Part shown: piece by piece, positions 1 to 64,000 of the stretch | How the letters are laid out: the number at the start of each line of letters is the position of its first letter | Numbering within the stretch: position 1 is the stretch's first letter | Assembly (NCBI RefSeq): GCF_007752535.1 | Contig: NZ_CP036431.1 | Location: 1 to 64,000, forward strand | DNA: 64,000 bases | Reading direction: 5' to 3' | From: Tautonia plasticadhaerens | GTDB taxonomy: Bacteria > Planctomycetota > Planctomycetia > Isosphaerales > Isosphaeraceae | Translations under genes and position numbers: made by a program | Notes under the pieces: generated by a model | Databases searched by the model: none | Seen by the model: the letters and a program-made list of their open reading frames with translations, nothing else | Told to the model about the DNA's origin: nothing

Positions 1-1371
1 ATGAACATCGCCGAGTTCCCGATCACGCTCCTGGCCGATCGCGCCCCCAGGGGGCAGCGTCGGATTGAGTACGCCGACCGGATCTTCGACCCGGGCTCCG
101 GTCGGGAGATTGACCGGAGGCTGGTGATCAGCGCGCCGGAGGAATACGGCCTGCCCACGGCGATCGACGACGACGTGATCCTCGCCCTGATCCAGCTGAC
201 CCGTCGCCAGAACGGCTTCGCCAAGCCGGAGGTGTACTTCTCCCGGCTGCAGCTGATCGACCTGCTGGGCTGGCCCGACAAGGGGCGCAGCTACGACCGG
301 ATCGCCGCGTCGCTGGACCGCTGGGCCAGCACCTATCTCAAATATGAAAACGCGTGGTGGGACAACGAGGGGCGCTGCTGGACCAGCGGCGGCTTCCACA
401 TCATCGACAGCTACAAGCTCGGCGACGGCCGGGCCTCGGGGGGGAGGGGGTCGCGGTGCCGGGTGGTCTGGGGGCGGGAGTTCTTCAAGAGCTGCCAGGC
501 CGGCTACCTGAAGGGGCTCGACTACGACCTCTACATCCGGCTGACCAGCCACCCGGCCCGCCGGATGTACCGCTTCCTGGACAAGCGGTTCTACCACAAG
601 GCGGAGTGGGAGTTCGAGCTCAAGGACTTCGCCTTCGAGCACGTCGGCCTGAGCCGGACCTACCGCGACGCGGGCAAGATCAAGGAGAAGCTCCGCCGGG
701 GAATCGAGGAGCTGGAGGAGGTCGGGTTCCTCGTCCCCCTGCGTCCGGACGAGCGGTTCGTCAAGCAGGGGAGGCGCTGGGTGATCCGGATGACCCGGGC
801 CCAGGCCGAGCCGGCCGAGGAGCCTCCCCCGGGGGTCGGAGCCGACCCGATCGTCCGGGATCTGGTTGACCGGGGGGTCACCCCGGCCACCGCCGTCGAG
901 CTGGCCACGTCGCACCCGGCCGGGGCGATCGCCCGCCAGGTCGAGGCCTTCGACTGGCTCATCTCCCGGGAGGACCGCCGGGTCCGCCTGAGCCCGTCGG
1001 GCTACCTCGTCGAGGCGATCCGCAAGGACTTCGCCCTGCCCCGGGGGTTCGCCTCCAAGGCCGACCGCGAGGCGAGGCGTCGCGAGTCCGAGGACCTCTT
1101 CAGCCAGGGCCACCAGGATCGCCTCAGGGAGCGTGAGCGGGCCGCCCGGGGGAAAGCCGACCGGGAGGCCATCGATCGCTTCTGGGAGGCCCTGGGGCCT
1201 TCAGAGCGGTCCCAGGTCGATGACCAGGCTCTCGCCGTGGCCCCCCCGGAGGTCGTCGAGGCTTATCGGGGGATGACCCCGGCCTCGCTCAAGGCCGTCT
1301 TCTTCCGGGACACCGTCCGGGACCCGTTCATCCTCGGCCTGATCCGGGGGGATGCTCCGGCGGCGACGTAG
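1..1371 (+). CDS. repA: plasmid replication initiator protein RepA-like
   Basis: The 456-residue protein looks like the replication initiator protein A family found on plasmids of planctomycetes and proteobacteria. Such proteins bind the plasmid origin through winged-helix domains and recruit the host replisome. The first ~270 residues carry the conserved core (aromatic-rich stretch SYDRIAASLDRWASTYLKYE near residue 100, then RMYRFLDKRFYH and FELKDFAFEHVGLS). The C-terminal third is charged and likely helical. The ATG is base 1 of the window, so no upstream signal can be judged; this suggests the replicon was linearised at this gene. Its 3' end faces the epimerase gene. Family assignment is from recognition of the pattern, not a search. 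Confidence 0.85.
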   Translation: MNIAEFPITLLADRAPRGQRRIEYADRIFDPGSGREIDRRLVISAPEEYGLPTAIDDDVILALIQLTRRQNGFAKPEVYFSRLQLIDLLGWPDKGRSYDRIAASLDRWASTYLKYENAWWDNEGRCWTSGGFHIIDSYKLGDGRASGGRGSRCRVVWGREFFKSCQAGYLKGLDYDLYIRLTSHPARRMYRFLDKRFYHKAEWEFELKDFAFEHVGLSRTYRDAGKIKEKLRRGIEELEEVGFLVPLRPDERFVKQGRRWVIRMTRAQAEPAEEPPPGVGADPIVRDLVDRGVTPATAVELATSHPAGAIARQVEAFDWLISREDRRVRLSPSGYLVEAIRKDFALPRGFASKADREARRRESEDLFSQGHQDRLRERERAARGKADREAIDRFWEALGPSERSQVDDQALAVAPPEVVEAYRGMTPASLKAVFFRDTVRDPFILGLIRGDAPAAT

Positions 1372-1427
1372 GGCCGGAGGGGACTGACCGGATCACCCCT
1401 TCTGCCCTGCCCCGGCGGCCCCTGGGA

Positions 1428-2396
1428 TCAGCCGACGCCGACGCCGCCCGAGGTCATCCAGCCGACGGTGTGTCGGAGACCCTCCTCGAAGTCGACGACC
1501 GGCTCGAAGTCGAGGTCGGCTCGGATGGCGGACAGGTCGGCCTGGGAGTCCCGGACGTCGCCCGCTCGGGGGGGGCCGAACTCGGGATCGAGGGTCGTGC
1601 CGAGCGCGGCGTTGATCGCCTCGACGAGCTGGCGGAGGCTGATCCTCCGGCCGGTGCCGACGTTGAAGACGGCGCCCCCGAGGGGGCGGTCGGCGTGCAG
1701 GGCGAGCAGGTTGGCCCGGACGATGTTGGCGACGAAGGTGAAGTCCCGGGTCTGCTCGCCGTCGCCGAGGATCGTCGGGCGGCGGCCCTCGGCCATCGCC
1801 CGGACGAACAGCGAGATGACGCCGCTGTAGGGGCTGGAGGGGTCCTGCCTCGGGCCGAAGACGTTGAAGTAGCGGAGGCTGACGGCGTCGAGGCCCATCG
1901 TCTGGGCGTAGACGGTCACGTAGTGCTCGCCGGCGAGCTTGCCGGCGGCATACGGGCTGAGCGGCCGGGGGAGCATCCCTTCGTGCTTGGGCAGGGTCTC
2001 GGTGTCGCCGTAGGCGCTGCTGGAGGCGGCGAAGACGACCCGGCGGACGGTGCCGGACTGGCGGGCCGCCTCCAGGACGTTGAGGGTGGCCGTCGGCCCG
2101 CTGGCGTGGGAGGCCAGGGGCTCCCGGACGGATCTCGGGACGCTCGGGATGGCGGCCTGGTGCAGGACCCCCTCGGCCCCCTCGACGGCCCCCCGGCAGG
2201 TCTCGAAGTCGGCGAGATCCCCCTCGACCCATTCGTAGGCATTGCCGAGGTGGTCGAGGTTGGCCCGGTGCCCGGTAGCGAGGTTGTCGACCACCCGGAC
2301 GCGGTGGCCGTCGGCCAGCAGGGCCTCGACCAGGTGGGAGCCGATGAACCCGGCCCCCCCCGTCACCACGACCAGCCCCTTGGGATGCGTCGTCAT
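1428..2396 (-). CDS. NAD-dependent epimerase/dehydratase (UDP-sugar 4-epimerase type)
   Basis: A 322-residue extended short-chain dehydrogenase/reductase. The Rossmann NAD-binding motif GGAGFIGSH sits at residues 13-21, the SSSAYGD serine motif near 125, and the catalytic YAAGK with Tyr149 and Lys153. RYFNVFGPRQDP and the C-terminal substrate-domain pattern match UDP-glucose/UDP-GlcNAc 4-epimerase-like enzymes that interconvert nucleotide sugars in the cytosol. Length is normal. It lies alone between repA (convergent) and the palindrome cluster, far from the EPS locus that would use its product. The exact sugar substrate cannot be told. A second, distinct epimerase is at 49997. Confidence 0.88.
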   Translation of the reverse strand: MTTHPKGLVVVTGGAGFIGSHLVEALLADGHRVRVVDNLATGHRANLDHLGNAYEWVEGDLADFETCRGAVEGAEGVLHQAAIPSVPRSVREPLASHASGPTATLNVLEAARQSGTVRRVVFAASSSAYGDTETLPKHEGMLPRPLSPYAAGKLAGEHYVTVYAQTMGLDAVSLRYFNVFGPRQDPSSPYSGVISLFVRAMAEGRRPTILGDGEQTRDFTFVANIVRANLLALHADRPLGGAVFNVGTGRRISLRQLVEAINAALGTTLDPEFGPPRAGDVRDSQADLSAIRADLDFEPVVDFEEGLRHTVGWMTSGGVGVG

Positions 2397-2666
2397 CGCG
2401 TCAGCTCATCGGTCTCGAAGGATCGGCCAGCGGCCCGTCGCCGGAGGCCCCGGCATTATCGGCCAGCGGGGGAGCGGACCGCACCCCCCTGCCCTGCCAC
2501 CCCCAGGGGTCGGAGGTGACCCCGAGGCAAGGAACGCCCGGGACGGCCGGGCGTGACCCTCGGCCCTGCCCCTCCGGAACGGGCCGAAACCTCGCCGAGG
2601 TGCCCTCCGACCCCCACACGATCGGGGGTGCCGGGAAGGCCTGCGGAGGGCCGCCTCGGTGCTGGT

Positions 2667-3805
2667 GATCACCCGGTGATCACCCGGTGATCGCGCCCCC
2701 GATCCGGTCCCGGTCGGGGCGATCGGCGGTCCCGGAGGGCTCTCGAAGGGGAGGCCCCGGGGACGCCCTCCCGATGGCCTCGTCCCGAGGTGCCGGGGAT
2801 CGAGGACCGTGCCCCGCAGGAGAAGCCGTCCGGGAGCCTCCCCGTCGGCGACGGGGGCGATGTTCCCCTCCGGTTCGCGGCCGATCGCCGAGGGGGTGAT
2901 CACCCGGTGATCGGGGGGAGCGCACCGGGGCGCGGCGGGTCCCGATCACCGGCCGGGCATGGCCCCCGGGAGGCAGGGGCCGGAGGATCAACGACGCCCG
3001 ATCACCGATACTCCCGGGAGGACAAAACGGGCCTCCGGTTCGGGGTGATCACCCGGTGATCGGCCGGGGCGGCCGAGGTCCTGGAGACGGGGTGATCACC
3101 CGGTGATCGGGCCCCATGGACGGTCCAGGTCGAGGGGCGACGAGATCGGCCGATTGCCGACGGCCCCGGGGTGATGAGGCCGCCCCTGACCTGGCGTGAT
3201 CACCCGGTGATCACCGTCCCGGGGGCCCGCCGAATACTGGACGACGTTCCGCCCGAGGTCGTTTGTCGTCCGGCAGATCGGCGGCGGCGATCCCGAGTTG
3301 GTCGCCGGCGATCGAGGAGGCCCCCGACCCCGGGCGAAGGTGGGCTGGTCGGGCACGAATCGGGGGAGGACCGGCAGCCCCGGCCGCCGGGCGATCGCCC
3401 CGGAGGAGGCCCCGAGCTGGCGTCCCAAGGGTGGCGTGATCGCCGGGTGATCGGCGGCTGGCTGAAGACCCCCGGGAGGGGGTGGTGATGCCGCTCGCCG
3501 GGGGGGTGATCACCCGGTGATCACCGTCCCGATCCGTCGTCGGTGCCCATCTCCCGGCGGCGCGATCACCGGGTGATCGGGGCGTCTGGCCGTCGCCCTG
3601 GCGCACCAGGTCGGGGCGTCGAGCCCACGCCCTTGCCGGCCGTCCCGGTGCGGTCGGGGAGGGCGTCGACGATGCGCCGATCACCGGGTGATCGGCGGCG
3701 GGTGGTCTTGCCGTCGGGGCGTCCCGGGGGGATCCATCGCGTCCCCCGGACGGCGATCGGCCCGGGGGCCGGGTCGGGAGGAGGGCGCGGTGATCACGGG
3801 TGATC
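2667..3805. repeat. cluster of 15-bp GATCACC-N-GGTGATC palindromes (putative parS/centromere or Rep-binding sites)
   Basis: Sites with central C: 2667-2681, 2678-2692 (sharing one GATC), 2898-2912, 3047-3061, 3094-3108, 3198-3212, 3508-3522. Sites with central G, i.e. inverted: 3564-3578 and 3679-3693. Variants: 3438-3452 (GATCGCCGGGTGATC) and 3792-3805 (one base shorter). Half sites occur at 2944 and 2998. Seven-base arms are perfect palindromes and the two GATC boxes lie 11 bp apart, about one helical turn. Spacing between sites is irregular (47-240 bp), unlike phased iterons. The last copy lies about 80 bp before parA, so the cluster likely serves ParB binding and/or parAB autoregulation; binding by RepA is the alternative. 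No gene is credible in 2397-3885. Confidence 0.8.
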
Positions 3806-3885
3806 GCGCCGGGGCGGAAGGGTTCAGGGGGGGCGAGGCGTCGTCCGATACCAGGCCAGGGAACCGAGGCAGGGAGGGACGCGCG

Positions 3886-4716
3886 ATGGCCGTGGTGGCG
3901 ATGGTGAACCAGAAGGGGGGCGTGGGCAAGTCGAGCACCACGATGCACCTGGGGGGGCCCTGTCGAGGAGGGGGCTCCGGGTGCTCCTGGTGGACAACGA
4001 CGCCCAGGCGAGCCTGACCAAGGGGCTGCTCGGCGACGAGGAGGCGAGGGGGCTCGACCCGGCCACCACCGTCTACGCCCTCTACGCCGGGATCCCGACG
4101 CCGGCGGAATTGCTCGTCCGGCCGACGGCCTTCGACGGGCTGGCCCTGCTGGCCGGGTCCCCGGCGTCGATCAGCTTCAACGTGCCGGACCCGCACCGGA
4201 TCGACCCGAGGGACCAGGCGGTGCTCCGGGACGCGCTCCGGCCGATGGCCGAGGGTTCGACCTGACGCTGATCGACTGCTGCCCGAACCTCCAGCGGGCG
4301 ACCTGGTCGGCCCTGCTGGCGGCCGACTCGGCCCTGATCCCGACCATGCCCGAGCTGTTCGGGGCGCAGGGGCTGGCGGAGGTCCGGGACTGGGTGACGC
4401 TGTCGAGCAGACCTGGGGCCGGCCGCTGCCGATCCTCGGGGTGCTGGTGACGATGTTCAACGGCCGGAGGGCGATGCACCGGACGTTCGTCGAGCTGCTG
4501 GCCGGCGGCTGCCCGGAGCTGCTCTCGGGCACCGTCCCGGAGTCGGCCGACTTCCCGGAGGCGATCGCCGCCGGCCGGCCGATCCACTATCACAAGCCCC
4601 GGGGCGCGGCCGCCCGGGCGATGGACGGCGTCGCCGACGAATTGCTCGATCGCCTGGCCGCGCTCGGCCTGCTCCCGGCGTCGGGGATCTCGGGAAGGAG
4701 GCGGCCTGACCCATGA
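3886..4716 (+). pseudogene. parA: ParA-type partition ATPase, reading frame broken by three single-base indels
   Basis: Concatenating three frames gives a full ParA/MinD-like Walker ATPase that drives plasmid segregation. Frame 1 from 3886 (good SD AGGGAGGG) encodes NQKGGVGKSSTT, the deviant Walker A with the signature lysine. After a base loss in a run of seven G at about 3951-3957 the protein continues as LLVDNDAQASLT (Walker A'). A second loss near 4256 shifts to DLTLIDCCPN (Walker B). A third loss near 4401 shifts to the C-terminal part that ends at 4716, overlapping parB by ATGA. No frame alone makes a working ATPase. The three changes look like single-base deletions, compatible with sequencing error in GC-rich DNA or real decay; I cannot separate the two. 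Confidence 0.75.
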
Positions 4717-5776
4717 GCACCCCCAGCGACAAGGCCCGCGAGCGGACCCTCTCGAAGTACGGCGACGCGATGCGGTCGAGCCTCGGGTTCAACCGGACCC
4801 CGGGCACCCGCTCGGCATGGCGCCGCCGAATGGGAGCGTCGGGGCGAGGATGGCCGGCGTGGTCAACGACCGGGAGGCGGCGGTCATCGAGGTGGCCCGG
4901 ATCGCCCCCGACCCGGAGCAGCCCCGCCGGGGAGTTCGACGAGGAGGCGATCGGCCGGCTGGCCGAGTCCCTCCGGGCCCGGGGCCAGCTCCAGAACGTC
5001 GTCGTCTTCTGGTCCGAGGACCTCGGGTCGTACGTGCTCGTCTCCGGGGAGCGGAGGTGCGGCCGCCCGCAAGGCCGGGCTGGCGACCCTGCGGTGCAAG
5101 GTCCTCGACCGGCGCCCCGACGACGCCGACCGGCTGGCGATCCAGCTCATCGAGAACTGCGTCCGGGAGGACCTCCGGCCGGTCGAGCAGGCCGCCGCCT
5201 TCCGGTCCCTGATGGAGGGCAACGGATGGAGCACCCGGCAGCTGGCCGAGGCCCTGAACATGGCCCAGGCGACGGTGGTCTACGCCCTCGGCCTGCTCGA
5301 CCTGCCGGAGGCGCTCCGGGCCCGGGTCGACCGGGGGGAACTCGCCCCCCGGACCGCCTACGAGATCGGCCGGCTCGATCGCCCCGAGGACCAGGAGGCC
5401 CTGGCCGATCGGGTCGCCTCCGAGGGGCTCACCCGGGACGACGTCGTCGCCGAGGTCCGGGCCTCCTCCCAACCCCCGGGCGACGCCGGAGAGAAGGAGG
5501 CGGGGGCATCGGCAAGGGCCGGTCGAAGGGCAGGGGGGGGGCCTCCCGGGGTCGAAGGGCAAGGCGGGCCCCCGCCTGCCGACCTCGAAGGTGTTCCGGA
5601 TCCCCGGCGGCCGGCTGACCGTCGAGCGGTCGAAGGGGCTCGACGCCGAGTCCTACCGCGCCGCCGCCCTCCTGCTGCTGGAGCAGGCCGACCGCCTCGA
5701 TCCCCCGGCCGACTCACCCTCCTCCCCGGCCGTCGACGACGCCGATCCCGGGGCCGACCCCGGCCTGGCGGCCTGA
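4713..5776 (+). pseudogene. parB: ParB-type centromere-binding protein, frame broken about four times
   Basis: Pieces in three frames line up as one ParB. They are an N-terminal stretch from ATG 4713, then VNDREAAVIEVARIAPDPEQ (from about 4864), then the ParB/Srx-like GQLQNVVVFW...YVLVSGERR box. Next comes LATLRCKVLD...IQLIENCVREDL and the helix-turn-helix STRQLAEALNMAQATVVYAL, followed by a C-terminal dimerisation-like tail ending at 5776. Apparent indels lie near 4810, 4930, 5062 and 5530 (a run of G). ParB binds parS palindromes and loads a nucleoprotein complex that ParA pulls apart, so the GATC palindromes upstream and at 6326 are its natural candidate sites. Overlap with parA shows one operon. 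Whether it is dead or mis-sequenced is open. Confidence 0.75.
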
Positions 5777-5858
5777 TCGGGGGGACTGCCCCCCGGTCGA
5801 CCCGATCGGCCTCCCCATCGCCCCCCTCCCGACCGGAGATCCGCCGGTCGGGAGGGGA

Positions 5859-6147
5859 TCGGTGCGCTCCCGGTGCATCCCCAGGATTCTCCGCAACGCG
5901 TTTCGAGGCAACGAATTGCCGGAGGACAAATGGGTTCGCTCGGTCGCAAGCGCACCGACGGGCCGACGCCCCTCCCGATCGGCCCTCGGCGGCCCCGATC
6001 CGCCTGCCGGTCGCTTCCCGGGGCGAGGTCGTCCCGATCGGGTCCTTGCCGACGGGACGGGGTCGGTGCGCCCAAGGTGCGCCCCCGAGATTCTCCGCAA
6101 CACCCGTCCAGATGGCGGTTTGCCGAATTGCAAATGGGTTCGCTCGG
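5859..6147. repeat. pair of 85-bp diverged direct repeats
   Basis: Copies at 5859-5943 and 6063-6147, 204 bp apart and of equal length. Conserved blocks: TCGGTGCG at the start, ATTCTCCGCAAC in the middle, and CAAATGGGTTCGCTCGG at the end; the rest has drifted. They lie in the non-coding stretch between parB and the DUF4058 remnant (5777-6534). I see no gene in that stretch, and the function of the repeats is unknown. Confidence 0.7.
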
Positions 6148-6319
6148 CGCGGCGCACCGGGGCGGAGTCCCCCGCTCCCCGATCGGCCGGGGAGGGGCCG
6201 ATGTGCCTCGGCTCGGCGGCGACGGTTCGGGGGAGGCGGTGCGGGTCCACGGGGGCGTCCTCGGTTCGGGGGCTCGCCGTCGAGGGCCGGGGCTCGACGG
6301 CCGCCGGGGAGCCATTCCT

Positions 6320-6346
6320 CCGCGCGATCACCGGGTGATCGCGCGG
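6320..6346. repeat. solitary extended palindrome, 27 bp, containing the parS-like core
   Basis: The core 6326-6340 is the central-G form of the 15-bp site. Here the symmetry continues six bases further on each side (CCGCGC / GCGCGG), making 13-base perfect arms around one G. It sits beyond parB, 2.5 kb from the main cluster. It could be a high-affinity ParB site, an operator or a hairpin. Confidence 0.75.
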
Positions 6347-6534
6347 CGGTGAGGCCTCACCGGCGAGGGGAAATCCCTCGACGATAAGATCGAGGAAATG
6401 GCCGTCGGCAGTCACTCGGGGGCGAGGATTTTCGCCCAGAGTGCTGGAGGGCCGAATCGAGGGTGCGGTCGAGCGTCCCCCCCGGGGACGGCTCGTCCCG
6501 ACTCGGTTAGGATGAGGAAGAGGAGGTGCCTGCC

Positions 6535-7271
6535 ATGCCGCTGCGAGACCACTTCCGGCCGCCGCTCGACGACCTCATGCCCTGGGATGGGGTCCACGGT
6601 GGCTGGCCCATGAAAATCGTCGAATGGCTCGGGCGGAGGCTGCCTCGGGGTTCGTCGCGGCGCCCCACGTCCACCTGGGGTCGTCGATCGAGGTCGACGT
6701 GGGGACCTTCGAGCGGGCCGAGGAAGGGCCCCCCGGCTGGCGATCCGACGTGGGGGAGGGCGGGGTGGCGACGGCCGTCTGGGCGCCGCCGAAGCCGACG
6801 CTCGGCGTGGCGACCGACCTGCCGGGGGCGGACGAATACGAGGTGCTCGTCCACGACACCCGGAGGGGGCGCCGGCTGGTGGCGGCGGTGGAACTCGTCA
6901 GCCCGTCGAACACGGACCGGCCCGAGCACCGCCGGGAGTTCGCGACGAAGTGCGAGGCGATGCTCCGGCAGGGGGTCTGCGTGGCGATCGTCGACGTGGT
7001 GACGACCCGGTCGGCCAACCTGTACGGCGAGCTGCTGTCGAGGCTCGGGATGGCCGACCCGTCGCTCGGCGACGAGCCGACGCCGACCTACGCCTCCTCC
7101 TGCCGGTGGTCCCGGGGCGGGGGCGAGCAGCGGCTGGAGGCCTGGGCGTACCCGATGGGGCCGGGCCTTCCCCTGCCGACCCTGCCGCTCTGGCTGGCCC
7201 CCGGGCTGGCGGTGCCGCTGGAGCTGGAGGGGAGCTACGAGGAGACCTGCCGGGTCCTCCGGATCCCGTAG
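6535..7271 (+). pseudogene. DUF4058 family protein, frameshifted copy
   Basis: Starts at ATG 6535 behind AGGAGG with MPLRDHFRPPLDDLMPWDGVHGGW, then loses one base near 6646. It continues in another frame as FVAAPHVHLGSSIEVDVGTF through VAAVELVSPSNTDRPEHRREF to ...GSYEETCRVLRIP at 7271. The reconstructed protein matches the intact paralogue at 14929-15672 along its whole length. DUF4058 proteins are very numerous in planctomycetes and have no known function. One base loss in a G run (CGGGG) may be real or a sequencing error. Confidence 0.75.
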
Positions 7272-7616
7272 CGGGCCCGAAGACCGGAAGGCCGGCACTC
7301 GATCCGAGTCGCGAGGGCGTCGGGCGAGGGCAAGAGCGGTGTCGGGGTCTCCCAGGAGCAGGGAGGAGACGGCGAGCAAGCGGAGGAAGTCGGGGGAGGG
7401 GAGAGGGCCATGCAGGCTCGGTCGGCGACCCGGGCGGCCCGGGGATCTCCGGAGCGGAGGGAGCGCAGGGAGGAGCGTCGGAGGCGATGGTAGGAGGCGG
7501 CGAAGGCCCGGAGCAGGCGGAGGTCGGACGGGCAGCGTCGGCAGGAGTCGGACCAGGGCTGCGAGGCCCGGCGGGTGGGGCAGCGGATGGTGTCGGGGGC
7601 CGGGGGGGAGGAGGCG
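7272..7616. other. 345-bp GC-rich spacer without recognisable gene
   Basis: Several open frames exist on both strands but all are proline/arginine-rich shadows typical of this base composition. No motif, SD-supported start or palindrome stands out. Confidence 0.5.
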
Positions 7617-8024
7617 TCACGGGGGTGGCGCTCCGGGTGGGGGCGCGTCCTCCAGCGACCAGATCAGCCGCTTGTTCAGGGCCCGAGCCATTTCCCGGAG
7701 GGTCCCCACCGTCGGGTTGGCCACCTCGCCCGTCTCCAGCTTCGACAGCGTTGACCGGTCGATCCCCGACCGCTCCGAGACGTCCGACAGGCGCAGCCCT
7801 TGACGTTCCCGCTCCGATCGCAGGATTGCCAGGGCGGCGGCCAGGTCCGGGTCGATGATCGCCGAGGGGGGGAACTCCTCTCGGATTCGTCGGATCACGT
7901 CCTGCTCCTCCTCGAAGCCCTCGAGAGTCGCCCGGTGAGCAGCATCCCGGGCGATCGCGGCCTCGGCAGCAGCGCGCTTCTCCGGAGGCAGGGCCTCCAG
8001 CTCGCGTCGAGTCCGGGGGTGCAT
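7617..8024 (-). CDS. XRE-family helix-turn-helix regulator
   Basis: A 135-residue protein starting at ATG 8024 (MHPRTRRELEALPP), chosen because GAGGAG lies about 10 nt upstream; ATG 8039 is possible. The N-terminal half is charged and helical. The C-terminal half is a classic XRE/Cro DNA-binding fold: LRSERERQGLRLSDVSER, SGIDRSTLSKLETG, PTVGTLREMARAL. Such proteins are often antitoxins or autorepressors. The reverse-strand sequence just upstream also encodes, in another frame, a short stretch RRIIYDLLETDPVIVLRPV resembling the end of a RelE/ParE-type toxin, so this may be the surviving half of a toxin-antitoxin pair (weak inference). It follows higBA in the same direction. Confidence 0.8.
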   Translation of the reverse strand: MHPRTRRELEALPPEKRAAAEAAIARDAAHRATLEGFEEEQDVIRRIREEFPPSAIIDPDLAAALAILRSERERQGLRLSDVSERSGIDRSTLSKLETGEVANPTVGTLREMARALNKRLIWSLEDAPPPGAPPP

Positions 8025-8155
8025 GGGCGGGCTCCTCATCGGGGCGTCGGCTCGCAGGCCGTGACGGGGCGGAGGACGATCACCGGGTCGGTCTCCAGGA
8101 GGTCGTAGATAATGCGACGAGGGCCGGCAAGCACCGCTCCGGGGGGGGCCGGCAT

Positions 8156-8479
8156 TCATTCGAGGTAGGAGATCAGGTCCTCGACCTCGGCGGCGAGCTG
8201 GGATTGGTTCAGGCCCCGGCTGTCCATGAGGAAGCGGTGGACCTCGGCGTCGGTCGCCGGCGGGATCGGATGCTCGGCGGCCTCGTACTTGTGGACCAGG
8301 TCGCTGAGGACGTCGAGGTAATCGAGCACCCCCGGGGCGATGTCTTCACGGATGACCAGCTCGTCGACCATGGCGATCGCCCGGTCGAGCTCGTCGTCCG
8401 ACCGGATCGGGCGGAGCGGGAGGCGACGGACCAGCTCGAAATACGGGTCTCGGTCGTGCGAGGTGGCGGCGGTCGCCAT
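8156..8479 (-). CDS. higA: HigA-like antitoxin, apparently shortened in the HTH domain
   Basis: 107 residues from ATG 8479. PYFELVRRLPLRPIRSDDELDRAIAMVDEL and the YLDVLSDLVHKYEAAEHPIP block are typical of the HigA antitoxin type that partners HigB and represses its own operon. The family normally continues through a full helix-turn-helix of ~30 more residues after LMDSRGLNQSQLAAEV; here the chain ends with EDLISYLE and a stop, so the DNA-binding helix pair looks cut or replaced. It lies 41 bp downstream of higB, the usual toxin-first order. Neutralisation could survive while repression is lost; this is inference. Confidence 0.75.
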   Translation of the reverse strand: MATAATSHDRDPYFELVRRLPLRPIRSDDELDRAIAMVDELVIREDIAPGVLDYLDVLSDLVHKYEAAEHPIPPATDAEVHRFLMDSRGLNQSQLAAEVEDLISYLE

Positions 8480-8520
8480 GATCGGCCCCTCCTGGCGGCC
8501 CGACGGTGCCGGGGATGGTC

Positions 8521-8814
8521 TCAGCAGCAGTCCGCCTTCCAGGCGCCTCGGTCGTACTGCTCGTGCGTCAGGACATGGAGGACGTAGAGCCTGCCCCACT
8601 GGAACAGGATCCTGGTGATCAATCGATACTTGTTGCCGCCGATGTTGAAGACGCCACACCGGCCGACCTGATCCGCGCTCTTGGAGCAGGTTGCCCTCAC
8701 TTCCGCGAAGCCTTGCCAGGTCGAACGGGAGGCGATCTTGTGGCAGCCGTACGACTCCTCGACGGATCCGACGAGGTCCCGGAGATCGGATGCGGATCCG
8801 AGCGACGAGGACAC
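8521..8814 (-). CDS. higB: HigB-type toxin (ribosome-dependent mRNA interferase)
   Basis: 97 residues from a GTG at 8814. The diagnostic core is intact: STWQGFAEVRATCSKSADQVGRCGVFNIGGNKYRLITRI followed by LYVLHVLTHEQYDRGAWKADCC. HigB toxins have a RelE-like fold and cut mRNA at the ribosome. The N-terminal ~25 residues (SSSLGSASDLRDLVGSVEESYG) do not resemble the usual start well, so the true start may be upstream or the first strand may have been altered by a frameshift. Paired with higA immediately downstream. Upstream lies the truncated VanZ-like gene on the other strand. Confidence 0.8.
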   Translation of the reverse strand: MSSSLGSASDLRDLVGSVEESYGCHKIASRSTWQGFAEVRATCSKSADQVGRCGVFNIGGNKYRLITRILFQWGRLYVLHVLTHEQYDRGAWKADCC

Positions 8815-8866
8815 CCGGGTATTGGGCCTCCGACGGTTCTCCTGGGCGCCGTCCGTCGATTACTAA

Positions 8867-9409
8867 TGGGGGAGCCGGTACAACGCGCTGGACCAGTTCG
8901 CGACGCGGTCGCTGGCGTTCGCACCGCTCGGGGTGGCGCTGGCGATGGCCTTCGGGAAGCGGGAGCGGCTCGGGTCGGCGACGACCCTGGTCGTTGCTTC
9001 GGTGACGGCGGCGGTCATCGAGGCGGGGCAGTCCTTCATCCCCGACCGGCATCCGGGGACGACCGACCTGATGATCCAGATCCTCGGGGCCTGGCTCGGG
9101 TACAAGCTTGCCCGGCACGTGGCCCACGCCTTCGAGGCCGACCGGGAGAGCCTGGGGGAAGCCCGGTACTGCTATGGCTTCACCGCCGCCGCCGGTTCCG
9201 CCGGTCCTGCCGGCCGGAGGCCGACGGCCGGGGCGTCCGCCGGGCGGATCCGGCGGCTCGTCGGGGGGGCGAGGGGGCGGTTCGACGACCCGGTCATGCC
9301 CCGGTTCGAGGCGCTGCCGTACCCGGCGAAGCTGGCGGTCCTGGGGGCGGTGGCGGCCCTCGTCTCGGTGGCCCTGGTGCCGATGGTCGGCCGCCTCGGG
9401 CTGTTTTGA
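8867..9409 (+). pseudogene. VanZ-like membrane protein, 5'-truncated remnant
   Basis: The open frame runs from a stop at 8864-8866 to 9409 and has no convincing start; GTG 8933 is the first weak option. Translation gives SRYNALDQFATRSLAFAPLGVALAMAFG, then a hydrophobic segment, EAGQSFIPDRHPGTTDLMIQILGAWLGYKLA, and a final membrane helix LAVLGAVAALVSVALVP. The E-Q-F-P-x-R-x-x-x-x-x-D-x-x-x-Q pattern is the VanZ family hallmark (membrane proteins; one confers teicoplanin resistance, most are uncharacterised). The N-terminal helices are missing, and the higBA/XRE block abuts exactly where they should be, so that block or a deletion probably cut the gene. Confidence 0.6.
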
Positions 9410-9645
9410 GCCGGTCCGACCCGCCCGACCGTCGCAGGCCGATCGAGGCGGCCGAGAATGCGGGAGGGCGGTCGCGTCCGGGGGAGATCCGCGTGATAAC
9501 GTGCGCCGGAGGGGGTGCCTGCGCGCCCCGGGCCGGGCCGATCGAGGCCCGGCCGCCGGGACCGTCCGATCGGGCCCCGAGGCCTTCCCCGGGCGAGTTC
9601 GAGTCGGGGAGGGGAAGGGGCCTCATGCAGGGAGGGGAGGGAGCC

Positions 9646-10059
9646 ATGAGTCCGAGTCAGGGACGAACGGGCAGGAGGATGGTCGTCTCGGCGGTCGTCC
9701 TGGCGGCGGCGCTGGCTGCGTCGGGGGGGGCGGGGGCGGACTACGACCCGCCGAGGGGACACCAGGCGGTCGGGTACGGGCCGGAGGGCCTGGCGGGGCT
9801 CGGGTACGGGCACGGGGCCTGGTATGCCTGGCCGTACCACACCAAGAGCAACATTTACGGCTACCCGGACTTCGCCTACGGGAGGGGGCCGGTCCTCAAC
9901 CTGGGCAGCTCGGCGTTGCAGCCGGGGTTCCGGGGCTACGGGGTGGTCGGCAGCCCCGGCTACGGGCTGGGGATGTACCCGAGCACCTGGACCGACCAGC
10001 GGCCGTCGATCTTCGGGCACCTCAAGGGCCGGGGACACGGGCATGGGCGCGGGTGGTGA
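9646..10059 (+). CDS. small secreted Gly/Tyr-rich protein
   Basis: 137 residues starting at ATG 9646 behind GGAGGGGAGGGAG. A clear signal peptide (RRMVVSAVVLAAALAASGGAGA) is followed by a low-complexity body rich in Gly, Tyr and Pro (GYGPEGLAGLGYGHGAWYAWPYH, then PGFRGYGVVGSPGYGLGMYPS) and a His/Gly-rich tail. I do not recognise a family. Composition suggests an exported structural or surface protein. It precedes the secretin gene by 224 bp on the same strand; whether they share transcription is unknown. Confidence 0.65.
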   Translation: MSPSQGRTGRRMVVSAVVLAAALAASGGAGADYDPPRGHQAVGYGPEGLAGLGYGHGAWYAWPYHTKSNIYGYPDFAYGRGPVLNLGSSALQPGFRGYGVVGSPGYGLGMYPSTWTDQRPSIFGHLKGRGHGHGRGW

Positions 10060-10283
10060 CGTGACCGCCTCGGGGGGTCGGCCCGGGCGAGTTTGACGGT
10101 CAGGAGGCCTGTCGGGCGGCCGTCAAGGCCGATTCGACCCGGATCATCGCGTCGACCGCGATCCCGCTCAAGGTCGGCGGAAAATGGACCCGATCCTTGG
10201 GGAGAGCCGGCCGGTCCCGGTCGCAACGATGGCGGCCGGGGTGCGGCCCGATCGGGTTCTCGCTGCCCCGAGGATGGTGTCGA

Positions 10284-13200
10284 ATGAACGCGTCAAATCG
10301 ACCGGGGGGGCGGTGCCGGCGGCTCGGCCTCGCGGGCCTGGGACTCGCCGCGACCGCCTTCATCTGGGGGGCCGCCCTGGCGCCATCCCGGGCCCGGACG
10401 TTCCAGGGTGAGGAGTCGGCCTCCCCGCCGACGCCCCCGACGGCCCCGAGCCCGGTCCCGACCGACCCCGGCCCGGGGGCCTTGCCGACGCCCGGGGACC
10501 GGCCCGAGGCCGCCCTCGGCGACCCCGGTGGGCCCCTGCCCGACCTCGGGCAGCTCGATCCTCCTGCCCCGGCGATCGAGCTGCCCGACGCCCTTCCCGG
10601 GCCCGAGCCCGACGCGCTTCCCGAGCCCGGGCCTGAGCCCGCCGCCGGTTCGCCCGCCGAGGCGCCCGAGGTGACGGTGCGGTTCGTGCCCGGGCCGGGC
10701 CCGGGGCCGGAGGTCGACCCGGCCTCGCTGCCGGGGCCGTCCCAGCTGGAGAGCCTGGGCCCGATCCCCGCCCCGGCCCGGGGGCTGGCCGCCCCGGTCC
10801 CCCCCCAGGTCCCGATCGCGGTGCCGGGCCCCGACGAGGTCCTGGAGGTGCTGCCGAGCGTCCCGACCGACCCGACCGAGGTCATGGCCGACCCGGACCG
10901 GCCCCTGCCGGGTGCCCTGGCCGACGAGGGGGGCTTCGGGCCGGAGGTGACCCCGCCGCCGGTCAACCTCCGGGTCATCGACGAGGACCTCGAGGCCGTC
11001 TTCCAGATGCTGACCGGGGACTCCGGGGTGAGCATCTTCGCCTCGCCGGCGGTCGTCGGGCGGGTGACCATCGAACTGGAGGACGTGCCCTTCGACCAGG
11101 CCCTGAACATCCTGCTGAGGCAGAACAAGCTGGCCGCCCGGCGCGAGGGGAACCTGATCTTCGTCTACACCCTGGAGGAGGCGCTGGAGCTGGAGCAGCA
11201 GCAGCGCAAGCAGGTCGTCCGCGTCTACCACCTGAACTACGTGCAGGCGTCGGAGGTGATCCAGATCATCGCCGGGTTCAAGAGCGCGCAGGGGGTGATC
11301 GTGGGGACGCCGCAGGCCGCCCAGGGGATCAGCGGCGCCGGCAACGCGGGCAGCTTCGGCAGCCCGACCGGCGGGATCGTCGGCGGCGGCATGGGGGGCG
11401 TGGGGGGTGGCGGCGGCCTGGCCGGGGGCGGCCTGTCGTCCAACGAGGCCATCGGGGGGGGGCTGTCCGGGGGCGGGTTCACCGCGGCCGGCTCGCCGGT
11501 GACCGGGGGGGCCGGCGGGGGGAACTCCTACGCGGTGCACGACATGGTGGTCGTCCGGGACTACCCGGAGGTGATCCAGGTCATCGACGAGATCGTCTCC
11601 CGGCTGGACGTGCAGCCGATGCAGGTGCTCATCGAGGCGGTGATCATCAGCGTCGAGCTGCGGGACGGCCAGGAGCTGGGGGTGAACTTCGCCCTGGTCG
11701 ACAACCTGGCGACCAACGCGATCGTCTCGGGCAGCGGGGCGGCGATCAACCTGGCCGGCGGCTTCAGCCCGGCCCAGGTCCTCTCGGCCGCGGGCCCGGC
11801 GACGGCCCCCGCCCCGCTGGGCCCCTACTCCGACCCCCGCCCGAGCCAGCTGCTGCCCGGCTACCTGGCCGACCAGGGGCTGAAGTACGGGTTCGTGAGC
11901 AACAGCGTCGCCGGGTTCATCCGGGCCCTGGAGACGCTCAACAAGATCAACATCCTGGCCAGCCCCCGGGTCCTGGTGCTGAACAAGCAGCTGGCCGAGA
12001 TCCAGCTGGGCCAGCGGCTCGGCTACGCGACGACGTTCACCAACCTGACGACCGCCTCGGAGCAGGTCCAGTTCATCCCCGTCGGCACGCTGCTGGCGCT
12101 GCGGCCGTTCGTCTCCCAGGACGGGATGATCCGCCTGGAGGTCCACCCCGAGCGCAGCTCGGGCACGATCGACTCGGCCGGGATCCCGCAGCTGACGACC
12201 TCGGAGCTGACGACCAACATCATGGTCCCCGACGGGGCGACGATCGTCATCGGCGGCCTGATCGACAACGTCGACGAGATCAACGAGCAGGGGGTGCTCG
12301 GGCTGAGCCGGCTGCCCTTCATCGGGCCCCTCTTCCGCACCCGGACCATGCAGATGAGGAAGCAGGAGCTGCTGGTCCTGCTGACCCCCCGGATCATCAA
12401 CCGGGGGGGCCTGCCCGCCCCCCGGCCGGGCGTCCCCCCCAAGGGGCCCTCCGGCGTGCCCAACTCCGGGCCGATGCCCGGCCCCTCGCTGTTCGCCGAC
12501 GCCGAGTGCGAGGTCCCGGTCGTCCCCCCGGTGATGATCGAGCCCGGCCTGATGAACGGCCGGGTCCCCCGGGAGACGCTGTCCGCCTCCTCGAACCTGA
12601 GGGACCTGCTCTTCACCGACTTCGGCGCCGCCGCCGCCTCGTCGGCCGAGGAGCTGCTCGGCGCCTCCCGGTCGTCCCCGAGCCTCCCGGCCCCGGCCCG
12701 GCCCACGGCCCCCGAATCCGCCGCCGACGCCTCCCCGGCCTCGGCCTCGGCCGGGGCCGGGGCCGATCCGGAGGTGCAGGCGGCCTCGTACGCCCCTCCC
12801 CGGGCCGCCCCCCGCCGCGTCGACGCCGCACCGACGCCCCCGCAAGGTCCATCTCCGCCGTCGCATTCCGGCCCCGCCTCGGCCCCGAAGCCTCCCGAGG
12901 AGGACCGAGGCTACCGGCCGGGGGACCTGACCCGGGCGGTCCTCTCCCGGATCTCCGACCGCCTGAAACCCGATGAGGCGAGCCCCTCGGCGATGCCCGG
13001 CCCGGTCGTCCCGGCCTCGTACTCGGTGCCGGCGACGGCCTCGGCGGCGCCGGCACCGACCCCGGCCGTCTCTCCGGCGAAGGCCCCGGCGGCCTCCTCG
13101 GTCGGGATCACGCAGCACGTCGTCCGACCGGGGGAGGACTTCCGGGCGATCGCCGGCCGCTACTACGGCAGCCCGGCCCTGCACACGGCGCTCTGGGCGG

Positions 13201-13406
13201 TCAACCGCCACACCTCGCCGTCTCCCGAGGCGATCCAGCCCGGCATGACGGTGCTGCTGCCGCCGACCGAGGTCCTGGAGCGCGTCTACGTCGACGCCGT
13301 CCAAGCCACCGTCCGGGCCCAGGGCCCCGAATCGGCCGCCCCGCCCCGCCCCTCGGGCGATCGCAAGCGGTTCGGATTCCTCGGCGGCTTGGGGGATCGG
13401 CCGTAG
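10284..13406 (+). CDS. gspD: secretin (GspD/PilQ type) with C-terminal LysM domain
   Basis: 1040 residues from ATG 10284; a hydrophobic N-terminal segment (LAGLGLAATAFIWGAALA) acts as signal. Residues ~35-220 are a long Pro/Glu-rich linker. An N0/STN-like domain starts near 227 (VNLRVIDEDLEAVFQML), an N1-like domain at RVYHLNYVQASEVIQIIAG, then a Gly-rich loop. The secretin pore domain runs from about 448 (LIEAVIISVELRDGQELGVNF) to about 700 (ELLVLLTPRIIN). After another Pro/Ala linker a LysM domain (~945-995: HVVRPGEDFRAIAGRYYGS) should bind peptidoglycan. Forms the outer-membrane channel for the secretion/pilus machine encoded at 16.4-26.6 kb on the other strand. Confidence 0.9.
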   Translation: MNASNRPGGRCRRLGLAGLGLAATAFIWGAALAPSRARTFQGEESASPPTPPTAPSPVPTDPGPGALPTPGDRPEAALGDPGGPLPDLGQLDPPAPAIELPDALPGPEPDALPEPGPEPAAGSPAEAPEVTVRFVPGPGPGPEVDPASLPGPSQLESLGPIPAPARGLAAPVPPQVPIAVPGPDEVLEVLPSVPTDPTEVMADPDRPLPGALADEGGFGPEVTPPPVNLRVIDEDLEAVFQMLTGDSGVSIFASPAVVGRVTIELEDVPFDQALNILLRQNKLAARREGNLIFVYTLEEALELEQQQRKQVVRVYHLNYVQASEVIQIIAGFKSAQGVIVGTPQAAQGISGAGNAGSFGSPTGGIVGGGMGGVGGGGGLAGGGLSSNEAIGGGLSGGGFTAAGSPVTGGAGGGNSYAVHDMVVVRDYPEVIQVIDEIVSRLDVQPMQVLIEAVIISVELRDGQELGVNFALVDNLATNAIVSGSGAAINLAGGFSPAQVLSAAGPATAPAPLGPYSDPRPSQLLPGYLADQGLKYGFVSNSVAGFIRALETLNKINILASPRVLVLNKQLAEIQLGQRLGYATTFTNLTTASEQVQFIPVGTLLALRPFVSQDGMIRLEVHPERSSGTIDSAGIPQLTTSELTTNIMVPDGATIVIGGLIDNVDEINEQGVLGLSRLPFIGPLFRTRTMQMRKQELLVLLTPRIINRGGLPAPRPGVPPKGPSGVPNSGPMPGPSLFADAECEVPVVPPVMIEPGLMNGRVPRETLSASSNLRDLLFTDFGAAAASSAEELLGASRSSPSLPAPARPTAPESAADASPASASAGAGADPEVQAASYAPPRAAPRRVDAAPTPPQGPSPPSHSGPASAPKPPEEDRGYRPGDLTRAVLSRISDRLKPDEASPSAMPGPVVPASYSVPATASAAPAPTPAVSPAKAPAASSVGITQHVVRPGEDFRAIAGRYYGSPALHTALWAVNRHTSPSPEAIQPGMTVLLPPTEVLERVYVDAVQATVRAQGPESAAPPRPSGDRKRFGFLGGLGDRP

Positions 13407-13432
13407 GCCGCGGGAAGGCACCGGGCAGCAAC

Positions 13433-13472
13433 ACACGGGGGCGGGCCGAATCCGATCGGCCCGCCCCCGTGT
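13433..13472. terminator. bidirectional hairpin terminator between convergent genes
   Basis: Perfect 16-bp stem (13433-13448 with 13457-13472) around an 8-nt loop. It stands between the 3' ends of the secretin gene and the gene at 13522-14628. No strong T run on either side, as often in very GC-rich genomes. Confidence 0.75.
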
Positions 13473-13521
13473 CGTTTCGCGCTGGGCCGTCCCCGGTGGC
13501 CCGCCCGCCCCGCCCGGCCGA

Positions 13522-14628
13522 TCAGGTCTGGCCGGGGTAGACGGGGAGGATGTCGCCGAGGCCCTTGCCGGCGAAGAGCAGCCGGACGCTCTCCCGGACC
13601 TGCTGCCGCGAGTTCTCGATGATCGTCGAGATCGAGGCGTTGTAGAAGTCGACGGCGTCCCCGGTGCTCGAGGGCAGGGGCTGGGCCAGGAGCTGGGAGA
13701 GCAGGATCTGGGGCTCCTGGCCGGCGATCTGGCTGGTCAGGAAGAACTGGATTGCCGTCTCCGGGCGAGGGGTGTAGTAGGCACCAGGCAGCCGGGGGAG
13801 CCGGATCGGCAGCCGATTGAAATAGGTGACGAGATCGCCGGAGAGTTGCAAGGTACGTTGGTTGACGAAGCCGAGGTACTGATTGGCGATGTCGGCGGTG
13901 TTCGGCGGGGGCACGGTGACTTCGGGGGCTTCGACGTTCAGGGATGTGCCGACGGGCAGGGGATCCTCGGGGATGGGGATCACGACCTGATTGAAGACGC
14001 CATCCTCGTTCTGCACGATTTCGGTGCCGAGGTCGCCGCCGAACTCCCCCGTGAGGGGATTGTAGGGCGCCACGCCCGTCAGGATTCCGGCGCCCGTCCC
14101 GGTGACCTGATAGAGTCGGGGAGAGTTCCCGGGCGCCTGGACGACGACCCGGAGCGGCGCATCGGGGGACGCGGGGGGCAGGTTGGTCTCGTTGACGACG
14201 AACACACCGCTCCGGGGGATGTAGAACTCGGAGAGGGTGAGCTGAGTCTCCGTGGCGGGGGGGGGCTGGACCTGGAGACTTTCGAGGTAGCCGGCGGCCG
14301 CCGCGGCGATGTCGGCGGCGAAGGCGGCGTACTGCTGGTCGATCACGACCTCGGGGCTCTGGGGGAGCCGGGCGGAGGGGGCCTGGAAGGCCCTCCGGGG
14401 CTGCTGCTGCGCCAGCAAGGCGCGCTGCTGCGCCTGGGCCAAGAGGAGGCGTTGCTGCTGGAATAATTGCATCCGCTGGGAGGGATCGGGCCGGTTGGCG
14501 GCGGCGGCCTGGTGCCAGGACCTCAGGGCGGGGCGCTGCAGCGGATCCCGGAGGCCGATCGCCGACAGGACGACCCGCTCCTCCAGGGCGTCCCAGCCGG
14601 TGGGATGGAATCGGCGTGGCGTGCTCAT
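13522..14628 (-). CDS. planctomycete-type surface/secreted protein with LEER-VVLS N-terminal motif
   Basis: 368 residues from ATG 14628. The start, RRFHPTGWDALEERVVLSAIG, matches the LE-x-R-x-x-LS motif seen at the N terminus of many planctomycete exported proteins. A Gln/Ala-rich coiled region (QQQRLLLAQAQQRALLAQQQ) covers residues ~75-100. The rest is beta-rich with no family I recognise (YIPRSGVFVVNETNLPPASPDAPLRV...). It ends with VRLLFAGKGLGDILPVYPGQT. It converges with the secretin gene across a shared terminator. It might be a substrate or surface partner of the secretion system, but nothing in the sequence proves that. Confidence 0.75.
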   Translation of the reverse strand: MSTPRRFHPTGWDALEERVVLSAIGLRDPLQRPALRSWHQAAAANRPDPSQRMQLFQQQRLLLAQAQQRALLAQQQPRRAFQAPSARLPQSPEVVIDQQYAAFAADIAAAAAGYLESLQVQPPPATETQLTLSEFYIPRSGVFVVNETNLPPASPDAPLRVVVQAPGNSPRLYQVTGTGAGILTGVAPYNPLTGEFGGDLGTEIVQNEDGVFNQVVIPIPEDPLPVGTSLNVEAPEVTVPPPNTADIANQYLGFVNQRTLQLSGDLVTYFNRLPIRLPRLPGAYYTPRPETAIQFFLTSQIAGQEPQILLSQLLAQPLPSSTGDAVDFYNASISTIIENSRQQVRESVRLLFAGKGLGDILPVYPGQT

Positions 14629-14928
14629 CTCGGGAAGGTCCCTCCGTGATTCCAATCGCCTCGAGGCGCCCGGGGCGGTCGTCGGGTCGGCGCGCGCCGA
14701 CCCCCCGGCCGGGCGGACTCGGGCCGGACTGCTCGTCCTATCGGCCTCGGCGGGAGGCCGTCGACATCGGGGATCGGGGGGCCGTCCGGCCCTCCCCCGA
14801 TCGACCCTCACGACCGCGCCCCCGCTCGGGGACGACCCTCGCCGGCCGTCAGGGGGCCCCTCCCGATCCTCCCCGAGTTGCGGCCCCGGGCTGGGATCGG
14901 CGATTATGGGGGCGAGGAGGGCCCGATT
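14629..14928. other. 300-bp intergenic region between divergent genes
   Basis: Lies between the divergent starts at 14628 and 14929 and should hold both promoters. It is uniformly GC-rich. I see no clear -10/-35 boxes or repeats beyond the GGCGAGGAGGG ribosome site before 14929. Confidence 0.4.
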
Positions 14929-15672
14929 ATGCCGCTTCGAGACCACTTCCGACCGCCGCTCAACGACCTGACCTCCTGGGATGGTTTCCATGGCCAGTGG
15001 CCGGCGATGATTGTCCTGGGGCTCGCCCGACGGCTGCCTCGACGCTACGTCGCGGCCCCGCACGTCCACCTGGGGACGGCCATCGAGGTCGACGTGGCGA
15101 CCTTCGAGGGGGACGAGCCGGCCCCGAACCAGGGGCCCGCCGGGGCGTCGGGCGAGGGGGGAGGGGTGGCGGTCGCCCCCTGGGCGCCGCCGGGGCCGTC
15201 GGTGGCGGTGGCGTCGGAGCTGCCGGAGGCGTCGGAGTACGAGGTCCGGGTCTACGACGCCCGGAGGGGCCGCCGGCTGGTGGCGGCGGTCGAGCTGGTC
15301 AGCTCGTCGAACAAGGACCGGCCCGAGCACCGCCGGATGTTCATCTCCAGGTGCGCCGAGCTGCTCCGCCAGGGGGTCTGCGTGGCGATCATCGACCTGG
15401 TGACGACCCGGGCCGGCAACCTCTACCTCGACCTGCTGGGGGACCTCGGCCAGGCCGACCCGACGCTCGGGGAGGATCCCCCGACGACCTACGCCGCCTC
15501 CTGCCGGTGGGTGCGCACCGCCGAGTCGAAGACCTTCGAAGCCTGGTCGTACCCGATGCCGGTCGGCCGGGCCTTGCCGACCCTGCCGCTCTGGCTGGCC
15601 CCCGACCTCGCCGTCCCCCTGGAGCTGGAGGCGAGCTACGAGGAGACCTGCCGGGTCCTCCGGATCGCCTGA
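14929..15672 (+). CDS. DUF4058 family protein
   Basis: 247 residues from ATG 14929 (SD GAGGAGGG). It begins MPLRDHFRPPLNDLTSWDGF and continues RYVAAPHVHLGTAIEVDVATFE, YEVRVYDARRGRRLVAAVELVSSSNKDRPEHR, and LPLWLAPDLAVPLELEASYEETCRVLRIA. It is the intact paralogue of the frameshifted copy at 6535. The block VAAVELVS-x-x-NKDRPEHR recalls the restriction-nuclease-like core proposed for several expanded planctomycete families, but no function is established. Directly followed by the DUF433/DUF5615 pair. Confidence 0.75.
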   Translation: MPLRDHFRPPLNDLTSWDGFHGQWPAMIVLGLARRLPRRYVAAPHVHLGTAIEVDVATFEGDEPAPNQGPAGASGEGGGVAVAPWAPPGPSVAVASELPEASEYEVRVYDARRGRRLVAAVELVSSSNKDRPEHRRMFISRCAELLRQGVCVAIIDLVTTRAGNLYLDLLGDLGQADPTLGEDPPTTYAASCRWVRTAESKTFEAWSYPMPVGRALPTLPLWLAPDLAVPLELEASYEETCRVLRIA

Positions 15673-15775
15673 TGAGGGCCCGTCGCCCCGAGGGGCGGCC
15701 GGTGACGGTCGGGGGACGGACCGCGCGTTGCCGGGGGGGCCGCCCAGCCCTATGATCGACCGGGGAGGTCCTGCC

Positions 15776-16057
15776 ATGCCGGATGAGCTGATGACCCGGG
15801 AGGTGGAGCGGCTGATCGCCGGACTTGGTGCCGGGATCGAGTCTTCCCCCGAAGTCTGCGGCGGCGAGCCTTGCGTCGCCGGTACCCGGATCACCGTGAG
15901 GACCCTGGAGCAGTACCGCCGCCAGGGCCTGACCGAGGCCCAACTCCTGGACGCCTACCCGGCGCTCCGCGCCACCGATCTGGTCAACGCCTGGGCCTAC
16001 GTCGCCGCCCATCCGGGGGAGGTGGAGCGATTGATCCGAGAGGACGAGGAGGCGTAG
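15776..16057 (+). CDS. DUF433 antitoxin-like protein
   Basis: 93 residues from ATG 15776 behind GGGGAGGTC. The core ESSPEVCGGEPCVAGTRITVRTLEQYRRQGLTEAQLLDAYPALRATDLVNAWAYV is the DUF433 winged-helix fold (VapB-like antitoxin group), with the hallmark G-x-P-C/x-x-GTRI. Separated by 3 bp from the PIN-like partner, so the two form a probable type II toxin-antitoxin cassette. The antitoxin would bind operator DNA and inhibit the nuclease. Confidence 0.85.
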   Translation: MPDELMTREVERLIAGLGAGIESSPEVCGGEPCVAGTRITVRTLEQYRRQGLTEAQLLDAYPALRATDLVNAWAYVAAHPGEVERLIREDEEA

Positions 16058-16060
16058 GCC

Positions 16061-16402
16061 GTGGCTCGGCTCTACGCCGATGAGAATTTCCCGAGGCCGG
16101 TCGTCGAGGCCCTGCGAGGCCTTGGCCACGACGTGCTGACCGCCCTGGAGGCGGGCCAGGCTGGCCAGAGGATCGCCGATGATGCTGTGCTCGCCTATGC
16201 ACACTCCCTGGCCCGTGCGGTGCTGACCCACAATCGCAAGCACTTCCGCGGCCTGCACGCCTCGGGGCAGGAACACAGCGGGATCGTTATCTGCACCGAA
16301 GACCGGGATTTCGGCATGCTGGCCGTCCGGGTCGCCGCGGCTCTGGCCGAGGCGGGAGATCCGTCGGGCCGGTTGATCCGAGTCACCCGGCCGAGGGCCT
16401 GA
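16061..16402 (+). CDS. DUF5615 PIN-like toxin
   Basis: 113 residues from GTG 16061. RLYADENFPRPVVEALRGLGHDVLTALEAG and AVLTHNRKHFRGLH and CTEDRDF match the DUF5615 PIN-like domain (usual length ~110-120). The acidic residues expected of PIN nucleases are visible: Asp7-Glu8 and the Asp pair in ICTEDRD. The usual VLTxDxDF motif reads VLTHNRKHF, so one acidic position is replaced and activity is uncertain. Co-transcribed with the DUF433 gene 3 bp upstream. Confidence 0.8.
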   Translation: MARLYADENFPRPVVEALRGLGHDVLTALEAGQAGQRIADDAVLAYAHSLARAVLTHNRKHFRGLHASGQEHSGIVICTEDRDFGMLAVRVAAALAEAGDPSGRLIRVTRPRA

Positions 16403-16459
16403 GGGTACGCAGGGGACCGGGCTGCGGCCGGCCCGGCTCGGCTGTCTCCCAATTCGTGA

Positions 16460-17284
16460 TCAGCCGAGGCCGAGCCAGGGGCCGGCGGGGATCGTCGCCA
16501 GGCCGGCGAGGCCGAGGGCGAGGGGCAAGGGCAGGGGGGGGCGGTTGGGGTCGGCCGTGCGGCGGAGGATCGCCGGGAAGGCCTCCGAGGCCAGGAGGAT
16601 CGCGGAGGCGATCGCGAAGACCGGCAGGGCGGCCCGGATGCCGACGAAGGCGCCGACCATCGCGGCGAAGGCCGGGTCGCCGGGGGCGATCGGGCCCGGT
16701 GCCGACGCCCGGCCGCCGAGGTGGCGGGCGAGCAGGACCGTGCCGCCGCAGGAGGCCAGGCCGAGCAGGGCGTCCCGCAGGCCGGAGGTGGTCGCCTCGC
16801 CGGGCAGGTCGGGGCGGGTCGCCCCCAGGAGCAGGGCGGCGAGCAGGCCGACCGAGGCGATCGATCGCGGGACGGCGCCCCGGTCGCCGGCGATCAGGGC
16901 GCCGGTGACCAGGAAGGCGGAGAGGGCCAGGGCGTCGAGCACCCGCCAGGCCAGCAGGGCCGGCCCCCGCTCCAGCAGGTCCGCCGGGGCGGCGGCGAGG
17001 TAGGCCACGACGAGCAGGAGGCCGACGGCGGCCTCGATGACCGGATACCTCGGCGAGATCGCCATGCCGCAAGAACGGCATCGGCCCTTGAGCATCAGCC
17101 AGCCGAGCACCGGGAGGTTGTCCCTGGGGGCGATCCCGGAGCCGCACCCGGGGCATCTCGACGGGGGATGGGAGAGGCCCAGGCCCAGGGGGATCCGGTG
17201 GGCGCAGACGTTCAGGAAGCTGCCGACCGACGCACCGAGGGCGAAGAGGAAGGCGGCGGCGGCGAGGTGATGGGCCCCGCTCAT
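16460..17284 (-). CDS. type IV prepilin peptidase / N-methylase (PilD/GspO family)
   Basis: 274 residues, polytopic. The N-terminal domain is standard: GASVGSFLNVCAHRIP, then two zinc-type CxxC pairs (CPGCGSGIAPRDNLPVLGW and CRSCGMAISPRYPVIEA). The A24 aspartyl protease part is less orthodox. Where the family shows D-x6-P-D the sequence reads ALIAGDRGAVPRSI, and GxGD reads APGD before PAFAAMVGAFVGIRAALPVF. One Asp of each motif region remains, but the first is displaced by two residues. It would cleave and methylate the four prepilins of this cluster in the inner membrane. It overlaps the preceding DUF5658 gene by 4 bp and ends the operon. Confidence 0.8.
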   Translation of the reverse strand: MSGAHHLAAAAFLFALGASVGSFLNVCAHRIPLGLGLSHPPSRCPGCGSGIAPRDNLPVLGWLMLKGRCRSCGMAISPRYPVIEAAVGLLLVVAYLAAAPADLLERGPALLAWRVLDALALSAFLVTGALIAGDRGAVPRSIASVGLLAALLLGATRPDLPGEATTSGLRDALLGLASCGGTVLLARHLGGRASAPGPIAPGDPAFAAMVGAFVGIRAALPVFAIASAILLASEAFPAILRRTADPNRPPLPLPLALGLAGLATIPAGPWLGLG

Positions 17285-17814
17285 GGCCGGCCCCCCGTGG
17301 CCGTGGCGGCCATCGCCGAGGGGTCGGACCGGCCGTGGATCGCCTCGGAGGCGAGCCGGAGCAGGTGGATCTGGTAGCCCAGCAGCAGCAGGTACAGCGC
17401 CACGAAGGCCGGGAAGAGGTGCCGGACCCGGAACCGGGTCCGGAACATCCGGTGGTGCTGGAAGACCAGCAGGACGGGGAGGCAGACGGCCGTCATCAGG
17501 TACTTGCCCAGGATGAAGGTCATCGGCCCGCGCTCGATGAGGAGGGCCATCACCGGGTTGGCCTCCTCGCAGCAGAGGTCGATGAGGATCATCGTCAGGA
17601 TGCCGTCGGTGAGCGTCAGCACCAGAAGCATCAGGATGAGGACGCCGAGCGACTCGTCGTAGCGGTCGACGAAGGAGAACGGCCCGAGGTCCCCGGCCCG
17701 GCGGTGCTGGCGGCGTCGGGCGGGCCTGGTGAGGGCGTCCCAGGGCCGGGTCGGCCGCCGTCGGCGGTCGCCGGCCCGGGGGGCCTTGCCCTCGTCTCCG
17801 GGGTGCTCGTTCAT
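17281..17814 (-). CDS. DUF5658-like membrane protein
   Basis: 177 residues. A basic N-terminal tail (~45 residues) is followed by three or four membrane helices: SLGVLILMLLVLTLTDGILTMILI, MTFILGKYLMTAVCLPVLLVF, and HLFPAFVALYLLLLGYQIHLL. The D-x-x-x-T plus EANPVMALLIERGPMTFILGKYL pattern fits DUF5658, a small integral membrane family without assigned role. Here it is embedded in the pilus/secretion operon, 25 bp from the gene before it and overlapping the prepilin peptidase after it, which suggests a part in assembly (inference). Confidence 0.65.
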   Translation of the reverse strand: MNEHPGDEGKAPRAGDRRRRPTRPWDALTRPARRRQHRRAGDLGPFSFVDRYDESLGVLILMLLVLTLTDGILTMILIDLCCEEANPVMALLIERGPMTFILGKYLMTAVCLPVLLVFQHHRMFRTRFRVRHLFPAFVALYLLLLGYQIHLLRLASEAIHGRSDPSAMAATATGGRP

Positions 17815-17839
17815 GGGCCGATCCGCTCCATCGCCTGGG

Positions 17840-18253
17840 TCACTCGAAGGGGGCCGGCGGCGAGAGGCCGAAGTCGGTCCCCACGGCGTAGGGGGTCGCC
17901 GAGACCGACCACCGGCCCGTCGCCTCGTCCATCAGGACGTAGGTCAGCGTGTAGGTCGCCGTCGAGCCCCCCTGGGCGACCTCCACGGTGCAACGATAGG
18001 TCCCGGGGGTCCCCTCGGCGCCCAGCTCCGACTCGGGGGGCACCCCGGTCTCCAGCAGGCCGACGCCGTGGGAGAGGGCGGCCAGGCTGCCCGACTGCCT
18101 CCGGGAGCGTCGGCCGAGGGCCTCCTCCACGGCGATCGTCGAGGCGCACTGGCGATTGGCCAGGCTCCAGACCATGAAGATCAGGGTCAGCTGGGCCAGG
18201 ACCGCGATCAGGGCGAGCCCGGGCCGTCGGCCGACTCGGGGCGGTCGTCTCAT
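17840..18253 (-). CDS. minor pilus/secretion component, membrane-anchored
   Basis: 137 residues from ATG 18253, overlapping the preceding pseudopilin gene by 4 bp. A basic start and one hydrophobic helix (GLALIAVLAQLTLIFMVWSLANRQ) are followed by a soluble domain ending ...DFGLSPPAPFE. The layout (short basic leader, helix, small globular domain) resembles a minor pseudopilin (GspK/PilX-like), but the leader lacks the usual G-F-T-L-x-E. ALIAVLA after PGL is a possible degenerate cleavage region. Function is inferred from position only. Confidence 0.6.
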   Translation of the reverse strand: MRRPPRVGRRPGLALIAVLAQLTLIFMVWSLANRQCASTIAVEEALGRRSRRQSGSLAALSHGVGLLETGVPPESELGAEGTPGTYRCTVEVAQGGSTATYTLTYVLMDEATGRWSVSATPYAVGTDFGLSPPAPFE

Positions 18254-18831
18254 GGCTTGCTCGCGATGAAGGTGTGGGTGCGGGTCACGTCCCGGTGCCG
18301 GAAGCTCAGGTCGATCCGGAGCCGACGGCCGGTGCCGTCGGGGTCGGGGTCGACGGCCATCGCCAGGACGTCGCCGGCGACGGCGGTGGTCGTGCCGGTG
18401 GCCTGGTCCCAGCGGAGCAGGGCCCCGTCGTCGACCTGGTAGACGACCCGGTAGTCGGACAGGTCGTAGGAGGCGAGGCCGTCGGTCGGGCTGTTGTCGA
18501 AGCAGATCTCCAGGTCGGTGCCGTCGGTGGTCCGCCAGCCGACGAAGGCGAAGTCGGCCGCCTCGCCGAGCCGGCCGATCGGCACCGGCAGCGAGCCGCC
18601 GAGGTCGGCCCGGAGGGAGGCGGCGGCCATGATCGCCTCCCGGGCCAGCCGCCCCCGGCGGTAGGACTCGACCGCCGGCACGCCGAAGGCGGCCCAGGTG
18701 GAGGCGAGCAGGACGCCGAGCAGGCCGGTGAGCACGACGGCGCAGGCCATCTCCACCAGGGTGAAGCCCCCCCGGCGTCGGTGCCGGGGGATCGGTCCCG
18801 GTCGCGTCCTCGGTCGGGGTCGCCTCCCCAT
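18250..18831 (-). CDS. minor pseudopilin (GspJ/GspI-like)
   Basis: 193 residues from ATG 18831. A basic leader ends in RRRGGFTLVEMACAVVLTGLLGVLLASTW, a textbook prepilin cleavage site with Glu5 and a hydrophobic helix. The rest is a beta-rich globular domain (ADFAFVGWRTTDGTDLEICFDNS). Size suits a minor pseudopilin of a type II secretion system, which would sit at the tip of the pseudopilus. Fourth of four prepilin-type proteins in the cluster; overlaps the next gene by 4 bp. Confidence 0.8.
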   Translation of the reverse strand: MGRRPRPRTRPGPIPRHRRRGGFTLVEMACAVVLTGLLGVLLASTWAAFGVPAVESYRRGRLAREAIMAAASLRADLGGSLPVPIGRLGEAADFAFVGWRTTDGTDLEICFDNSPTDGLASYDLSDYRVVYQVDDGALLRWDQATGTTTAVAGDVLAMAVDPDPDGTGRRLRIDLSFRHRDVTRTHTFIASKP

Positions 18832-18986
18832 GGTCGGTCCTCCGCCCGGCCCGGGGCCCGGGGGACCTGCCCGGCGAGCACCCCAACGGCCGCCCGCCGC
18901 CGCGGAGGCCGCCTGCACCCCCGGCTCTTCGGAGCCGGGCCTCCCGGCCGCCGATCGCCCCATCGCCCCCCCCCTCCCCGGCTCGA

Positions 18987-19475
18987 TCAGCGGAACCCCG
19001 GCCGGACGACCCGCCCGCCGGTGTCGACGACCTCGCCGGTGACGACCCCCGCCGCGTCGATCGCCAGGATGCCGCTGAAGCTGGTCCCGGACGCCCGGGC
19101 GGCGACCGCGTCGAAGGTGCCGTCGTTGTTGCTGTCGATCTCGTAGACGTAGGCGGGGTCGTTGTACATGGTGAAGGTCTTCCCGCCTCCCAGGACCTGG
19201 ATCTCGCCGGCCTGCAGGACCCCCAGGGCGACCAGGTGGTCCGGGTCCGACGTGCTCGCCCGATTCTCCAGGTAGTAGAGCCGCTCGGCCGCCCAGAGGG
19301 TCCGCAGGTTGGCCGCCGCCAGGTCGGCCCTCGCCTGCTCGACCGAGGTGCGGTAGGAGGGGATGGCCATGGCGGCGAAGACGCCGATCAGGAGGGCCAC
19401 GATCATCACCTCGACGAGGGTCGTCCCCGGGCGGCCCGCCCCGGGCCCGTCGCGTCGGCCGGGAGTCGGTCTCAT
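18987..19475 (-). CDS. prepilin / pseudopilin
   Basis: 162 residues. RPGTTLVEVMIVALLIGVFAAMAIPSYRTSVEQARADLAAANLRTLWAAERLYYLE is a class III prepilin N terminus with Glu5. The -1 residue is Gly and the usual Phe at +1 is Thr. The globular part contains YNDPAYVYEIDSNNDGTFDAVA, a possible Asp-rich calcium loop (DSNNDGTFD) as in GspG. It overlaps the GspF gene by 4 bp and would be co-translated with it. Confidence 0.8.
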   Translation of the reverse strand: MRPTPGRRDGPGAGRPGTTLVEVMIVALLIGVFAAMAIPSYRTSVEQARADLAAANLRTLWAAERLYYLENRASTSDPDHLVALGVLQAGEIQVLGGGKTFTMYNDPAYVYEIDSNNDGTFDAVAARASGTSFSGILAIDAAGVVTGEVVDTGGRVVRPGFR

Positions 19476-20566
19476 TTGACGCCGCCGGACATGTTGAACA
19501 TGGGGAGGTAGATCGACAGCATCATCACGGCGATCGCCGCGCCCATGCCGACGACGATGAGCGGCTCCATCGCCTTGGAGACCTTGGCGATGAGCGACTC
19601 CACCTTCTCTCTATAGTAGGGCGCGACCCGCTCCATGACGGCGGCGAGCTGGCCCGATTCCTCCCCGGTGCGGACCATGTTGACGATCATCCCGGTGAAC
19701 AGCCCGCTCTCCTCGATCGCCGAGGCCAGCGACTGGCCCGAGGCCACCCGGCGGCGGGCCTGCTCCAGGGCGTCCCGGTAGTGGGGGTTGCTGCCGAGGA
19801 TGCCCCGGAGCGTGTCCAGGGTCTCCAGCATCGGCACCCCGCTCTTGAGCAGCAGCGCCAGGTTGGAGGCGAAGCGGTACATCGTCGACTGCACGAGCAG
19901 GTCGCCGGCCGTCGGCAGGACCATGATCACGCCCAGGACCCGGCGCTTGCCGTCGTCGGTCCGGTAGTAGCGCCGGGAGAGGTAGGCGGCGACGCCGGCC
20001 CCCAGGACGATGTAGAGCCCGTAATGGACGACGAACTGCGAGGCGTTGATGACGAACTGGGTGATCTCGGGCAGCTCCGCCCCCATCTCCTTGAACATCC
20101 GGTCGAAGGTGGGGACCACGAAGCGGAGCATGGCCGCGATGGCCAGCGTGGCGACGCAGAGCAGGACGACCGGGTAGAACATGGCCCCCCGCATCTTCCG
20201 CCTCGCCTCCCGGGCCTCCTGGACCTGGGCGCTGAGCTCGCGGAGCACCTCGGCCATCCGGCCGGTGACCTCCCCGGTGCGGATCATCTCGATCCAGGAA
20301 TACTCGAACGCCTCCGGGTAGTTGGCCGCCGCGGAGTGGAACGAGCTGCCGGCCGAGAGCCGGGCGGCGATCTCGCCGAGGATCTGGCGGAGCCGGAGGC
20401 TCTCGGCCTGCTCGGCCCCCATCTGGATCGCCTGCAGCAGCGGCGTGCCGGCGGCGACCAGCGTCGCCAGCTGCTGGAAGAAGGCGAGGATGTCGTCGAT
20501 GCCCAGCTTCTTGCGGGGCTTGGTCGACACCCGGGCGTTGGCCGTCACCCACTCTTCGAAGACCAT
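19472..20566 (-). CDS. gspF: GspF/PilC inner-membrane platform protein
   Basis: 364 residues with the two T2SSF domains (about 25-145 and 225-345) and three membrane helices (VVLLCVATLAIAAMLRFVVP, VVHYGLYIVLGAGVAAYL, IVVGMGAAIAVMMLSIYLPMF). Conserved boxes LLQAIQMGAEQAES, FHSAAANYPEAFEYSWIEMIRTGEVTGRM and LALLLKSGVPMLETLDTL are visible. It is the rotor/platform on which the GspE ATPase acts. It lies 19 bp downstream of the ATPase gene. Confidence 0.92.
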   Translation of the reverse strand: MVFEEWVTANARVSTKPRKKLGIDDILAFFQQLATLVAAGTPLLQAIQMGAEQAESLRLRQILGEIAARLSAGSSFHSAAANYPEAFEYSWIEMIRTGEVTGRMAEVLRELSAQVQEAREARRKMRGAMFYPVVLLCVATLAIAAMLRFVVPTFDRMFKEMGAELPEITQFVINASQFVVHYGLYIVLGAGVAAYLSRRYYRTDDGKRRVLGVIMVLPTAGDLLVQSTMYRFASNLALLLKSGVPMLETLDTLRGILGSNPHYRDALEQARRRVASGQSLASAIEESGLFTGMIVNMVRTGEESGQLAAVMERVAPYYREKVESLIAKVSKAMEPLIVVGMGAAIAVMMLSIYLPMFNMSGGVK

Positions 20567-20585
20567 GGTCGTCCCCCGGGGTCGT

Positions 20586-22313
20586 TCACTCGTCGCCGGC
20601 CATCGCCACGCTCAGCGCCGCCTCGAGGCTGGTCATCCCGCGACGGGCCTTCTCGACGGCGTCGTGCACCAGCAGGTCGACCCCCTGCGAGCGGACGTAC
20701 GACCGCAGCTCCGGCAGGGCCGTCCGGGCCTGGATCAGGTCGGCCAGGCCCGGGGTGACCCGGATCACCTCGAAGACGCCGATCCGGCCGAAGTAGCCGG
20801 CGCCCCGGCACTGGTCGCAGCCGACCGGCCGGTAGAGCGGCTGGCCCGGCTCCAGGCCGTAGCGCCGGGCCGTCTCCGGGTCGCACTCGTAGGGCGCCTT
20901 GCACGACGGGCAGAGCCGACGGACCAGCCGCTGGGCCTGCAGGAGCCGGAGCGTCGAGGCCAGCATGAACGGCTCCAGCTCCATGTCCTGGAGCCGGCTG
21001 ATCGAGGACAGCGCGTCGTTGGTGTGCAGGGTCGAGAGGACGAGGTGCCCGGTGAGGGCCGCCCTCATGCAGATCTGGGCCGTCTCCGGGTCCCGGACCT
21101 CCCCCACCATGATGATGTCGGGGTCCTGCCGCAGGAAGGCCCGCAGGGCGGTGGCGAACGTCAGGTTGATGAGCGGCTTCATCTGCACCTGATTGAGGCC
21201 CTTGAACTTGTACTCGACCGGGTCCTCGGCGGTGCAGATGTTGGTGGTCGGCTCGTTCAGCAGGTTCAGGCAGGTGTAGAGGGTGGTCGACTTGCCCGAG
21301 CCGGTCGGCCCGGTCACCAGGATCAGGCCGTGGGGCTGGCGGATCGCCTCGGTGATGTCGGCCGCCTGCCGGGGGGAGAGGCCCAGGCCCTTCAGGTCCA
21401 GCGGGATCGCCGTCTTGTCCAGCAGCCGGATGACCATCTTCTCGCCGTAGACGGTGGGCATCGTGTTGACGCGGAGGTCGATCCGGCGGTCGCCGCTCTT
21501 CAGGGCGATGGCGCCGTCCTGCGGCACCCGCTTCTCGGCGATGTCCATGCGGCCGAGGATCTTCAGCCGGGAGACGATCGTGATGAAGACCTGGCGGTTG
21601 AGGACCTGGTACTCCTGCAGGCTGCCGTCGACCCGCATCCGGATCTTGCAGGCGTCCTCGAACGGCTCGAAGTGGATGTCGCTGGCCCCCGATCGGATCG
21701 AGTGCTCGAGGATCTGGTTGACCATCCGGATGACCCGGCCGTCCCGGCCCGGCGGCGGCGCCTCGTCGAGCACGAGCGTGCCGGCCCGGTCCTCCTCCTC
21801 GGCCAGGTCGCCGTCGAGGTCGGCCTGCTCGAAGCTCTCGGCGTCGGGGCTGAAGGCGGCGGCCGACCGGGTGGAGCGGAAGAGGTCCTCGATGAGCTGC
21901 TCGACGACCGAGAGCGGCGCGATCAGCGGCCGGACCCGGAGGCCGGTCAGCAGCTGGACCTCGTCGATGACCAGCATCTCCCGGGGGGTGATGAAGGCCA
22001 GGTCGAGCTGGTCCCCCCGGGTCGCCACCGGGGCGATCATCTGGTCCCGGCAGAGCTTCTCGGTCAGCAGCCGGGCCAGTTCCGGGTCGGGGGCGGGGAC
22101 CTCGGGGCCGGGGTCGTGGAGCGGCACGCCGAGGTAGTCGGCGTAGGCCCGGGCCACGTCGACGTCGGCGACCACGCCGGCGGCGATCAGGGCGCGCTCG
22201 GTCACCTCGCCCCCCCGGACCCGGACCTCCCGGAGGCCCTCGGGGGTCAGGACGCCGCGCTGCATCAGTAGCTCGATCAGCAGCGCGCGGTCGTCGGCCA
22301 CGGTCGCGTTCAT
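20586..22313 (-). CDS. gspE: GspE/PilB assembly ATPase
   Basis: 575 residues: an N-terminal GspE-N (MshEN-like) domain (residues ~30-160), a central N2 domain, and the C-terminal RecA-like ATPase with Walker A GPTGSGKSTT (~residue 336), Asp box CTAEDPVEYKF, Walker B DPDIIMVGEVRDPETA and His box TGHLVLSTLHTNDA. A tetracysteine zinc site (CPSC ... CDQC, ~467-500) is present. It powers pseudopilus/pilus extension at the cytoplasmic face. Overlaps the PilP-like gene by 4 bp. No PilT-type retraction ATPase is visible, which favours a secretion or non-retracting machine. Confidence 0.93.
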   Translation of the reverse strand: MNATVADDRALLIELLMQRGVLTPEGLREVRVRGGEVTERALIAAGVVADVDVARAYADYLGVPLHDPGPEVPAPDPELARLLTEKLCRDQMIAPVATRGDQLDLAFITPREMLVIDEVQLLTGLRVRPLIAPLSVVEQLIEDLFRSTRSAAAFSPDAESFEQADLDGDLAEEEDRAGTLVLDEAPPPGRDGRVIRMVNQILEHSIRSGASDIHFEPFEDACKIRMRVDGSLQEYQVLNRQVFITIVSRLKILGRMDIAEKRVPQDGAIALKSGDRRIDLRVNTMPTVYGEKMVIRLLDKTAIPLDLKGLGLSPRQAADITEAIRQPHGLILVTGPTGSGKSTTLYTCLNLLNEPTTNICTAEDPVEYKFKGLNQVQMKPLINLTFATALRAFLRQDPDIIMVGEVRDPETAQICMRAALTGHLVLSTLHTNDALSSISRLQDMELEPFMLASTLRLLQAQRLVRRLCPSCKAPYECDPETARRYGLEPGQPLYRPVGCDQCRGAGYFGRIGVFEVIRVTPGLADLIQARTALPELRSYVRSQGVDLLVHDAVEKARRGMTSLEAALSVAMAGDE

Positions 22314-23128
22314 CGGCCTTCCCCCCCCCCGAGCCCCGCGTCGATCGCCGCCGAAGACCGGCCCGGCGCCCCGGGCGGGGAGACCAGCAGGTCCAGCAGC
22401 GACCGGTAGGCCCCCGGCACGGTACCGCCCGACCGGGCGGCCACCTCCTCCAGCAGGCTCGGCCCCGGCAGGTGGACGCCGGCGGCGGCCAGCACCTGCC
22501 GGGCGTCGTCCAGGCCGTGGCCGATCCGCCCGGCGATCCCCGTCGCCGGCCCATCACCGGGCGCGTCCGCCGGGGCGTCGGCGGGCCGAGGGGCCCGGCC
22601 GGACATCTCCACGACCAGCGGGCCGGGCAGCCCGGGGCGGTCGAGCAGCACGCGGCCCGGCTCGATCCGGTCGACCGTCCAGCGGGCGCCCCCGACCTCG
22701 ATCCGCTCCCCCTGCCGGTAGACCCGGCCGTCGATGATCGCCGCCCGCCTCGGGCCGGAGACCATCGTGGCCCCCAGGGTGAAGGGCGCCGGCGGCCCGT
22801 CCGGCGGCCCGGCCTTCGCCGCGGCCGTCGCGGGCCCGCCGTCGCCGTCGCCGTCGAGGCCCGATGCGCTCCCGGCGGCCCCCGGGGCGGCGTCCGGCGT
22901 CCCGGCGATCGTCGGCGGCGGGGGATCGGCCCCGGGCGGCAGGAACGGATTGCGATCGACGGGGGGCTCGAAGGTCGGCTTCAGCCAGCTGGCGTCGATC
23001 TTCGGCAGCTGGGGGGTCGGCGGCATCGGCGGCGGCTCCGGCATGACGTAGGGCCGGACGCAGTAGCCGACCGCCGCCAGGAAGGCGCCGAGCGGCCAGA
23101 GCTTGGCCATCGGGTTGGGGTTGGTCAT
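22310..23128 (-). CDS. PilP/GspC-like inner-membrane protein
   Basis: 272 residues. A single N-terminal helix (LWPLGAFLAAVGYCVRPYV) is followed by a Pro-rich linker. A small beta domain then spans residues ~115-170 (FTLGATMVSGPRRAAIIDGRVYRQGERI, WTVDRIEPGRVLLDR), the pattern of the PilP/GspC homology-region domain that contacts the secretin N0 domain. A variable Ala/Gly-rich tail follows. The position between PilO and GspE genes and the 4-bp overlap with the latter support this role; homology is by pattern only. Confidence 0.7.
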   Translation of the reverse strand: MTNPNPMAKLWPLGAFLAAVGYCVRPYVMPEPPPMPPTPQLPKIDASWLKPTFEPPVDRNPFLPPGADPPPPTIAGTPDAAPGAAGSASGLDGDGDGGPATAAAKAGPPDGPPAPFTLGATMVSGPRRAAIIDGRVYRQGERIEVGGARWTVDRIEPGRVLLDRPGLPGPLVVEMSGRAPRPADAPADAPGDGPATGIAGRIGHGLDDARQVLAAAGVHLPGPSLLEEVAARSGGTVPGAYRSLLDLLVSPPGAPGRSSAAIDAGLGGGEGR

Positions 23129-23134
23129 CTCGGC

Positions 23135-23689
23135 TCAGCCCTCGATTCCCAGCAGCATCAGTTGCATCTCGTTGGTGGTCGCCCCCGCCGAGGCCGCCCG
23201 GCCGGTCACCGCCCGGGAGACGACCCGGACCGAGTCGACCCGGATCATCCGGGGGGAGCCCTCCAGCCATCGGAGGAACCGCTCCAGATCCGGGTACGGG
23301 CCCTCGATCACCATCCGGTGCACGGCCGCCCGGTACGGGCCGACCTTGGCCGGGGGCCTCGGCTCCAGCGAGATCAGCTTGATCGGGAACTGGCGGACCC
23401 CCCCCATCAGGAACGGGATCCAGGCGTCCCCCTCCTCCGGCTCGGGCAGCAGGCCGGCGTAGCGCCTCGCCTGGGCCCGCAGCTCGTCCACCTCCCGGGC
23501 CAGTTCCAGCCGCTCCCGCTCGGCGGCGACCCGCTCCTCGTCGTCGACGATCGCCTTGTGCAGCGGCGTGTAGGCGGCCCCGTACCAGGCGGCCAGCAGC
23601 ACCCCGTTGAGGGCCATGCCCAGCCGGGTCGGCTGGTGCAGCAGCTTGCGGAGCCTGGCCCTCGGGCCGGCGGCGTTGGGCTCGATCAT
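23135..23689 (-). CDS. PilO/GspM-like inner-membrane protein
   Basis: 184 residues: one helix (LGMALNGVLLAAWYGAAYTPL), a coiled coil (DDEERVAAERERLELAREVDELRAQARRY, residues ~48-78), and a ferredoxin-like domain (PYRAAVHRMVIEGPYPDLERFLRWLEGSPRMIRVDSV). This is the PilO layout. PilO pairs with PilN to align the cytoplasmic ATPase ring with the secretin. It lies 6 bp before the PilP-like gene. Confidence 0.8.
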   Translation of the reverse strand: MIEPNAAGPRARLRKLLHQPTRLGMALNGVLLAAWYGAAYTPLHKAIVDDEERVAAERERLELAREVDELRAQARRYAGLLPEPEEGDAWIPFLMGGVRQFPIKLISLEPRPPAKVGPYRAAVHRMVIEGPYPDLERFLRWLEGSPRMIRVDSVRVVSRAVTGRAASAGATTNEMQLMLLGIEG

Positions 23690-23721
23690 GGCGCATCACC
23701 CCCGACTTCTTCGCCGGTCGG

Positions 23722-25203
23722 TCAGTTCTTCTCGGGCAGGCAGAGCACGGTGAAGGAGGCCGACGGCACCTTGCTCGGCCCGGAGGCCCCCCAGCGCAGG
23801 CCGGCCATGCTGACGTCCGGCAACGCCTCGCTCAGCACCGGGCTGTCCCGGAGCGTGTCGACCAGCCCCTCGACCTCCGGCGAGATCGCCCCGCCGCTCG
23901 GGATCGGCGCGTCGACGGCCAGCACGAGCGACCGCTTCGAGTTCTTGTTCGACTTGCCCGGCTCGGTGAACTCCGCGTTGGCGTCGATGTTCGTGACCGT
24001 CATCCCCGAGGGCAGCCGGGCCGCCACCTCCCGGACGCAGTCGGTCCAGAGGATCCGGGTCGACAGGTAGTGCTCGATGGCCGAGGCCCGGTTCATCAGC
24101 TCGGTCTGCTCCTTGCGCAGGTCCTTGGCGCCGAGGTCCTGCAGCCATCGGAACTCCGTCTGCTCGACCCGCAGGGCCGCGTACGACTGCTCCAGGCGGC
24201 TGCGGTGGTCGAACATCATCAGCGTGGCCGTCGTCAGGGTGACCGCCTGGGCGCAGAGCTGGCCCCAGGGGATCAGGCTGAGCACCGGCTCCGGCGGCCT
24301 GAGGTGCCGGGCCAGGTTGAAGGTCGCCTCCTGGGACTGGCAGCCCAGGGCCAGCCCCGAGGCGATCTCCGCCGCCTCGTAGCCCGGCCCGGGGTGCCGG
24401 GAGACCCGGGCCGGGACCCCCGCCCAGGAGGCCGGGTCGTCCACCCCCTGCAGGTCCGGCCTCCCGTGGATCATCACCGCCGCCGGGGCCGCGTCGGCGC
24501 CGTAGACGCGGTAGCTGTTGGCGATGAACCGATAGGTCGACAGGACCGCCTTGGCCTCCGTCCCCGGCTCCAGGGTGAAGTAGCGCCACATCAGCGGGGT
24601 GTCGGCCGCGGTGAGGACCGCCAGGGCGTGCTCCTTGCCCAGGAACACCCGGAGGGCCGTCGGGCAGCGCCGGGGCGTCTTGTGCCGGGCCACCGCCGTC
24701 CGGAGCAGGCCGCAGGGGGCCGGCTCGACCTGGTGGGGCCGCACGCCGCAGTCCTCCAGCGCCTCGAGGGTCGGCGCCATCGCCTTCTTGCGGCAGGCGG
24801 CCACGCTGGCCAGCGGCCGCCGGCCCGGCTGCCATCGGATCGCGTCGACCTCCATGTGGTCGATGTTCAGGTTGGCCGACTGGAGGATCTCGTGCAGCAG
24901 GACCTGGGGGGACTGGTCCTCGGCCGCCCGCTGCCCCTGCACCGGCCGGGTCGAGAAGAAGACCCCCATGCCGGGCATCCCCACGGCGATCGGCACCCGT
25001 CGCCACTCCCGGCCGGCCCGGAGCGGCTCGATCAGCCGGCGGATCGCCGCCGTCGGCGACCCCGGATCCCTCGGCTCGACCCGGCGGTCGACCTCCACCG
25101 GGCCGAGCGGCGTGAAGGCCATCCGGCAGAGGGCGACCTCGCGGTCGCCGACGTGCAGGCCGATGGCCCTCCGCCTCGGGAACTTCGCCAGCATCGCCTT
25201 CAT
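23722..25203 (-). CDS. PilM-PilN fusion (GspL-like) protein
   Basis: 493 residues. The N-terminal two thirds are an actin-like PilM/GspL fold (RRAIGLHVGDREVALCRM, PQVLLHEILQSANLNIDHMEVDA, FIANSYRVYGADAAPAAVMIHGR, EIASGLALGCQ). At ~325 a hydrophobic helix (AQAVTLTTATLMMF) leads into a coiled coil and a C-terminal PilN-like ferredoxin domain (ILWTDCVREVAARLPSGMTVTNIDA...). In type IV pilus systems these are two genes; GspL of type II systems is the fused form. Starts at ATG 25203 and is followed after 32 bp by the PilO-like gene. A strong hairpin at 25271-25309 separates it from the prepilin genes upstream. Confidence 0.82.
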   Translation of the reverse strand: MKAMLAKFPRRRAIGLHVGDREVALCRMAFTPLGPVEVDRRVEPRDPGSPTAAIRRLIEPLRAGREWRRVPIAVGMPGMGVFFSTRPVQGQRAAEDQSPQVLLHEILQSANLNIDHMEVDAIRWQPGRRPLASVAACRKKAMAPTLEALEDCGVRPHQVEPAPCGLLRTAVARHKTPRRCPTALRVFLGKEHALAVLTAADTPLMWRYFTLEPGTEAKAVLSTYRFIANSYRVYGADAAPAAVMIHGRPDLQGVDDPASWAGVPARVSRHPGPGYEAAEIASGLALGCQSQEATFNLARHLRPPEPVLSLIPWGQLCAQAVTLTTATLMMFDHRSRLEQSYAALRVEQTEFRWLQDLGAKDLRKEQTELMNRASAIEHYLSTRILWTDCVREVAARLPSGMTVTNIDANAEFTEPGKSNKNSKRSLVLAVDAPIPSGGAISPEVEGLVDTLRDSPVLSEALPDVSMAGLRWGASGPSKVPSASFTVLCLPEKN

Positions 25204-25270
25204 CGGGGGGGCCTCGGGTCGGGTCGATTCGATTCGAGGGGTGGGAGGCGGCCGGGCGGGCCGGTCAGCG

Positions 25271-25309
25271 GACGAGGCCCGGCGCCCGGGTCGGGCGCCG
25301 GGCCTCGTC
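25271..25309 (-). terminator. hairpin downstream of prepilin gene
   Basis: Perfect 18-bp stem (25271-25288 with 25292-25309) and 3-nt loop, between the prepilin stop (25402) and the PilMN start (25203). It probably lets most transcripts from the strongly needed prepilin genes stop here, with read-through for the machine genes. Confidence 0.75.
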
Positions 25310-25401
25310 GGGAGGTCCGCGACGTCTGGTCGCCGTCCCGGCCCCCGGCCGGCCGACGCCCCGATCGGGCGGGCCGGCCGGGCGTCCGCGCCGGATCGCG
25401 A

Positions 25402-25860
25402 TCAGGTGGTGCTGCCGCCGATCGGGTTGATCTCGGCGTCGATGGTGCTGTTGACGGCGTCGTAGCCCTGGTCGGTGAAGGTCACCTCGTACGCCCCGTA
25501 GCCGGCCGACGAGCCGGAGCGCGTCAGCGTCAGGGTCCACGAGTCCTCCAGGTCGGAGGTGCCGCCGGGGCCGATCGTGCCGATGCTGAAGTACTTGGGC
25601 GTGGGGGCCTGGATGTCCAGGTCGCCCTGGTCGCTGGCGTAGGTGCCCTCGCGGGCGTGATACCGCTCCTGGGCCGTGCGGACGGCGCTCAGGTAGGAGA
25701 AGGCCTCGGCGGCCTTGGACCGCTCGACGGACTGGAGGAAGCGCGGGACGCCGAAGGCGGCCAGCACGCCGATGATCACGACGACCACCGCCAGCTCCAC
25801 CAGCGTGAAGCCCCGCCGGGGCTTCGAGACGGATCGACGTGTCTGCTGCTGCTGCTGCAT
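25402..25860 (-). CDS. major prepilin / pseudopilin (GspG-like), copy 1
   Basis: 152 residues from ATG 25860 (GAGGGGTG upstream; a GTG at 25869 would add three residues). The leader MQQQQQTRRSVSKPRRG is cleaved before FTLVELAVVVVIIGVLAAFGVPRFLQSVERSKAAEAF, with Glu5. The mature part ends INPIGGSTT. Nearly identical to copy 2 in the N-terminal helix and the C-terminal third (LTLTRSGSSAGYGAYEVT...TIDAEINPIGGSTT); differences cluster at 98-125. Presumed main subunit of the (pseudo)pilus. Confidence 0.9.
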   Translation of the reverse strand: MQQQQQTRRSVSKPRRGFTLVELAVVVVIIGVLAAFGVPRFLQSVERSKAAEAFSYLSAVRTAQERYHAREGTYASDQGDLDIQAPTPKYFSIGTIGPGGTSDLEDSWTLTLTRSGSSAGYGAYEVTFTDQGYDAVNSTIDAEINPIGGSTT

Positions 25861-26098
25861 CGAACTCACCCCTCATCTCATTGAGAACCCCCGGCACCCC
25901 GCGACGCCGCCGCCCCCGGGTCTCCCTCCCGATGGCGGACGGGGCACCCGATCCCGGGGACTCCGGCCCGATGGCCCGACCCGCTCGTGCCGTTCGAACG
26001 CCGATGCCGGATCCCGGGGCCCGCCGCGGCTTGCCGTCGGTCATCCCGGCGAGGCGAGGGGGGCCACCTCGCCGATCCCCGGAGAGGGCCGCCCCGAC

Positions 26099-26136
26099 GC
26101 CCGGCCGGCCGACGACGGGGCGTCGGCCGGCCGGGC
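26099..26136 (-). terminator. hairpin downstream of prepilin copy 2
   Basis: Perfect 16-bp stem (26099-26114 with 26121-26136) and 6-nt loop, 20 bp past the stop of the gene at 26157. Each prepilin copy thus has its own terminator. Confidence 0.75.
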
Positions 26137-26156
26137 GATCTCGCGGCGGGCTGGGA

Positions 26157-26603
26157 TCAGGTGGTGCTGCCGCCGATCGGGTTGATCTCGGCGTCGATGG
26201 TGCTGTTGGCCGCGTCGTAGCCCTGGTCGGTGTAGGTGACCTCGTACGCCCCGTAGCCGGCCGACGAGCCGGAGCGGGTCAGCGTCAGGGTCCACGAGTC
26301 GGCCAGTTCGCCCGTGCTGCCGGCGGCGACGGTGCCGACGGTGAAGTACTTGGGCGTGGGGGCCTGGATGTCCAGCGTGGTCAGGTCGCTGGCGTAGGTG
26401 CCCTCGCGGGCGTGATACCGCTCCTGGGCCGTGCGGACGGCGGAGCAATAGGCGAAGGCCTCGGCGGCCTTGGACCGCTCGACGGACTGGAGGAAGCGCG
26501 GGACGCCGAAGGCGGCCAGCACGCCGATGATCACGACGACCACCGCCAGCTCCACCAGCGTGAAGCCCCGGCGGGGCTTCGCAACGATCTGAGACATCTG
26601 CAT
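26157..26603 (-). CDS. major prepilin / pseudopilin (GspG-like), copy 2
   Basis: 148 residues from ATG 26603 with GAAAGGGG upstream. Leader MQMSQIVAKPRRG, then FTLVELAVVVVIIGVLAAFGVPRFLQSVERSKAAEAF identical to copy 1. It carries a cysteine in FAYCSAVRTAQERYHARE where copy 1 has Leu. The region just before the gene (GTTCTCA/GGTTCTCACC-type stretch through CCCGGCACCCCGCGACGCCGCCGC on the plus strand, 26627-26653) is also shared with copy 1 (25886-25911), so the duplicated unit includes promoter-proximal DNA. First gene of the secretion cluster. Confidence 0.9.
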   Translation of the reverse strand: MQMSQIVAKPRRGFTLVELAVVVVIIGVLAAFGVPRFLQSVERSKAAEAFAYCSAVRTAQERYHAREGTYASDLTTLDIQAPTPKYFTVGTVAAGSTGELADSWTLTLTRSGSSAGYGAYEVTYTDQGYDAANSTIDAEINPIGGSTT

Positions 26604-27121
26604 CAATGGCCCCTTTCTCTCGGTGAGAACCCCCGGCACCCCGCGACGCCGCCGCGCGCTCGTGGCTCGATCCCCTCGCTCGCGGCGGCCCTCGCCCGAC
26701 GTCGGGCGGCCCTCGGCGTTGCCCGTCTCGCGTCGGCTTCGTCGCCCCGCCGATGCCGGTATCAGTGCCGCTGCCGGATCTCTAGGTTCATCAACGCACG
26801 CTGTCAAATCGCCCCGAAAGGATTGCCGCGACGACCGCGCCGCCGACGGCCGTACGGCCGCGCAGTCCGCCCGGGGAGCCTCGGCCGGGCGGGCGACGTC
26901 GCGGGACGCTCGGGCCGTCGGGGGCGGCCCGTCGGTCGTCGGCGCCTGTCCCGGGCCGCCTGCAAGGGGAGGCGGTCATGCCGCGATCACGTCATTGCGC
27001 GGTGATCCGGCGTCTCGTCAGAGAGCCGACGAGCATGGTGTCCAAAGGACAGGGCGGGACAGGGCAGGGTTCGGCGCGTGACGACATCGTAAAACGCCCG
27101 ACCCCGGGGGACGCGCGGGCA
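26604..27121. other. 518-bp intergenic region upstream of the prepilin genes
   Basis: Separates the prepilin start from the stop of the DUF4058 gene on the same strand, so it must carry the prepilin promoter. I see no clear boxes, and no credible gene on either strand. Confidence 0.4.
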
Positions 27122-27883
27122 TCACGCCCGGTTCGGCAGGAGCTGCTGGGCCCACGCCTCCTCGTCGGGACCCAGTGGCGGTTGCGGTCGCCCCTCGTAG
27201 GCGTATTGTGCATAGCGGCCGGCATCGTAGACCCGGTGGAGCAACTCCTGGAGGTCGAGCGTCGCGTCCCGGTCCGGGGAGCGGAGCGGGACCGGGATGA
27301 TGGGGAGCCGCTCCCGGAGGCCGATCGGCCAGAAGTCCGCCTCGGGGCGCCGCTCGGCCCGGCTGACCGTCACCGAGTAGTCGCAGCCGGGTCGATCCGG
27401 GGCGGGCATCGGGTCGCCTCCCCGGAGCAGGTCGATCTCGACGAGGTGCGCGGTGCTGGCGAGCACCAGCTCGCGCTTGCGCAGGTACTGATCGCGGTGC
27501 CGGCCCTTGTTCGTGGGGCTCAGGAGCTCCAGAACGGTGACCAGCTCCCGGGCGGAGCGGTCGCGTACCTCGAGATAGGCCTGATACTCGACGTCGGGCC
27601 AGGGCAGGCGGATGCGGGCCGGCGCCTCGAGCACGGCGAGGCTCGGCCCGGCGGGGACGGGCATGCCGCCCGGCTTGACCCCGACGTCGGCCCTGGGGCC
27701 GGCGCGATGGGCCGACTCCGGGGCGTCCTGGACGTAGAGGTGCTCCTCGATCTTGACCAGGTAGCGCGGGTCGACCTGGTCGGCGATCGTCTCGGCCAGG
27801 CGGTCGATGAGCCGGTGGTGGAGGTCGGGCCAGACGTCGTCGCGTTCGAGGAACGGGTTCATGCCCGGGAACGGTGATGGCAT
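27122..27883 (-). CDS. DUF4058 family protein (MPSPFPGM type)
   Basis: 253 residues from ATG 27883, chosen for the GGAGGACG ribosome site and the family-typical start MPSPFPGMNPFLERDDVWPDLHHRLIDRLAETI. Further hallmarks: YLVKIEEHLYVQ, RIRLPWPDVEYQAYLEVRDRSARELVTVLELLSPTNKGRHRDQYLRKRELVLAS, and LIEIDLLRGG-like VEIDLLRGGDPMP. Length is normal for DUF4058. More canonical than the two MPLRDHF-type paralogues at 6535 and 14929. Role unknown; such genes are widely scattered in planctomycetes. Confidence 0.85.
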   Translation of the reverse strand: MPSPFPGMNPFLERDDVWPDLHHRLIDRLAETIADQVDPRYLVKIEEHLYVQDAPESAHRAGPRADVGVKPGGMPVPAGPSLAVLEAPARIRLPWPDVEYQAYLEVRDRSARELVTVLELLSPTNKGRHRDQYLRKRELVLASTAHLVEIDLLRGGDPMPAPDRPGCDYSVTVSRAERRPEADFWPIGLRERLPIIPVPLRSPDRDATLDLQELLHRVYDAGRYAQYAYEGRPQPPLGPDEEAWAQQLLPNRA

Positions 27884-28083
27884 CGTCGTCCTCCGCGCCT
27901 CGGCCTCGGGCATGGGGCGCCCGCCCCTTCCGGTCCGCTCGGCCGGGGACGGGGGACGGCCAGGGTCGTTCCCCTCGCTCCCGGACCCAGACTACCACGA
28001 CGCCGGGCCCTCGGACAAAGCCGGGCGGATGAGGCGCGCACGGCGATCGGCCCCGATGAGATCGTCGCGAGGGCGGGAGGGCC

Positions 28084-28568
28084 GTGCTGGCCGCGGAGCG
28101 ACCGATCAAGAGCCCGACCCACGTCCAGGTCCAGGACCTGATGCTGAACATCCTGTACCCGGTCCCGCCCGACGGCTGGCACGTCGCCTTCGGCTTTCCC
28201 CGGGTACTGGGGCGCACCACATGCCGGATGTGAGCCTGGCGGTGCTCCGGGGGGCGCCCGGCTCCTTGCCCGACCGGCATCTGATGGGGGCTGAGGCCGG
28301 CCTGGCCGTCGAGATCTTCGACCCCGGCCCGGGCGACGACCTCGTCCCGGTGATCGCCGCCTTCGCCGGGAGCGTGCCGGCGCCCTGGGTCGTCGACCTT
28401 TGCGGCATGCGGATCGAGGCCCAGGCCGAGCAGGTCGGTGGCGAGTGGCCGGCCTGCCGCCAGGTCCAATCCTACGAGCGCGACGAGGCGATCCCGCTCG
28501 TTCTCGACGGCCGGGTGGTCGCCGAGCTGGACATCACCGGATTGCTGCTGCCATCCCCCGTCACCTGA
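28084..28568 (+). pseudogene. Uma2-family (DUF820) endonuclease-like, frameshifted
   Basis: From GTG 28084 (GGGAGG upstream): PIKSPTHVQVQDLMLNILYPVPPDGWHVAFGFPRVL. A shift near 28205-28222 then moves to another frame: MPDVSLAVLRGAPGSLPDRHLMG, GLAVEIFDPGPGDDLVPVIAAFAGSVPAPWVVDLCGMRIEAQ...IPLVLDGRVVAELDITGLL. This order is the Uma2 fold (PD-(D/E)xK-like: D...E-x-x-D...). The linker at the shift is also short. Uma2 genes are greatly expanded in cyanobacteria and planctomycetes and their role is unsettled. As read, the gene cannot make a full protein. Confidence 0.65.
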
Positions 28569-28749
28569 GCATCTGCCTCGCATGCCACCGCCGTCTCCGG
28601 CCGAATCCCGATCGGTCCACGCAGGGTCGTGCCTGAGCCCGCTGGCGTGGCCCATTCCCCCGGGGCCGGGATGGGGCGAGAATCGAGGCACGTACATCGG
28701 GGCCGTCCTCGTGTGCCCCGTCGCCCGTGCCCGATCACCGGGAGGCCAC

Positions 28750-29313
28750 ATGGACATCACGCTCGACCAGCTCCGAGCCTGGCTGCTCGGGCGGGCCGAC
28801 TCGCCGACCTCGGCGGCGATCGGCGAGGCGCTGGATCGCGAGGATCGCCGGCTCGCCGCCCTGTTCGTGCGAGTGGGGGACCTGGGGGAGAGTCGCGGAG
28901 GGCGGCCGCCCGATGGGGTGCTCGACGCGGCGCGGACCGGGGATCGGATGGCCTGCGATCACCTCGTGCGGCTCCGATCGCAGGTCGGTCGGCTGGGGGA
29001 GCCGTGGGGCCGGGAGGAGGCCCTGTTCGAGATGGCGCGGGCGGAGGATCGGGCGGCCTGGGAGCGGGTCTGCCGGGCTTGCCTCCCCTGGGCATATCGG
29101 GTCGAGCTGCGGAGGCTGGGGCCGGGGGGGTGGCGGCCCCCGGAGCTGGCCGAGCTCACGGAAGAGATCCTGGCCGATCTCCCGGGGCCCGTCGAGGCGA
29201 TGCAGTTGCCGTCGCTCTGGGCCCTGAGGTCGTTGCTGCGGGTGCTCATTGCCCGCCGCCTGAGCGAGATATGGCGACGGAAGAACCGGGCGCCGCGGTC
29301 GGCCAGGATGTGA
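28750..29313 (+). CDS. uncharacterised protein, possibly ECF-sigma-like
   Basis: 187 residues from ATG 28750 (GGAGG 7 nt upstream). MDITLDQLRAWLLGRADSPTSAAIGEALDREDRRLAALF is followed by alternating acidic/arginine helices. The C-terminal half, DRAAWERVCRACLPWAYRVELRRLG ... LAELTEEILADLPG ... LRSLLRVLIARRLSEIWRRKN, has the spacing of a sigma-70 region 2 (W-x-x-L/V-x-x-x-x-L-P-x-x-Y ... L-x-x-E-x-L ... I-A-R-R-x-x-x-x-W-R-R) but no region 4. I do not recognise the family with certainty. It lies just before the group II intron remnant. Confidence 0.55.
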   Translation: MDITLDQLRAWLLGRADSPTSAAIGEALDREDRRLAALFVRVGDLGESRGGRPPDGVLDAARTGDRMACDHLVRLRSQVGRLGEPWGREEALFEMARAEDRAAWERVCRACLPWAYRVELRRLGPGGWRPPELAELTEEILADLPGPVEAMQLPSLWALRSLLRVLIARRLSEIWRRKNRAPRSARM

Positions 29314-29354
29314 CGGTTGCACGGATTAGCGACCGTCCGATAATCAACATTAAG

Positions 29355-30337
29355 TTGAGCGACGTGGAAAGGTGCGGGTCATCCGGTGGGTGCAAGTCCC
29401 ACCCGGCCAACTCGATCGCTCCAGCCGGAAGCTATCGGAGCGGCGGCAGAGCTAACGAAGCCGTCGGAGCCTCCGAGACAACGGGTCGCCCCGGCGACTC
29501 GGCGAGCAGGCAGGCCGTAACGCGCGTGAACGCCGAGCAGGCCCCGAGAGAAATGACGAGGGGGCCGACCCGCCGACATAACGGGGAAGGCCGCCGCCGC
29601 TGGCGAGAAATGAGGCGGTGCAAGGGCCGCCTCACGAGCGATCCGACCCAGCGGTCCCTCCGGGGTAGTGGCGACGGCATGCCGGCACAGGGAGACCCGG
29701 CACGACACGTGAAGCCCCGCGCGGTGGCGGACGTGACCGCCGACCCGAAGCCCGTGAGGGCCGGGCCGGTCCGCCCGGGGTGAGGGACAGGCCCGTAGTA
29801 CCGTCGAGGGCGGGTAATTCCTGCGGAGGGAAGGGGCCCGAGTCCGAGACCAGCGTCCGAAGGGGCATGAGAGCCGGGAGATTGGCCGTGAGCCTACCAC
29901 CTCCACCGAAGGTTCAGGAGTCCCAGGAGGCGTTGCACGCCAAGGCGAAGGGATCGCCCGGCTATCGGTCCTACGCGCTGTACGACAAGATGTACCGCAG
30001 GGACGCCCTGGGATGGGCCGACGCCCGCTGCCGTGCCGACGGCGGCGTGCCGGGGGTCGATCGCCAGACATTCGCGGACATCGAGGCGTACGGCCTGGAC
30101 CGGCGGCTGGGCGAACCGGCGGCGGGATTGAGAGCGAAGTCGTACCGCCCCCAGCCGGCCCGGCGCGTGTTCATCCCGAAAGGCGATGGCAAGCGACGAC
30201 CGCTGGGCATCGGTACGATCCGGGATCGCGTGGCGCAGATGGCCGTGGTCCCGGTCTTGGAGCCGATCTCCGAGGCCGACCTGGGGCCGGAGCAACACGC
30301 CTACCGGGCAGGGCTCTGGAGGTGGACTGATGCGTCG
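29355..30337 (+). mobile_element. group II intron remnant (5' part only)
   Basis: Non-coding 5' part from about 29355 with the characteristic GGTGGGTGCAAGTCCCACC segment (29395 region) of intron domain I, followed by structured RNA-like sequence and then the intron-encoded reverse transcriptase from 29867. The IS630-type element enters at 30340 and no later intron domains (rest of the RT, maturase, domains V-VI) appear after it, so the intron is truncated, not merely interrupted. The 5' boundary is approximate. Confidence 0.7.
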
Positions 30338-30367
30338 GCTAAGTGGTTCATCCGGCAAGTCGTCTGA
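29867..30367 (+). pseudogene. group II intron reverse transcriptase/maturase, N-terminal fragment
   Basis: From ATG 29867: VQESQEALHAKAKGSPGYRSYALYDKMYRRDALGWADARCRADGGVPGVDRQTF, then RPQPARRVFIPKGDGKRRPLGIGTIRDRVAQMAVVPVLEPISEADLGPEQHAYRAG. These are RT blocks 0 to 2 of LtrA-type proteins; the catalytic YADD block and maturase X domain are absent. The last ~10 residues to the stop at 30367 are read from the left end of the inserted IS630-type element. Confidence 0.85.
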
Positions 30368-31585
30368 TACCGGGGACGGCCGCGATGCCCGGCCGGCGGC
30401 GCGGCCGGTGTCGCCGTCGGCGGCCCCAGACGAACGGATGCCGATGCCCGTTCCAGTAGGCCGTCGCCTCCTCGGCTGCCCGGCAGACTTCCTCCCAGGT
30501 CTCGAACCGACGCCCCTTCAGCGCCAGGCTCCGCGGGACCTCCCACCAGGGTCCGATCAGGTTCAGGTACGCCGCGTACACCGGCCGGGAGACGAGCCCC
30601 CACCGCGGGTGAGCCGACGCGAACGGCAGCACATCGGTGGCCCGATGCGCCTGCAGGTTGCCCACGATCGCATAGACGCGTCCCGCCTCCGCCGGGACCC
30701 ATCCGTCGACCCGGGCGAGGAAGTCGGCCCGGCTCGCCGCACTCCGGCTCGGGTACGGGCGGGTCATCGCCTCGCCGGTGGCCGGGCGGAACGCGCCGAA
30801 GATGTACCCCTCGCCGCGGCGGCCGTAGTCGACCTCCTGCCGGGCTCGTTCGGCCGCTCGGGCTTGTCCTTCGGCCCCCGCCCGGGGTTCGGCCCGGACG
30901 AGTCGCTGGCCCGGGAAGCTCTTGGCGCTCTCCGGCCCCATCTCGTCGGGGCAGACGACGACGGAGCCCGGCGGCGGCGGCGTGTGGAGCCGTTCGATGA
31001 TCCCCGTTTTTCGGCGAAGGCGGGATCGACCCGCTCGCCGAACCAGGCCCCCTGATGGCGCCAACGCAGGCCCTCGGCCAGGAGGAGCTCGTCGATGCGG
31101 CTGCGCCGGATCGGGATGCCCCTCTGCTCGTTGAGGTAGGCTTGCAGGCGATCGGGCGCCCGGCACGCGAGAGGCAGGCCCAGGCTCCTCGGGTCGGTCG
31201 ACGCCGCGGCGATCACCTCGGCGCGTCGCTCGGCCGTATAGGTCGGTGGGCGCCCGGCCCGGGGCTGGTCCTCCAACCCGTGGAGCCCGCGGTCATCGAA
31301 GCGATGGCTCCAGGTGTAGACCGTCGGCCGGGAGACGCCCAGGCCCTCGGCGACCTGGCTGGGTCGCCTTGCGTCGGCGATGGCCAGGAGGATCCGGGCC
31401 CGCTCGACGAGGCGGGCCTGGGCGGTCCGAGAGGACGCAAGCTGTTGGAGGGCCTGACGTCCCTCGGGGGTCAGTTCGCGGGGCGTGACTTGGGTGAGGG
31501 TCATGGGTGCACCTCCCTTCGCGCGAAGGCCACACCCCTCCTACGTCAGACCGCGGGCGTCAGTCCTCTTGCCGGATGCACCACT
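30342..31585 (-). mobile_element. IS630-type insertion sequence with TA target duplication
   Basis: Inverted ends AGTGGTTCATCCGGCAAG (from 30342, inward) and AGTGGTGCATCCGGCAAG (from 31585, inward, other strand), with one mismatch in 18 bases and further partial matching. Both ends are flanked by TA (30340-30341 and 31586-31587), as expected for IS630/Tc1-mariner insertion. Length 1244 bp. Carries one transposase on the minus strand in two frames. Confidence 0.85.
30348..31504 (-). CDS. IS630-family transposase in two frames (-1 shift), catalytic residues altered
   Basis: Frame A from ATG 31504 encodes the HTH part (TAQARLVERARILLAIADARRPSQVAEGLGVSRPTVYTWSHRFDDRGLHGLEDQPRAGRPP). At about 31010-31016 the reverse-strand sequence GAAAAAC would allow a -1 slip into the frame ending at 30348, which encodes the DDE domain: VVVCPDEMGPESAKS, YAIVGNLQAHRATDVLPFA, PVYAAYLNLIGPWWEV. 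Known relatives read V-D-N-L-x-A-H and N-L-I-E-P-W; here D is G (GGC) and E is G (GGA), so two of three catalytic acids are lost. Frameshifting is common in this family, but this copy should be inactive. Confidence 0.8.
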
Positions 31586-31662
31586 TAGCGGTAAAGCAGC
31601 AGGCGGGTTTCAGCGCTTCGGGTCCGTGAGGTCGGAGGTTCAAATCCTCTCGCCACGACTAA
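31586..31662 (+). tRNA. tRNA-like 3' portion (degenerate), flanking the IS630 element
   Basis: The stretch TAGCGGTAAAGCAGCAGG resembles a D arm, and GGTCGGAGGTTCAAATCCTCTCGCCACGA (from about 31631) gives a T arm (GGAGG-TTCAAAT-CCTCT) with a plausible acceptor 3' strand. The anticodon region is too long for a normal loop (13 nt between CGGGT and GTCCG) and no matching 5' acceptor strand is found on either side of the IS. Probably a tRNA fragment or pseudo-tRNA that served as an integration target, not a working tRNA. Confidence 0.35.
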
Positions 31663-31979
31663 ACGCAAGTCATTCTCAAATAATAGTTTAAAGATATCTT
31701 CACCGTGAGGATGTGCGGCCCTAAAGCTGACGCCAAAGCGCTACTTGTAGCTCTTTCGACCAGCCGGGTGCCGTCCGTCTCCGCTTCCCACCGCTCCCCT
31801 CCCTGGTTTCGGCTCCCTCTCTTATCGGGCCAGCCTGGGGTTCGTATCTCTTCCTGAGTGCGATTGGGATTTCTATCCGGTTTCTCCCGGATGAGCGAAC
31901 AAGAAGCGATCGACACGCGATACGAGCCTGAGGCTGGTTGAATGCGTCTCCAGGGATGCTTACAGCCAGGATCGCTCTC
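31663..31979. other. 317-bp spacer, no gene
   Basis: Lower GC than its surroundings (AT-rich at 31670-31700), between the tRNA-like piece and the integrase stub. This is the usual place for attachment or recombination sites, but I see no repeat that marks one. Confidence 0.4.
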
Positions 31980-32075
31980 ATGCGCCCGCGTCGCGTCCCC
32001 AAGTATCGCCATCTCAAGGCCAAGGGCCTGGGGTTGGTCGAGATCAACGGCAAGCGAATCTACTCCTTCGCCTGA
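31980..32075 (+). pseudogene. integrase N-terminal stub
   Basis: 31 codons from ATG 31980: RPRRVPKYRHLKAKGLGLVEINGKRIYSF. Planctomycete tyrosine-type integrases typically open with a similar P-R-x-V-P-x-Y-R-x-H-K-x-x-x-L-x-V-V-x-I-x-G-K arm-binding segment. The stop codon TGA is the first three bases of the IS3-type element, so the gene was cut by that insertion; no continuation appears after 33412. Short, so moderate to low confidence. Confidence 0.45.
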
Positions 32076-32105
32076 GATTTTCTCAGGGCACTCTCATGGG
32101 CCATA

Positions 32106-32468
32106 ATGGCCCAGCAAGGAGTGCCCGAGGTGACCCAGAATCGCAGCACACCTGAGTCGCCCGATCGGGGCCGCTTCCCCGCCAGGCGGAAGGCCGAGGC
32201 CGTCGTCCGCCTGCTCCGGGGCGAGGACCTCGACACCCTCTCCCGGGAGCTGGGCGTCACCGCCGCCACCCTCTCCTCCTGGCGGGACGGCTTCCTCGAC
32301 GGCGGCACGGCGGCCCTCGAGGGCCGGCCGGCCGACGACCGGGACCAGCTGATCGCCCGGCTCCAGGCCGAGGTCGGCCAGCTGACGATGGATCGCCAGC
32401 CGCTCGGCATGAGGTGCCGGCACCTGGAGGGCGGCCGCCCTTTCGCGTCGGGGAGGCGGAGCACCTGA
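32106..32468 (+). CDS. IS3-family transposase OrfA (helix-turn-helix)
   Basis: 120 residues. ARRKAEAVVRLLRGEDLDTLSRELGVTAATLSSWRDGFLDGGTAALEGRP is the usual IS3 OrfA DNA-binding segment. The C-terminal half should be a leucine-zipper-like helix. Overlaps OrfB by 55 bp in the -1 frame, the arrangement that yields an OrfAB fusion by frameshifting; no A-rich slippery heptamer is obvious. Confidence 0.8.
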   Translation: MAQQGVPEVTQNRSTPESPDRGRFPARRKAEAVVRLLRGEDLDTLSRELGVTAATLSSWRDGFLDGGTAALEGRPADDRDQLIARLQAEVGQLTMDRQPLGMRCRHLEGGRPFASGRRST

Positions 32469-33382
32469 GCCGGTCCGCCTCCCCCTCGACCGGCAAGCGG
32501 TACGGCATGCAGCGGGCCTGCCGCATCTTCGGCCTGGCCCGCGCGACGGCCGACGCCCTCAAGGCCCGGGAGGCCGTCCCGCCGGAGCAGCGGCCGGCCC
32601 CCGGGAAGCGGGGGCCGGCCGGGGCGGCCGGGGCGGCCACCGACGAGGGGCTGGTGGTCCACATCCGCCGGGTGCCGGCCGAGAGCCCGTTCACCGGCGA
32701 GGGCTACCGCAAGGCCTGGGCCCGCCTGCGGCCTCAGGGCATCCGCACGGCGTCCGGGCGGGTGCGGCGGCCGATGCGGGGGCACCACCTCCGGGCCCCC
32801 CGCCGGGGCGGCCACGCCCGCGGCCCGAAGGCCCACGACGGCACGATCACGGCCGAGGAGCCGGACGCGCTGTGGGGCACCGACAGGACCACGACCGTCA
32901 CCACCGGCGAGGGCGCGGTGCACGTCTTCGTGGCGGTGGACCACCGCACGTGCGAATGCGTCGGCCTGCACGCCGCCAAGCGGGGCGACCGGTTCGAGGC
33001 GTTGGGGCCGCTGCGGCAGGGGGTGCGGGGGCACTTCGGCGGCTTCGGGGCCGGGGTCGCCCGTGGGCTGACCACCCGCCACGACCACGGGAGCAACTAC
33101 CTCGGCGACGACTTCCGGCGGGAGCCGGCCTTGCTGGGGATGGCCAGCGCGCCGGGCTTCGTGCGGGAGCCGCAGGGGGACGGCCGCGCCGAGCGGTTCA
33201 TCCGCACGCCCAAGGGGCAGCTGCTCTGGGTCCGGACGTTCGCCCCGGTGGCCGAGTTGGTCGAGGCGTTGGGCGAGTTCGAGCGGACGTACGACGAGCG
33301 ATGGCAGATCGGTCGCCACGGCCACAGGCCGCCGAGCCAGGTCCGACGGGACCGGAACGGTGGCGTCCCGACAGCGGCGTGA
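32414..33382 (+). CDS. IS3-family transposase OrfB (DDE integrase core)
   Basis: 322 residues counted from the overlap. After an arginine-rich region the rve core shows WGTDRTTTVTTGEGAVHVFVAVDH (first D), LTTRHDHGSNYLGDDF (second D) and QGDGRAERFIRTPKGQLLW (E), then FERTYDERWQIGRHGHRPPSQ. All three acidic residues are present, so this copy may be active. Confidence 0.82.
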   Translation: MPAPGGRPPFRVGEAEHLSRSASPSTGKRYGMQRACRIFGLARATADALKAREAVPPEQRPAPGKRGPAGAAGAATDEGLVVHIRRVPAESPFTGEGYRKAWARLRPQGIRTASGRVRRPMRGHHLRAPRRGGHARGPKAHDGTITAEEPDALWGTDRTTTVTTGEGAVHVFVAVDHRTCECVGLHAAKRGDRFEALGPLRQGVRGHFGGFGAGVARGLTTRHDHGSNYLGDDFRREPALLGMASAPGFVREPQGDGRAERFIRTPKGQLLWVRTFAPVAELVEALGEFERTYDERWQIGRHGHRPPSQVRRDRNGGVPTAA

Positions 33383-33412
33383 GTAGCCTCAAGTCCCCGT
33401 CCAGAGAACTCA

Positions 33413-34407
33413 GGGCGATACAGCCTGCACGAGCTGGCCCCCTGCTCTTCGACGACTGATCCGCAGCCCGGCGATCAATCCGGAGCCCGGGACCCGGTCG
33501 GTCCTCTCGCCCCTGACCGGGCCGAGGTGCCCTCGGACGGGGAGGACCGCCCGTCAGTCGAAACGTCGAGCGGGGCCGGCCCCGGCGGGTCGACGCCTCG
33601 CCGGGCGGCCCGTCCGGCCCGCCGCGGCTGCGGCCCCATCGCGGCCCAGGCGCCCCTGCCCTACCGGGCAGGCCAGGGCGACCGGGGAACCGCCCCCTTC
33701 AATCCCGTTCAACAGTTCGACAACCGTGAGATGGTGGCCTGACGAGGACCGCTACTAGCAAAGGTCAGGATAATACCCCCCTCGGATGATCGGCAGGCCG
33801 TCATGTCCGAGGCGCCGCGGGGACGCCCCGACGACGGCGGGCCGTGGAACGGCCTCGAGGTGGCCGTCCGCGTCGGGGCTGGCGGTGGCTGTGGCGGCCG
33901 GACCTGTCTTCGGTCGCGGTTGAGGGCCGCCCGGTGGGGGAGTAGGGATGGGTGAAGCCCAGCAGCCCGGCCAGACCGGCCCAGGGGTGGCGCGCCCGGC
34001 GGGTGATGGCCGCGAGTCGGCCTAGCGGTAGAGCAGGCCGAGGAAGGTCAGGGCCATCAGGCCGGCGGAGGGGTGGCGATACCGCAGGTTGCTCAGCATC
34101 CGGGAGGCGAACGGGGGCGAACCGGAGGCGGAGGGAGTCATGGGCAGGAGACCATCCCGGGAAAGGAGACAATCCCGCCCGTCAACAAGGTGGCAGCCGA
34201 GATGGGCGTTGCAATCGTCCTGCCCTGGGAGCAGATCCCCTGGCCTCCGCGGGGGCCGTCGCCTTATGATCGCAAGGGTCGATCGTCTCAAAGATGAACG
34301 CCCCGGCCGATCTCGCCCCGAGGCTCCCGGCGCGCAGCCGACAGGAGGGCCGAGGCGAGACGGGCCTGCACCCGGTCACCCCCGATCCGACGGAGATGAC
34401 CCCCGCC
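33413..34407. other. ~1-kb region without confident gene
   Basis: Between the IS3-type element and the NusG-like gene. Open frames are Arg/Pro-rich shadows. One minus-strand stretch ending at 34022 reads ASRMLSNLRYRHPSAGLMALTFLGLLYR, which looks protein-like (perhaps the end of a transposase) but I cannot place it. Region likely to hold the EPS-locus boundary. Confidence 0.4.
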
Positions 34408-35007
34408 ATGCCGCTCCTGCCCGCCGAGCCGGACCTCTACCCGCCCGACCTGTTCGATCGGCCGGCCCCCGACCCCGTCCCCGAGCCGGACGCGGCCCCC
34501 GGCGACGAGGACGAGGCCGCGAGGTGGTGGTGCTTGCACACCAAGCCTCGCCAGGAGAAGGCCGCCGCCCGGTTCCTCCGTGAGCGTCGGCTGGCCCACT
34601 ACCTGCCGCAGGTCTTCAAGGAGAGCCGCACGCCCGGCGGCCGCAAGACCCGATCGGTCATCCCCCTGTTCCCCGGATACCTGTTCCTGCTGAGCGATTC
34701 CCGGCAGCGGATCGAGTCCTTCCAGGGCGGCCAGCTCGTCGCCGTCCTGGCGGTCGACGACCAGGGGAGGATCCAGGTCGAGCTGGCCCAGATCCACCGG
34801 ATGCTCTCCTCCGGCCTGCCGGTGGCCCCGGAGCCAACGTATCCGGTCGGCAGCCGGGTCCGGATCCTGAGCGGGCCGCTGGAGGGGCTCGTCGGGATCG
34901 TCACCCAGCGCGGCAACCGCGACCATTTCGTCGTCGCCGTCCACTTCCTGGGCCGGGGGGCGGCCGTCGAGCTCGAGGGCTGGCGGATCGAGCTGGCCCG
35001 CGACTGA
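34408..35007 (+). CDS. NusG/RfaH-like transcription antitermination protein
   Basis: 199 residues if started at ATG 34408 (GGAG 12 nt upstream); ATGs at 34396 and 34294 are in frame. The NGN domain starts at RWWCLHTKPRQEKAAARFLRERRLAHYLPQVF and includes RSVIPLFPGYLFL. The C-terminal KOW domain is YPVGSRVRILSGPLEGLVGIVTQRGN. Extra NusG paralogues of this kind (RfaH, LoaP, UpxY) ride at the head of long polysaccharide operons and let RNA polymerase read through them. The 30-kb EPS locus downstream fits that role. Confidence 0.87.
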   Translation: MPLLPAEPDLYPPDLFDRPAPDPVPEPDAAPGDEDEAARWWCLHTKPRQEKAAARFLRERRLAHYLPQVFKESRTPGGRKTRSVIPLFPGYLFLLSDSRQRIESFQGGQLVAVLAVDDQGRIQVELAQIHRMLSSGLPVAPEPTYPVGSRVRILSGPLEGLVGIVTQRGNRDHFVVAVHFLGRGAAVELEGWRIELARD

Positions 35008-35218
35008 TCGCCCGGGTCCCCACCGTCCCCGGGCGGTCGACGCATCGGGGAGGAGTCCCGGGGAGAACCGGCCGACCGATCGGGGCACGATCGGCCCGGA
35101 TCGGCTATCGCCGGCTTCCCGGGGCCGCGATAATGGGGCTGGGCGAATGCTGCACGCATGAGCCATTCGATCGCAAGCCGCAACGGGGACGGGGCCTGTC
35201 GCCGTGGATCGAGGGTTG

Positions 35219-36478
35219 ATGCAGCGATTCTGGGGGGTCTGCGGGGCAGTCGGGCCGCTCGAGGTCCGGGCCGACGACGGGTCGGGCGCCGGGGAGATCC
35301 GTCGCGTCGTGCGGACGCCCTTCGTGGTGATCGGCCGGGATCCGAAGGCCGACATCGTCCTCGACCACGACGCGATCAGCCGCCGACACGCCTACCTCCA
35401 GGTGGTCGCCGGCCGGATCTTCTGGGTCGACCTGGGGAGCCGGGCGGGGGTCGCCCAGGACGGGGTCGTCGCCCCGATGGGATGGCTCGGGCGCGGCGAG
35501 GCGATCGACCTCGGTCCCTTCCGGGTCGTTGTCGACGTCCTGGGGACGACCGGCGACGACCCCGACGGCCGGCCCAACCCGATGACCGACCGGGGGCCGG
35601 CGTCGTGGCCCGACGCGGCCCTGGAATTCCCGAACCACCCCGGGGGCGCGGCCCGATGGCGGATCGGCCGGATCCTGACGCTCGTCGGCCGGTCGACCGA
35701 CTGCCGGTTGCGGATCGACGACGACGGCGTCTCTCGGTTCCATTGCGCCCTGGTGCGGACGCCCGAGGGCCCCTGGGCCGTCGACTTGCTCAGCCGAGAG
35801 GGGATCCGCCTCGAAGGAGCCCGGGCCCGGATCGCCCGGCTCGATCCGGGGGCGAGCTTGCACGTCGGCCGCTACCGGATGATCGTGAGGCCGGCCGACC
35901 CGCCCCGGCCCTGCAGCAACGACGACGCCCCGGCAAGCCTCCCCCGCCTCCCCCGGGACCAGCTCCCCGAGGTCGCCCGCCGTCGACGCCCCCCCGCCCC
36001 GGTCATCGACCGTCCGGTCGTCGAGCTGCCCGGGATGGCCGGCCGGCCCGGCGACCTGGAAGCCTACCTCGGCCGACTCGAGCAGATGCAGCTGCAGATG
36101 TTCGAGCAGTTCCACGAGGCGATGATGACCATGTTCCGGACCTTCGGCGCCATGCAACGCGACCAGATGGACCGGGTGGGCGAGGAGCTTGACCGGATCC
36201 GGGAACTCGGCCTGGAGTTGCGCTCGTTGCAGTCGGGCGATCGGCCGGCGGGCCCGCCCCCCCCCGGCCCGGGGCCCTCCCCCGGGGCGCCGCCATCGGC
36301 CCCTCGGGAGGGGGACACCCGGTCCCCATCCTCGCCCTCGCCGCCCGACCCGACGGGGGGTGCGGCCGGCCGCGACCTGCACGACGCGATCTGCCAGCGG
36401 ATCGCCCGGCTCGAGGCCGAACGGCAGAGCCGATGGCGTCGGATCATCGACCTGATCTCGGGGGGGGCGGGGCCGTGA
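35219..36478 (+). CDS. protein with two FHA domains
   Basis: 419 residues from ATG 35219 (GAGGG upstream; GTG 35204 also possible). FHA 1 near residues 25-95: VVIGRDPKADIVLDHDAISRRHAYLQVVAGRIFWVDLGSRAGV (GR, S-x-x-H and N-like positions). FHA 2 near 155-220: TLVGRSTDCRLRIDDDGVSRFHCALVRTPEGPWAVDLLSREGIRLEG. A coiled coil follows (QMQLQMFEQFHEAMMTMFRTFGAMQRDQMDRVGEELDRI), then a Pro-rich linker and an Arg-rich C-terminal helix. FHA domains bind phosphothreonine, so it probably senses Ser/Thr kinase signalling; a link to EPS control is inference from place. Confidence 0.85.
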   Translation: MQRFWGVCGAVGPLEVRADDGSGAGEIRRVVRTPFVVIGRDPKADIVLDHDAISRRHAYLQVVAGRIFWVDLGSRAGVAQDGVVAPMGWLGRGEAIDLGPFRVVVDVLGTTGDDPDGRPNPMTDRGPASWPDAALEFPNHPGGAARWRIGRILTLVGRSTDCRLRIDDDGVSRFHCALVRTPEGPWAVDLLSREGIRLEGARARIARLDPGASLHVGRYRMIVRPADPPRPCSNDDAPASLPRLPRDQLPEVARRRRPPAPVIDRPVVELPGMAGRPGDLEAYLGRLEQMQLQMFEQFHEAMMTMFRTFGAMQRDQMDRVGEELDRIRELGLELRSLQSGDRPAGPPPPGPGPSPGAPPSAPREGDTRSPSSPSPPDPTGGAAGRDLHDAICQRIARLEAERQSRWRRIIDLISGGAGP

Positions 36479-36601
36479 CCGCGTCCCAGGCCCCCTGCCC
36501 CGTCGACGACCGGAGGCATCGTTGCCGGGGGGCCCGCCCTGAACGCCGTGGCCAATCCCCGGCCGGCCCGATCGTCCGCAGTTGAACACCGGTCCCGCCC
36601 A

Positions 36602-37009
36602 TCAGGGGCGTCCCTGCAGGTCGCGGCAACCGGATGCATCCTGGCCGCAATACCATCGCACGTGCTCGGCCGCGACCTGCCGGGACACATCCCGGAATTC
36701 GGCGTGTCCCGGGTCGTCCTCAGGGAATCGGAGCAGCGCCTTGACATCGGCCGGCTCAAGGTCGTAATTCCGGGTGAGCAGGTGGATCATCAACGCGAGC
36801 TCGTTCCGGAGCCGGTCGGGCTGGCTGTCGGACTCCGCGACCTCGGCGACCATCGCGAGGTAATCCGACTCCCGGAGCCCCCCTGTCTCGTCCTCCCCGG
36901 GGCCCGGCCGGGTCGGGGGATCCGGGAAAATCCACCGCTGGCCGTCCGCGAGGCGGATGGGGCGACCCAGCACCGCGTCGGGGCGACGTTGATTTTTTTC
37001 ATCAAGCAT
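36602..37009 (-). CDS. hypothetical protein
   Basis: 135 residues from ATG 37009 (AGGGAAAACGG upstream). LDEKNQRRPDAVLGRPIRLADGQRWIFPDPP, then an acidic helical part: YLAMVAEVAESDSQPDRLRNELALMIHLLTRNYDLEPADVKALLRF, and FRDVSRQVAAEHVRWYCGQDASGC. Soluble, no family recognised. It is transcribed against the EPS genes and sits alone. Resembles small accessory-DNA proteins that carry a genome coordinate-like RPIRLADGQ start, but no function is offered. Confidence 0.6.
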   Translation of the reverse strand: MLDEKNQRRPDAVLGRPIRLADGQRWIFPDPPTRPGPGEDETGGLRESDYLAMVAEVAESDSQPDRLRNELALMIHLLTRNYDLEPADVKALLRFPEDDPGHAEFRDVSRQVAAEHVRWYCGQDASGCRDLQGRP

Positions 37010-38350
37010 CGGCCGTTTTCCCTGACAGGCGTTCGGATTCTCCCGGGGGCGACGCCCCCAAGTTGGCTTCGCCACCCCTCGAAGATCGCCATAGAATTCA
37101 AGCGTCCACGGCCCTGAGCACCAGCATCTCGCGCCTAATAGGGCGCCAGGCCGCCACCCATGCACGGCCGGGATGTGTCCCGATCGCGGCCTCGAACGCG
37201 TGTCTGCGCAAGTTTCGCGCCGACAATATCAAGGACTCCACGCAGGAGGGACTCGTCGCGTCCTCCCAATGTTTCATCCATGTGTCCGTTGATTGTCTTC
37301 TGGCGGAACCGGGGATCCCGAGGGGTCCATACCCGGGCCCCGGAGACGGTCGGGACGCCGGCGGTTGGCGTCGCGGTGGCGACGATCGCAGGCAAGCTTA
37401 GCTTACAATGGGATCTGGAACCCGTCGCCGTCCAATTCACCGACGAGAGGAGATCGACGCGGGCCCGCGGCCGGGCCCCATACGGGTGCATTTCTCATTG
37501 CATCAATAGAATAAGTCATGCGGACGCCGTCCCCGAGCGGCCCCCAGTTGGGCCGCGCCGGCCCACCTCGGGAGGCCCTAACCGAGGAATTGCTAGGGGG
37601 ATTGGGCGGCGACCCCGAGGCCGCGGCGGGAGACGCCCTCGGGCGACCGCCGTGGGGTCATGATGTGGGGACGCCCGGCGTCGGCCGCCGGGCCGAACGG
37701 CAAAAACTCGCAAGCAAACTTAATTAAATTTAAGTTAATTTATTAAAGATATAATCGTATTATTTAGTGTTAGTGCAAAGAGATTGTTTTAGTTATGCGG
37801 GAAGCTGCTGGGTCGGGTATAAAAATAAACTCATTCCTGTTTATGGCTGGCTATTCTTCTAATATGGCGTGACCTGCGGATCGCAGCACCCGAGGGAAAT
37901 TTTCGGTTGAAACCGCCCGTCCTGCTGGTATCAATGGATGACATCGGAGGGCGTCGGGCGAGATGGTAGTCGATGGCCCCCGACGTGATGAGTTGCGGAC
38001 TAGCCTTGCGACGGGACGACGATGAACTACGAGTGCCAGGGGTGATCAAACGCCTGTTCGGTAGCGAGGTGGCGAGCGAGATCGGGCCGAAGTTGCCTCC
38101 CGATCGAGACGAGATGCGTTAGGGAACATCCGGAGGGGCGCGGGGCCGCACGGCCCGGGCCTCTCATCACATCGCTCATCGCCACGCGCCCCGCCCGACA
38201 CTCTGTCGTCGCGCACCCGGTAGAAAACGTCGCGATGGCGGTGCGCGCCGAGGTGCCGCTCGGGTGGGGGATGACAACCCACGGGCACGAAGTGCGCGCC
38301 GGCCGTTCGCAGCCTGGATGCCACGCCACAAGTCGGCGACTTGGAGCGAG
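37010..38350. other. 1.3-kb non-coding region upstream of the EPS genes
   Basis: No credible gene on either strand. It holds a small 6-3-6 hairpin GGGGGCGACGCCCCC at 37045-37059 and the AT-rich island described separately. The remainder is ordinary GC-rich DNA. Large non-coding leaders are typical targets of RfaH/NusG-like antiterminators. Confidence 0.5.
37701..37860 (+). promoter_or_regulatory. AT-rich control region with perfect -10 box
   Basis: About 150 bp of strongly AT-rich DNA in an otherwise very GC-rich window. It contains TATAAT (37750-37755), the near-palindrome AACTTAATTAAATTTAAGTT (37718-37737), and the inverted pair ATAAAC...GTTTAT (37825-37844). No good -35 lies at the right distance. 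Likely the promoter/operator for the EPS genes starting at 38351, perhaps the target of a nucleoid protein. Confidence 0.5.
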
Positions 38351-40594
38351 ATGGACGGTCAACCGCAGCCACATCCCCAAGAGATCGCCAGGATGCACCC
38401 CGGCTCGCCCCAGGCGAGCCCAGGGGGGGCGGCGCCGCATGACGCGGCCCGGGCCCCCGCCCGGCAAGGCCCGGCCGGCCGGCCGCAGGCACAGGGGAGG
38501 ACGCTGGACGTGCCGGCGTTGCTCCGTGCGTTGCGGCTCCGGTGGAAGCTGGCCGTCTCGGGGGCGATCCTGCTCGGGGCGGCGGCCGGGGCGGTCGCCT
38601 TCGTCGCGATGCCCCCGGCGGAATACTCGTCCCGGTCGCTGGTGCACGTCGCCGAGAAGCGGCCGCGCGACCTCTTCGAGACCCGTGAGAGCGGCGTCTC
38701 GTACGCGATCTACCAGCATACCCAGACCACCCTGATCCGGAGCAACAAGGTCCTCGAGGCCGCGCTGAAGAAGTCGGGGATCGGCTCGCTCGAGATGGTC
38801 AGGAGCCGCACCGACCCGGTCGCCTGGCTCCGCGAACGCCTCCGCACCGAGTTCGGGAATTCCGAGATCCTGACCATCTCGATGAGCGGCGGCAACCCGG
38901 AGGCCGTCGCGACGGTCGTCAACGCCGTGACGGAGGCGTACCTCGAGCAGATCGTCCGGCAGGAGGAGCAGGAGCGGGTCGAGCGGCTGGAGCGGCTCGA
39001 GCAGCTCTTCGAGAAGTACCAGGAAGAGCTCCGGGCGAAGCGGGAGGACTACCGCGAGCAGGCCCAGTCGGCGGGCGCGAGCGACCAGAAGGGCTCGGCC
39101 CTAAGGCAGCAGATGGTCGCCGAGCACCTCGGCCAGTCCCGCCGCGAACTCGTCCAGCTCCAGTCCGAGATCCGCAAGGCGAGGGCCGAGGTGACTGTGC
39201 TCGCCGAGGATGCCGCCACGCCCGCCGCCGCGGCCCACCGCGATTTGGGCTTCGAGGGGCTCATCGGGCGCGACCCGGTGGTCGCGAAGTTGCGGGCCGA
39301 CCTGGCCGAGTATTCGGGCAGGCTCGAGCAGGTCAGGCGAATCGTCCGGAATCCCGGCGAGCCCTCCAGGAAGCGGCTCGAGCAGGCCGTGGCCTCGCTG
39401 GCCGAATCCCTGAGGATGCGGTACGAGGAGCTGCGGGGCTTCCACGGGGCGCAGCAATCGGGGGATCGGCCGGCGGCCCGGGACCCGGGCCTGGAGCAGG
39501 CGGGGCGCTACTTGGAGATCCTGGAGGAGCAGGAGCGGATCCTGCGCGAAGAGATCGCATCCCTGGAGCAAGAGATGGGGACCCTGGGGATCCAGTCCCT
39601 CGACCTCCACTGGGTCGAGGACGAGATCGACCTGTCGACCGAGGTCGCCCGGGCCGTCGGGTCCGAGGTCCGGGCGGTGACCGTCGAGCTCGAGGCGCCC
39701 CCGAGGATCCGGCTGCTGGAGCCGGCCAAGCCCCAGGGGCCGGCCGACCCGATGGAGCGCTACAAGTTCTGCGCGATGGCGGCGGTCGCCTCGATGGGCG
39801 CCTTCGTCGGCCTCGTCTCCCTGTGGGAGTTCCGCGCCCAGCGGATCGACGCCACCGCCGAGGTGGCCGGGAGGCTCGGCATCGGCGTCGTCGGGGCGTT
39901 GCCGACGTCGCCCAGGGGCGATCGGGGGGGCGCGACGGCCGTCCGGCGTCGCGCCCTCATCGAGTCGGTCGACGCGGTCCGCACGGCGTTGCTGCGGGCC
40001 AGCCAGGTCGAACCGCTCCAGGTCATCATGGTCACCAGCGCGACGAAGGGCGAGGGCAAGTCGTCGCTGTCGTGCCATCTCGCGACGAGCCTGGCCCGGG
40101 CCGGCCGCCGCACCCTGCTGCTCGACTGCGACCTGCGGAGCCCGGCGATCCACTTGCTGATGGACGAGCCGCTGGCGCCCGGGCTCTGCGAGGTCCTCCG
40201 CGGCGAGGTGGCCCTGGACGACGCGGTGCACGCCACGGCCGCGTCCCCGCTCGAGGTCCTGCCGGCCGGGTGCTGCGACGCCGCGGCGGTCGACGCGCTG
40301 GCCCGCGAGGAATTCCCCCGGCTGATCCAGGACCTGAGGGGGCGGTACGAGTTCATCATCGTCGACTCGGCCCCCGCCCTGATCGTGACGGACACCCTGA
40401 TGCTGAGCCAGCACGTCGACGCGGCGCTGCTCAGCGTCCTGCGGCTCGTCAGCAGGGCGCCCGACGTCGGCGAGGCCTACGAGCGGCTCGCGACGCTGGG
40501 CGTGCGGATCCTGGGGGCGGTCGTCTCAGGGGTCCGGGATGACCCGAATCTGTCTGATGACCGTTATCACTACTTGTCGGGGGTGAAGAGATGA
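38351..40594 (+). CDS. Wzc-like polysaccharide co-polymerase / tyrosine autokinase
   Basis: 747 residues from ATG 38351 (GGAGCGAG upstream). Wzz-type domain with first helix at ~66-87 (KLAVSGAILLGAAAGAVAFVAM), a long periplasmic coiled coil (EQEERVERLERLEQLFEKYQEELRAKREDY), and second helix at ~472-491. The cytoplasmic BY-kinase has Walker A SATKGEGKSS (~567), Walker A' LLLDCDLRSP (~589) and Walker B FIIVDSAP (~667). The C terminus has only two tyrosines ([12 protein letters not shown]) instead of a large cluster. Controls chain length and export of EPS by phosphorylation cycles. Overlaps the next gene by ATGA. Confidence 0.9.
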   Translation: MDGQPQPHPQEIARMHPGSPQASPGGAAPHDAARAPARQGPAGRPQAQGRTLDVPALLRALRLRWKLAVSGAILLGAAAGAVAFVAMPPAEYSSRSLVHVAEKRPRDLFETRESGVSYAIYQHTQTTLIRSNKVLEAALKKSGIGSLEMVRSRTDPVAWLRERLRTEFGNSEILTISMSGGNPEAVATVVNAVTEAYLEQIVRQEEQERVERLERLEQLFEKYQEELRAKREDYREQAQSAGASDQKGSALRQQMVAEHLGQSRRELVQLQSEIRKARAEVTVLAEDAATPAAAAHRDLGFEGLIGRDPVVAKLRADLAEYSGRLEQVRRIVRNPGEPSRKRLEQAVASLAESLRMRYEELRGFHGAQQSGDRPAARDPGLEQAGRYLEILEEQERILREEIASLEQEMGTLGIQSLDLHWVEDEIDLSTEVARAVGSEVRAVTVELEAPPRIRLLEPAKPQGPADPMERYKFCAMAAVASMGAFVGLVSLWEFRAQRIDATAEVAGRLGIGVVGALPTSPRGDRGGATAVRRRALIESVDAVRTALLRASQVEPLQVIMVTSATKGEGKSSLSCHLATSLARAGRRTLLLDCDLRSPAIHLLMDEPLAPGLCEVLRGEVALDDAVHATAASPLEVLPAGCCDAAAVDALAREEFPRLIQDLRGRYEFIIVDSAPALIVTDTLMLSQHVDAALLSVLRLVSRAPDVGEAYERLATLGVRILGAVVSGVRDDPNLSDDRYHYLSGVKR

Positions 40595-41379
40595 ACAGGA
40601 TGCAAGGATTCGGCTGGAGGGCGACGCACTGCGAGTGCCCGGCACACTGGGGCTACGGGACGCCAGGCGTGCGCCCCGGCCACGAGGGATACGTCAGGTT
40701 CAAGACCCTCGCGGATCGCCTGATCGCATCGGTGCTGCTCCTGCTGGCCCTGCCCTTCCTGGTCGTCGCGATGGCCCTGGTGAGGCTGACGTCGCGCGGC
40801 CCTGCGATCTACTCCCAAGTGCGGGTCGGTCTCGACGGGAAGCGCTTCCGGATCTACAAGGTCCGGTCGATGTACAACGACTGCGAGAGGTCGACCGGCC
40901 CCCGCTGGTGCACGGCCGACGACCCCCGTGTCACGCCGGTCGGCGACATCCTCCGCAAGACGCATCTCGACGAATTGCCCCAGCTCTGGAACGTGTTGCG
41001 CGGCGAGATGAGCCTGATCGGGCCGCGCCCGGAGCGGCCGGAGTTCGTGTCCAACCTCGAGAAGGCGTTCCCGTATTATCGGGATCGCCTCCGGGTGCTC
41101 CCCGGCATCACCGGGCTGGCGCAGGTCCAGTTGCCACCTGATACCGACCTCACGGGGGTCGAGCGGAAGCTGATGTGCGACCTCTACTACATCGGGCGTC
41201 TCAACCCCCTGCTCGACCTGAAGATTGTCATCTGCACCGGGCTCGGGGTGATCGGCGTCCCCTTCGCGGCGATGCGAGCGTTGTTCGGCATGCCTTCGGT
41301 CGACGCGATGGAATGCACCTGCGGGTCGGAACGCGTCTCGGTGATGGGGGCGGCCCAGGCCCAGGCCCAGCCGGCCTGA
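40591..41379 (+). CDS. initiating sugar phosphate transferase (undecaprenyl-phosphate type)
   Basis: 262 residues. A short Cys-rich N terminus precedes one membrane hairpin ([23 protein letters not shown]) and the bacterial sugar transferase domain: [84 protein letters not shown]. This is the short WcaJ/WbaP catalytic type that moves a sugar-1-phosphate onto undecaprenyl phosphate, the first step of EPS repeat-unit assembly. Coupled to the kinase gene by a 4-bp overlap. Confidence 0.92.
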
Positions 41380-41619
41380 CTCTGGGGGCCCGCCGGCACT
41401 CGGCGGGGCATCACCCCCCGGCCGGTCGCGGCCGAGGAGCCCGCGCGGGGGGCCCGTCAGGGCCTGGGGACTCGCCGTGGGAGTCCGGGCCCAACCGAGA
41501 GGTGATGCGTCAGGAGGCGATGCTCGCGGGTCGGTGCCTCGGCGGCCGAGTCGGTCGGGGGGCGATCGGGGGCCGATCTCGCTCACAACGGTTCGGCCCG
41601 ATCGAGGAGACGCCTGCCG

Positions 41620-42822
41620 ATGATCGCTGGCGACGGTGGCTGGTTGACCGCCTGTCTCTGGGTCTTACTCGGTGCCGCCTTGGGCGTGATCCTCTACGTC
41701 TACGTGGGCTATGCCATGCTGCTCGGCCTGGCCGGGGCCGCCCGGCGTCGTCGCCTCAGGGGGGGGGCACCCCCGCCGACGGGGGGCAGGCGGCCGTCGA
41801 TCACCCTGATCATCCCGGCCTACAACGAGGCGAAGGTCATCGGCGAGAAGCTCGAGAACAGCCTGTCGATCGATTATCCTCGCGACCGGCTGGAGATCGT
41901 CGTGGCCTCCGACGGTAGCGACGACGGGACCGACGAGATCGTCCGGGTATACGGTCCCCGGGGGGTCAAGCTGAGGGCCTTCTTCCCCCGGGCCGGGAAG
42001 ACGTCCGCGCTGAACCGCACCGTCGTCGACGCGGAGGGCGAGATCGTCGTGCTCTGCGACTCGAACGTAATGTTCCGGCCCGATTCGATCGGCCGCCTGG
42101 CGGCCCACTTCGACGACCCTGAGGTCGGCGCCGTCACCGGCGACGTCCGCATCCGCAGCGTCGATGCGCCATTCGGCGAGGGCGAGGGTTTGTACTATCG
42201 ATACGAGCGATTCCTGCAGGAACAGGAGTCGATCCTGGGATCCACGGTCACCGTCGACGGGGGGATGTACGCCATCCGGAAGGGACTCTTCAGGGCCCTC
42301 CCGCCCGACACCATCCTCGACGACTTCATCATCGGCATGGGCGTCGCCCTCTCGGGCCATCGGGTGATCTACGACCCCGAGGCCGTCGCCTCGGAGAACG
42401 CGACGATCGACGTCCGCCAGGAGTTCCGCCGGAAGGTCCGGATCACCGCCGGCGCGTTCCGGGAGCTACTCCGTGCGCGTGGCGTCCCCGGGCCCCGGCG
42501 TCCCCAGCTGTTCTGGTCCTACGTCTCGCACAAATTCCTGAGATGGCTCGTGCCGTGGTTCTTGCTGGTCGTGCTGGCCAGCAGCCTCTCGCTCGCCGTG
42601 ATGGGGACGCCGGGGACGAGGGATCCGGCCGCCTGGCTGCTCGTCGCGCAGGGGGTTTTCTACGGCTGTGCCCTGGTCGGCTGCTCGCGGCCGAACGCTC
42701 GCTGGCCGGCGGTCATCGGGATCCCCTTCTACTTCTGCATGGTCAACACGGCGGCCTGGCTGGGCTCGGTGCGGGGTCTACTGGGCGTAGAGCGGGTGAC
42801 GTGGCAGAAGGCGGATCGCTGA
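41620..42822 (+). CDS. membrane glycosyltransferase family 2 (processive beta-type)
   Basis: 400 residues. N-terminal helix (LWVLLGAALGVILYVYVGYAMLL), the GT-A domain with SITLIIPAYNEAKVIGEKLENSL, SDGSDDGTDEIV, LCDSNVMF (DxD-like), TVDGGMYAIRKGLF and ILDDFIIGMGVALSGHRVIYDPEAVASE (catalytic Asp region), and FRRKVRITAG in the QxxRW position. Three C-terminal helices follow. The layout is that of cellulose/hyaluronan-synthase-like enzymes or NodC-type transferases making beta-linked chains. Confidence 0.88.
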   Translation: MIAGDGGWLTACLWVLLGAALGVILYVYVGYAMLLGLAGAARRRRLRGGAPPPTGGRRPSITLIIPAYNEAKVIGEKLENSLSIDYPRDRLEIVVASDGSDDGTDEIVRVYGPRGVKLRAFFPRAGKTSALNRTVVDAEGEIVVLCDSNVMFRPDSIGRLAAHFDDPEVGAVTGDVRIRSVDAPFGEGEGLYYRYERFLQEQESILGSTVTVDGGMYAIRKGLFRALPPDTILDDFIIGMGVALSGHRVIYDPEAVASENATIDVRQEFRRKVRITAGAFRELLRARGVPGPRRPQLFWSYVSHKFLRWLVPWFLLVVLASSLSLAVMGTPGTRDPAAWLLVAQGVFYGCALVGCSRPNARWPAVIGIPFYFCMVNTAAWLGSVRGLLGVERVTWQKADR

Positions 42823-42927
42823 GCACCCCGATGGGGGCGTGGGCCGGGGATCCAGTCCGGGCCGACCGCGGCCGCCCCGTCGTCGAAGGGTAGGCGCCCG
42901 GTATCGTCCGAAAGCGTTGGGGGGGTT

Positions 42928-43824
42928 ATGAGTTCAACGGTCGAGATTACCCGTCAGGGCAGCTCGCCGGCCGGTGCGTCGGGGCTCGGGGCGAGCATCA
43001 CGCCGCCGAGGACCGTCATCGGGGCCCAGCCGGGCTGGAAGTTGCTGAATGCCCGGGAGCTCTGGAGCCACCGCGAGCTCCTCTACTTCCTGACGTGGCG
43101 CGATATCAAGGTCCGTTACAAGCAGACGGCGCTCGGCGCCTGCTGGGCCGTCCTCCAGCCGCTCGCCACCATGGCGGTGTTCACCGTATTCCTTGGGCGT
43201 GTGGTGGCGACCCCGGAATCCGGCGTGCCCTACCCCCTGTACGTGTTCGCGGGGCTGCTGCCCTGGCACTTCTTCTCCAACGCCGTCGGCGCGGCGGGTC
43301 AGAGCGTGGTGGCGAACCATTCGCTGGTGACGAAGATCTACTTCCCCCGCCTCCTGATCCCGGCCGGGGCCGTCGGGGCATCCGTGGTCGACCTGGCGGT
43401 GGCGTCGGCGCTGTTCGCGCCCCTCATGCTCTACTTCGGCGTCGTCCCCGGTGCGGGCATCCTCATGACGCCGTTGGTGGTCGCCGGCCTGCTGATCGCG
43501 GCACTGGGATTCGGCACGCTGCTGTCGGCCCTGACCGTCGCATACCGCGATTTCCGACACATCATACCTTTCATGCTCCAGTTCTGGATGTTCGCGACCC
43601 CGACGATCTACATGCAGGCCGATACGGTGGTCGGCCCGACCGGGCGGGCCCTCCTGCCGCTGAATCCGGCCTACGGCCTGATCAAGAACCTCCGCGTCGC
43701 GATTCTCGGCGGGACATTCGACTGGTATGCGCTGGGCGTCTCCGGGGCGGTGGCGGTGACGATCCTCGTGGTGGGGTTTGCTTACTTCAGGCGAGTCGAG
43801 CGCGGGTTCGCGGACATCATCTGA
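42928..43824 (+). CDS. ABC-2 type polysaccharide export permease (Wzm/KpsM-like)
   Basis: 298 residues, six predicted helices. Hallmarks: LWSHRELLYFLTWRDIKVRYKQTALGACWAVLQPLATMAVFTVFLGRV, PYPLYVFAGLLPWHFFSNAVG, ANHSLVTKIYFPRLLIPAGAVGASVVDL, and TVAYRDFRHIIPFMLQFWMFATPTIYM. It forms the inner-membrane channel for lipid-linked glycans. Its ATPase partner is probably the gene at 52840, an unusual 9-kb separation. Confidence 0.92.
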   Translation: MSSTVEITRQGSSPAGASGLGASITPPRTVIGAQPGWKLLNARELWSHRELLYFLTWRDIKVRYKQTALGACWAVLQPLATMAVFTVFLGRVVATPESGVPYPLYVFAGLLPWHFFSNAVGAAGQSVVANHSLVTKIYFPRLLIPAGAVGASVVDLAVASALFAPLMLYFGVVPGAGILMTPLVVAGLLIAALGFGTLLSALTVAYRDFRHIIPFMLQFWMFATPTIYMQADTVVGPTGRALLPLNPAYGLIKNLRVAILGGTFDWYALGVSGAVAVTILVVGFAYFRRVERGFADII

Positions 43825-43862
43825 CTGGGACCCATGCTTGTCGAAGGGGGAGGCCAGGGGCG

Positions 43863-45971
43863 ATGACTCGGGCGGGGGACCTCGGAGCCTTGAAAATGCG
43901 ATCGATCGGTCCACGACGGATCGTGGCATCGACGATCGCCCTCATCCTGGCGTCGACCGTCTTCTGCGTCGCCGCCCGCCTACCGATCATCGTCGCGTCG
44001 ACCGCCTGGATATCGTTCGGGTCGATGGCCGTCGCTGGCTACCTCATCATGCGGGCCATCGTCCCGAACATGGCCGGGTCCGGCGAGGGGATCGCGATCG
44101 GGGCGGTCGTTGGCCTGCTATCCCTGCGCGTGGTGCTCGCGTGCCAGGGATTCCTGGTCGGCCTGTCGGGGCCCCTGAGCCTCGTGGCGCACCTGGAGAT
44201 CCTCGCCGTCGCGGTCGTCCTCGATCGACGATTCGGCCGGATGCCCGGGGTGACGGCCGACGACGCGCGAGCATGGCGAGGCGTCCTGGAGATCGCGACC
44301 GCGACGATCCTCCTGATGGCGATCCCGTACGCACGCGTCGGGGGAATGGTCAATAATGGGTTCTCATTTGTACCTTACTTCAACAAAGATTTTTTCCAGC
44401 ATGCCGGGGTCGTGTCGGAGCTGACGAGGTCATTGCCTCCATCCAACCCGTTCTTCGCGGGCGAACGGCTACATTACTATTGGTTATCGCATCTATGGCC
44501 GGCGTCCCTGGCGTGCCTGACTGGGGGGACGGCCCGCGACGCCCTCGTCTCGGTGGTCCCGCCCAACGCCTTCCTGTTCGTCTGCTGCTTGACGGCCCTC
44601 ATACGGCGCTTCGTCCCCGTGAGCGGGGGGGCGAGGCTGGCGGTCGGCATCGCACTGTTCGCGCCGAGTTATATATCATTGGTGTATTTGACGAAACTCA
44701 TGGCGCCGGCGGTGTTCAGGCTACTCCCCAACGCGTCGTCCCTGGAATACTCCGGCATCTCCCATTCCTGGTTCCGGGACCTGTTGTACGAGCCCCATGC
44801 GGTCACGGCGATGACCATGGTGGTCGCCGCGATGATGATCGATCACGCGGATTGTGGTCGGACGTCCACAAGGGTGGCGCTGCTGACCGGGGCCTTGCTG
44901 GGCCTGACGGCCTTGACGGATTCGTTCATCGGCCTGATCGGCGCGGGCTGGTTCGCCTGCTCGCGGCTCCGGCTCCTCATCTCCGATCATTCGAGGGTCG
45001 CGTGGGCCTCGACGACCGCAGGCCTCCTGGCGTGGGCTGCTCCAATCGCGGCCGGGATGGCAGCGGGGATCCTGCCGGTCGGCGGTCGGAGCCCGATGAC
45101 GATCGCCCCCCACTTGCTGCTGAAGTATGCTCCGGCCTACTTGCTGGTCGAGCTGGGCCCACTGCTGATCTTCGGGGCTGTGGGTACGGTCGTCCTCGTG
45201 AGGCGACTCGGCCCGGGGAGGGTTGCCCCGCTCGCGTGGCTCGGCCTCGTCTCCATCGTCTTCATGTTCTTCGCGAGCGCCCGGATGGACCCCGACATCG
45301 CATTGAGGAAGGGGCTGAAGACCCTGCAGATTCCCCTGGTGGTGGCCGCGGGGGCCTCGTGTGCCGCGTTCCTCGAAACGGGGCGATCGGCCCGACTGAG
45401 GGGCGCGGGCGTGCTCGCGATCTCCCTTGGAGCGCTCACGATCGCGACCGACATGCATCATTACCTGGATCTCTCGAGCAGGAGGGTCCCCAGCCCCACG
45501 GTGGTCGGCTTCGAAGAAATGCGGATGTACGACTGGATAAGGAAGCACACGGGACGTTCGGATGTCTTCCAGCTCGTGGACGTCGTCAGGCCCGGCCGCT
45601 CCTTCCAGTCGACGCAGGACCTCCAGTTGCCGGCCTTGGCGGAGCGCCGCACCCTGTTCTGCAACTTCGAGCAGCCTTACATCTTTCATGTCACCTCCTC
45701 AGCCATCGAGCGTCGGAGGCACTCGCTCGAGAGCGTGTTCACGGCCGACGGGCCCGATTCCCTGGAACGGGCCCTCCGGGATCTGCCGCCGCATTTCCTC
45801 ATCGTTGATGAGGGGGGGCCCGGCCCTGTCGAGGCCATGAGGCTACTGGCCGAGGACGGTGGCCTCAGGGAGCGGTTCCGGGTCGGATCCTATGCCCTCT
45901 ACGAGGTGAGCCTCGGCCGATTGGCTGGTGCCTCGCCACCGGTCGCGGCCGATGGCCTCGTCGATCGATGA
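43863..45971 (+). CDS. polytopic membrane protein, probable GT-C glycosyltransferase
   Basis: 702 residues from ATG 43863. About ten or more membrane helices. The first large loop holds FNKDFFQHAGVVSELTRSLPPSNPFFAGERLHYYWLSHL, which resembles the catalytic loop of the DUF2298/GT39-like membrane glycosyltransferases (P-P-x-N-P-x-x-A-G-x-x-x-x-Y-Y). The C-terminal soluble part contains MYDWIRKHTGRSDVFQLVD. It would transfer sugars from polyprenyl-phosphate donors on the periplasmic side. Overlaps the next gene by ATGA. Confidence 0.7.
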   Translation: MTRAGDLGALKMRSIGPRRIVASTIALILASTVFCVAARLPIIVASTAWISFGSMAVAGYLIMRAIVPNMAGSGEGIAIGAVVGLLSLRVVLACQGFLVGLSGPLSLVAHLEILAVAVVLDRRFGRMPGVTADDARAWRGVLEIATATILLMAIPYARVGGMVNNGFSFVPYFNKDFFQHAGVVSELTRSLPPSNPFFAGERLHYYWLSHLWPASLACLTGGTARDALVSVVPPNAFLFVCCLTALIRRFVPVSGGARLAVGIALFAPSYISLVYLTKLMAPAVFRLLPNASSLEYSGISHSWFRDLLYEPHAVTAMTMVVAAMMIDHADCGRTSTRVALLTGALLGLTALTDSFIGLIGAGWFACSRLRLLISDHSRVAWASTTAGLLAWAAPIAAGMAAGILPVGGRSPMTIAPHLLLKYAPAYLLVELGPLLIFGAVGTVVLVRRLGPGRVAPLAWLGLVSIVFMFFASARMDPDIALRKGLKTLQIPLVVAAGASCAAFLETGRSARLRGAGVLAISLGALTIATDMHHYLDLSSRRVPSPTVVGFEEMRMYDWIRKHTGRSDVFQLVDVVRPGRSFQSTQDLQLPALAERRTLFCNFEQPYIFHVTSSAIERRRHSLESVFTADGPDSLERALRDLPPHFLIVDEGGPGPVEAMRLLAEDGGLRERFRVGSYALYEVSLGRLAGASPPVAADGLVDR

Positions 45972-47248
45972 AGAGCCTCATACTGGTCGTCGCGCTCACG
46001 TACGGCGGGGCGCTGGTCTCCCTCTTCCGCCCATATTATGGACTCCTAGTATATATATCGTTTTCAATTATCAAGCCGAACGACCTCTGGCCCTGGTCGG
46101 TCTCAGGGGGGAACTACAGCCGGATCGTCGGGGTGGCCCTGCTCGCGGGCTGGGCCCTTGCCGGCTTCGGCGACTGGCGTCTGGGGCGTGCGAGGCGTGC
46201 GATCGGCTCGCTCGTGGCCTACACGGTCTGGGCCGCCGTCGGGATCTTTTATTCCGAGGACACGGGCCTCGCGACGGCCTACGTCGAGGAGCTCGCGAAG
46301 ATCGTCCTGCCCATCCTCGCCGGCATCACGCTCATCGACTCGGTCGCCAAGCTCAAGCAACTCGCATGGGTCATCCTGCTCAGCGTTGGGTACATCGCCC
46401 TCGAATTCAACCTGAGTTATTACAACGGCTACAATCGCATCAGGTACGGGACATTCGGGGGTTTCGACAACAACGGGATCGCCATCATGCTGAACACGTG
46501 CGTCTGGCTCGCAATCCTGCTGGGCTTCGACGCGAAGGGATGGTGGCAAAGGCTCCTGTGCCTGGGTTCGGCGTTGCTGATCATCAACGGCGTGCTGATG
46601 TCCAACTCGCGGGGCGGGATGCTCACACTCCTGGTCAGCAGCATGATTGCCGTCCCCCTGATCCCCAAGCGGGCCTCACATTATCTCCTTTTCGCACTAA
46701 TCTTCGTCCTCGGGATCCGGATGGCCGGGCCGGAGGCCCGCGAGCGTTTCATGACGATTTTCGCGGAGGCCGATGATCGCGATGCCTCCCTCGAAGGTCG
46801 CTCGCGTTTGCTGTCGTACGCGATCGATTCGATCAGGAAGCGTCCTGTTCTCGGCGTCGGGCCGAATCAATGGACGATCGTTGTGAAACGGGACTACCCG
46901 ATCAAGGAGGGCCATGCAACCGAGGTCCACAATACCTGGGCGCAGATCACAGCCGAACTCGGCCTCGTGGGGCTGTTCCTGATCCTCTCCTACTACGGAT
47001 CCTGCGCGTGCCGCCTGATCCCCATCGCCTTGGATCGCAGGGCGGACGTGGATCCCGACCTGAATTCACTCGCCCGGGCCGTCGTCGCCTCGATCGCCGG
47101 CTCTGTCCTGGCTTGCTCGTTTGTGACCGTAGAAGCCCTGGAACCGCCCTACTACATCGCACTCATAGGTTGCCTTGTTGTTAAAATGTATAATTGTGAA
47201 AGTTCGCGTATTAATTTGCATCAGCGAACCGGGAGGTATCTCTCATGA
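45968..47248 (+). CDS. Wzy/O-antigen ligase family membrane protein
   Basis: 426 residues with ~11 helices. The Wzy_C signature is visible: LMSNSRGGMLTLLVSSMIAVPL, then the large loop RSRLLSYAIDSIRKRPVLGVGPNQWTIVV ... HATEVHNTWAQITAELGLVGLFLILSYYG with the conserved His. Such proteins polymerise repeat units or ligate them to a carrier in the periplasm. The last ~20 codons are AT-rich and overlap the next gene by 4 bp. Confidence 0.85.
   Translation: MKSLILVVALTYGGALVSLFRPYYGLLVYISFSIIKPNDLWPWSVSGGNYSRIVGVALLAGWALAGFGDWRLGRARRAIGSLVAYTVWAAVGIFYSEDTGLATAYVEELAKIVLPILAGITLIDSVAKLKQLAWVILLSVGYIALEFNLSYYNGYNRIRYGTFGGFDNNGIAIMLNTCVWLAILLGFDAKGWWQRLLCLGSALLIINGVLMSNSRGGMLTLLVSSMIAVPLIPKRASHYLLFALIFVLGIRMAGPEARERFMTIFAEADDRDASLEGRSRLLSYAIDSIRKRPVLGVGPNQWTIVVKRDYPIKEGHATEVHNTWAQITAELGLVGLFLILSYYGSCACRLIPIALDRRADVDPDLNSLARAVVASIAGSVLACSFVTVEALEPPYYIALIGCLVVKMYNCESSRINLHQRTGRYLS
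47189..47194 (+). promoter_or_regulatory. candidate internal -10 box
   Basis: TATAAT in an AT-rich patch at the end of the Wzy-like gene, 51 bp before the oxidoreductase start at 47245. The -35 is weak. It could drive a sub-operon of nucleotide-sugar genes. Confidence 0.3.
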
Positions 47249-48402
47249 GCGTCCTGAAAGTAGGCGTCGTCGGCTGCGGATATTGGGGGCCCAACCTCAT
47301 CAGGAACATCTCGGCATCGCCTCTCTCCGAGGTCGTCGCCGTATGCGACGCCGATCCGTCGAGGTTGGAGCGGATTGGCAAGGCGTACAGCCAGCTGAAA
47401 CTGTGCGATTCGCTGGACCGCATGCTGGAGGTCCCGCTCGATGCCGTAGCGATCGCCACGCCCGTCTCGACCCACCACGCCCTGGCCTCGAGATGCCTGG
47501 AGGCGGGGCTGCACGTGCTCGTCGAGAAGCCGCTGGCCGCCAGCGCCGCCGAGGCGTGGGATCTGGTCGAGCTGGCCGAGCGGAAGGACCGGGTCCTGAT
47601 GGTCGACCACACCTACCTCTTCCACGGAGCCGTTCGGAAGATCAAGGAGGTCGTCGAGTCGGGCGAGCTGGGCGAGCTCTACTACGTCGACAGTATTCGG
47701 ATCAACCTCGGGCTGTTCCAGCACGACATCAACGTGATCTGGGACCTGGCGCCGCACGACCTGTCGATCGTCGAGTACGTGCTCGGCCGGGAGGCCCGGA
47801 GCATCTCGGCCTGGGGCTGCGCCCACGCCGACCGGGAGATCGAGGATATCGCCTACGTCAACGTAGACTACGACGACCGGATGCTGGCGAACTTCCACGT
47901 CAACTGGCTCTCACCGGTGAAGATCCGGCAGATGATCTTCGCCGGGTCACGCAAGAGCCTCGTCTTCAACGAGCTCAACGCGACCGAGCCGATCAAGGTC
48001 TACGACCGCGGCGTCGACTTCGGCGCCGAGCCCGACGAGCGCCGACGGATGCTGGTCAACTACCGATCCGGCGATGTCTGGAGTCCCTACATCGAGCCGA
48101 CCGAGGCGCTGAGGGGCGTGGTGACCCACTTCGCCGAGTGCATCCGGGACGACCGGACGCCCCTGAGCGACGGCCGACTGGGCCTGCGGGTCGTCCGGCT
48201 GCTGGAGTCGGCGACCCGGAGCATCCGCGCCCAGGGGGGCCGGATCGTCCTGTCCGGCGGCAGCGACGGGATCCAAGCGGGATCGAACGGAGCCCAAGCC
48301 CATGGCGGCACCGCGGCACGAGCGGAGCGACCCGGAGAACGGGATCAGGATCGCCCCCGACGTCCGTCTCGGAAGCAACGTGACCATTCATTGCTTCGTT
48401 AA
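47245..48402 (+). CDS. Gfo/Idh/MocA oxidoreductase (WlbA-like UDP-GlcNAcA 3-dehydrogenase)
   Basis: 385 residues. LKVGVVGCGYWGPNLIRNI is the NAD Rossmann motif, VAIATPVSTHHALASRCLEAGLHVLVEKPLA the EKP motif, and INVIWDLAPHDLSIVEYVLG the D-x-x-x-H catalytic pair. The closest recognised type is WlbA/WbpB, which oxidises C3 of UDP-N-acetylglucosaminuronic acid. The gene order A-B-C with the next two genes supports that. The last ~25 residues (ARAERPGERDQDRPRRPSRKQRDHSLLR) are read over the start of the next gene (101-bp overlap) and look non-conserved, so the true stop may have been lost by an indel. Confidence 0.85.
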   Translation: MSVLKVGVVGCGYWGPNLIRNISASPLSEVVAVCDADPSRLERIGKAYSQLKLCDSLDRMLEVPLDAVAIATPVSTHHALASRCLEAGLHVLVEKPLAASAAEAWDLVELAERKDRVLMVDHTYLFHGAVRKIKEVVESGELGELYYVDSIRINLGLFQHDINVIWDLAPHDLSIVEYVLGREARSISAWGCAHADREIEDIAYVNVDYDDRMLANFHVNWLSPVKIRQMIFAGSRKSLVFNELNATEPIKVYDRGVDFGAEPDERRRMLVNYRSGDVWSPYIEPTEALRGVVTHFAECIRDDRTPLSDGRLGLRVVRLLESATRSIRAQGGRIVLSGGSDGIQAGSNGAQAHGGTAARAERPGERDQDRPRRPSRKQRDHSLLR

Positions 48403-48817
48403 CCTCTACGGATGTCGGATCGGCGACGGGACCCGGATCGGCAGCTTCGTCGAGGTCCAGAAGAACGTCGAAATCGGGAAACTGTGCAAGATCCAGAGTC
48501 ATACCTTCATCTGCGAGGGCGTGACGATCGAGGATGAGGCGTTCGTCGGCCACGGGGTCATGTTCATCAACGACCTCGACCCCCGGGCCGCGGGCGACGG
48601 AGGGGCCCTGACCGACGCGGACTGGCAGGTGGTCCCCACCCGGGTGTGCCTGGGGGCCTCGATCGGCAGCGGGGCGGTGATCCTGGGTGGGGTGACGATC
48701 GGGGCCGGGGCCCTGGTCGGGGCCGGGGCGGTCGTCACCCGAGACGTCGCCCCCGGCTCGGTCGTCGCGGGCGTCCCCGCGCAATTGCTCCGTCGACGAG
48801 AGGGACGAGGAGACTGA
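48302..48817 (+). CDS. left-handed beta-helix N-acetyltransferase (WlbB/WbpD-like)
   Basis: 171 residues of hexapeptide repeats: IAPDVRLGSNVTIHCFVNLYGCRIGDGTRIGSFVEVQKNVEIGKLCKIQSHTFICEGVTIEDEAFVGHGVMFINDLDPRA, then IGSGAVILGGVTIGAGALVGAGAVVTRDVAPGSVVAGVPAQLLR. The N-D-x-x-P loop after HGVMF is typical of WlbB/WbpD, which acetylates the C3 amine of UDP-GlcNAc3NA. Starts inside the upstream gene and overlaps the next start (TGATG). Confidence 0.87.
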   Translation: MAAPRHERSDPENGIRIAPDVRLGSNVTIHCFVNLYGCRIGDGTRIGSFVEVQKNVEIGKLCKIQSHTFICEGVTIEDEAFVGHGVMFINDLDPRAAGDGGALTDADWQVVPTRVCLGASIGSGAVILGGVTIGAGALVGAGAVVTRDVAPGSVVAGVPAQLLRRREGRGD

Positions 48818-50004
48818 TGGCGACGTCCACCGATCAGCAATCAGGCCGGGCGGGTGCGTTGGCCCCGCGGCTGCCAGTGCCCTTCTTCGACCTGAAGGCG
48901 CAATTCGACGGGATCCGCGAGGATCTCCTCGACGCCCTGGCCGGGGTCGCCGAGAGCACCCAATACGCCCTCGGGCCGGAGGTCGAGGCCTTCGAGGCGG
49001 CCTTCGCCGACTTCGTCGGTGCCCGGCATTGCGTCGGGGTGAACTCGGGGACGTCGGCCCTGCATCTGGCATTGATATGCGCCGGGGTCGGGCCGGGCGA
49101 CGAGGTCATCACCGTCCCCATGACGTTCATCGCCACCACCTGGGCGATCAGCTATGCCGGGGCGAACCCGGTCTTCGCCGACGTTGACCCGGTCTCCTAT
49201 ACGATGGATCCGAGGCAGGTCGAGCGGCTGATCACGAGGCGGACCAAGGCGATCCTGCCGGTGCACCTCTACGGGCAGCCGGCGGACCTTGGGCCGCTGC
49301 TGGAGATCGGCAGTCGCCACGGCATCCCGGTCATCGAGGACGCGGCCCAGGCCCACGGCGCCGGCTACGAGGGTCGGGGCGCGGGCACCCTGGGCCTCTG
49401 CGGCTGCTTCAGCTTCTACCCGGGCAAGAACCTGGGGGCCCTCGGCGAGGCCGGCGCCGTCGTCACCGACGACACCCGGGTCGCCGATCGGCTGCGTGCC
49501 CTCCGGGACCATGCCCAGAGCAAGCGATACCATCACGACGAGCTCGGCTTCAACTACCGGATGGACGCGATCCAGGGCGCGGCCCTGGCCGTCAAGCTCC
49601 GCCGCCTGGACTCCTGGACCGAGGCGAGGAGGCGACTGGCGTCCCGGTACCTCCAGGCGCTCGGCGACCTCCCGATGCAGCCGCCGGCCGAGGCGACGGG
49701 GCGTCGGCACGTCTGGCACCTGTTCGTCGCCCTCCACCCCAAGCGGGACCTCATCCGCCAGAAGCTGGAGGAGCGGGGCGTCCAGACTGCCCTGCACTAC
49801 CCAATCCCCGTCCACCTCCAGAAGGCCTACGCCCACCTCGGTCACCGGCCGGGCGACTTCCCGGTCTCCGAGCAAATCGGCCGAGAGTGCCTGTCGTTGC
49901 CGCTGTTCCCCGAGATGACTGCCGAGCAGCAGGACGCGGTGATCGCCGCGGTCCGCGAGGTCGTCCCCGAGATCTCCCGAGCACGAGATACCATCGATGA
50001 GTGA
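48817..50004 (+). CDS. DegT/DnrJ/EryC1 aminotransferase (WlbC/WbpE-like)
   Basis: 395 residues from ATG 48817. PVPFFDLKAQFDGIREDLLDAL, GVNSGTSALHLALICAGVGPGDEVITVPMTFIATTWAI, PVHLYGQPADL, VIEDAAQAHGAGYEGR and the PLP-lysine motif CFSFYPGKNLGALGEAGAV. It would add the 3-amino group to the keto-sugar made by the WlbA-like enzyme, using glutamate and pyridoxal phosphate. Translationally coupled on both sides (TGATG upstream, 8-bp overlap downstream). Confidence 0.9.
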   Translation: MATSTDQQSGRAGALAPRLPVPFFDLKAQFDGIREDLLDALAGVAESTQYALGPEVEAFEAAFADFVGARHCVGVNSGTSALHLALICAGVGPGDEVITVPMTFIATTWAISYAGANPVFADVDPVSYTMDPRQVERLITRRTKAILPVHLYGQPADLGPLLEIGSRHGIPVIEDAAQAHGAGYEGRGAGTLGLCGCFSFYPGKNLGALGEAGAVVTDDTRVADRLRALRDHAQSKRYHHDELGFNYRMDAIQGAALAVKLRRLDSWTEARRRLASRYLQALGDLPMQPPAEATGRRHVWHLFVALHPKRDLIRQKLEERGVQTALHYPIPVHLQKAYAHLGHRPGDFPVSEQIGRECLSLPLFPEMTAEQQDAVIAAVREVVPEISRARDTIDE

Positions 50005-50995
50005 TCCGCTGAGGGGTGCCACGATCCTGGTCACCGGCGGGGCCGGCCTGATCGGCTCGCATATCGTCGACCTGCTGGTCGACCGCCAGGCCGGGGAGAT
50101 CCGGGTGCTGGACAACCTCGTCCGTGGCCGAATGGCGAACCTCGACGACGCCATGTCCCGCGGCCCGGTCCGATTCATCGAGGGGGACGTCCGCGACCCC
50201 GAGGCGGTTGGCCTCGCCGTCGAGGGCTGCGACTACGTCTTCCACCAGGCGGCGATCCGCATCACCCTCTGCGCCGAGCGGCCTCGGGAGTGCGTCGACG
50301 TGCTGGTGACGGGCACCCTGAACGTCTTCGAGGCGGCGGTCGCCACGGGGGTCAAAAAGGTCGTCTACGCCTCCTCGGCCTCGGTCTACGGGGCCGCCGA
50401 CGAGTTCCCGACCTCGGAGCGGCAGCACCCCTATAACAACCGGACCCTCTACGGGGCCGCCAAGCTGATGAACGAGGGGATCGCCCGGAGCTACCGAGAC
50501 CTCCACGGGCTCCCGAGCGTCGGCCTGCGCTACTTCAACGTCTACGGGCCCCGGATGGACGTGACCGGGGCCTACACCGAGGTCTTCATCCGCTGGCTCG
50601 ACTGCATCGACGCCGGCACCCCGCCCCAGATCCACGGCGACGGGTCTGCCTCGATGGACTTCATCTACGCCGGCGACATCGCCCGGGCGAACCTCCTCGC
50701 GATGGAGTCGGACCGCGAGGACGACGTCTTCAACGTGGCGAGCGGGACGGAGACGAGCCTGCTCGGGCTCTGGCGGGCGATGCAGGGGGTGACGGGTACC
50801 CAACACCTCGAGCCGGAGTTCCACCCTCCCCGGAAGGTGAACCCGGTGCCGAGGCGGTTGGCGGACGTCCGCCATGCCCGGGAGGGGCTGGGGTTCGAGG
50901 CCGAGGTCACCTTGGGGGAGGGGCTCCAGCGGCTCATCGCCTGGAGGCGAGAGGCGCTCGCGGCGATGGGGAGCGGGGAGGTCGCCGCCCGATGA
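49997..50995 (+). CDS. NAD-dependent epimerase/dehydratase (nucleotide sugar)
   Basis: 332 residues. ILVTGGAGLIGSHIVDLLV (NAD motif), YASSASVYG, LYGAAKLMNEGIARSY (Tyr-x-x-x-Lys) and LRYFNVYGPRMDVTGAY. Extended SDR of the UDP-sugar 4-epimerase/GDP-sugar type. Distinct from the epimerase at 1428, though of the same superfamily. Flanked by two aminotransferase genes with overlapping ends, so it likely prepares the substrate of the aminotransferase at 50992. Confidence 0.9.
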   Translation: MSDPLRGATILVTGGAGLIGSHIVDLLVDRQAGEIRVLDNLVRGRMANLDDAMSRGPVRFIEGDVRDPEAVGLAVEGCDYVFHQAAIRITLCAERPRECVDVLVTGTLNVFEAAVATGVKKVVYASSASVYGAADEFPTSERQHPYNNRTLYGAAKLMNEGIARSYRDLHGLPSVGLRYFNVYGPRMDVTGAYTEVFIRWLDCIDAGTPPQIHGDGSASMDFIYAGDIARANLLAMESDREDDVFNVASGTETSLLGLWRAMQGVTGTQHLEPEFHPPRKVNPVPRRLADVRHAREGLGFEAEVTLGEGLQRLIAWRREALAAMGSGEVAAR

Positions 50996-52158
50996 GCACC
51001 TGCACCCGCAAGATCCCGATCGCCCGTCCCTCGCTCGGCGAGGAGGAGGCTGAGGCCGCCCGGCGTGCCATCCTCTCGGGGTGGATCACCCAGGGGCCGG
51101 AGGTCGCGGCGTTCGAGGAGGAGTTCGCCTCCTACGTCGGGGCCCCCCATGCCTGCGCCGTCTCCAGCTGCACCACGGCGCTGCACCTGGCGCTCCATGC
51201 TCTGGGCGTCGGCCCCGGCGACGAGGTCGTCACGGTCAGCCACTCGTTCATCGCGACCGCTAACGCGGTCCGGTACTGTGGGGCGGTGCCCGTCTTCGTG
51301 GACATCGACCCCCGGACGTACAACATGGATCCGGGGCTGGTCGAGGGGGCGATCACGCCCCGGACCCGGGCGATCATTCCCGTGCATCAGATGGGCATAC
51401 CCTGCGACATGCCCGCCATCCTCGAGATCGCCTCCCGACGCGGCCTGCCAGTCGTCGAGGACGCCGCCTGTGCCATCGGCAGCGAGATGCTCATCGATGA
51501 CCGTTGGGAGCGAATCGGCCGGCCCCACGGGACGATCTCCTGCTTCTCCTTCCACCCCCGCAAGATCCTGACCACCGGCGACGGCGGGATGCTCACGACC
51601 GCCGATCCCGAGCTGGACCGCCGCTTCCGCCTGCTCCGCCAGCACGGAATGAGCGTGCCGGACACCGTCCGCCACTCGGCCTCGACGGTGATTTTTGAGG
51701 AATACCCGGTCGTCGGCTTCAACTACCGGATGACGGATATCCAGGCGGCGATCGGCCGAGTGCAGCTCGAGAAACTGCCCGCGATGCTCGCGCGTCGTCG
51801 CGATCTCGCCGACCGATACACCGGGATCCTCTTGGGGATCGACGGGCTCGAGCCCCTTGCCTTGCCGGCCTGGGCCCGGACGAACTTCCAGTCAAACCCT
51901 GTACGGGTTACCCCGAGGTTCCCGCTTACGCGAGATGCCGTGATACAGGCGCTCCTCGACCGTGGCGTCAGCACCCGGCGCGGTATTATGAACGCCCACC
52001 AGGAGCCCTCCTATACTGGTACAGGGCTCTGGTCATTACCTCACTCCGAGCACGCCCGCGATCAGGTCCTCCTCCTGCCGCTCTACGACACGATGGACCC
52101 CGACGATCAGGCCTACATCCTCGACCAGCTCCGCGAGCTGGCGGGCCGGGAGAGTTGA
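50992..52158 (+). CDS. DegT/DnrJ/EryC1 sugar aminotransferase
   Basis: 388 residues. RPSLGEEEAEAARRAILSGWITQGPEVAAFEEEFASYVG, SSCTTALHLALHALGVGPGDEVVTVSHSFIATANAVRYCGAVPVFVDIDP, VVEDAACAIGSE and SCFSFHPRKILTTGDGGML with the PLP lysine. It pairs with the acetyltransferase at 52168 as in PglE/PglD or PseC/PseH-type amino-sugar routes. Overlaps the epimerase gene by 4 bp (ATGA). Confidence 0.9.
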   Translation: MSTCTRKIPIARPSLGEEEAEAARRAILSGWITQGPEVAAFEEEFASYVGAPHACAVSSCTTALHLALHALGVGPGDEVVTVSHSFIATANAVRYCGAVPVFVDIDPRTYNMDPGLVEGAITPRTRAIIPVHQMGIPCDMPAILEIASRRGLPVVEDAACAIGSEMLIDDRWERIGRPHGTISCFSFHPRKILTTGDGGMLTTADPELDRRFRLLRQHGMSVPDTVRHSASTVIFEEYPVVGFNYRMTDIQAAIGRVQLEKLPAMLARRRDLADRYTGILLGIDGLEPLALPAWARTNFQSNPVRVTPRFPLTRDAVIQALLDRGVSTRRGIMNAHQEPSYTGTGLWSLPHSEHARDQVLLLPLYDTMDPDDQAYILDQLRELAGRES

Positions 52159-52167
52159 GGGATCCCC

Positions 52168-52818
52168 GTGGCGAGACCCCTGATCATCCTCGGCACCGGT
52201 GGAGGCGTCCACGACGTGCTCGACGCCGTCCAGGCGCTCAACGCGGTCCGCCCGACGTTCGAGCCAATCGGTTTCCTCGACGACGTCCGACCGTCCGGGA
52301 CCGAGCACCTCGGCCTTTCGGTCCTCGGTCCGCTGACCGACGCCGCCCGCTTCTCCGAGGCCCTGCTGATCAACGCCATCGGAAGCGACCAGAGCTACGC
52401 ACGCCGCCCGGCGATCGTGGCCAGCACCGGACTGCCCCCCGACCGGTTCGCGACGATTGTCCACCCCGGCGCGTCCGTCTCGTCTCACGCCCGGCTGGGC
52501 TGCGGCGTGCTGATCGCCTTCGGTGCATCGGTCGGCGGTGGGGCGACCGTCGGCGACCACGCGACGCTCTGCCCGCTAGCGATCGTCGGCCACGACGCCA
52601 CGATCGGTCCCCACGCCCTGCTCGCCCCGGGCGCGATAGTGAGCGGCCACGCGCGGCTGGGTGAGGCCTGCTACGTGGGCGCCGGCGCAACCGTTCGCCA
52701 ATTGCTCATTATCGGCGCCGCCGCCTTGGTCGGCATGGGTGCCGTTGTCACCCGCGACGTTGCCGAGAGAGCGGTCGTCTGGGGCAGTCCGGCCCGACGG
52801 CGTGAGGCGGCCCGCTGA
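52168..52818 (+). CDS. PglD/NeuD-like sugar acetyltransferase
   Basis: 216 residues from GTG 52168. PLIILGTGGGVHDVLDAVQAL and FEPIGFLDD form the N-terminal Rossmann-like nucleotide-sugar part. The C-terminal hexapeptide helix runs VHPGASVSSHARLGCGVLIAFGASVGGGATVGDHATLCPLAIVGHDATIG to VVTRDVAERAVVWGSPARR. Family members acetylate amino groups of UDP-sugars, consistent with the aminotransferase directly upstream. Confidence 0.88.
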   Translation: MARPLIILGTGGGVHDVLDAVQALNAVRPTFEPIGFLDDVRPSGTEHLGLSVLGPLTDAARFSEALLINAIGSDQSYARRPAIVASTGLPPDRFATIVHPGASVSSHARLGCGVLIAFGASVGGGATVGDHATLCPLAIVGHDATIGPHALLAPGAIVSGHARLGEACYVGAGATVRQLLIIGAAALVGMGAVVTRDVAERAVVWGSPARRREAAR

Positions 52819-52839
52819 GAGAAGCTGAAGGAATCCGAG

Positions 52840-54156
52840 ATGCCCCCCGCAATCACCGTCCAGAACCTTTCTAAGACTTACGCGATCGGCTCCGGGGGCG
52901 AAGAGCCCTACCGCACGCTCCGCGAGTCGATCATGCAAGGCATCGGCGCCACGAGCCGTGCGGCCGGCAGGCTCCGCCCGGCGGACTCGCGGCGGATCGT
53001 CGCCCCCACCGTTCATCAGGCGCTCGACGATGTGAGCTTCGAGGTCCAGCCCGGAGAGGTCATCGGCCTCGTCGGTCGGAACGGGGCCGGCAAGTCGACC
53101 CTGCTGAAGGTCCTCAGCCGGATCACTGAGCCCACTTCGGGGCGGGTCGAGTATCGGGGCCGGTTGGGCAGCCTGCTCGAGGTCGGCACCGGCTTCCACC
53201 TGGAACTGACCGGACGCGAGAACGTCTACCTCAACGGCTCCATCCTCGGCATGAGCCGCCGCGAGATCGCCCGCAAGTTCGATGAGATCGTCGCCTTCGC
53301 CGAGATCGACAAGTTCCTCGACACGCCCGTCAAGCGCTATTCGAGCGGCATGTTCGTCCGCCTCGGCTTCGCCGTCGCCGCCCACTTCGAGCCCGAGATC
53401 CTGATCGTGGATGAGGTCCTGGCCGTCGGCGACGCGGCCTTTCAGAAGAAGTGCCTCGGCAAGATGAGCGACGTCAGCCGAGAGGGCCGCACGATCCTCT
53501 TCGTCAGCCACAACATGGCCGCCGTCAAGTCGCTTTGCTCCCGAGGCGTGCTGCTCGACGGGGGTCGGGTCCTCATGGACGGCGACGTGAGTGACGTCGT
53601 CAACCGCTACATCCGGGCCGACTCCGAGATGGCCCAAACCGGCGTCATCCCCGACGAAGCACCGCGTCATCGCGACGTCCACGGGGTGGCTAGCTTCCGG
53701 TCTGTGCGGCTCACCGACCTATCTGGCACGGAGACCCGTCAGCTCTTCTACAAACAGCCGTTCCGCGTCGAGTTCACATGCGACCTCGCGCGTGATCTCC
53801 CCGACGCCCACTGGGAGGTCAGCGTCAGCACTACCGACGGCGTCCAGGTCACCTACTCAACGACGCTCGACGCCGAGCCGCCGGGTGCCGCGATCAAGCG
53901 CGGGAGGCACGTCGTCAGCGCCGAACTCGAAATCCCACTGCTGCCGCAGGATTACTCAATCGACCTCGGCGTGCACTACAACGACGGCCGCACGGCGGAC
54001 TTCGTCCGCGGTGCCCTCGACTTCTCCGTCTTGCGCTTCTCAGAGGGCAGAGAAAGCCACTATCGTTGGCGTTCGACGAGAGGGTTCCTCAGCGTACCAG
54101 CCGTGTGGCGGACGCGCGAGGTCTACTCGGCCAAGGTTTCAGAGACCCACGGATGA
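52840..54156 (+). CDS. ABC transporter ATPase for polysaccharide export (Wzt-like)
   Basis: 438 residues. Nucleotide-binding domain ~1-265 with Walker A GLVGRNGAGKSTLLK (~78), KRYSSGMFVRLGFAVAAH as the signature (S-S-G-M instead of LSGGQ, usual for this subfamily), Walker B EILIVDEVLAVGD and switch His FVSHNM. A C-terminal ~160-residue beta domain (Wzt_C-like) follows and may read a terminal modification of the glycan. Partner of the permease at 42928. Ends ATGA with the next gene. Confidence 0.92.
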   Translation: MPPAITVQNLSKTYAIGSGGEEPYRTLRESIMQGIGATSRAAGRLRPADSRRIVAPTVHQALDDVSFEVQPGEVIGLVGRNGAGKSTLLKVLSRITEPTSGRVEYRGRLGSLLEVGTGFHLELTGRENVYLNGSILGMSRREIARKFDEIVAFAEIDKFLDTPVKRYSSGMFVRLGFAVAAHFEPEILIVDEVLAVGDAAFQKKCLGKMSDVSREGRTILFVSHNMAAVKSLCSRGVLLDGGRVLMDGDVSDVVNRYIRADSEMAQTGVIPDEAPRHRDVHGVASFRSVRLTDLSGTETRQLFYKQPFRVEFTCDLARDLPDAHWEVSVSTTDGVQVTYSTTLDAEPPGAAIKRGRHVVSAELEIPLLPQDYSIDLGVHYNDGRTADFVRGALDFSVLRFSEGRESHYRWRSTRGFLSVPAVWRTREVYSAKVSETHG

Positions 54157-55778
54157 ATGGTCCCCTCGATCCGGACGACGGCGCCCGCTTCGTTGCGGTC
54201 CATGACGCCATCTACGAATCGCTGCGCGCGGTCTGCGACCGCGTCGCCGGGATGCGCGAGGAGTCTCGGCTGATCGCTGCGGAGATCACCGCCGGATTCG
54301 CAATAAACTTTCACACCGGGCGATTCGCCGACGGCTTCCTGGAACGGATGATCCTGGAGGTCGGGGAGCGGCTTCCCTCAGCATCTGGGTCCTCTAACGG
54401 TCCGACCGTCCTGTCATCCAAGCGCCGCATCCTTCACGTCGTGACCGAGGCGTTCGGCATCGGCGGAATGACGCGGACGCTCGATAATTGGGTAAGGGCC
54501 GATCGGGCCAGCACACATCATCTCTACATGACCGCGCAGCCCGACGGATCGACCCCACGCTGCCTCGTCGAGGCGATCGCGCGCAGCGGTGGATCGTTGA
54601 TGGAGTGCCCTCGCAACGCGACTCGGCTCGAGCGGGGGGGGCACCTCCGGGCCTGCGCTCGGAGCCAGGCCGATCTCGTCGTGCTTCATCACGGCGGCCA
54701 CGACATACTGCCCACCCTGGCGTTCGCCGGCCGAGGCGGGCCGCCCGTCGCGGTGCTCAACCACGCCGATCACGCCTTCTGGCTCGGGAGTTCGGTGACC
54801 GATCTCGTCATCAATCAGCGTGACCTCAGCCAGCGTCTCGCCGATCGGCGACAAACGCCCCTCAACGTCACCCTCCCGATCCCACTCGAGCCGCCCCCGA
54901 TCCTGAGCCGCGAGGCGGCCCGCCGGCGACTCGGGATTCCGGCCGACACATTCGTCCTGCTCTCGGTCGGTCGCGCGATCAAGTTCCGCCCCACGGCACG
55001 CCAGAATTTCCTGAGGACCGCCCGCCTCCTCCTAGAGCGACTTCCCAGCGCCCACCTGATCGTCGTCGGACTCACCTCGCTCGAGGCCCAGGGCCACCTC
55101 GACGAGACGCTGCACGAGCGGATCCACTGCGTCGGTCCGGTCGAGGAGCCGAGCCCCTACCGCGCGGCGGCCGACCTGTTCCTGGAGCCTTTCCCCTTCG
55201 GCTCGGCCACGTCGGTGCTCGAATCCTGCCTAGCCGGCCTCCCGGTCGTCCTGCCCCACAGCCCGCTCCTCGACCTACTGGTCACCAACCACGGCATAGA
55301 GACGCTCGCCCCGAATCCCGCGAGCGAGGAGGACTACGTCGAAGCGGTCTGTCGCCTCGCGGAGCTCCCCGACGAGCGGCGGCACCTGGCCGCGTCACTC
55401 CAGCAGCGGGTCCGCGAGTGCCACACCGGCGTGGCCTGGCTCGACCGGTTGGAGGCAGTCTATCGCAAGGCGTTCTCGACCACGCATGCGGTCCGGATGA
55501 TCACGCCAACCTTGAGTGAGAGGGCAGACACCGACGTCCGGCTCGCCTACTGGCACCGATTCCTCCGCGCATCGACGGCCGATCCGTTGGGCCTGGCGAA
55601 CCGCTACCTGCTCCAGGCCGCCTACGGGGCACGGCAGGCCGGGGATCATCGCTCAGCCCTCCGCATGCTACTCAGTTGGCATCCCGCGGGGTCCGGCCAA
55701 CTCTTCCGACAGCGAATGGCCGCCGCTGCGAAGGTCCCGGCGCACTGGCTCTGGCGGAAGGCAGGAGCGCTCACGTGA
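54153..55778 (+). CDS. glycosyltransferase (GT4-like) with N-terminal extension
   Basis: 541 residues from ATG 54153. The first ~90 residues are helical and unrecognised. RRILHVVTEAFGIGGMTRTLDNWV opens a GT-B fold. FVLLSVGRAIKFRPTARQNFLRTARLLLERLPSAHLIVVG and YRAAADLFLEPFPFGSATSVLESCLAGLPVVLPH give the donor-binding half (E-P-F ... E-S-C). A ~100-residue C-terminal tail is extra. Probably adds a sugar to the EPS repeat unit on the cytoplasmic face. Confidence 0.75.
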   Translation: MNGPLDPDDGARFVAVHDAIYESLRAVCDRVAGMREESRLIAAEITAGFAINFHTGRFADGFLERMILEVGERLPSASGSSNGPTVLSSKRRILHVVTEAFGIGGMTRTLDNWVRADRASTHHLYMTAQPDGSTPRCLVEAIARSGGSLMECPRNATRLERGGHLRACARSQADLVVLHHGGHDILPTLAFAGRGGPPVAVLNHADHAFWLGSSVTDLVINQRDLSQRLADRRQTPLNVTLPIPLEPPPILSREAARRRLGIPADTFVLLSVGRAIKFRPTARQNFLRTARLLLERLPSAHLIVVGLTSLEAQGHLDETLHERIHCVGPVEEPSPYRAAADLFLEPFPFGSATSVLESCLAGLPVVLPHSPLLDLLVTNHGIETLAPNPASEEDYVEAVCRLAELPDERRHLAASLQQRVRECHTGVAWLDRLEAVYRKAFSTTHAVRMITPTLSERADTDVRLAYWHRFLRASTADPLGLANRYLLQAAYGARQAGDHRSALRMLLSWHPAGSGQLFRQRMAAAAKVPAHWLWRKAGALT

Positions 55779-56011
55779 CGACGGACCTACATTCGAGTCA
55801 TCAGCGAATGACGGATTCGGCTCTCGCGAAATCGCCGCCTGGGGCGTCGAGTAGCGTCAACGTCATCATTTCGACGTGTAACTGTGCCTCATATATCCCA
55901 GAGGCCATCGTGAGTGCCTTGGCCCAGAAAGCCCGACCAGCCGATTGGTCGCTACACGCTACCTCTCGGCGTCAAGATTCGTATCAAACGTCCCTGGAGG
56001 TGGCGCGCTAG
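55775..56011 (+). pseudogene. glycosyltransferase family 2, N-terminal fragment
   Basis: 78 codons from GTG 55775 (GTGA overlap with the previous gene). SSVNVIISTCNCASYIPEAIVSALAQKA is the first strand and helix of a GT-A domain; the frame then ends after an unrelated stretch. The next gene begins with the same type of segment (TVSVIIPTYNSGSFVTAAVESALGQ), so this is a leftover of a replaced or duplicated GT2 gene. Its stop overlaps the next start (TAGTG). Confidence 0.65.
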
Positions 56012-56967
56012 TGTTGAGGCAGACTGTCAGTGTCATTATCCCGACCTACAACAGCGGGTCGTTTGTCACGGCTGCTGTGGAAAGTGCTCTAGGGCAGTCA
56101 GTGCAGCCGTTCGAGATCATCGTAATCGACGATGGGTCTACCGATGCCACATCACACGTTCTGAAACCATATATGGGTTCCATTCGCTATTATCAACAAC
56201 CAAACGCTGGGTTGTCCGCTGCTCGGAATAGGGGTATTGCCGCTGCGATGGGGGATCTGATTGCATTTCTCGACGCGGACGATATTTGGCTCCCGAACAA
56301 ATTGGCTCTACAGATGGAAACGCTCGAAAAACATCCAGAAGCGGCCTTGGTTCACAGCGATGTTTATTTCTGGGATAATGAGACTGGGGAACGGGCGATC
56401 CGGAACAAGATGCGACATGGTTACACAGGTCGTTGCTACCACCAGTTCTTCCGACGCAACGCTGTCTGCCCCTCGACTGTGCTTGTACGCAGAGAATGCT
56501 TAGACCGAATTGGGGGCTTCGACGAACAGATCCGCCGGCCGACCACGCAGGACTACGACCTCTGGTGGCGGATCGCAAGACGGTACGATTTGGCATACCT
56601 CGACCGACCAACCGTCCTATATCGCCTTCACTCCGGCAACGCGAGCAAGCAGACGCTAATGATGGTTGAGGATGAGCTCTATGTGGTTCTAAAGGCGTTG
56701 AGCGAAGATAGTCAGCTCGCTCAATCCCTAGGATTTCGAGAGACCAACGACAGGCTCTTTGGCTTGTACTTCTCCATAGGTTACATCAATTTTGATGAGG
56801 GAAGGTTTCCTACTGCTCGCCGATCGTTACTCAGCGCTATTAGGCGTCGACCAACCGACACATACACGTGGTTACTGACGGCCTCCACCTTGCTGCCGCC
56901 GGCCTGGGTTCGTGCCCTGAGAAACATGAAGCAATCTGCGTTGTTTTGCCTCGACCCCATGACCTGA
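56011..56967 (+). CDS. glycosyltransferase family 2
   Basis: 318 residues from GTG 56011 (GGAGG 10 nt upstream). VSVIIPTYNSGSFVTAAVESAL, IIVIDDGSTDATSHVL, GLSAARNRGIAAAMGDLIAFLDADDIWLPNKL (DxD) and GFDEQIRRPTTQDYDLWWRIARR (catalytic ED/QD region). The C-terminal ~90 residues are helical. Noticeably lower GC and different codon use from its neighbours, suggesting recent transfer. Probably a repeat-unit sugar transferase. Confidence 0.88.
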   Translation: MLRQTVSVIIPTYNSGSFVTAAVESALGQSVQPFEIIVIDDGSTDATSHVLKPYMGSIRYYQQPNAGLSAARNRGIAAAMGDLIAFLDADDIWLPNKLALQMETLEKHPEAALVHSDVYFWDNETGERAIRNKMRHGYTGRCYHQFFRRNAVCPSTVLVRRECLDRIGGFDEQIRRPTTQDYDLWWRIARRYDLAYLDRPTVLYRLHSGNASKQTLMMVEDELYVVLKALSEDSQLAQSLGFRETNDRLFGLYFSIGYINFDEGRFPTARRSLLSAIRRRPTDTYTWLLTASTLLPPAWVRALRNMKQSALFCLDPMT

Positions 56968-56999
56968 CCCCAAGATTCGTGGCGGCCGGAGAGATTCTA

Positions 57000-57839
57000 A
57001 TGAGCATTACATCGATCCCACTCATGGTAAAGGTCTGGGCTGGGGATGACCGGCACGATTTCAGGTACATCAGCAAGAGCTTGCCGAGCCTTCTGAACAG
57101 TGACCTGCCGCTCAACATTCGCATCATCCTGATCGATGACTGCAGCCCGAGCCGGGAGATAAGCCCATATCTCGAACACCTAGCCCGATCACACGACAGG
57201 GTCGAAGTCTGGAGGAACCCCTACAATATGGGGCCGAACACAGGACAATCTTACAACTTCCCCAGGGTTGTCGACCGATATCCCCACGCCGAGTTCTTCG
57301 TCCTCTGCGACGACGACATGATCTACCACCCCGGCTGGCTCCAGCGTCTCATCAGCGTCTACCGGGAAGCCGCCGAGGTCGGTCTTAATGGCGTCTTCAC
57401 CGCTCTCAACGTGCCCGCACGCCCCGCCTACAGCACGGTTTGCCTGCCTACCAGCGAGGTGCTCCTGAAGAAGCGCCAGATGGCCCAGAACTGGCTGCTG
57501 CCCCGCGATGTCTACGAGGCCGTTGGCCCTTTCCGGGTGACCGAACTCGCCTTCGATCACGACTACGGCCTTAGATTAAGCGCCGCCGGATATCCAGTGA
57601 TCTGCATGAAACCGAGCTACGTCCAAAACATCGGTTACCGAGGTGCTTATCAGACCGACAATTCACTCACTGCGAAGGACTACGTCGGTCGTCTCGACTG
57701 GGATCTCTGCCTTGCCGACGCTTTGTGGACCGCCCGTCGCGCCTCAACCCGGCTCGCTCAAGCTTGCTTCGCTCGTATCCCCGAGGGAGGCGCCAAGCGG
57801 TCTCTCCGCCGGATCCGCGATGACCTCACCCAATCCTGA
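57000..57839 (+). CDS. glycosyltransferase-like protein (GT-A fold)
   Basis: 279 residues from ATG 57000. PLNIRIILIDDCSPSREISPYLEHL, VEVWRNPYNMGPNTGQSYNFPRVVDRYPHAEFFVLCDDDMIYHPGWLQRLI (DDD metal motif), ending LAFDHDYGLRLSAAGYPVICMKPSYVQNIGYRGA. GT2-related. The first half is moderately AT-rich while the second half returns to the local GC level, so a recombination junction may lie near 57250. Confidence 0.8.
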   Translation: MSITSIPLMVKVWAGDDRHDFRYISKSLPSLLNSDLPLNIRIILIDDCSPSREISPYLEHLARSHDRVEVWRNPYNMGPNTGQSYNFPRVVDRYPHAEFFVLCDDDMIYHPGWLQRLISVYREAAEVGLNGVFTALNVPARPAYSTVCLPTSEVLLKKRQMAQNWLLPRDVYEAVGPFRVTELAFDHDYGLRLSAAGYPVICMKPSYVQNIGYRGAYQTDNSLTAKDYVGRLDWDLCLADALWTARRASTRLAQACFARIPEGGAKRSLRRIRDDLTQS

Positions 57840-57908
57840 GGGCGTGACGCCAATGGGCCATTCCCCCCGCGAGCCGCACCGGAAGAGCTGGCCGCCTCCC
57901 AAGACCGA

Positions 57909-58399
57909 TTGCGCGGCCGCTTCTTCAAAGCCCTCGCCCAAGCGTTCACCAGCGACGACGGTCGGCGCATTGCCCGCCGGGCCGTCCTCGGCTCGCCGCT
58001 GGCCCTGATGCTGGCCAACCTCGCGGCACACCAGGGCCAGGAAACCGCCATCCGCGCGGTCGCCGAATTGGCCCGGCGGGGCATCCCGCTGGCGTGCTCG
58101 CTGGCCAGTGTCGAGCGGGGGGCGAAGGGGCCCACACGGACCACTTGCGATCCCTCATCGAGGGGCTCGGCCTGGGCGATCGGGTACGGCTGCTCGGCCA
58201 GCGGTCCACCGACCGCCTGGAGCGGCTGTTCTTCGAGCCCCACACCTTCGGTCCGCTGATCGAGGCCGCCCGGTCCGCCGTTCTCGCCGAGTCCTCCCTG
58301 CACGCTTACTGCGAGCGGATCGGGTCCCTCTACGACGAGCTCCAAGGGAGACTCCGCCGGGGGAGCCGACGCCCGGGAAGGTTGCCGCTGCCCTCGTGA
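57909..58399 (+). pseudogene. chimeric remnant: sulfotransferase-like start joined to GT4 fragments
   Basis: Opens with RGRFFKALAQAFTSDDGRRIARRAVLGSP, clearly related to RRRFYRFLERALGTDDGRRIISEASPGMP of the sulfotransferase gene that follows. It switches to a GT4 core (LANLAAHQGQETAIRAVAELARRGIPLACSLASVERGAKG) and shifts frame by one base in a G run near 58125. It continues HTDHLRSLIEGLGLGDRVRLLGQRS, then skips the donor-binding motif and ends FEPHTFGPLIEAARSAVLAESSLHAYCERIGSLYDEL. Decayed product of recombination between neighbouring EPS genes. Confidence 0.65.
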
Positions 58400-58412
58400 C
58401 CATCGGATTCCT

Positions 58413-59552
58413 ATGGCGTTCCCAAGCGATAACCGGCCCTCCCTCCAACAGCGGTGGCGCCCCTTCGGCGCGATCAGGGGTGTGGCGCGGCGCAGGTTCT
58501 ACCGATTCCTGGAACGTGCCCTCGGCACGGACGACGGCAGGCGGATCATCTCCGAGGCATCCCCCGGCATGCCCTTCCGCCCGCCCTCGGGGTGGAATAT
58601 CTCCCCTCCGTACAACGACCTCGGCCGGCCGGCCAACCGTGCCCGTGCCACGGGCCGGGACGACATCATCTTCGTCACGGGGCGGTTCCGGAGCGGCTCG
58701 ACCCTGCTCTGGAACTTGTTCCGGAATGTCGAGGGCGTGACGGCCTACTACGAGCCACTCAACGAGCGTCGCTGGTTCGACCGCCGGTCGCGAGGCGGCC
58801 ACACTGACTCGACCCACCGCAAGGTCGCCGATTACTGGCGAGAATACGACGGCTTGGACGATCTGGGCAGGTGGTACCGAGAGGATTGGATTCGCAGGGA
58901 TTTGCTGATGGCCGAGGACGCCTGGGACCCGGGTCTGACCGGCTATGTGGACACCTTGATCGAGCGGGCCCCGGGGCGGCCGGTCCTCCAGTTCAATCGG
59001 ATCGACTTCCGACTTCCCTGGTTCCGCCGCCAGTACCCCCGGGCAACGTTCATTCACATATACAGACATCCACGTGATCAGTGGTGTTCGACGCTCCAGG
59101 GTGACCTCATCCGCTTCCCGCGGGACGGGACGATGGCCGATTTCATCCCCTTCGACAAATTCTATCTCGGGACGTGGGCCGCTGACCTGAAATACCGCTT
59201 CCCGTTCCTCGAAGAACGGTCCGACGCGCATCCCTATCGAATATTCTACTATATATGGATACTGTCGTATATATTTGGCGAACATTTTTGCCACTATTCT
59301 ATACAGTTTGAACGATTCATGGGTCGCCCCGAAGAGCAGCTCATTGAGCTATTCGATAGGGTGGGGATCATCGGCGCTGACCTGGCCGCACTGCGGTTGC
59401 TCATCGAGCCGCCTGTCCTGGGGAAATGGCGGCAGTACGCCGAAGCTGGCTGGTTCGAGGACCATGAGGCGGCCTGCGAAGAAGTCCTGGGCGAGTTCCT
59501 GGGATCGACGCGTTCCGGGGTCATTCCCGAGCCGTTCGCCGCCCACCTCTGA
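58413..59552 (+). CDS. sulfotransferase family protein
   Basis: 379 residues. The 5'-phosphosulfate loop IIFVTGRFRSGSTLLWNLFR (from ~residue 85) and 3'-phosphate motif FIHIYRHPRDQWCST (~215) define a PAPS-dependent sulfotransferase. YEPLNERRWF and the C-terminal VLGKWRQYAEAGWF fit glycan-type members. It would place sulfate on the polysaccharide or a sugar lipid. An AT-rich patch at 59225-59310 codes for YRIFYYIWILSYIFGEHFCHYSIQF, odd in this GC context. Confidence 0.85.
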   Translation: MAFPSDNRPSLQQRWRPFGAIRGVARRRFYRFLERALGTDDGRRIISEASPGMPFRPPSGWNISPPYNDLGRPANRARATGRDDIIFVTGRFRSGSTLLWNLFRNVEGVTAYYEPLNERRWFDRRSRGGHTDSTHRKVADYWREYDGLDDLGRWYREDWIRRDLLMAEDAWDPGLTGYVDTLIERAPGRPVLQFNRIDFRLPWFRRQYPRATFIHIYRHPRDQWCSTLQGDLIRFPRDGTMADFIPFDKFYLGTWAADLKYRFPFLEERSDAHPYRIFYYIWILSYIFGEHFCHYSIQFERFMGRPEEQLIELFDRVGIIGADLAALRLLIEPPVLGKWRQYAEAGWFEDHEAACEEVLGEFLGSTRSGVIPEPFAAHL

Positions 59553-59568
59553 CCGCGAAAGGCCACCC

Positions 59569-60771
59569 TTGACCACCCTCCTGATCAGCGAGATTTTCCC
59601 CCCCCGGCACGGCGGCAGCGGCCGCTGGTTCTGGGAGATCTACCGGCGACTGCCTCGGGCCGATTTCCTCATCGCCGCGGGGGAAGACCCGCAGCAGGAG
59701 TCGTACGACCGGGCACACGACCTGCGGATTGTCCGCATGCCGTTGACACTCCAACAGTGGGGGATCGCCAGCCTATGCGGGCTGCAGGGCTACACCAGGG
59801 CGATTCTGCGGCTGCGCCGGCTAGCCGCCGAGCACCACGTCACCGCGATCCACAGCGGCCGTTGTCTTCCCGAGGGGATCATGGCCTTGGCCTTGAGGCA
59901 TTCGGTCGGGATCCCCTACGCCTGCTACGTGCACGGGGAAGACGTGAATACAGCGACACTGAGTCGAGAACACCACTGGCTGGCCCGACGCGTATTGGGG
60001 GGGGCCCACCTCGTCATCGCCAACAGCCGGAATACCGAACGGATCCTGAGGCAGGAGTGGGGGCTCCCGGTCGATCGTGTCCGGGTATTGCACCCTGGCG
60101 TCGACACCGATCGGTTCGTCCCCGCGCCTCGAGATGCCGCCGTCCGAGCCCGATTGGGCTGGGGCGACCGTCCGGTGATCCTGACGGTCGGTCGGCTTCA
60201 ACAGCGCAAGGGGCACGACCGGATGATCGAGGCGGTAGGAAAGGTCCGGCGGACGATCCCGGATGTCCTCTATTCGGTCGTCGGAGGCGGCGAGGAGCGG
60301 GACCGCCTCGGGGAACTCACCGCATGCGCCGGCCTGGCAGGCCATGTGCAGTTCCTGGGCGAGCTTGCCGATGAGGATCTCATCCGTTGTTATCAACAAT
60401 GCGATATGTTTACGCTCCCCAACCGTCAAGTCGGCAAGGATATCGAGGGGTTCGGGATGGTCCTGCTGGAGGCCCAAGCTTGTGGAAAGCCCGTGATCGC
60501 CGGCAATTCCGGGGGGACGGCCGAGACCATGAAGATCCCCGAAACCGGATGGGTTGTCGCCGCCGACGACCCGGCAGAGCTGGCCGAATCGATCATCAAC
60601 ATCCTCTCCGATCGCGGGCGCATGGCGCGGATGGGGCTCGCGGCACGTGCCTGGGTCAGTGGCCAATTCAGCTGGGACGAACTCGCGCCCCGGGCCGGTA
60701 GCATCTTCCGCGAGATGGTGCGCTGCAGATCGCAGGATACCTGCTTTCACGAGCATGAAGTCGACGTTTAA
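59569..60771 (+). CDS. glycosyltransferase family 4
   Basis: 400 residues from TTG 59569 (AAAGG upstream; begins LTTLLISEIFPPRHGGSGRWFWEIYRRL). PYACYVHGEDVN, VLHPGVDTDRFVP, ILTVGRLQQRKGHDRMIEAVGKV and the E-x7-E donor motif EGFGMVLLE (~292-300) followed by AQACGKPVIAGNSGGTAE. Typical retaining GT-B enzyme (CapM/PimB-like) in repeat-unit synthesis. The unusual TTG start is forced by the lack of ATG/GTG between the previous stop and the conserved N terminus. Confidence 0.88.
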   Translation: MTTLLISEIFPPRHGGSGRWFWEIYRRLPRADFLIAAGEDPQQESYDRAHDLRIVRMPLTLQQWGIASLCGLQGYTRAILRLRRLAAEHHVTAIHSGRCLPEGIMALALRHSVGIPYACYVHGEDVNTATLSREHHWLARRVLGGAHLVIANSRNTERILRQEWGLPVDRVRVLHPGVDTDRFVPAPRDAAVRARLGWGDRPVILTVGRLQQRKGHDRMIEAVGKVRRTIPDVLYSVVGGGEERDRLGELTACAGLAGHVQFLGELADEDLIRCYQQCDMFTLPNRQVGKDIEGFGMVLLEAQACGKPVIAGNSGGTAETMKIPETGWVVAADDPAELAESIINILSDRGRMARMGLAARAWVSGQFSWDELAPRAGSIFREMVRCRSQDTCFHEHEVDV

Positions 60772-61375
60772 GTCAATTGCCGACGGATTGGCTTCGGTCC
60801 TCGTCATCCCGGCTATCCTGCTTTATGCAATTGGCCGGACCGCCGTCGGTGCAGATCGGGCCTTCCCGGGGTGGTCTCAGGCCTTCGCGCTCATCCCGGG
60901 CCTCAGCGGCGTCTACCTGCGGCGTGCGTTCTATCGTCGCGTCCTCCCGAGATGCGGTCCCGATGCCTGCCTGGGCTTCGGGACCATCCTCTCCCACCCA
61001 ACGGCTGAGGTCGGGCGCAACGTGTACGTGGGCGCTTATTGTTGCCTAGGAGCCGTGACCCTGGAGGACGACGTGATTGTCGGCTCCCATGTCTCGATCA
61101 TGAACGGCTCCGAGCAGCACGGCATCGAACGCCTCGACGTACCCATTCGCGAGCAGCCGGGCTCGTGGCCCCGAGTGACCATCGGCCAGGACTCGTGGAT
61201 CGGCGAGCGATCGGTGGTCATGGCCGACGTTGGCGCGCACTGTGTCATCGGGGCGGGCGCGGTGGTCAGCAGGCCCGTGCCCTGCTACGCGATCGCCGTC
61301 GGAGTGCCCGCTCACGTGCTCCGGTCCCGGGCGGGGTCCCCCGGCGATCGGCCAGCCGAACCCGCAGGCCCCTAG
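60755..61375 (+). CDS. hexapeptide-repeat O-acetyltransferase
   Basis: 206 residues from ATG 60755, overlapping the GT4 gene by 17 bp. A hydrophobic N-terminal helix (ASVLVIPAILLYAIGRTAV) is unusual for soluble members. The left-handed beta-helix follows: LGFGTILSHPTAEVGRNVYVGAYCCLGAVTLEDDVIVGSHVSIMNG, HGIERLDVPIREQPGSWPRVTIGQDSWIGERSVVMADVGAHCVIGAGAVVSRPVPCYAIAVGVPA. Likely acetylates the polysaccharide or a precursor. Last intact gene before the IS1-like remnant. Confidence 0.85.
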   Translation: MKSTFKSIADGLASVLVIPAILLYAIGRTAVGADRAFPGWSQAFALIPGLSGVYLRRAFYRRVLPRCGPDACLGFGTILSHPTAEVGRNVYVGAYCCLGAVTLEDDVIVGSHVSIMNGSEQHGIERLDVPIREQPGSWPRVTIGQDSWIGERSVVMADVGAHCVIGAGAVVSRPVPCYAIAVGVPAHVLRSRAGSPGDRPAEPAGP

Positions 61376-61574
61376 GGCGACCGCCGCGACCTCACCGCCC
61401 ACGACGGTTCGACGCCGCACACTTAAATGAACTGTTGAGAAATTTCATCACGTTGGTCGTTGGCCCGTCCCCGCGCTCTCCACCAATATTGTCGAAATTA
61501 GACATAATTTTTTATATATTTTAATAAGTCAATAAATTCGACTTTGTCGCCCTCGGTTGTTTCCTACGGACGTT
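61376..61574. other. short AT-rich spacer
   Basis: About 200 bp with a sharp drop in GC at 61430-61580 (runs of A and T around 61495-61525). No gene. Such patches recur at several joints of the EPS locus (37.7, 47.2, 61.5 kb). Confidence 0.4.
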
Positions 61575-62692
61575 TGATAACAGGAAATCTCAGCTACTCC
61601 GCGAGCGACCAGACTTGATCGGCCAGGCTTACCGCCATCGCCGGAGTCCGTCCCGGCCCCAGTCCATCCGGGGATCGCACGCGCAGCGTCCGCACCGGCC
61701 AGCAGAAGTTGTAGCCGTAGAGGGTGTAAGAGGTCGTCGCCTCGCGCGCCTCCCAATCCTTGAAGAAGCGGCAGGTCCTCCGCGCCTTTCGGGCATTGCG
61801 ATACCGGTCGGTCAGGTGGTGCGGCTCCAGCAGCGGCACGTTGACCACGTGGTTGACCGCCGAGCCAGCCAGCGCCGCGGCCAGCAGGGCGGCAGTGCCG
61901 AGAGCCAGGCGGATCACCAGCCGGGCTACTCGCCCCAGCCGCCGCACCTTGTGCACCGCCGCGTAGCGCGGCGACGGCGGGGCCACCTTACGCGGCGATC
62001 GGATCGGCCGGCCGCTCGGCGTGGCCGTCGCCTCGACCCCGTAGGCCTGCAGGACCGCCTCCTTGTACGGCCAGTGCTCGTCGCTGGTGATCAGCCGCAT
62101 CGGCCGGCCTCCGGTGTGCCGCCGGAACTCGGCGATCACCGCCTCGGCGTTCTCGCCGCAGCGTGCCCCCGGCACGACGCAGACGACCAGCCGGTGCTCG
62201 GGGTCTTAGCCGACGTGGTCCCACCAGCCCCCCTTCTGCTCGTCGGCCGGGTCGCAGTGGGCCTGCTTCTTGGCCACTAAGGACCACTTCTCATCGAACT
62301 GGGCCTCACGGGTGCTCAGGGAAAAATCCACGAGCTCGTCGTGGGCGTCATGGGCATGCTGCCCGGCCAGGCATCCGTAGCGCATCACGGTATCGCGGTG
62401 CCCCTTCACCAGCCGCCCGGTCTGGCGGACGCCGCAGCCCTCGGCCAGGTGCTCCAGCAGCGAGTCGACCTTCTCGTCGCTCAGGTGCGAGTGCAACAGG
62501 GGCGTGCCCTTGCGCTCGGCGCCCACCGCAGTTGCGGCAGCCGAGGATGCGGCGCCGCTGCTGGCCGTAGCGGCTGTGGACGGCGAAGTTCGATCCACCC
62601 CGGATGCCGTGGTCCGGGCATTCTGGGTTCAAGCGGCAGAAGTGTGCGAGGTCGTCCATGGGGGCTGCTCGTATCCTACTCTCCTGGGATCA
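61575..62692 (-). mobile_element. degenerate IS1-like insertion sequence
   Basis: Flanked by weak inverted ends, TGATAACAGGA (from 61575) and TGATCCCAGGA (from 62692, other strand). Encodes one broken transposase on the minus strand. It separates the asparagine synthetase gene from the rest of the EPS locus. Ends are tentative. Confidence 0.5.
61594..62659 (-). pseudogene. IS1-like transposase, one frameshift and one stop
   Basis: N terminus from ATG 62659 has a zinc-finger pattern (CRLNPECPDHG ... CRNCG). The frame shifts near 62535, then ERKGTPLLHSHLSDEKVDSLLEHLAEGCGVRQTGRLVKGHRDTVMRYGCLAG (HTH) and FDEKWSLVAKKQAHCDPADEQKGGWWDHVG. A TAA at 62206-62208 interrupts before DPEHRLVVCVVPGARCGENAEAV. 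The last part includes MRLITSDEHWPYKEAVLQAYG and a C-terminal TDRYRNARKARRTCRFFKDWEAREATTSYTLYGYNFCW reminiscent of IS1 transposases. The in-frame stop argues for true decay here. Confidence 0.65.
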
Positions 62693-62776
62693 ATGCCGTG
62701 GCGACGCCCGGAGGAGTCTGACTCCGAACGTCACGTTCATTTCCCTCGATCGGCATCAAACCTCAGGATTTGATCC

Positions 62777-64000
62777 GTGTGCGGAATCGCCGGACTGATC
62801 TACGCCGACCGCGATCGCCCGGTCGACCCGGTCGCGTTGAAGGCGATGGGAGACGCGATTGCCCACCGGGGGCCCGATGCCGAGGGCTTCCTGGTCGAGC
62901 CGGGCGTCGGGCTGGTTCATCGGCGATTGTCGATCATCGACCTATCCGGTGGCGACCAGCCGATCGGCAACGAGGACGGCTCGGTCCAGGTCGTCTTCAA
63001 CGGGGAAATCTACAACTATCGGGACATACATCGAGAGCTAGAGGGCCGAGGACACCGCTTCCGGACCCGGAGCGACACCGAAGTCCTGGTCCACCTCTAT
63101 GAGGAGCTGGGCGACCGCCTCGTCGATCGGCTGAGGGGGATGTTCGCCTTCGCGCTCTGGGACCGGCCCCGGGGGAAGCTCCTGCTGGCGAGAGACCGCC
63201 TGGGGATCAAGCCGCTCTACGTCTACCGGGACGGCGAGAAGGTGCTGTTCGGTTCCGAACTCAAGGCGATCCTCGCCCACGGCCCTGGGCTCGACATCGC
63301 GGTCGACCCCGAGGCGCTGGAGGACTACCTGGCCTTCGGGTTCGTCCCCGGGCCCCGCTCCATCCTGAAGGGGATCGAGAAGCTGCCGCCGGCCCACGTC
63401 CTGGAGGCCCGGACCGTCCCCTGGGGCCAGCATCGCCGTCGCTACTGGGCCCTTGACTTCGAGCCGGACGACCGGCCGACGCCCGAGCAGTGGCAGGAGG
63501 CGATCCGGGCCAAGGTGGACGAGGCGGTGCGGGCCCACCTCGTCGCCGACGTGCCGGTCGGGGCGTTCCTGAGCGGCGGCCTGGACTCGAGTGTGGTGGT
63601 CGCCCTGGGGGCCGACGGCTCGCCGGAGCCGCCGCGTACCTTCTCGATTGGCTTCCTCGAGGAGGCCTTCAGCGAGCTGCCATACGCCCGGCAGGTCGCC
63701 GATCGGTTCGGGACCAGGCACTCGGAGCAGGTCGTCACCCCGGACGCCGCCGAGCTGCTGGACGAACTGGCCTTCTACTTCGACGAACCGTTCGCCGACG
63801 CCTCGGCCGTCCCGACGTTCCTCGTCTCCCGGCTCGCGAGGCGGGGCGTCAAGGTGGTGCTCTCGGGCGACGGCGGCGACGAGGCCTTCGGCGGATACGC
63901 CCGGTACAGGCATGACCTCCGGGAGGCGGCCGTGCGGGGGATGCTGCCCGGCTGGTTTCGGCGATCGACGCTGGGGCCGCTGGCCCGGGCCTGGCCGAAG
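62777..64000 (+). CDS. asnB: asparagine synthetase (glutamine-hydrolysing), 5' part
   Basis: Starts at GTG 62777 so that Cys2 is the class II amidotransferase nucleophile (CGIAGLIYADRD), followed by MGDAIAHRGPDAEGF, GLVHRRLSIIDLSGGDQPIGNEDG, VFNGEIYNYRDIHRELE and LLLARDRLGIKPLY. The synthetase half has the PP-loop LSGGLDSSVVVAL (~266) and VVLSGDGGDEAFGGYARY. Open to the window end (408 codons seen; family ~600-650). AsnB-type genes occur often in planctomycete and proteobacterial EPS clusters, where they may amidate uronic acids instead of aspartate; here that is inference. Confidence 0.92.
   Translation, partial: MCGIAGLIYADRDRPVDPVALKAMGDAIAHRGPDAEGFLVEPGVGLVHRRLSIIDLSGGDQPIGNEDGSVQVVFNGEIYNYRDIHRELEGRGHRFRTRSDTEVLVHLYEELGDRLVDRLRGMFAFALWDRPRGKLLLARDRLGIKPLYVYRDGEKVLFGSELKAILAHGPGLDIAVDPEALEDYLAFGFVPGPRSILKGIEKLPPAHVLEARTVPWGQHRRRYWALDFEPDDRPTPEQWQEAIRAKVDEAVRAHLVADVPVGAFLSGGLDSSVVVALGADGSPEPPRTFSIGFLEEAFSELPYARQVADRFGTRHSEQVVTPDAAELLDELAFYFDEPFADASAVPTFLVSRLARRGVKVVLSGDGGDEAFGGYARYRHDLREAAVRGMLPGWFRRSTLGPLARAWPK

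Follow-up and report, generated by a model that had tools for sequence, protein, structure and literature searches.

The KorB operator is a ParB-family site present in several copies per plasmid. In the IncP plasmid RK2, this operator (OB) reads TTTAGC-C/G-GCTAAA (PMC2680271); the available parts of two further reports give it as a 13-bp consensus (PMC5577506) and as a 16-bp OB (PMC11790492). The canonical chromosomal parS (TGTTTCACGTGAAACA) is an even 16-bp palindrome with a central CG, and the accessible text of PMC5450999 describes this one sequence as common to chromosomes. The same text describes the Bsr systems of Burkholderiales secondary replicons, in which related ParBs have replicon-specific parS and do not interfere with each other within the cell. 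Positions 173 and 201 of ParB and Noc are base-reading specificity positions, with Gln173 preferring adenine and Arg201 preferring cytosine, as stated in the available portion of PMC7383237. For planctomycete plasmids, the accessible portions of two reports mention ParA and ParB and do not name the sites (PMC5352709, PMC12603096). The parS of planctomycete plasmids was not found in the titles and abstract openings of the open-licence literature searched, and the open-licence literature searched likewise yielded no family of odd-centred parS for Spo0J-like ParBs of plasmids.

In this study, a 64,000-nt window was analysed, namely nucleotides 1–64,000 of a 91,178-bp plasmid (contig C6) of Tautonia plasticadhaerens ElP that was opened at repA. 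The genome comprises 9,395,224 bases in 6 contigs, and the available part of the published description lists an 8.67-Mb chromosome together with five plasmids (0.28, 0.14, 0.12, 0.09 and 0.09 Mb; PMC7716859). A cluster of palindromes of the pattern GATCACCNGGTGATC (GATCACC-N-GGTGATC) is located between a sugar epimerase gene and parA (Table 1). This cluster is very probably the plasmid's own parS within a ParABS system, and its arms appear to have diversified together with the ParB recognition helix in each plasmid lineage.

Table 1. Positions of the putative partition sites and neighbouring genes in the window
Feature	Position	Strand	Basis	Remark
repA (RPA, PF10134)	1..1371	+	profile match	neighbour, judged outside the site system
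site 1, GATCACC-C-GGTGATC	2667..2681	+	exact match	4-bp overlap with site 2
site 2, centre C	2678..2692	+	exact match	
site 3, centre C	2898..2912	+	exact match	
site 4, centre C	3047..3061	+	exact match	
site 5, centre C	3094..3108	+	exact match	
site 6, centre C	3198..3212	+	exact match	
imperfect site (GATCGCC-G-GGTGATC)	3438..3452	+	mismatch search	one substitution
site 7, centre C	3508..3522	+	exact match	
site 8, centre G	3564..3578	+	exact match	
site 9, centre G	3679..3693	+	exact match	
imperfect site, 14-mer	3792..3805	+	read from sequence	one base short, nearest parA
parA (Walker-type ATPase)	3886..4709, end approximate	+		broken into frames, intact in relatives; three one-base losses relative to T. 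sociabilis and gene-end differences
parB (ParB_N and HTH_ParB)	4713..5776	+		broken into frames, intact in relatives; five frame-changing indels inside the gene
outlying site past parB, centre G	6326..6340	+	exact match	

Ten exact copies of the 15-mer were detected in the window, and 19 matches with up to three mismatches were obtained against a mean of 5.4 (maximum 10) in 100 dinucleotide shuffles. These ten are all the exact copies in the whole genome, and nine of them lie within 1.3 kb upstream of parA. A whole-genome search detected no exact copy on the chromosome or on any of the four remaining plasmids, and the reversed pattern did not occur anywhere in the genome. The genome-wide count had been named beforehand as a refuting test in the initial annotation, and the 15-mer was found to be confined to this plasmid and not spread over the chromosome. 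That annotation had reported eleven copies between 2667 and 3805; nine are exact, and the number holds only if two imperfect copies are included, one with a substitution and one that is a base short. The seven copies described with a central C were recovered, and, leaving aside the copy that is a base short, G is central in the other three copies of the interval. The irregular spacing was also confirmed, and the last copy, described as lying just before parA, ends 80 bp ahead of the parA start. The proposal that the central base orients the sites failed, as C and G are mixed within the clusters of four Tautonia genomes (C7/G4, C7/G4, C3/G2 and C2/G5 on the parA strand, with degenerate copies included as scored).

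The parA and parB genes of the window are frameshifted as read, and their function in this very plasmid is therefore not assured. Relative to T. sociabilis, eight frame-changing indels are scattered within the two genes, six of them single-base, and there are further differences at the gene ends. The substitutions at codon positions 1, 2 and 3 number 30, 11 and 80 in parA and 42, 33 and 102 in parB; because the differences concentrate at third codon positions, selection on both genes acted until recently. The broken frames fit consensus errors or very recent decay. These indels and gene-end differences, together with the shortened site and the substituted site, are what might be expected if the par operon of this plasmid had decayed and the sites were leftovers or were served in trans. 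Such a relic is unlikely given the excess of third-position differences, the single-base and scattered nature of six of the eight indels, which is expected of consensus errors, and the ten sites that are still letter-perfect. Further along the window, a gene with a DUF4058 match below the curated cut-off (6535–7271) shows an apparent frame change near 6640, and broken frames may consequently extend past parAB. Two degenerate copies of a stretch of about 60 bp (attctccgcaac ... caaatgggttcgctcgg) are located at 5886–5943 and 6090–6147, between parB and the outlying site at 6326.

The same arrangement was found in congeners. The three other Tautonia genomes contain 10, 6 and 8 exact 15-mers, 8, 5 and 7 of these, respectively, being situated upstream of a parAB with intact frames, and ParB_N and HTH_ParB domains were confirmed in two congener ParBs, both scanned by Pfam. 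The organisation is that of a ParABS system, with parA adjacent to a parB of the ParB_N/HTH_ParB type (intact in the three congeners and frameshifted in the window) and with cis sites near parAB that are confined to the replicon. In two congeners, an outlying exact 15-mer (position 1501 of L030 and of L031) is found where one and the same gene ends (frame with ...GEVEELIRRLSPIEG...), which makes it a conserved distant site; in genome G041, 80 kb of the contig separate it from the cluster. Single 15-mers occur in eight genomes of other genera, with A or T at the centre in seven of the eight; the three that were read in context (L022, L025 and L028) are each inside a long open frame, and these single copies look like background.

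Palindromes with 7-bp arms and one central base, spelled with other letters, are present upstream of parA on the sister plasmids. The arms in T. plasticadhaerens are GATCCAC on plasmid C2, TACTCGC on C3 and CATAGCC on C4, so that, with C6 included, four plasmids sharing a cell each have a site of their own, as in replicon-specific parS of the Bsr type. The exact patterns of C2, C3 and C4 (the last as the 13-mer ATAGCCNGGCTAT) were found genome-wide in 1, 3 and 3 copies, counting exact forms only, and on their own plasmid only. On C2, the distance between the sole exact copy and the estimated parA start is 971 bp, and the two copies closer to parA are altered. Elsewhere, the arms are TATAC(C/G)C on pPL62-3 and three relatives, GTTTCCC on pPL62-2, CCTGCAC on pEP7_01, GGTGnAC on pEP7_02, GTTACGC on pSINAC01, GTTGCAC on pSINAC02, ATTTCCA on Frigoriglobus pPL17-1 and GTTTCCA on pK2D_1, and more exist. 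A second ParB copy on pPL62-2 (L112), which is without a recognised parA and near strong repeats, is possibly a decaying duplicate.

Of the 34 strong loci, the 31 in which parA was recognised were counted, the other three being left out. Their sites number 147, and 124 of these are upstream of parA, a tally in which parA starts are estimated, more upstream than downstream DNA was fetched, which favours upstream counts, and the class inside parAB includes the window's 6326 copy owing to the broken frame. The gap between parA and the nearest site in these loci has a median of 73 bp and ranges from 11 to 223 bp. Proximity to parA, the odd-centred operator from which KorB represses at a distance, as described in the available parts of PMC11790492 and PMC2680271, and the outlying copies (at 6326 and, in two congeners, at the gene end noted above) would suit sites that are mainly operators, with the ParB-family protein acting as a KorB-like repressor of parAB and distant genes and with partition as a secondary role. 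This is quite improbable, given that eleven copies are crowded at one place and not distributed over many promoters, that the protein is nearer ParB (E 2.6e-28) than KorB (4.8e-10) among solved structures, and that the Pfam match is HTH_ParB, with no KorB-domain match in the two ParBs scanned. An operator role in addition to partition is likely because the sites crowd the upstream region of parA, and the two roles would be compatible.

The proximity of an initiator gene was weighed in the same manner. The gene repA lies on the same plasmid about 1.3 kb from the cluster, and the sites could accordingly be binding sites or iterons of the RPA-type RepA that control plasmid replication. The sister plasmids make this very unlikely. 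On C3, repA is at 85 and the palindromes are at 57.6 kb beside parAB; C4 has parAB and sites and no PF10134 match; and C5 has RepA, no ParB_N and no comparable odd cluster (in 5-kb tiles, odd scores of at least 22 occurred only in an AT-rich stretch). The sites are irregularly spaced and symmetrical, unlike direct-repeat iterons, and their arms covary with ParB; the tie to a rep gene and the regular direct repeats of iterons are lacking. On C5, the fourth plasmid (92 kb; L194, 3579–4619, minus strand), an RPA-type RepA occurs with a ParA-like frame, a profile search gave no ParB_N match, and palindromes such as ACCAAGGCGCCTTGGT are located at 5306–6182; this plasmid may use another partition partner. 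On the chromosome (C1, about 1,998,000–2,006,000; L042 and L190), a ParB_N match, a ParA-like frame and an RPA-type RepA are close together, perhaps as an integrated plasmid.

The initial annotation had also linked segregation to replication through Dam-type methylation of GATC. Each site carries two GATC boxes 11 bp apart, and two matches to the D12 methyltransferase family (PF02086) are present on the chromosome, which would suit a Dam/SeqA-like reading of the methylation state that couples segregation to replication. Across the non-redundant site types, 22 of 24 share the geometry without GATC, which is contained only in GATCACC and GATCCAC, and GATC is frequent throughout both small plasmids (9.6 and 10.3 per kb). 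The presence of GATC in the sites is therefore regarded as incidental, the Dam link is unsupported, and a methylation-reading function is extremely improbable. GATC methylation in the host is possible and is not tied to the function of the sites.

The odd centre was evaluated on ParB relatives sought in 45 genomes of the order, which added 40 loci to those already at hand. Fifty-six loci were tested, two of them from plasmids of other orders, and the palindrome score of each locus was compared with 60 dinucleotide shuffles. Among the 38 parA-linked ParB loci, palindromes with a spacer of 1 beat all 60 shuffles in 34, those with a spacer of 0 in 3 and those with a spacer of 2 in none; at the 18 loci without a recognised parA, the corresponding numbers were 5, 4 and 5. 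The three positives with a spacer of 0 are GATCACC loci, where the flank creates a nested GGTGATCACC palindrome. Even-palindrome signals were observed at the parA-less loci L109, L112, L116, L119, L121 and L123. No significant cluster was obtained in the shuffle test at four of the 38 parA-linked loci (L091, L104, L108 and L115). The shuffles do not model local AT-rich stretches, and in a 5-kb tile scan of all of C5 and C6 AT-rich patches alone gave odd scores of 28–36 vs 135–152 for the cluster. Six positive loci have scores that do not exceed those of such patches (L089, 19; L102, 19; L117, 18; L100, 23; L094, 27; L101, 27), and their support consequently comes from shuffles, position and kinship. 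The shuffle test covered loci other than the seven ParB_N matches on the strain's own chromosome C1; L042 and L043 were scanned for repeated palindromes only. Of the 164 copies in the loci kept for covariation, 149 have a central G or C.

A control was performed on 52 of 63 ParB loci across bacteria, 11 (ten Bacillaceae-type and one Lachnospiraceae) being left out by hand. Canonical or near-canonical even parS was recovered at 11 of the 32 loci outside the query group (L147, L148, L150, L151, L152, L154, L161, L162, L179, L184 and L185). In these 32 loci, L187 (Paraburkholderia) was clearly odd, and L170, L171, L180 and L185 exceeded the odd null by 1–2 units. The odd cluster beat the shuffles in 14 of the 20 loci closest to the query, 13 of which had already been used; in the shuffle test on the seven new ones, it was present in L133, L134 and L139 and absent from L141, L143, L144 and L145. 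Fourteen plasmid ParBs of other lineages were further picked by hand among 60 listed matches. Clear even sites were found in seven (L201, L203, L204, L205, L208, L209 and L210), with L201 and L210 also passing the odd null by 3–4 units, and L214 (Paraburkholderia) had the sole clear odd site. L213 was above the shuffles at several spacers with imperfect AT-rich palindromes, L202, L206 and L212 were marginal, and L207 and L211 gave no palindrome signal in the shuffle test.

The exact even core GTTTCACGTGAAAC is present in 14 of the 45 genomes of the order, adjoining a chromosomal-type ParB in G004, and in none of the four Tautonia genomes; a one-mismatch version is located near the chromosomal parAB of T. 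plasticadhaerens. In a tree of 53 ParBs, whose root row has 12% of columns filled and in which 19 of 50 inner branches are open, the odd and even labels change three times, and none of 500 shuffled labellings had as few changes (mean 12.8). The odd palindromes of the two Paraburkholderia loci L187 and L214 (GTCCATA-S-TATGGAC and GTCTAGA-S-TCTAGAC) belong to ParBs that the tree sets away from the planctomycete group, within the even side.

The relationship between the arms and the ParB recognition helix was analysed on 34 loci with a score of at least 22 and at least 3 copies, which were collapsed at 75% identity to 24 ParB clusters; L112 (repeat-rich) and L122 were removed by hand, and L089, L102 and L117 were under the threshold. 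Of the 24 non-redundant ParBs, 23 have half-sites with T at -5, 20 with C at -1 and 19 with C at -3. Residue-base pairs were picked from 350, with correction for kinship limited to the collapsing. The top pair links Gln at residue 189 to A at -6, which was present in 9/9 ParBs with Gln vs 1/15 without it (Fisher 7.6e-6). Arg or Lys at residue 194 goes with C at -3 in 18/19 vs 1/5 otherwise (p 0.0023), and Arg at residue 217 goes weakly with C at -2 in 3/3 vs 4/21 (Fisher p 0.017, uncorrected). Further high-ranking pairs involve residues 193, 161 and 200. In the alignment to Caulobacter ParB (motif GKSR), residues 189 and 217 correspond to positions 173 and 201, the base-reading positions described above.

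Recognition-helix distance was correlated with arm distance (Mantel r 0.358), and the partial correlation after the N-domain was 0.343 (p 0.0002), a test in which the window's own row consists of the HTH-holding open frame only, the N-domain being mostly missing. N-domain distance alone gave r 0.287 (p 0.007). Six loci outside the covariation set (L133, L134, L139, L117, L187 and L214) fit both the 189 and the 194 rules; all six are without Gln at 189, so that the Gln-A rule is tested there only by the absence of Gln. L102 (two copies) fits the Gln-A rule and breaks the Arg-C rule, and L089 (two copies) breaks the Gln-A rule and is ambiguous for the Arg-C rule. The initial suggestion of a parS for a planctomycete plasmid is supported by the replicon-specific sites, by their position upstream of parA here and in relatives, and by this covariation, and the assignment is further based on the odd clusters by parA and the shuffle tests.

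The half-sites match canonical GTTTCAC at a mean of 4.12 of 7 letters vs 1.88 (sd 0.24) with letters shuffled. Derivation of the odd site from canonical parS by the loss of one central base was considered and rejected, since the register in which a base is gained matches better (3.62/6 vs 1.83/6). The link of Gln 189 is to -6 and not to the outermost base -7, which is in tension with the gained register. At the even sites of Acetobacter and Gluconobacter, Gln goes with A at -7. As a lead and not a result, Gln 189 may read a base that is one step further in than at even sites and roughly as far from the dyad.

The clustering of the sites, their odd geometry, their position, their replicon specificity and the covariation were read from the sequence, and a mechanism can be proposed on this basis. 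A ParB dimer would place one HTH domain on each half-site, the half-sites being like those of canonical parS (GTTTCAC type), spaced one bp wider around a lone C:G pair. If the protein behaves like characterised ParBs, its loading, probably dependent on CTP, and its spreading would start at the cluster, and ParA would move the ParB-site complex to achieve segregation. The copies beside parA may allow ParB to repress its own operon. Arm letters and recognition-helix residues appear to have changed together in each plasmid lineage, and plasmids in one cell would thereby keep their partition systems apart and avoid incompatibility. With somewhat less than even confidence, we suggest that the additional central base pair distinguishes a large lineage of planctomycete-plasmid ParBs from the host chromosomal parS, that a small code (189/-6, 194/-3 and perhaps 217/-2) made more than 20 spellings, at least four of them in one cell, and that odd parS arose more than once, in planctomycete plasmids, in a Paraburkholderia plasmid lineage and in KorB.

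If the centromere assignment is true, these sites are, within the open-licence literature searched, the first centromeres to be proposed for planctomycete plasmids, and they would account for one cell holding several related low-copy plasmids without a partition clash. They would also provide a natural set of diversified ParB-parS pairs for studying the change of specificity and of half-site spacing. Possible applications of such pairs are orthogonal tags for labelling DNA and modules that stabilise planctomycete vectors.

Comparison with known systems places the sites between several described types. The planctomycete sites share half-site letters with canonical chromosomal parS, and their ParBs have the same domains; they differ in having one central base instead of an even centre with a central CG, and in comprising many plasmid-specific sequences instead of one that is common to chromosomes. 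The even 16-bp form was not observed in the 38 parA-linked loci, apart from the nested palindromes at three GATCACC loci. NBS, the site of Noc, is even. Noc resembles the planctomycete ParBs in a specificity change at the recognition helix and beyond, involving the Gln-adenine and Arg-cytosine preferences; it differs in having one alternative specificity and in serving nucleoid occlusion, not plasmid partition. The Bsr systems similarly combine related ParBs with replicon-specific parS, but their sites are 16-bp palindromes with a central CG dinucleotide, a form that the planctomycete sites do not take. KorB OB, the nearest precedent, is likewise a plasmid ParB-family site and is palindromic around one central C or G, the centre also found in the planctomycete sites. 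OB differs in its 13-bp core, vs 15 bp here, and KorB is a more distant relative that also acts as a long-range repressor with KorA; no Pfam match to a KorB-type DNA-binding domain was obtained at E 1e-3 in the two ParBs scanned, and the nearest solved structures are ParB, Spo0J and Noc. An odd-centred ParB-family site (KorB) and replicon-specific parS (Burkholderiales) are already known. The initial claim of a new parS class accordingly stands for the geometry with one central base, which differs from canonical parS, and yields to the KorB operator as the older odd-centred site of the ParB family.
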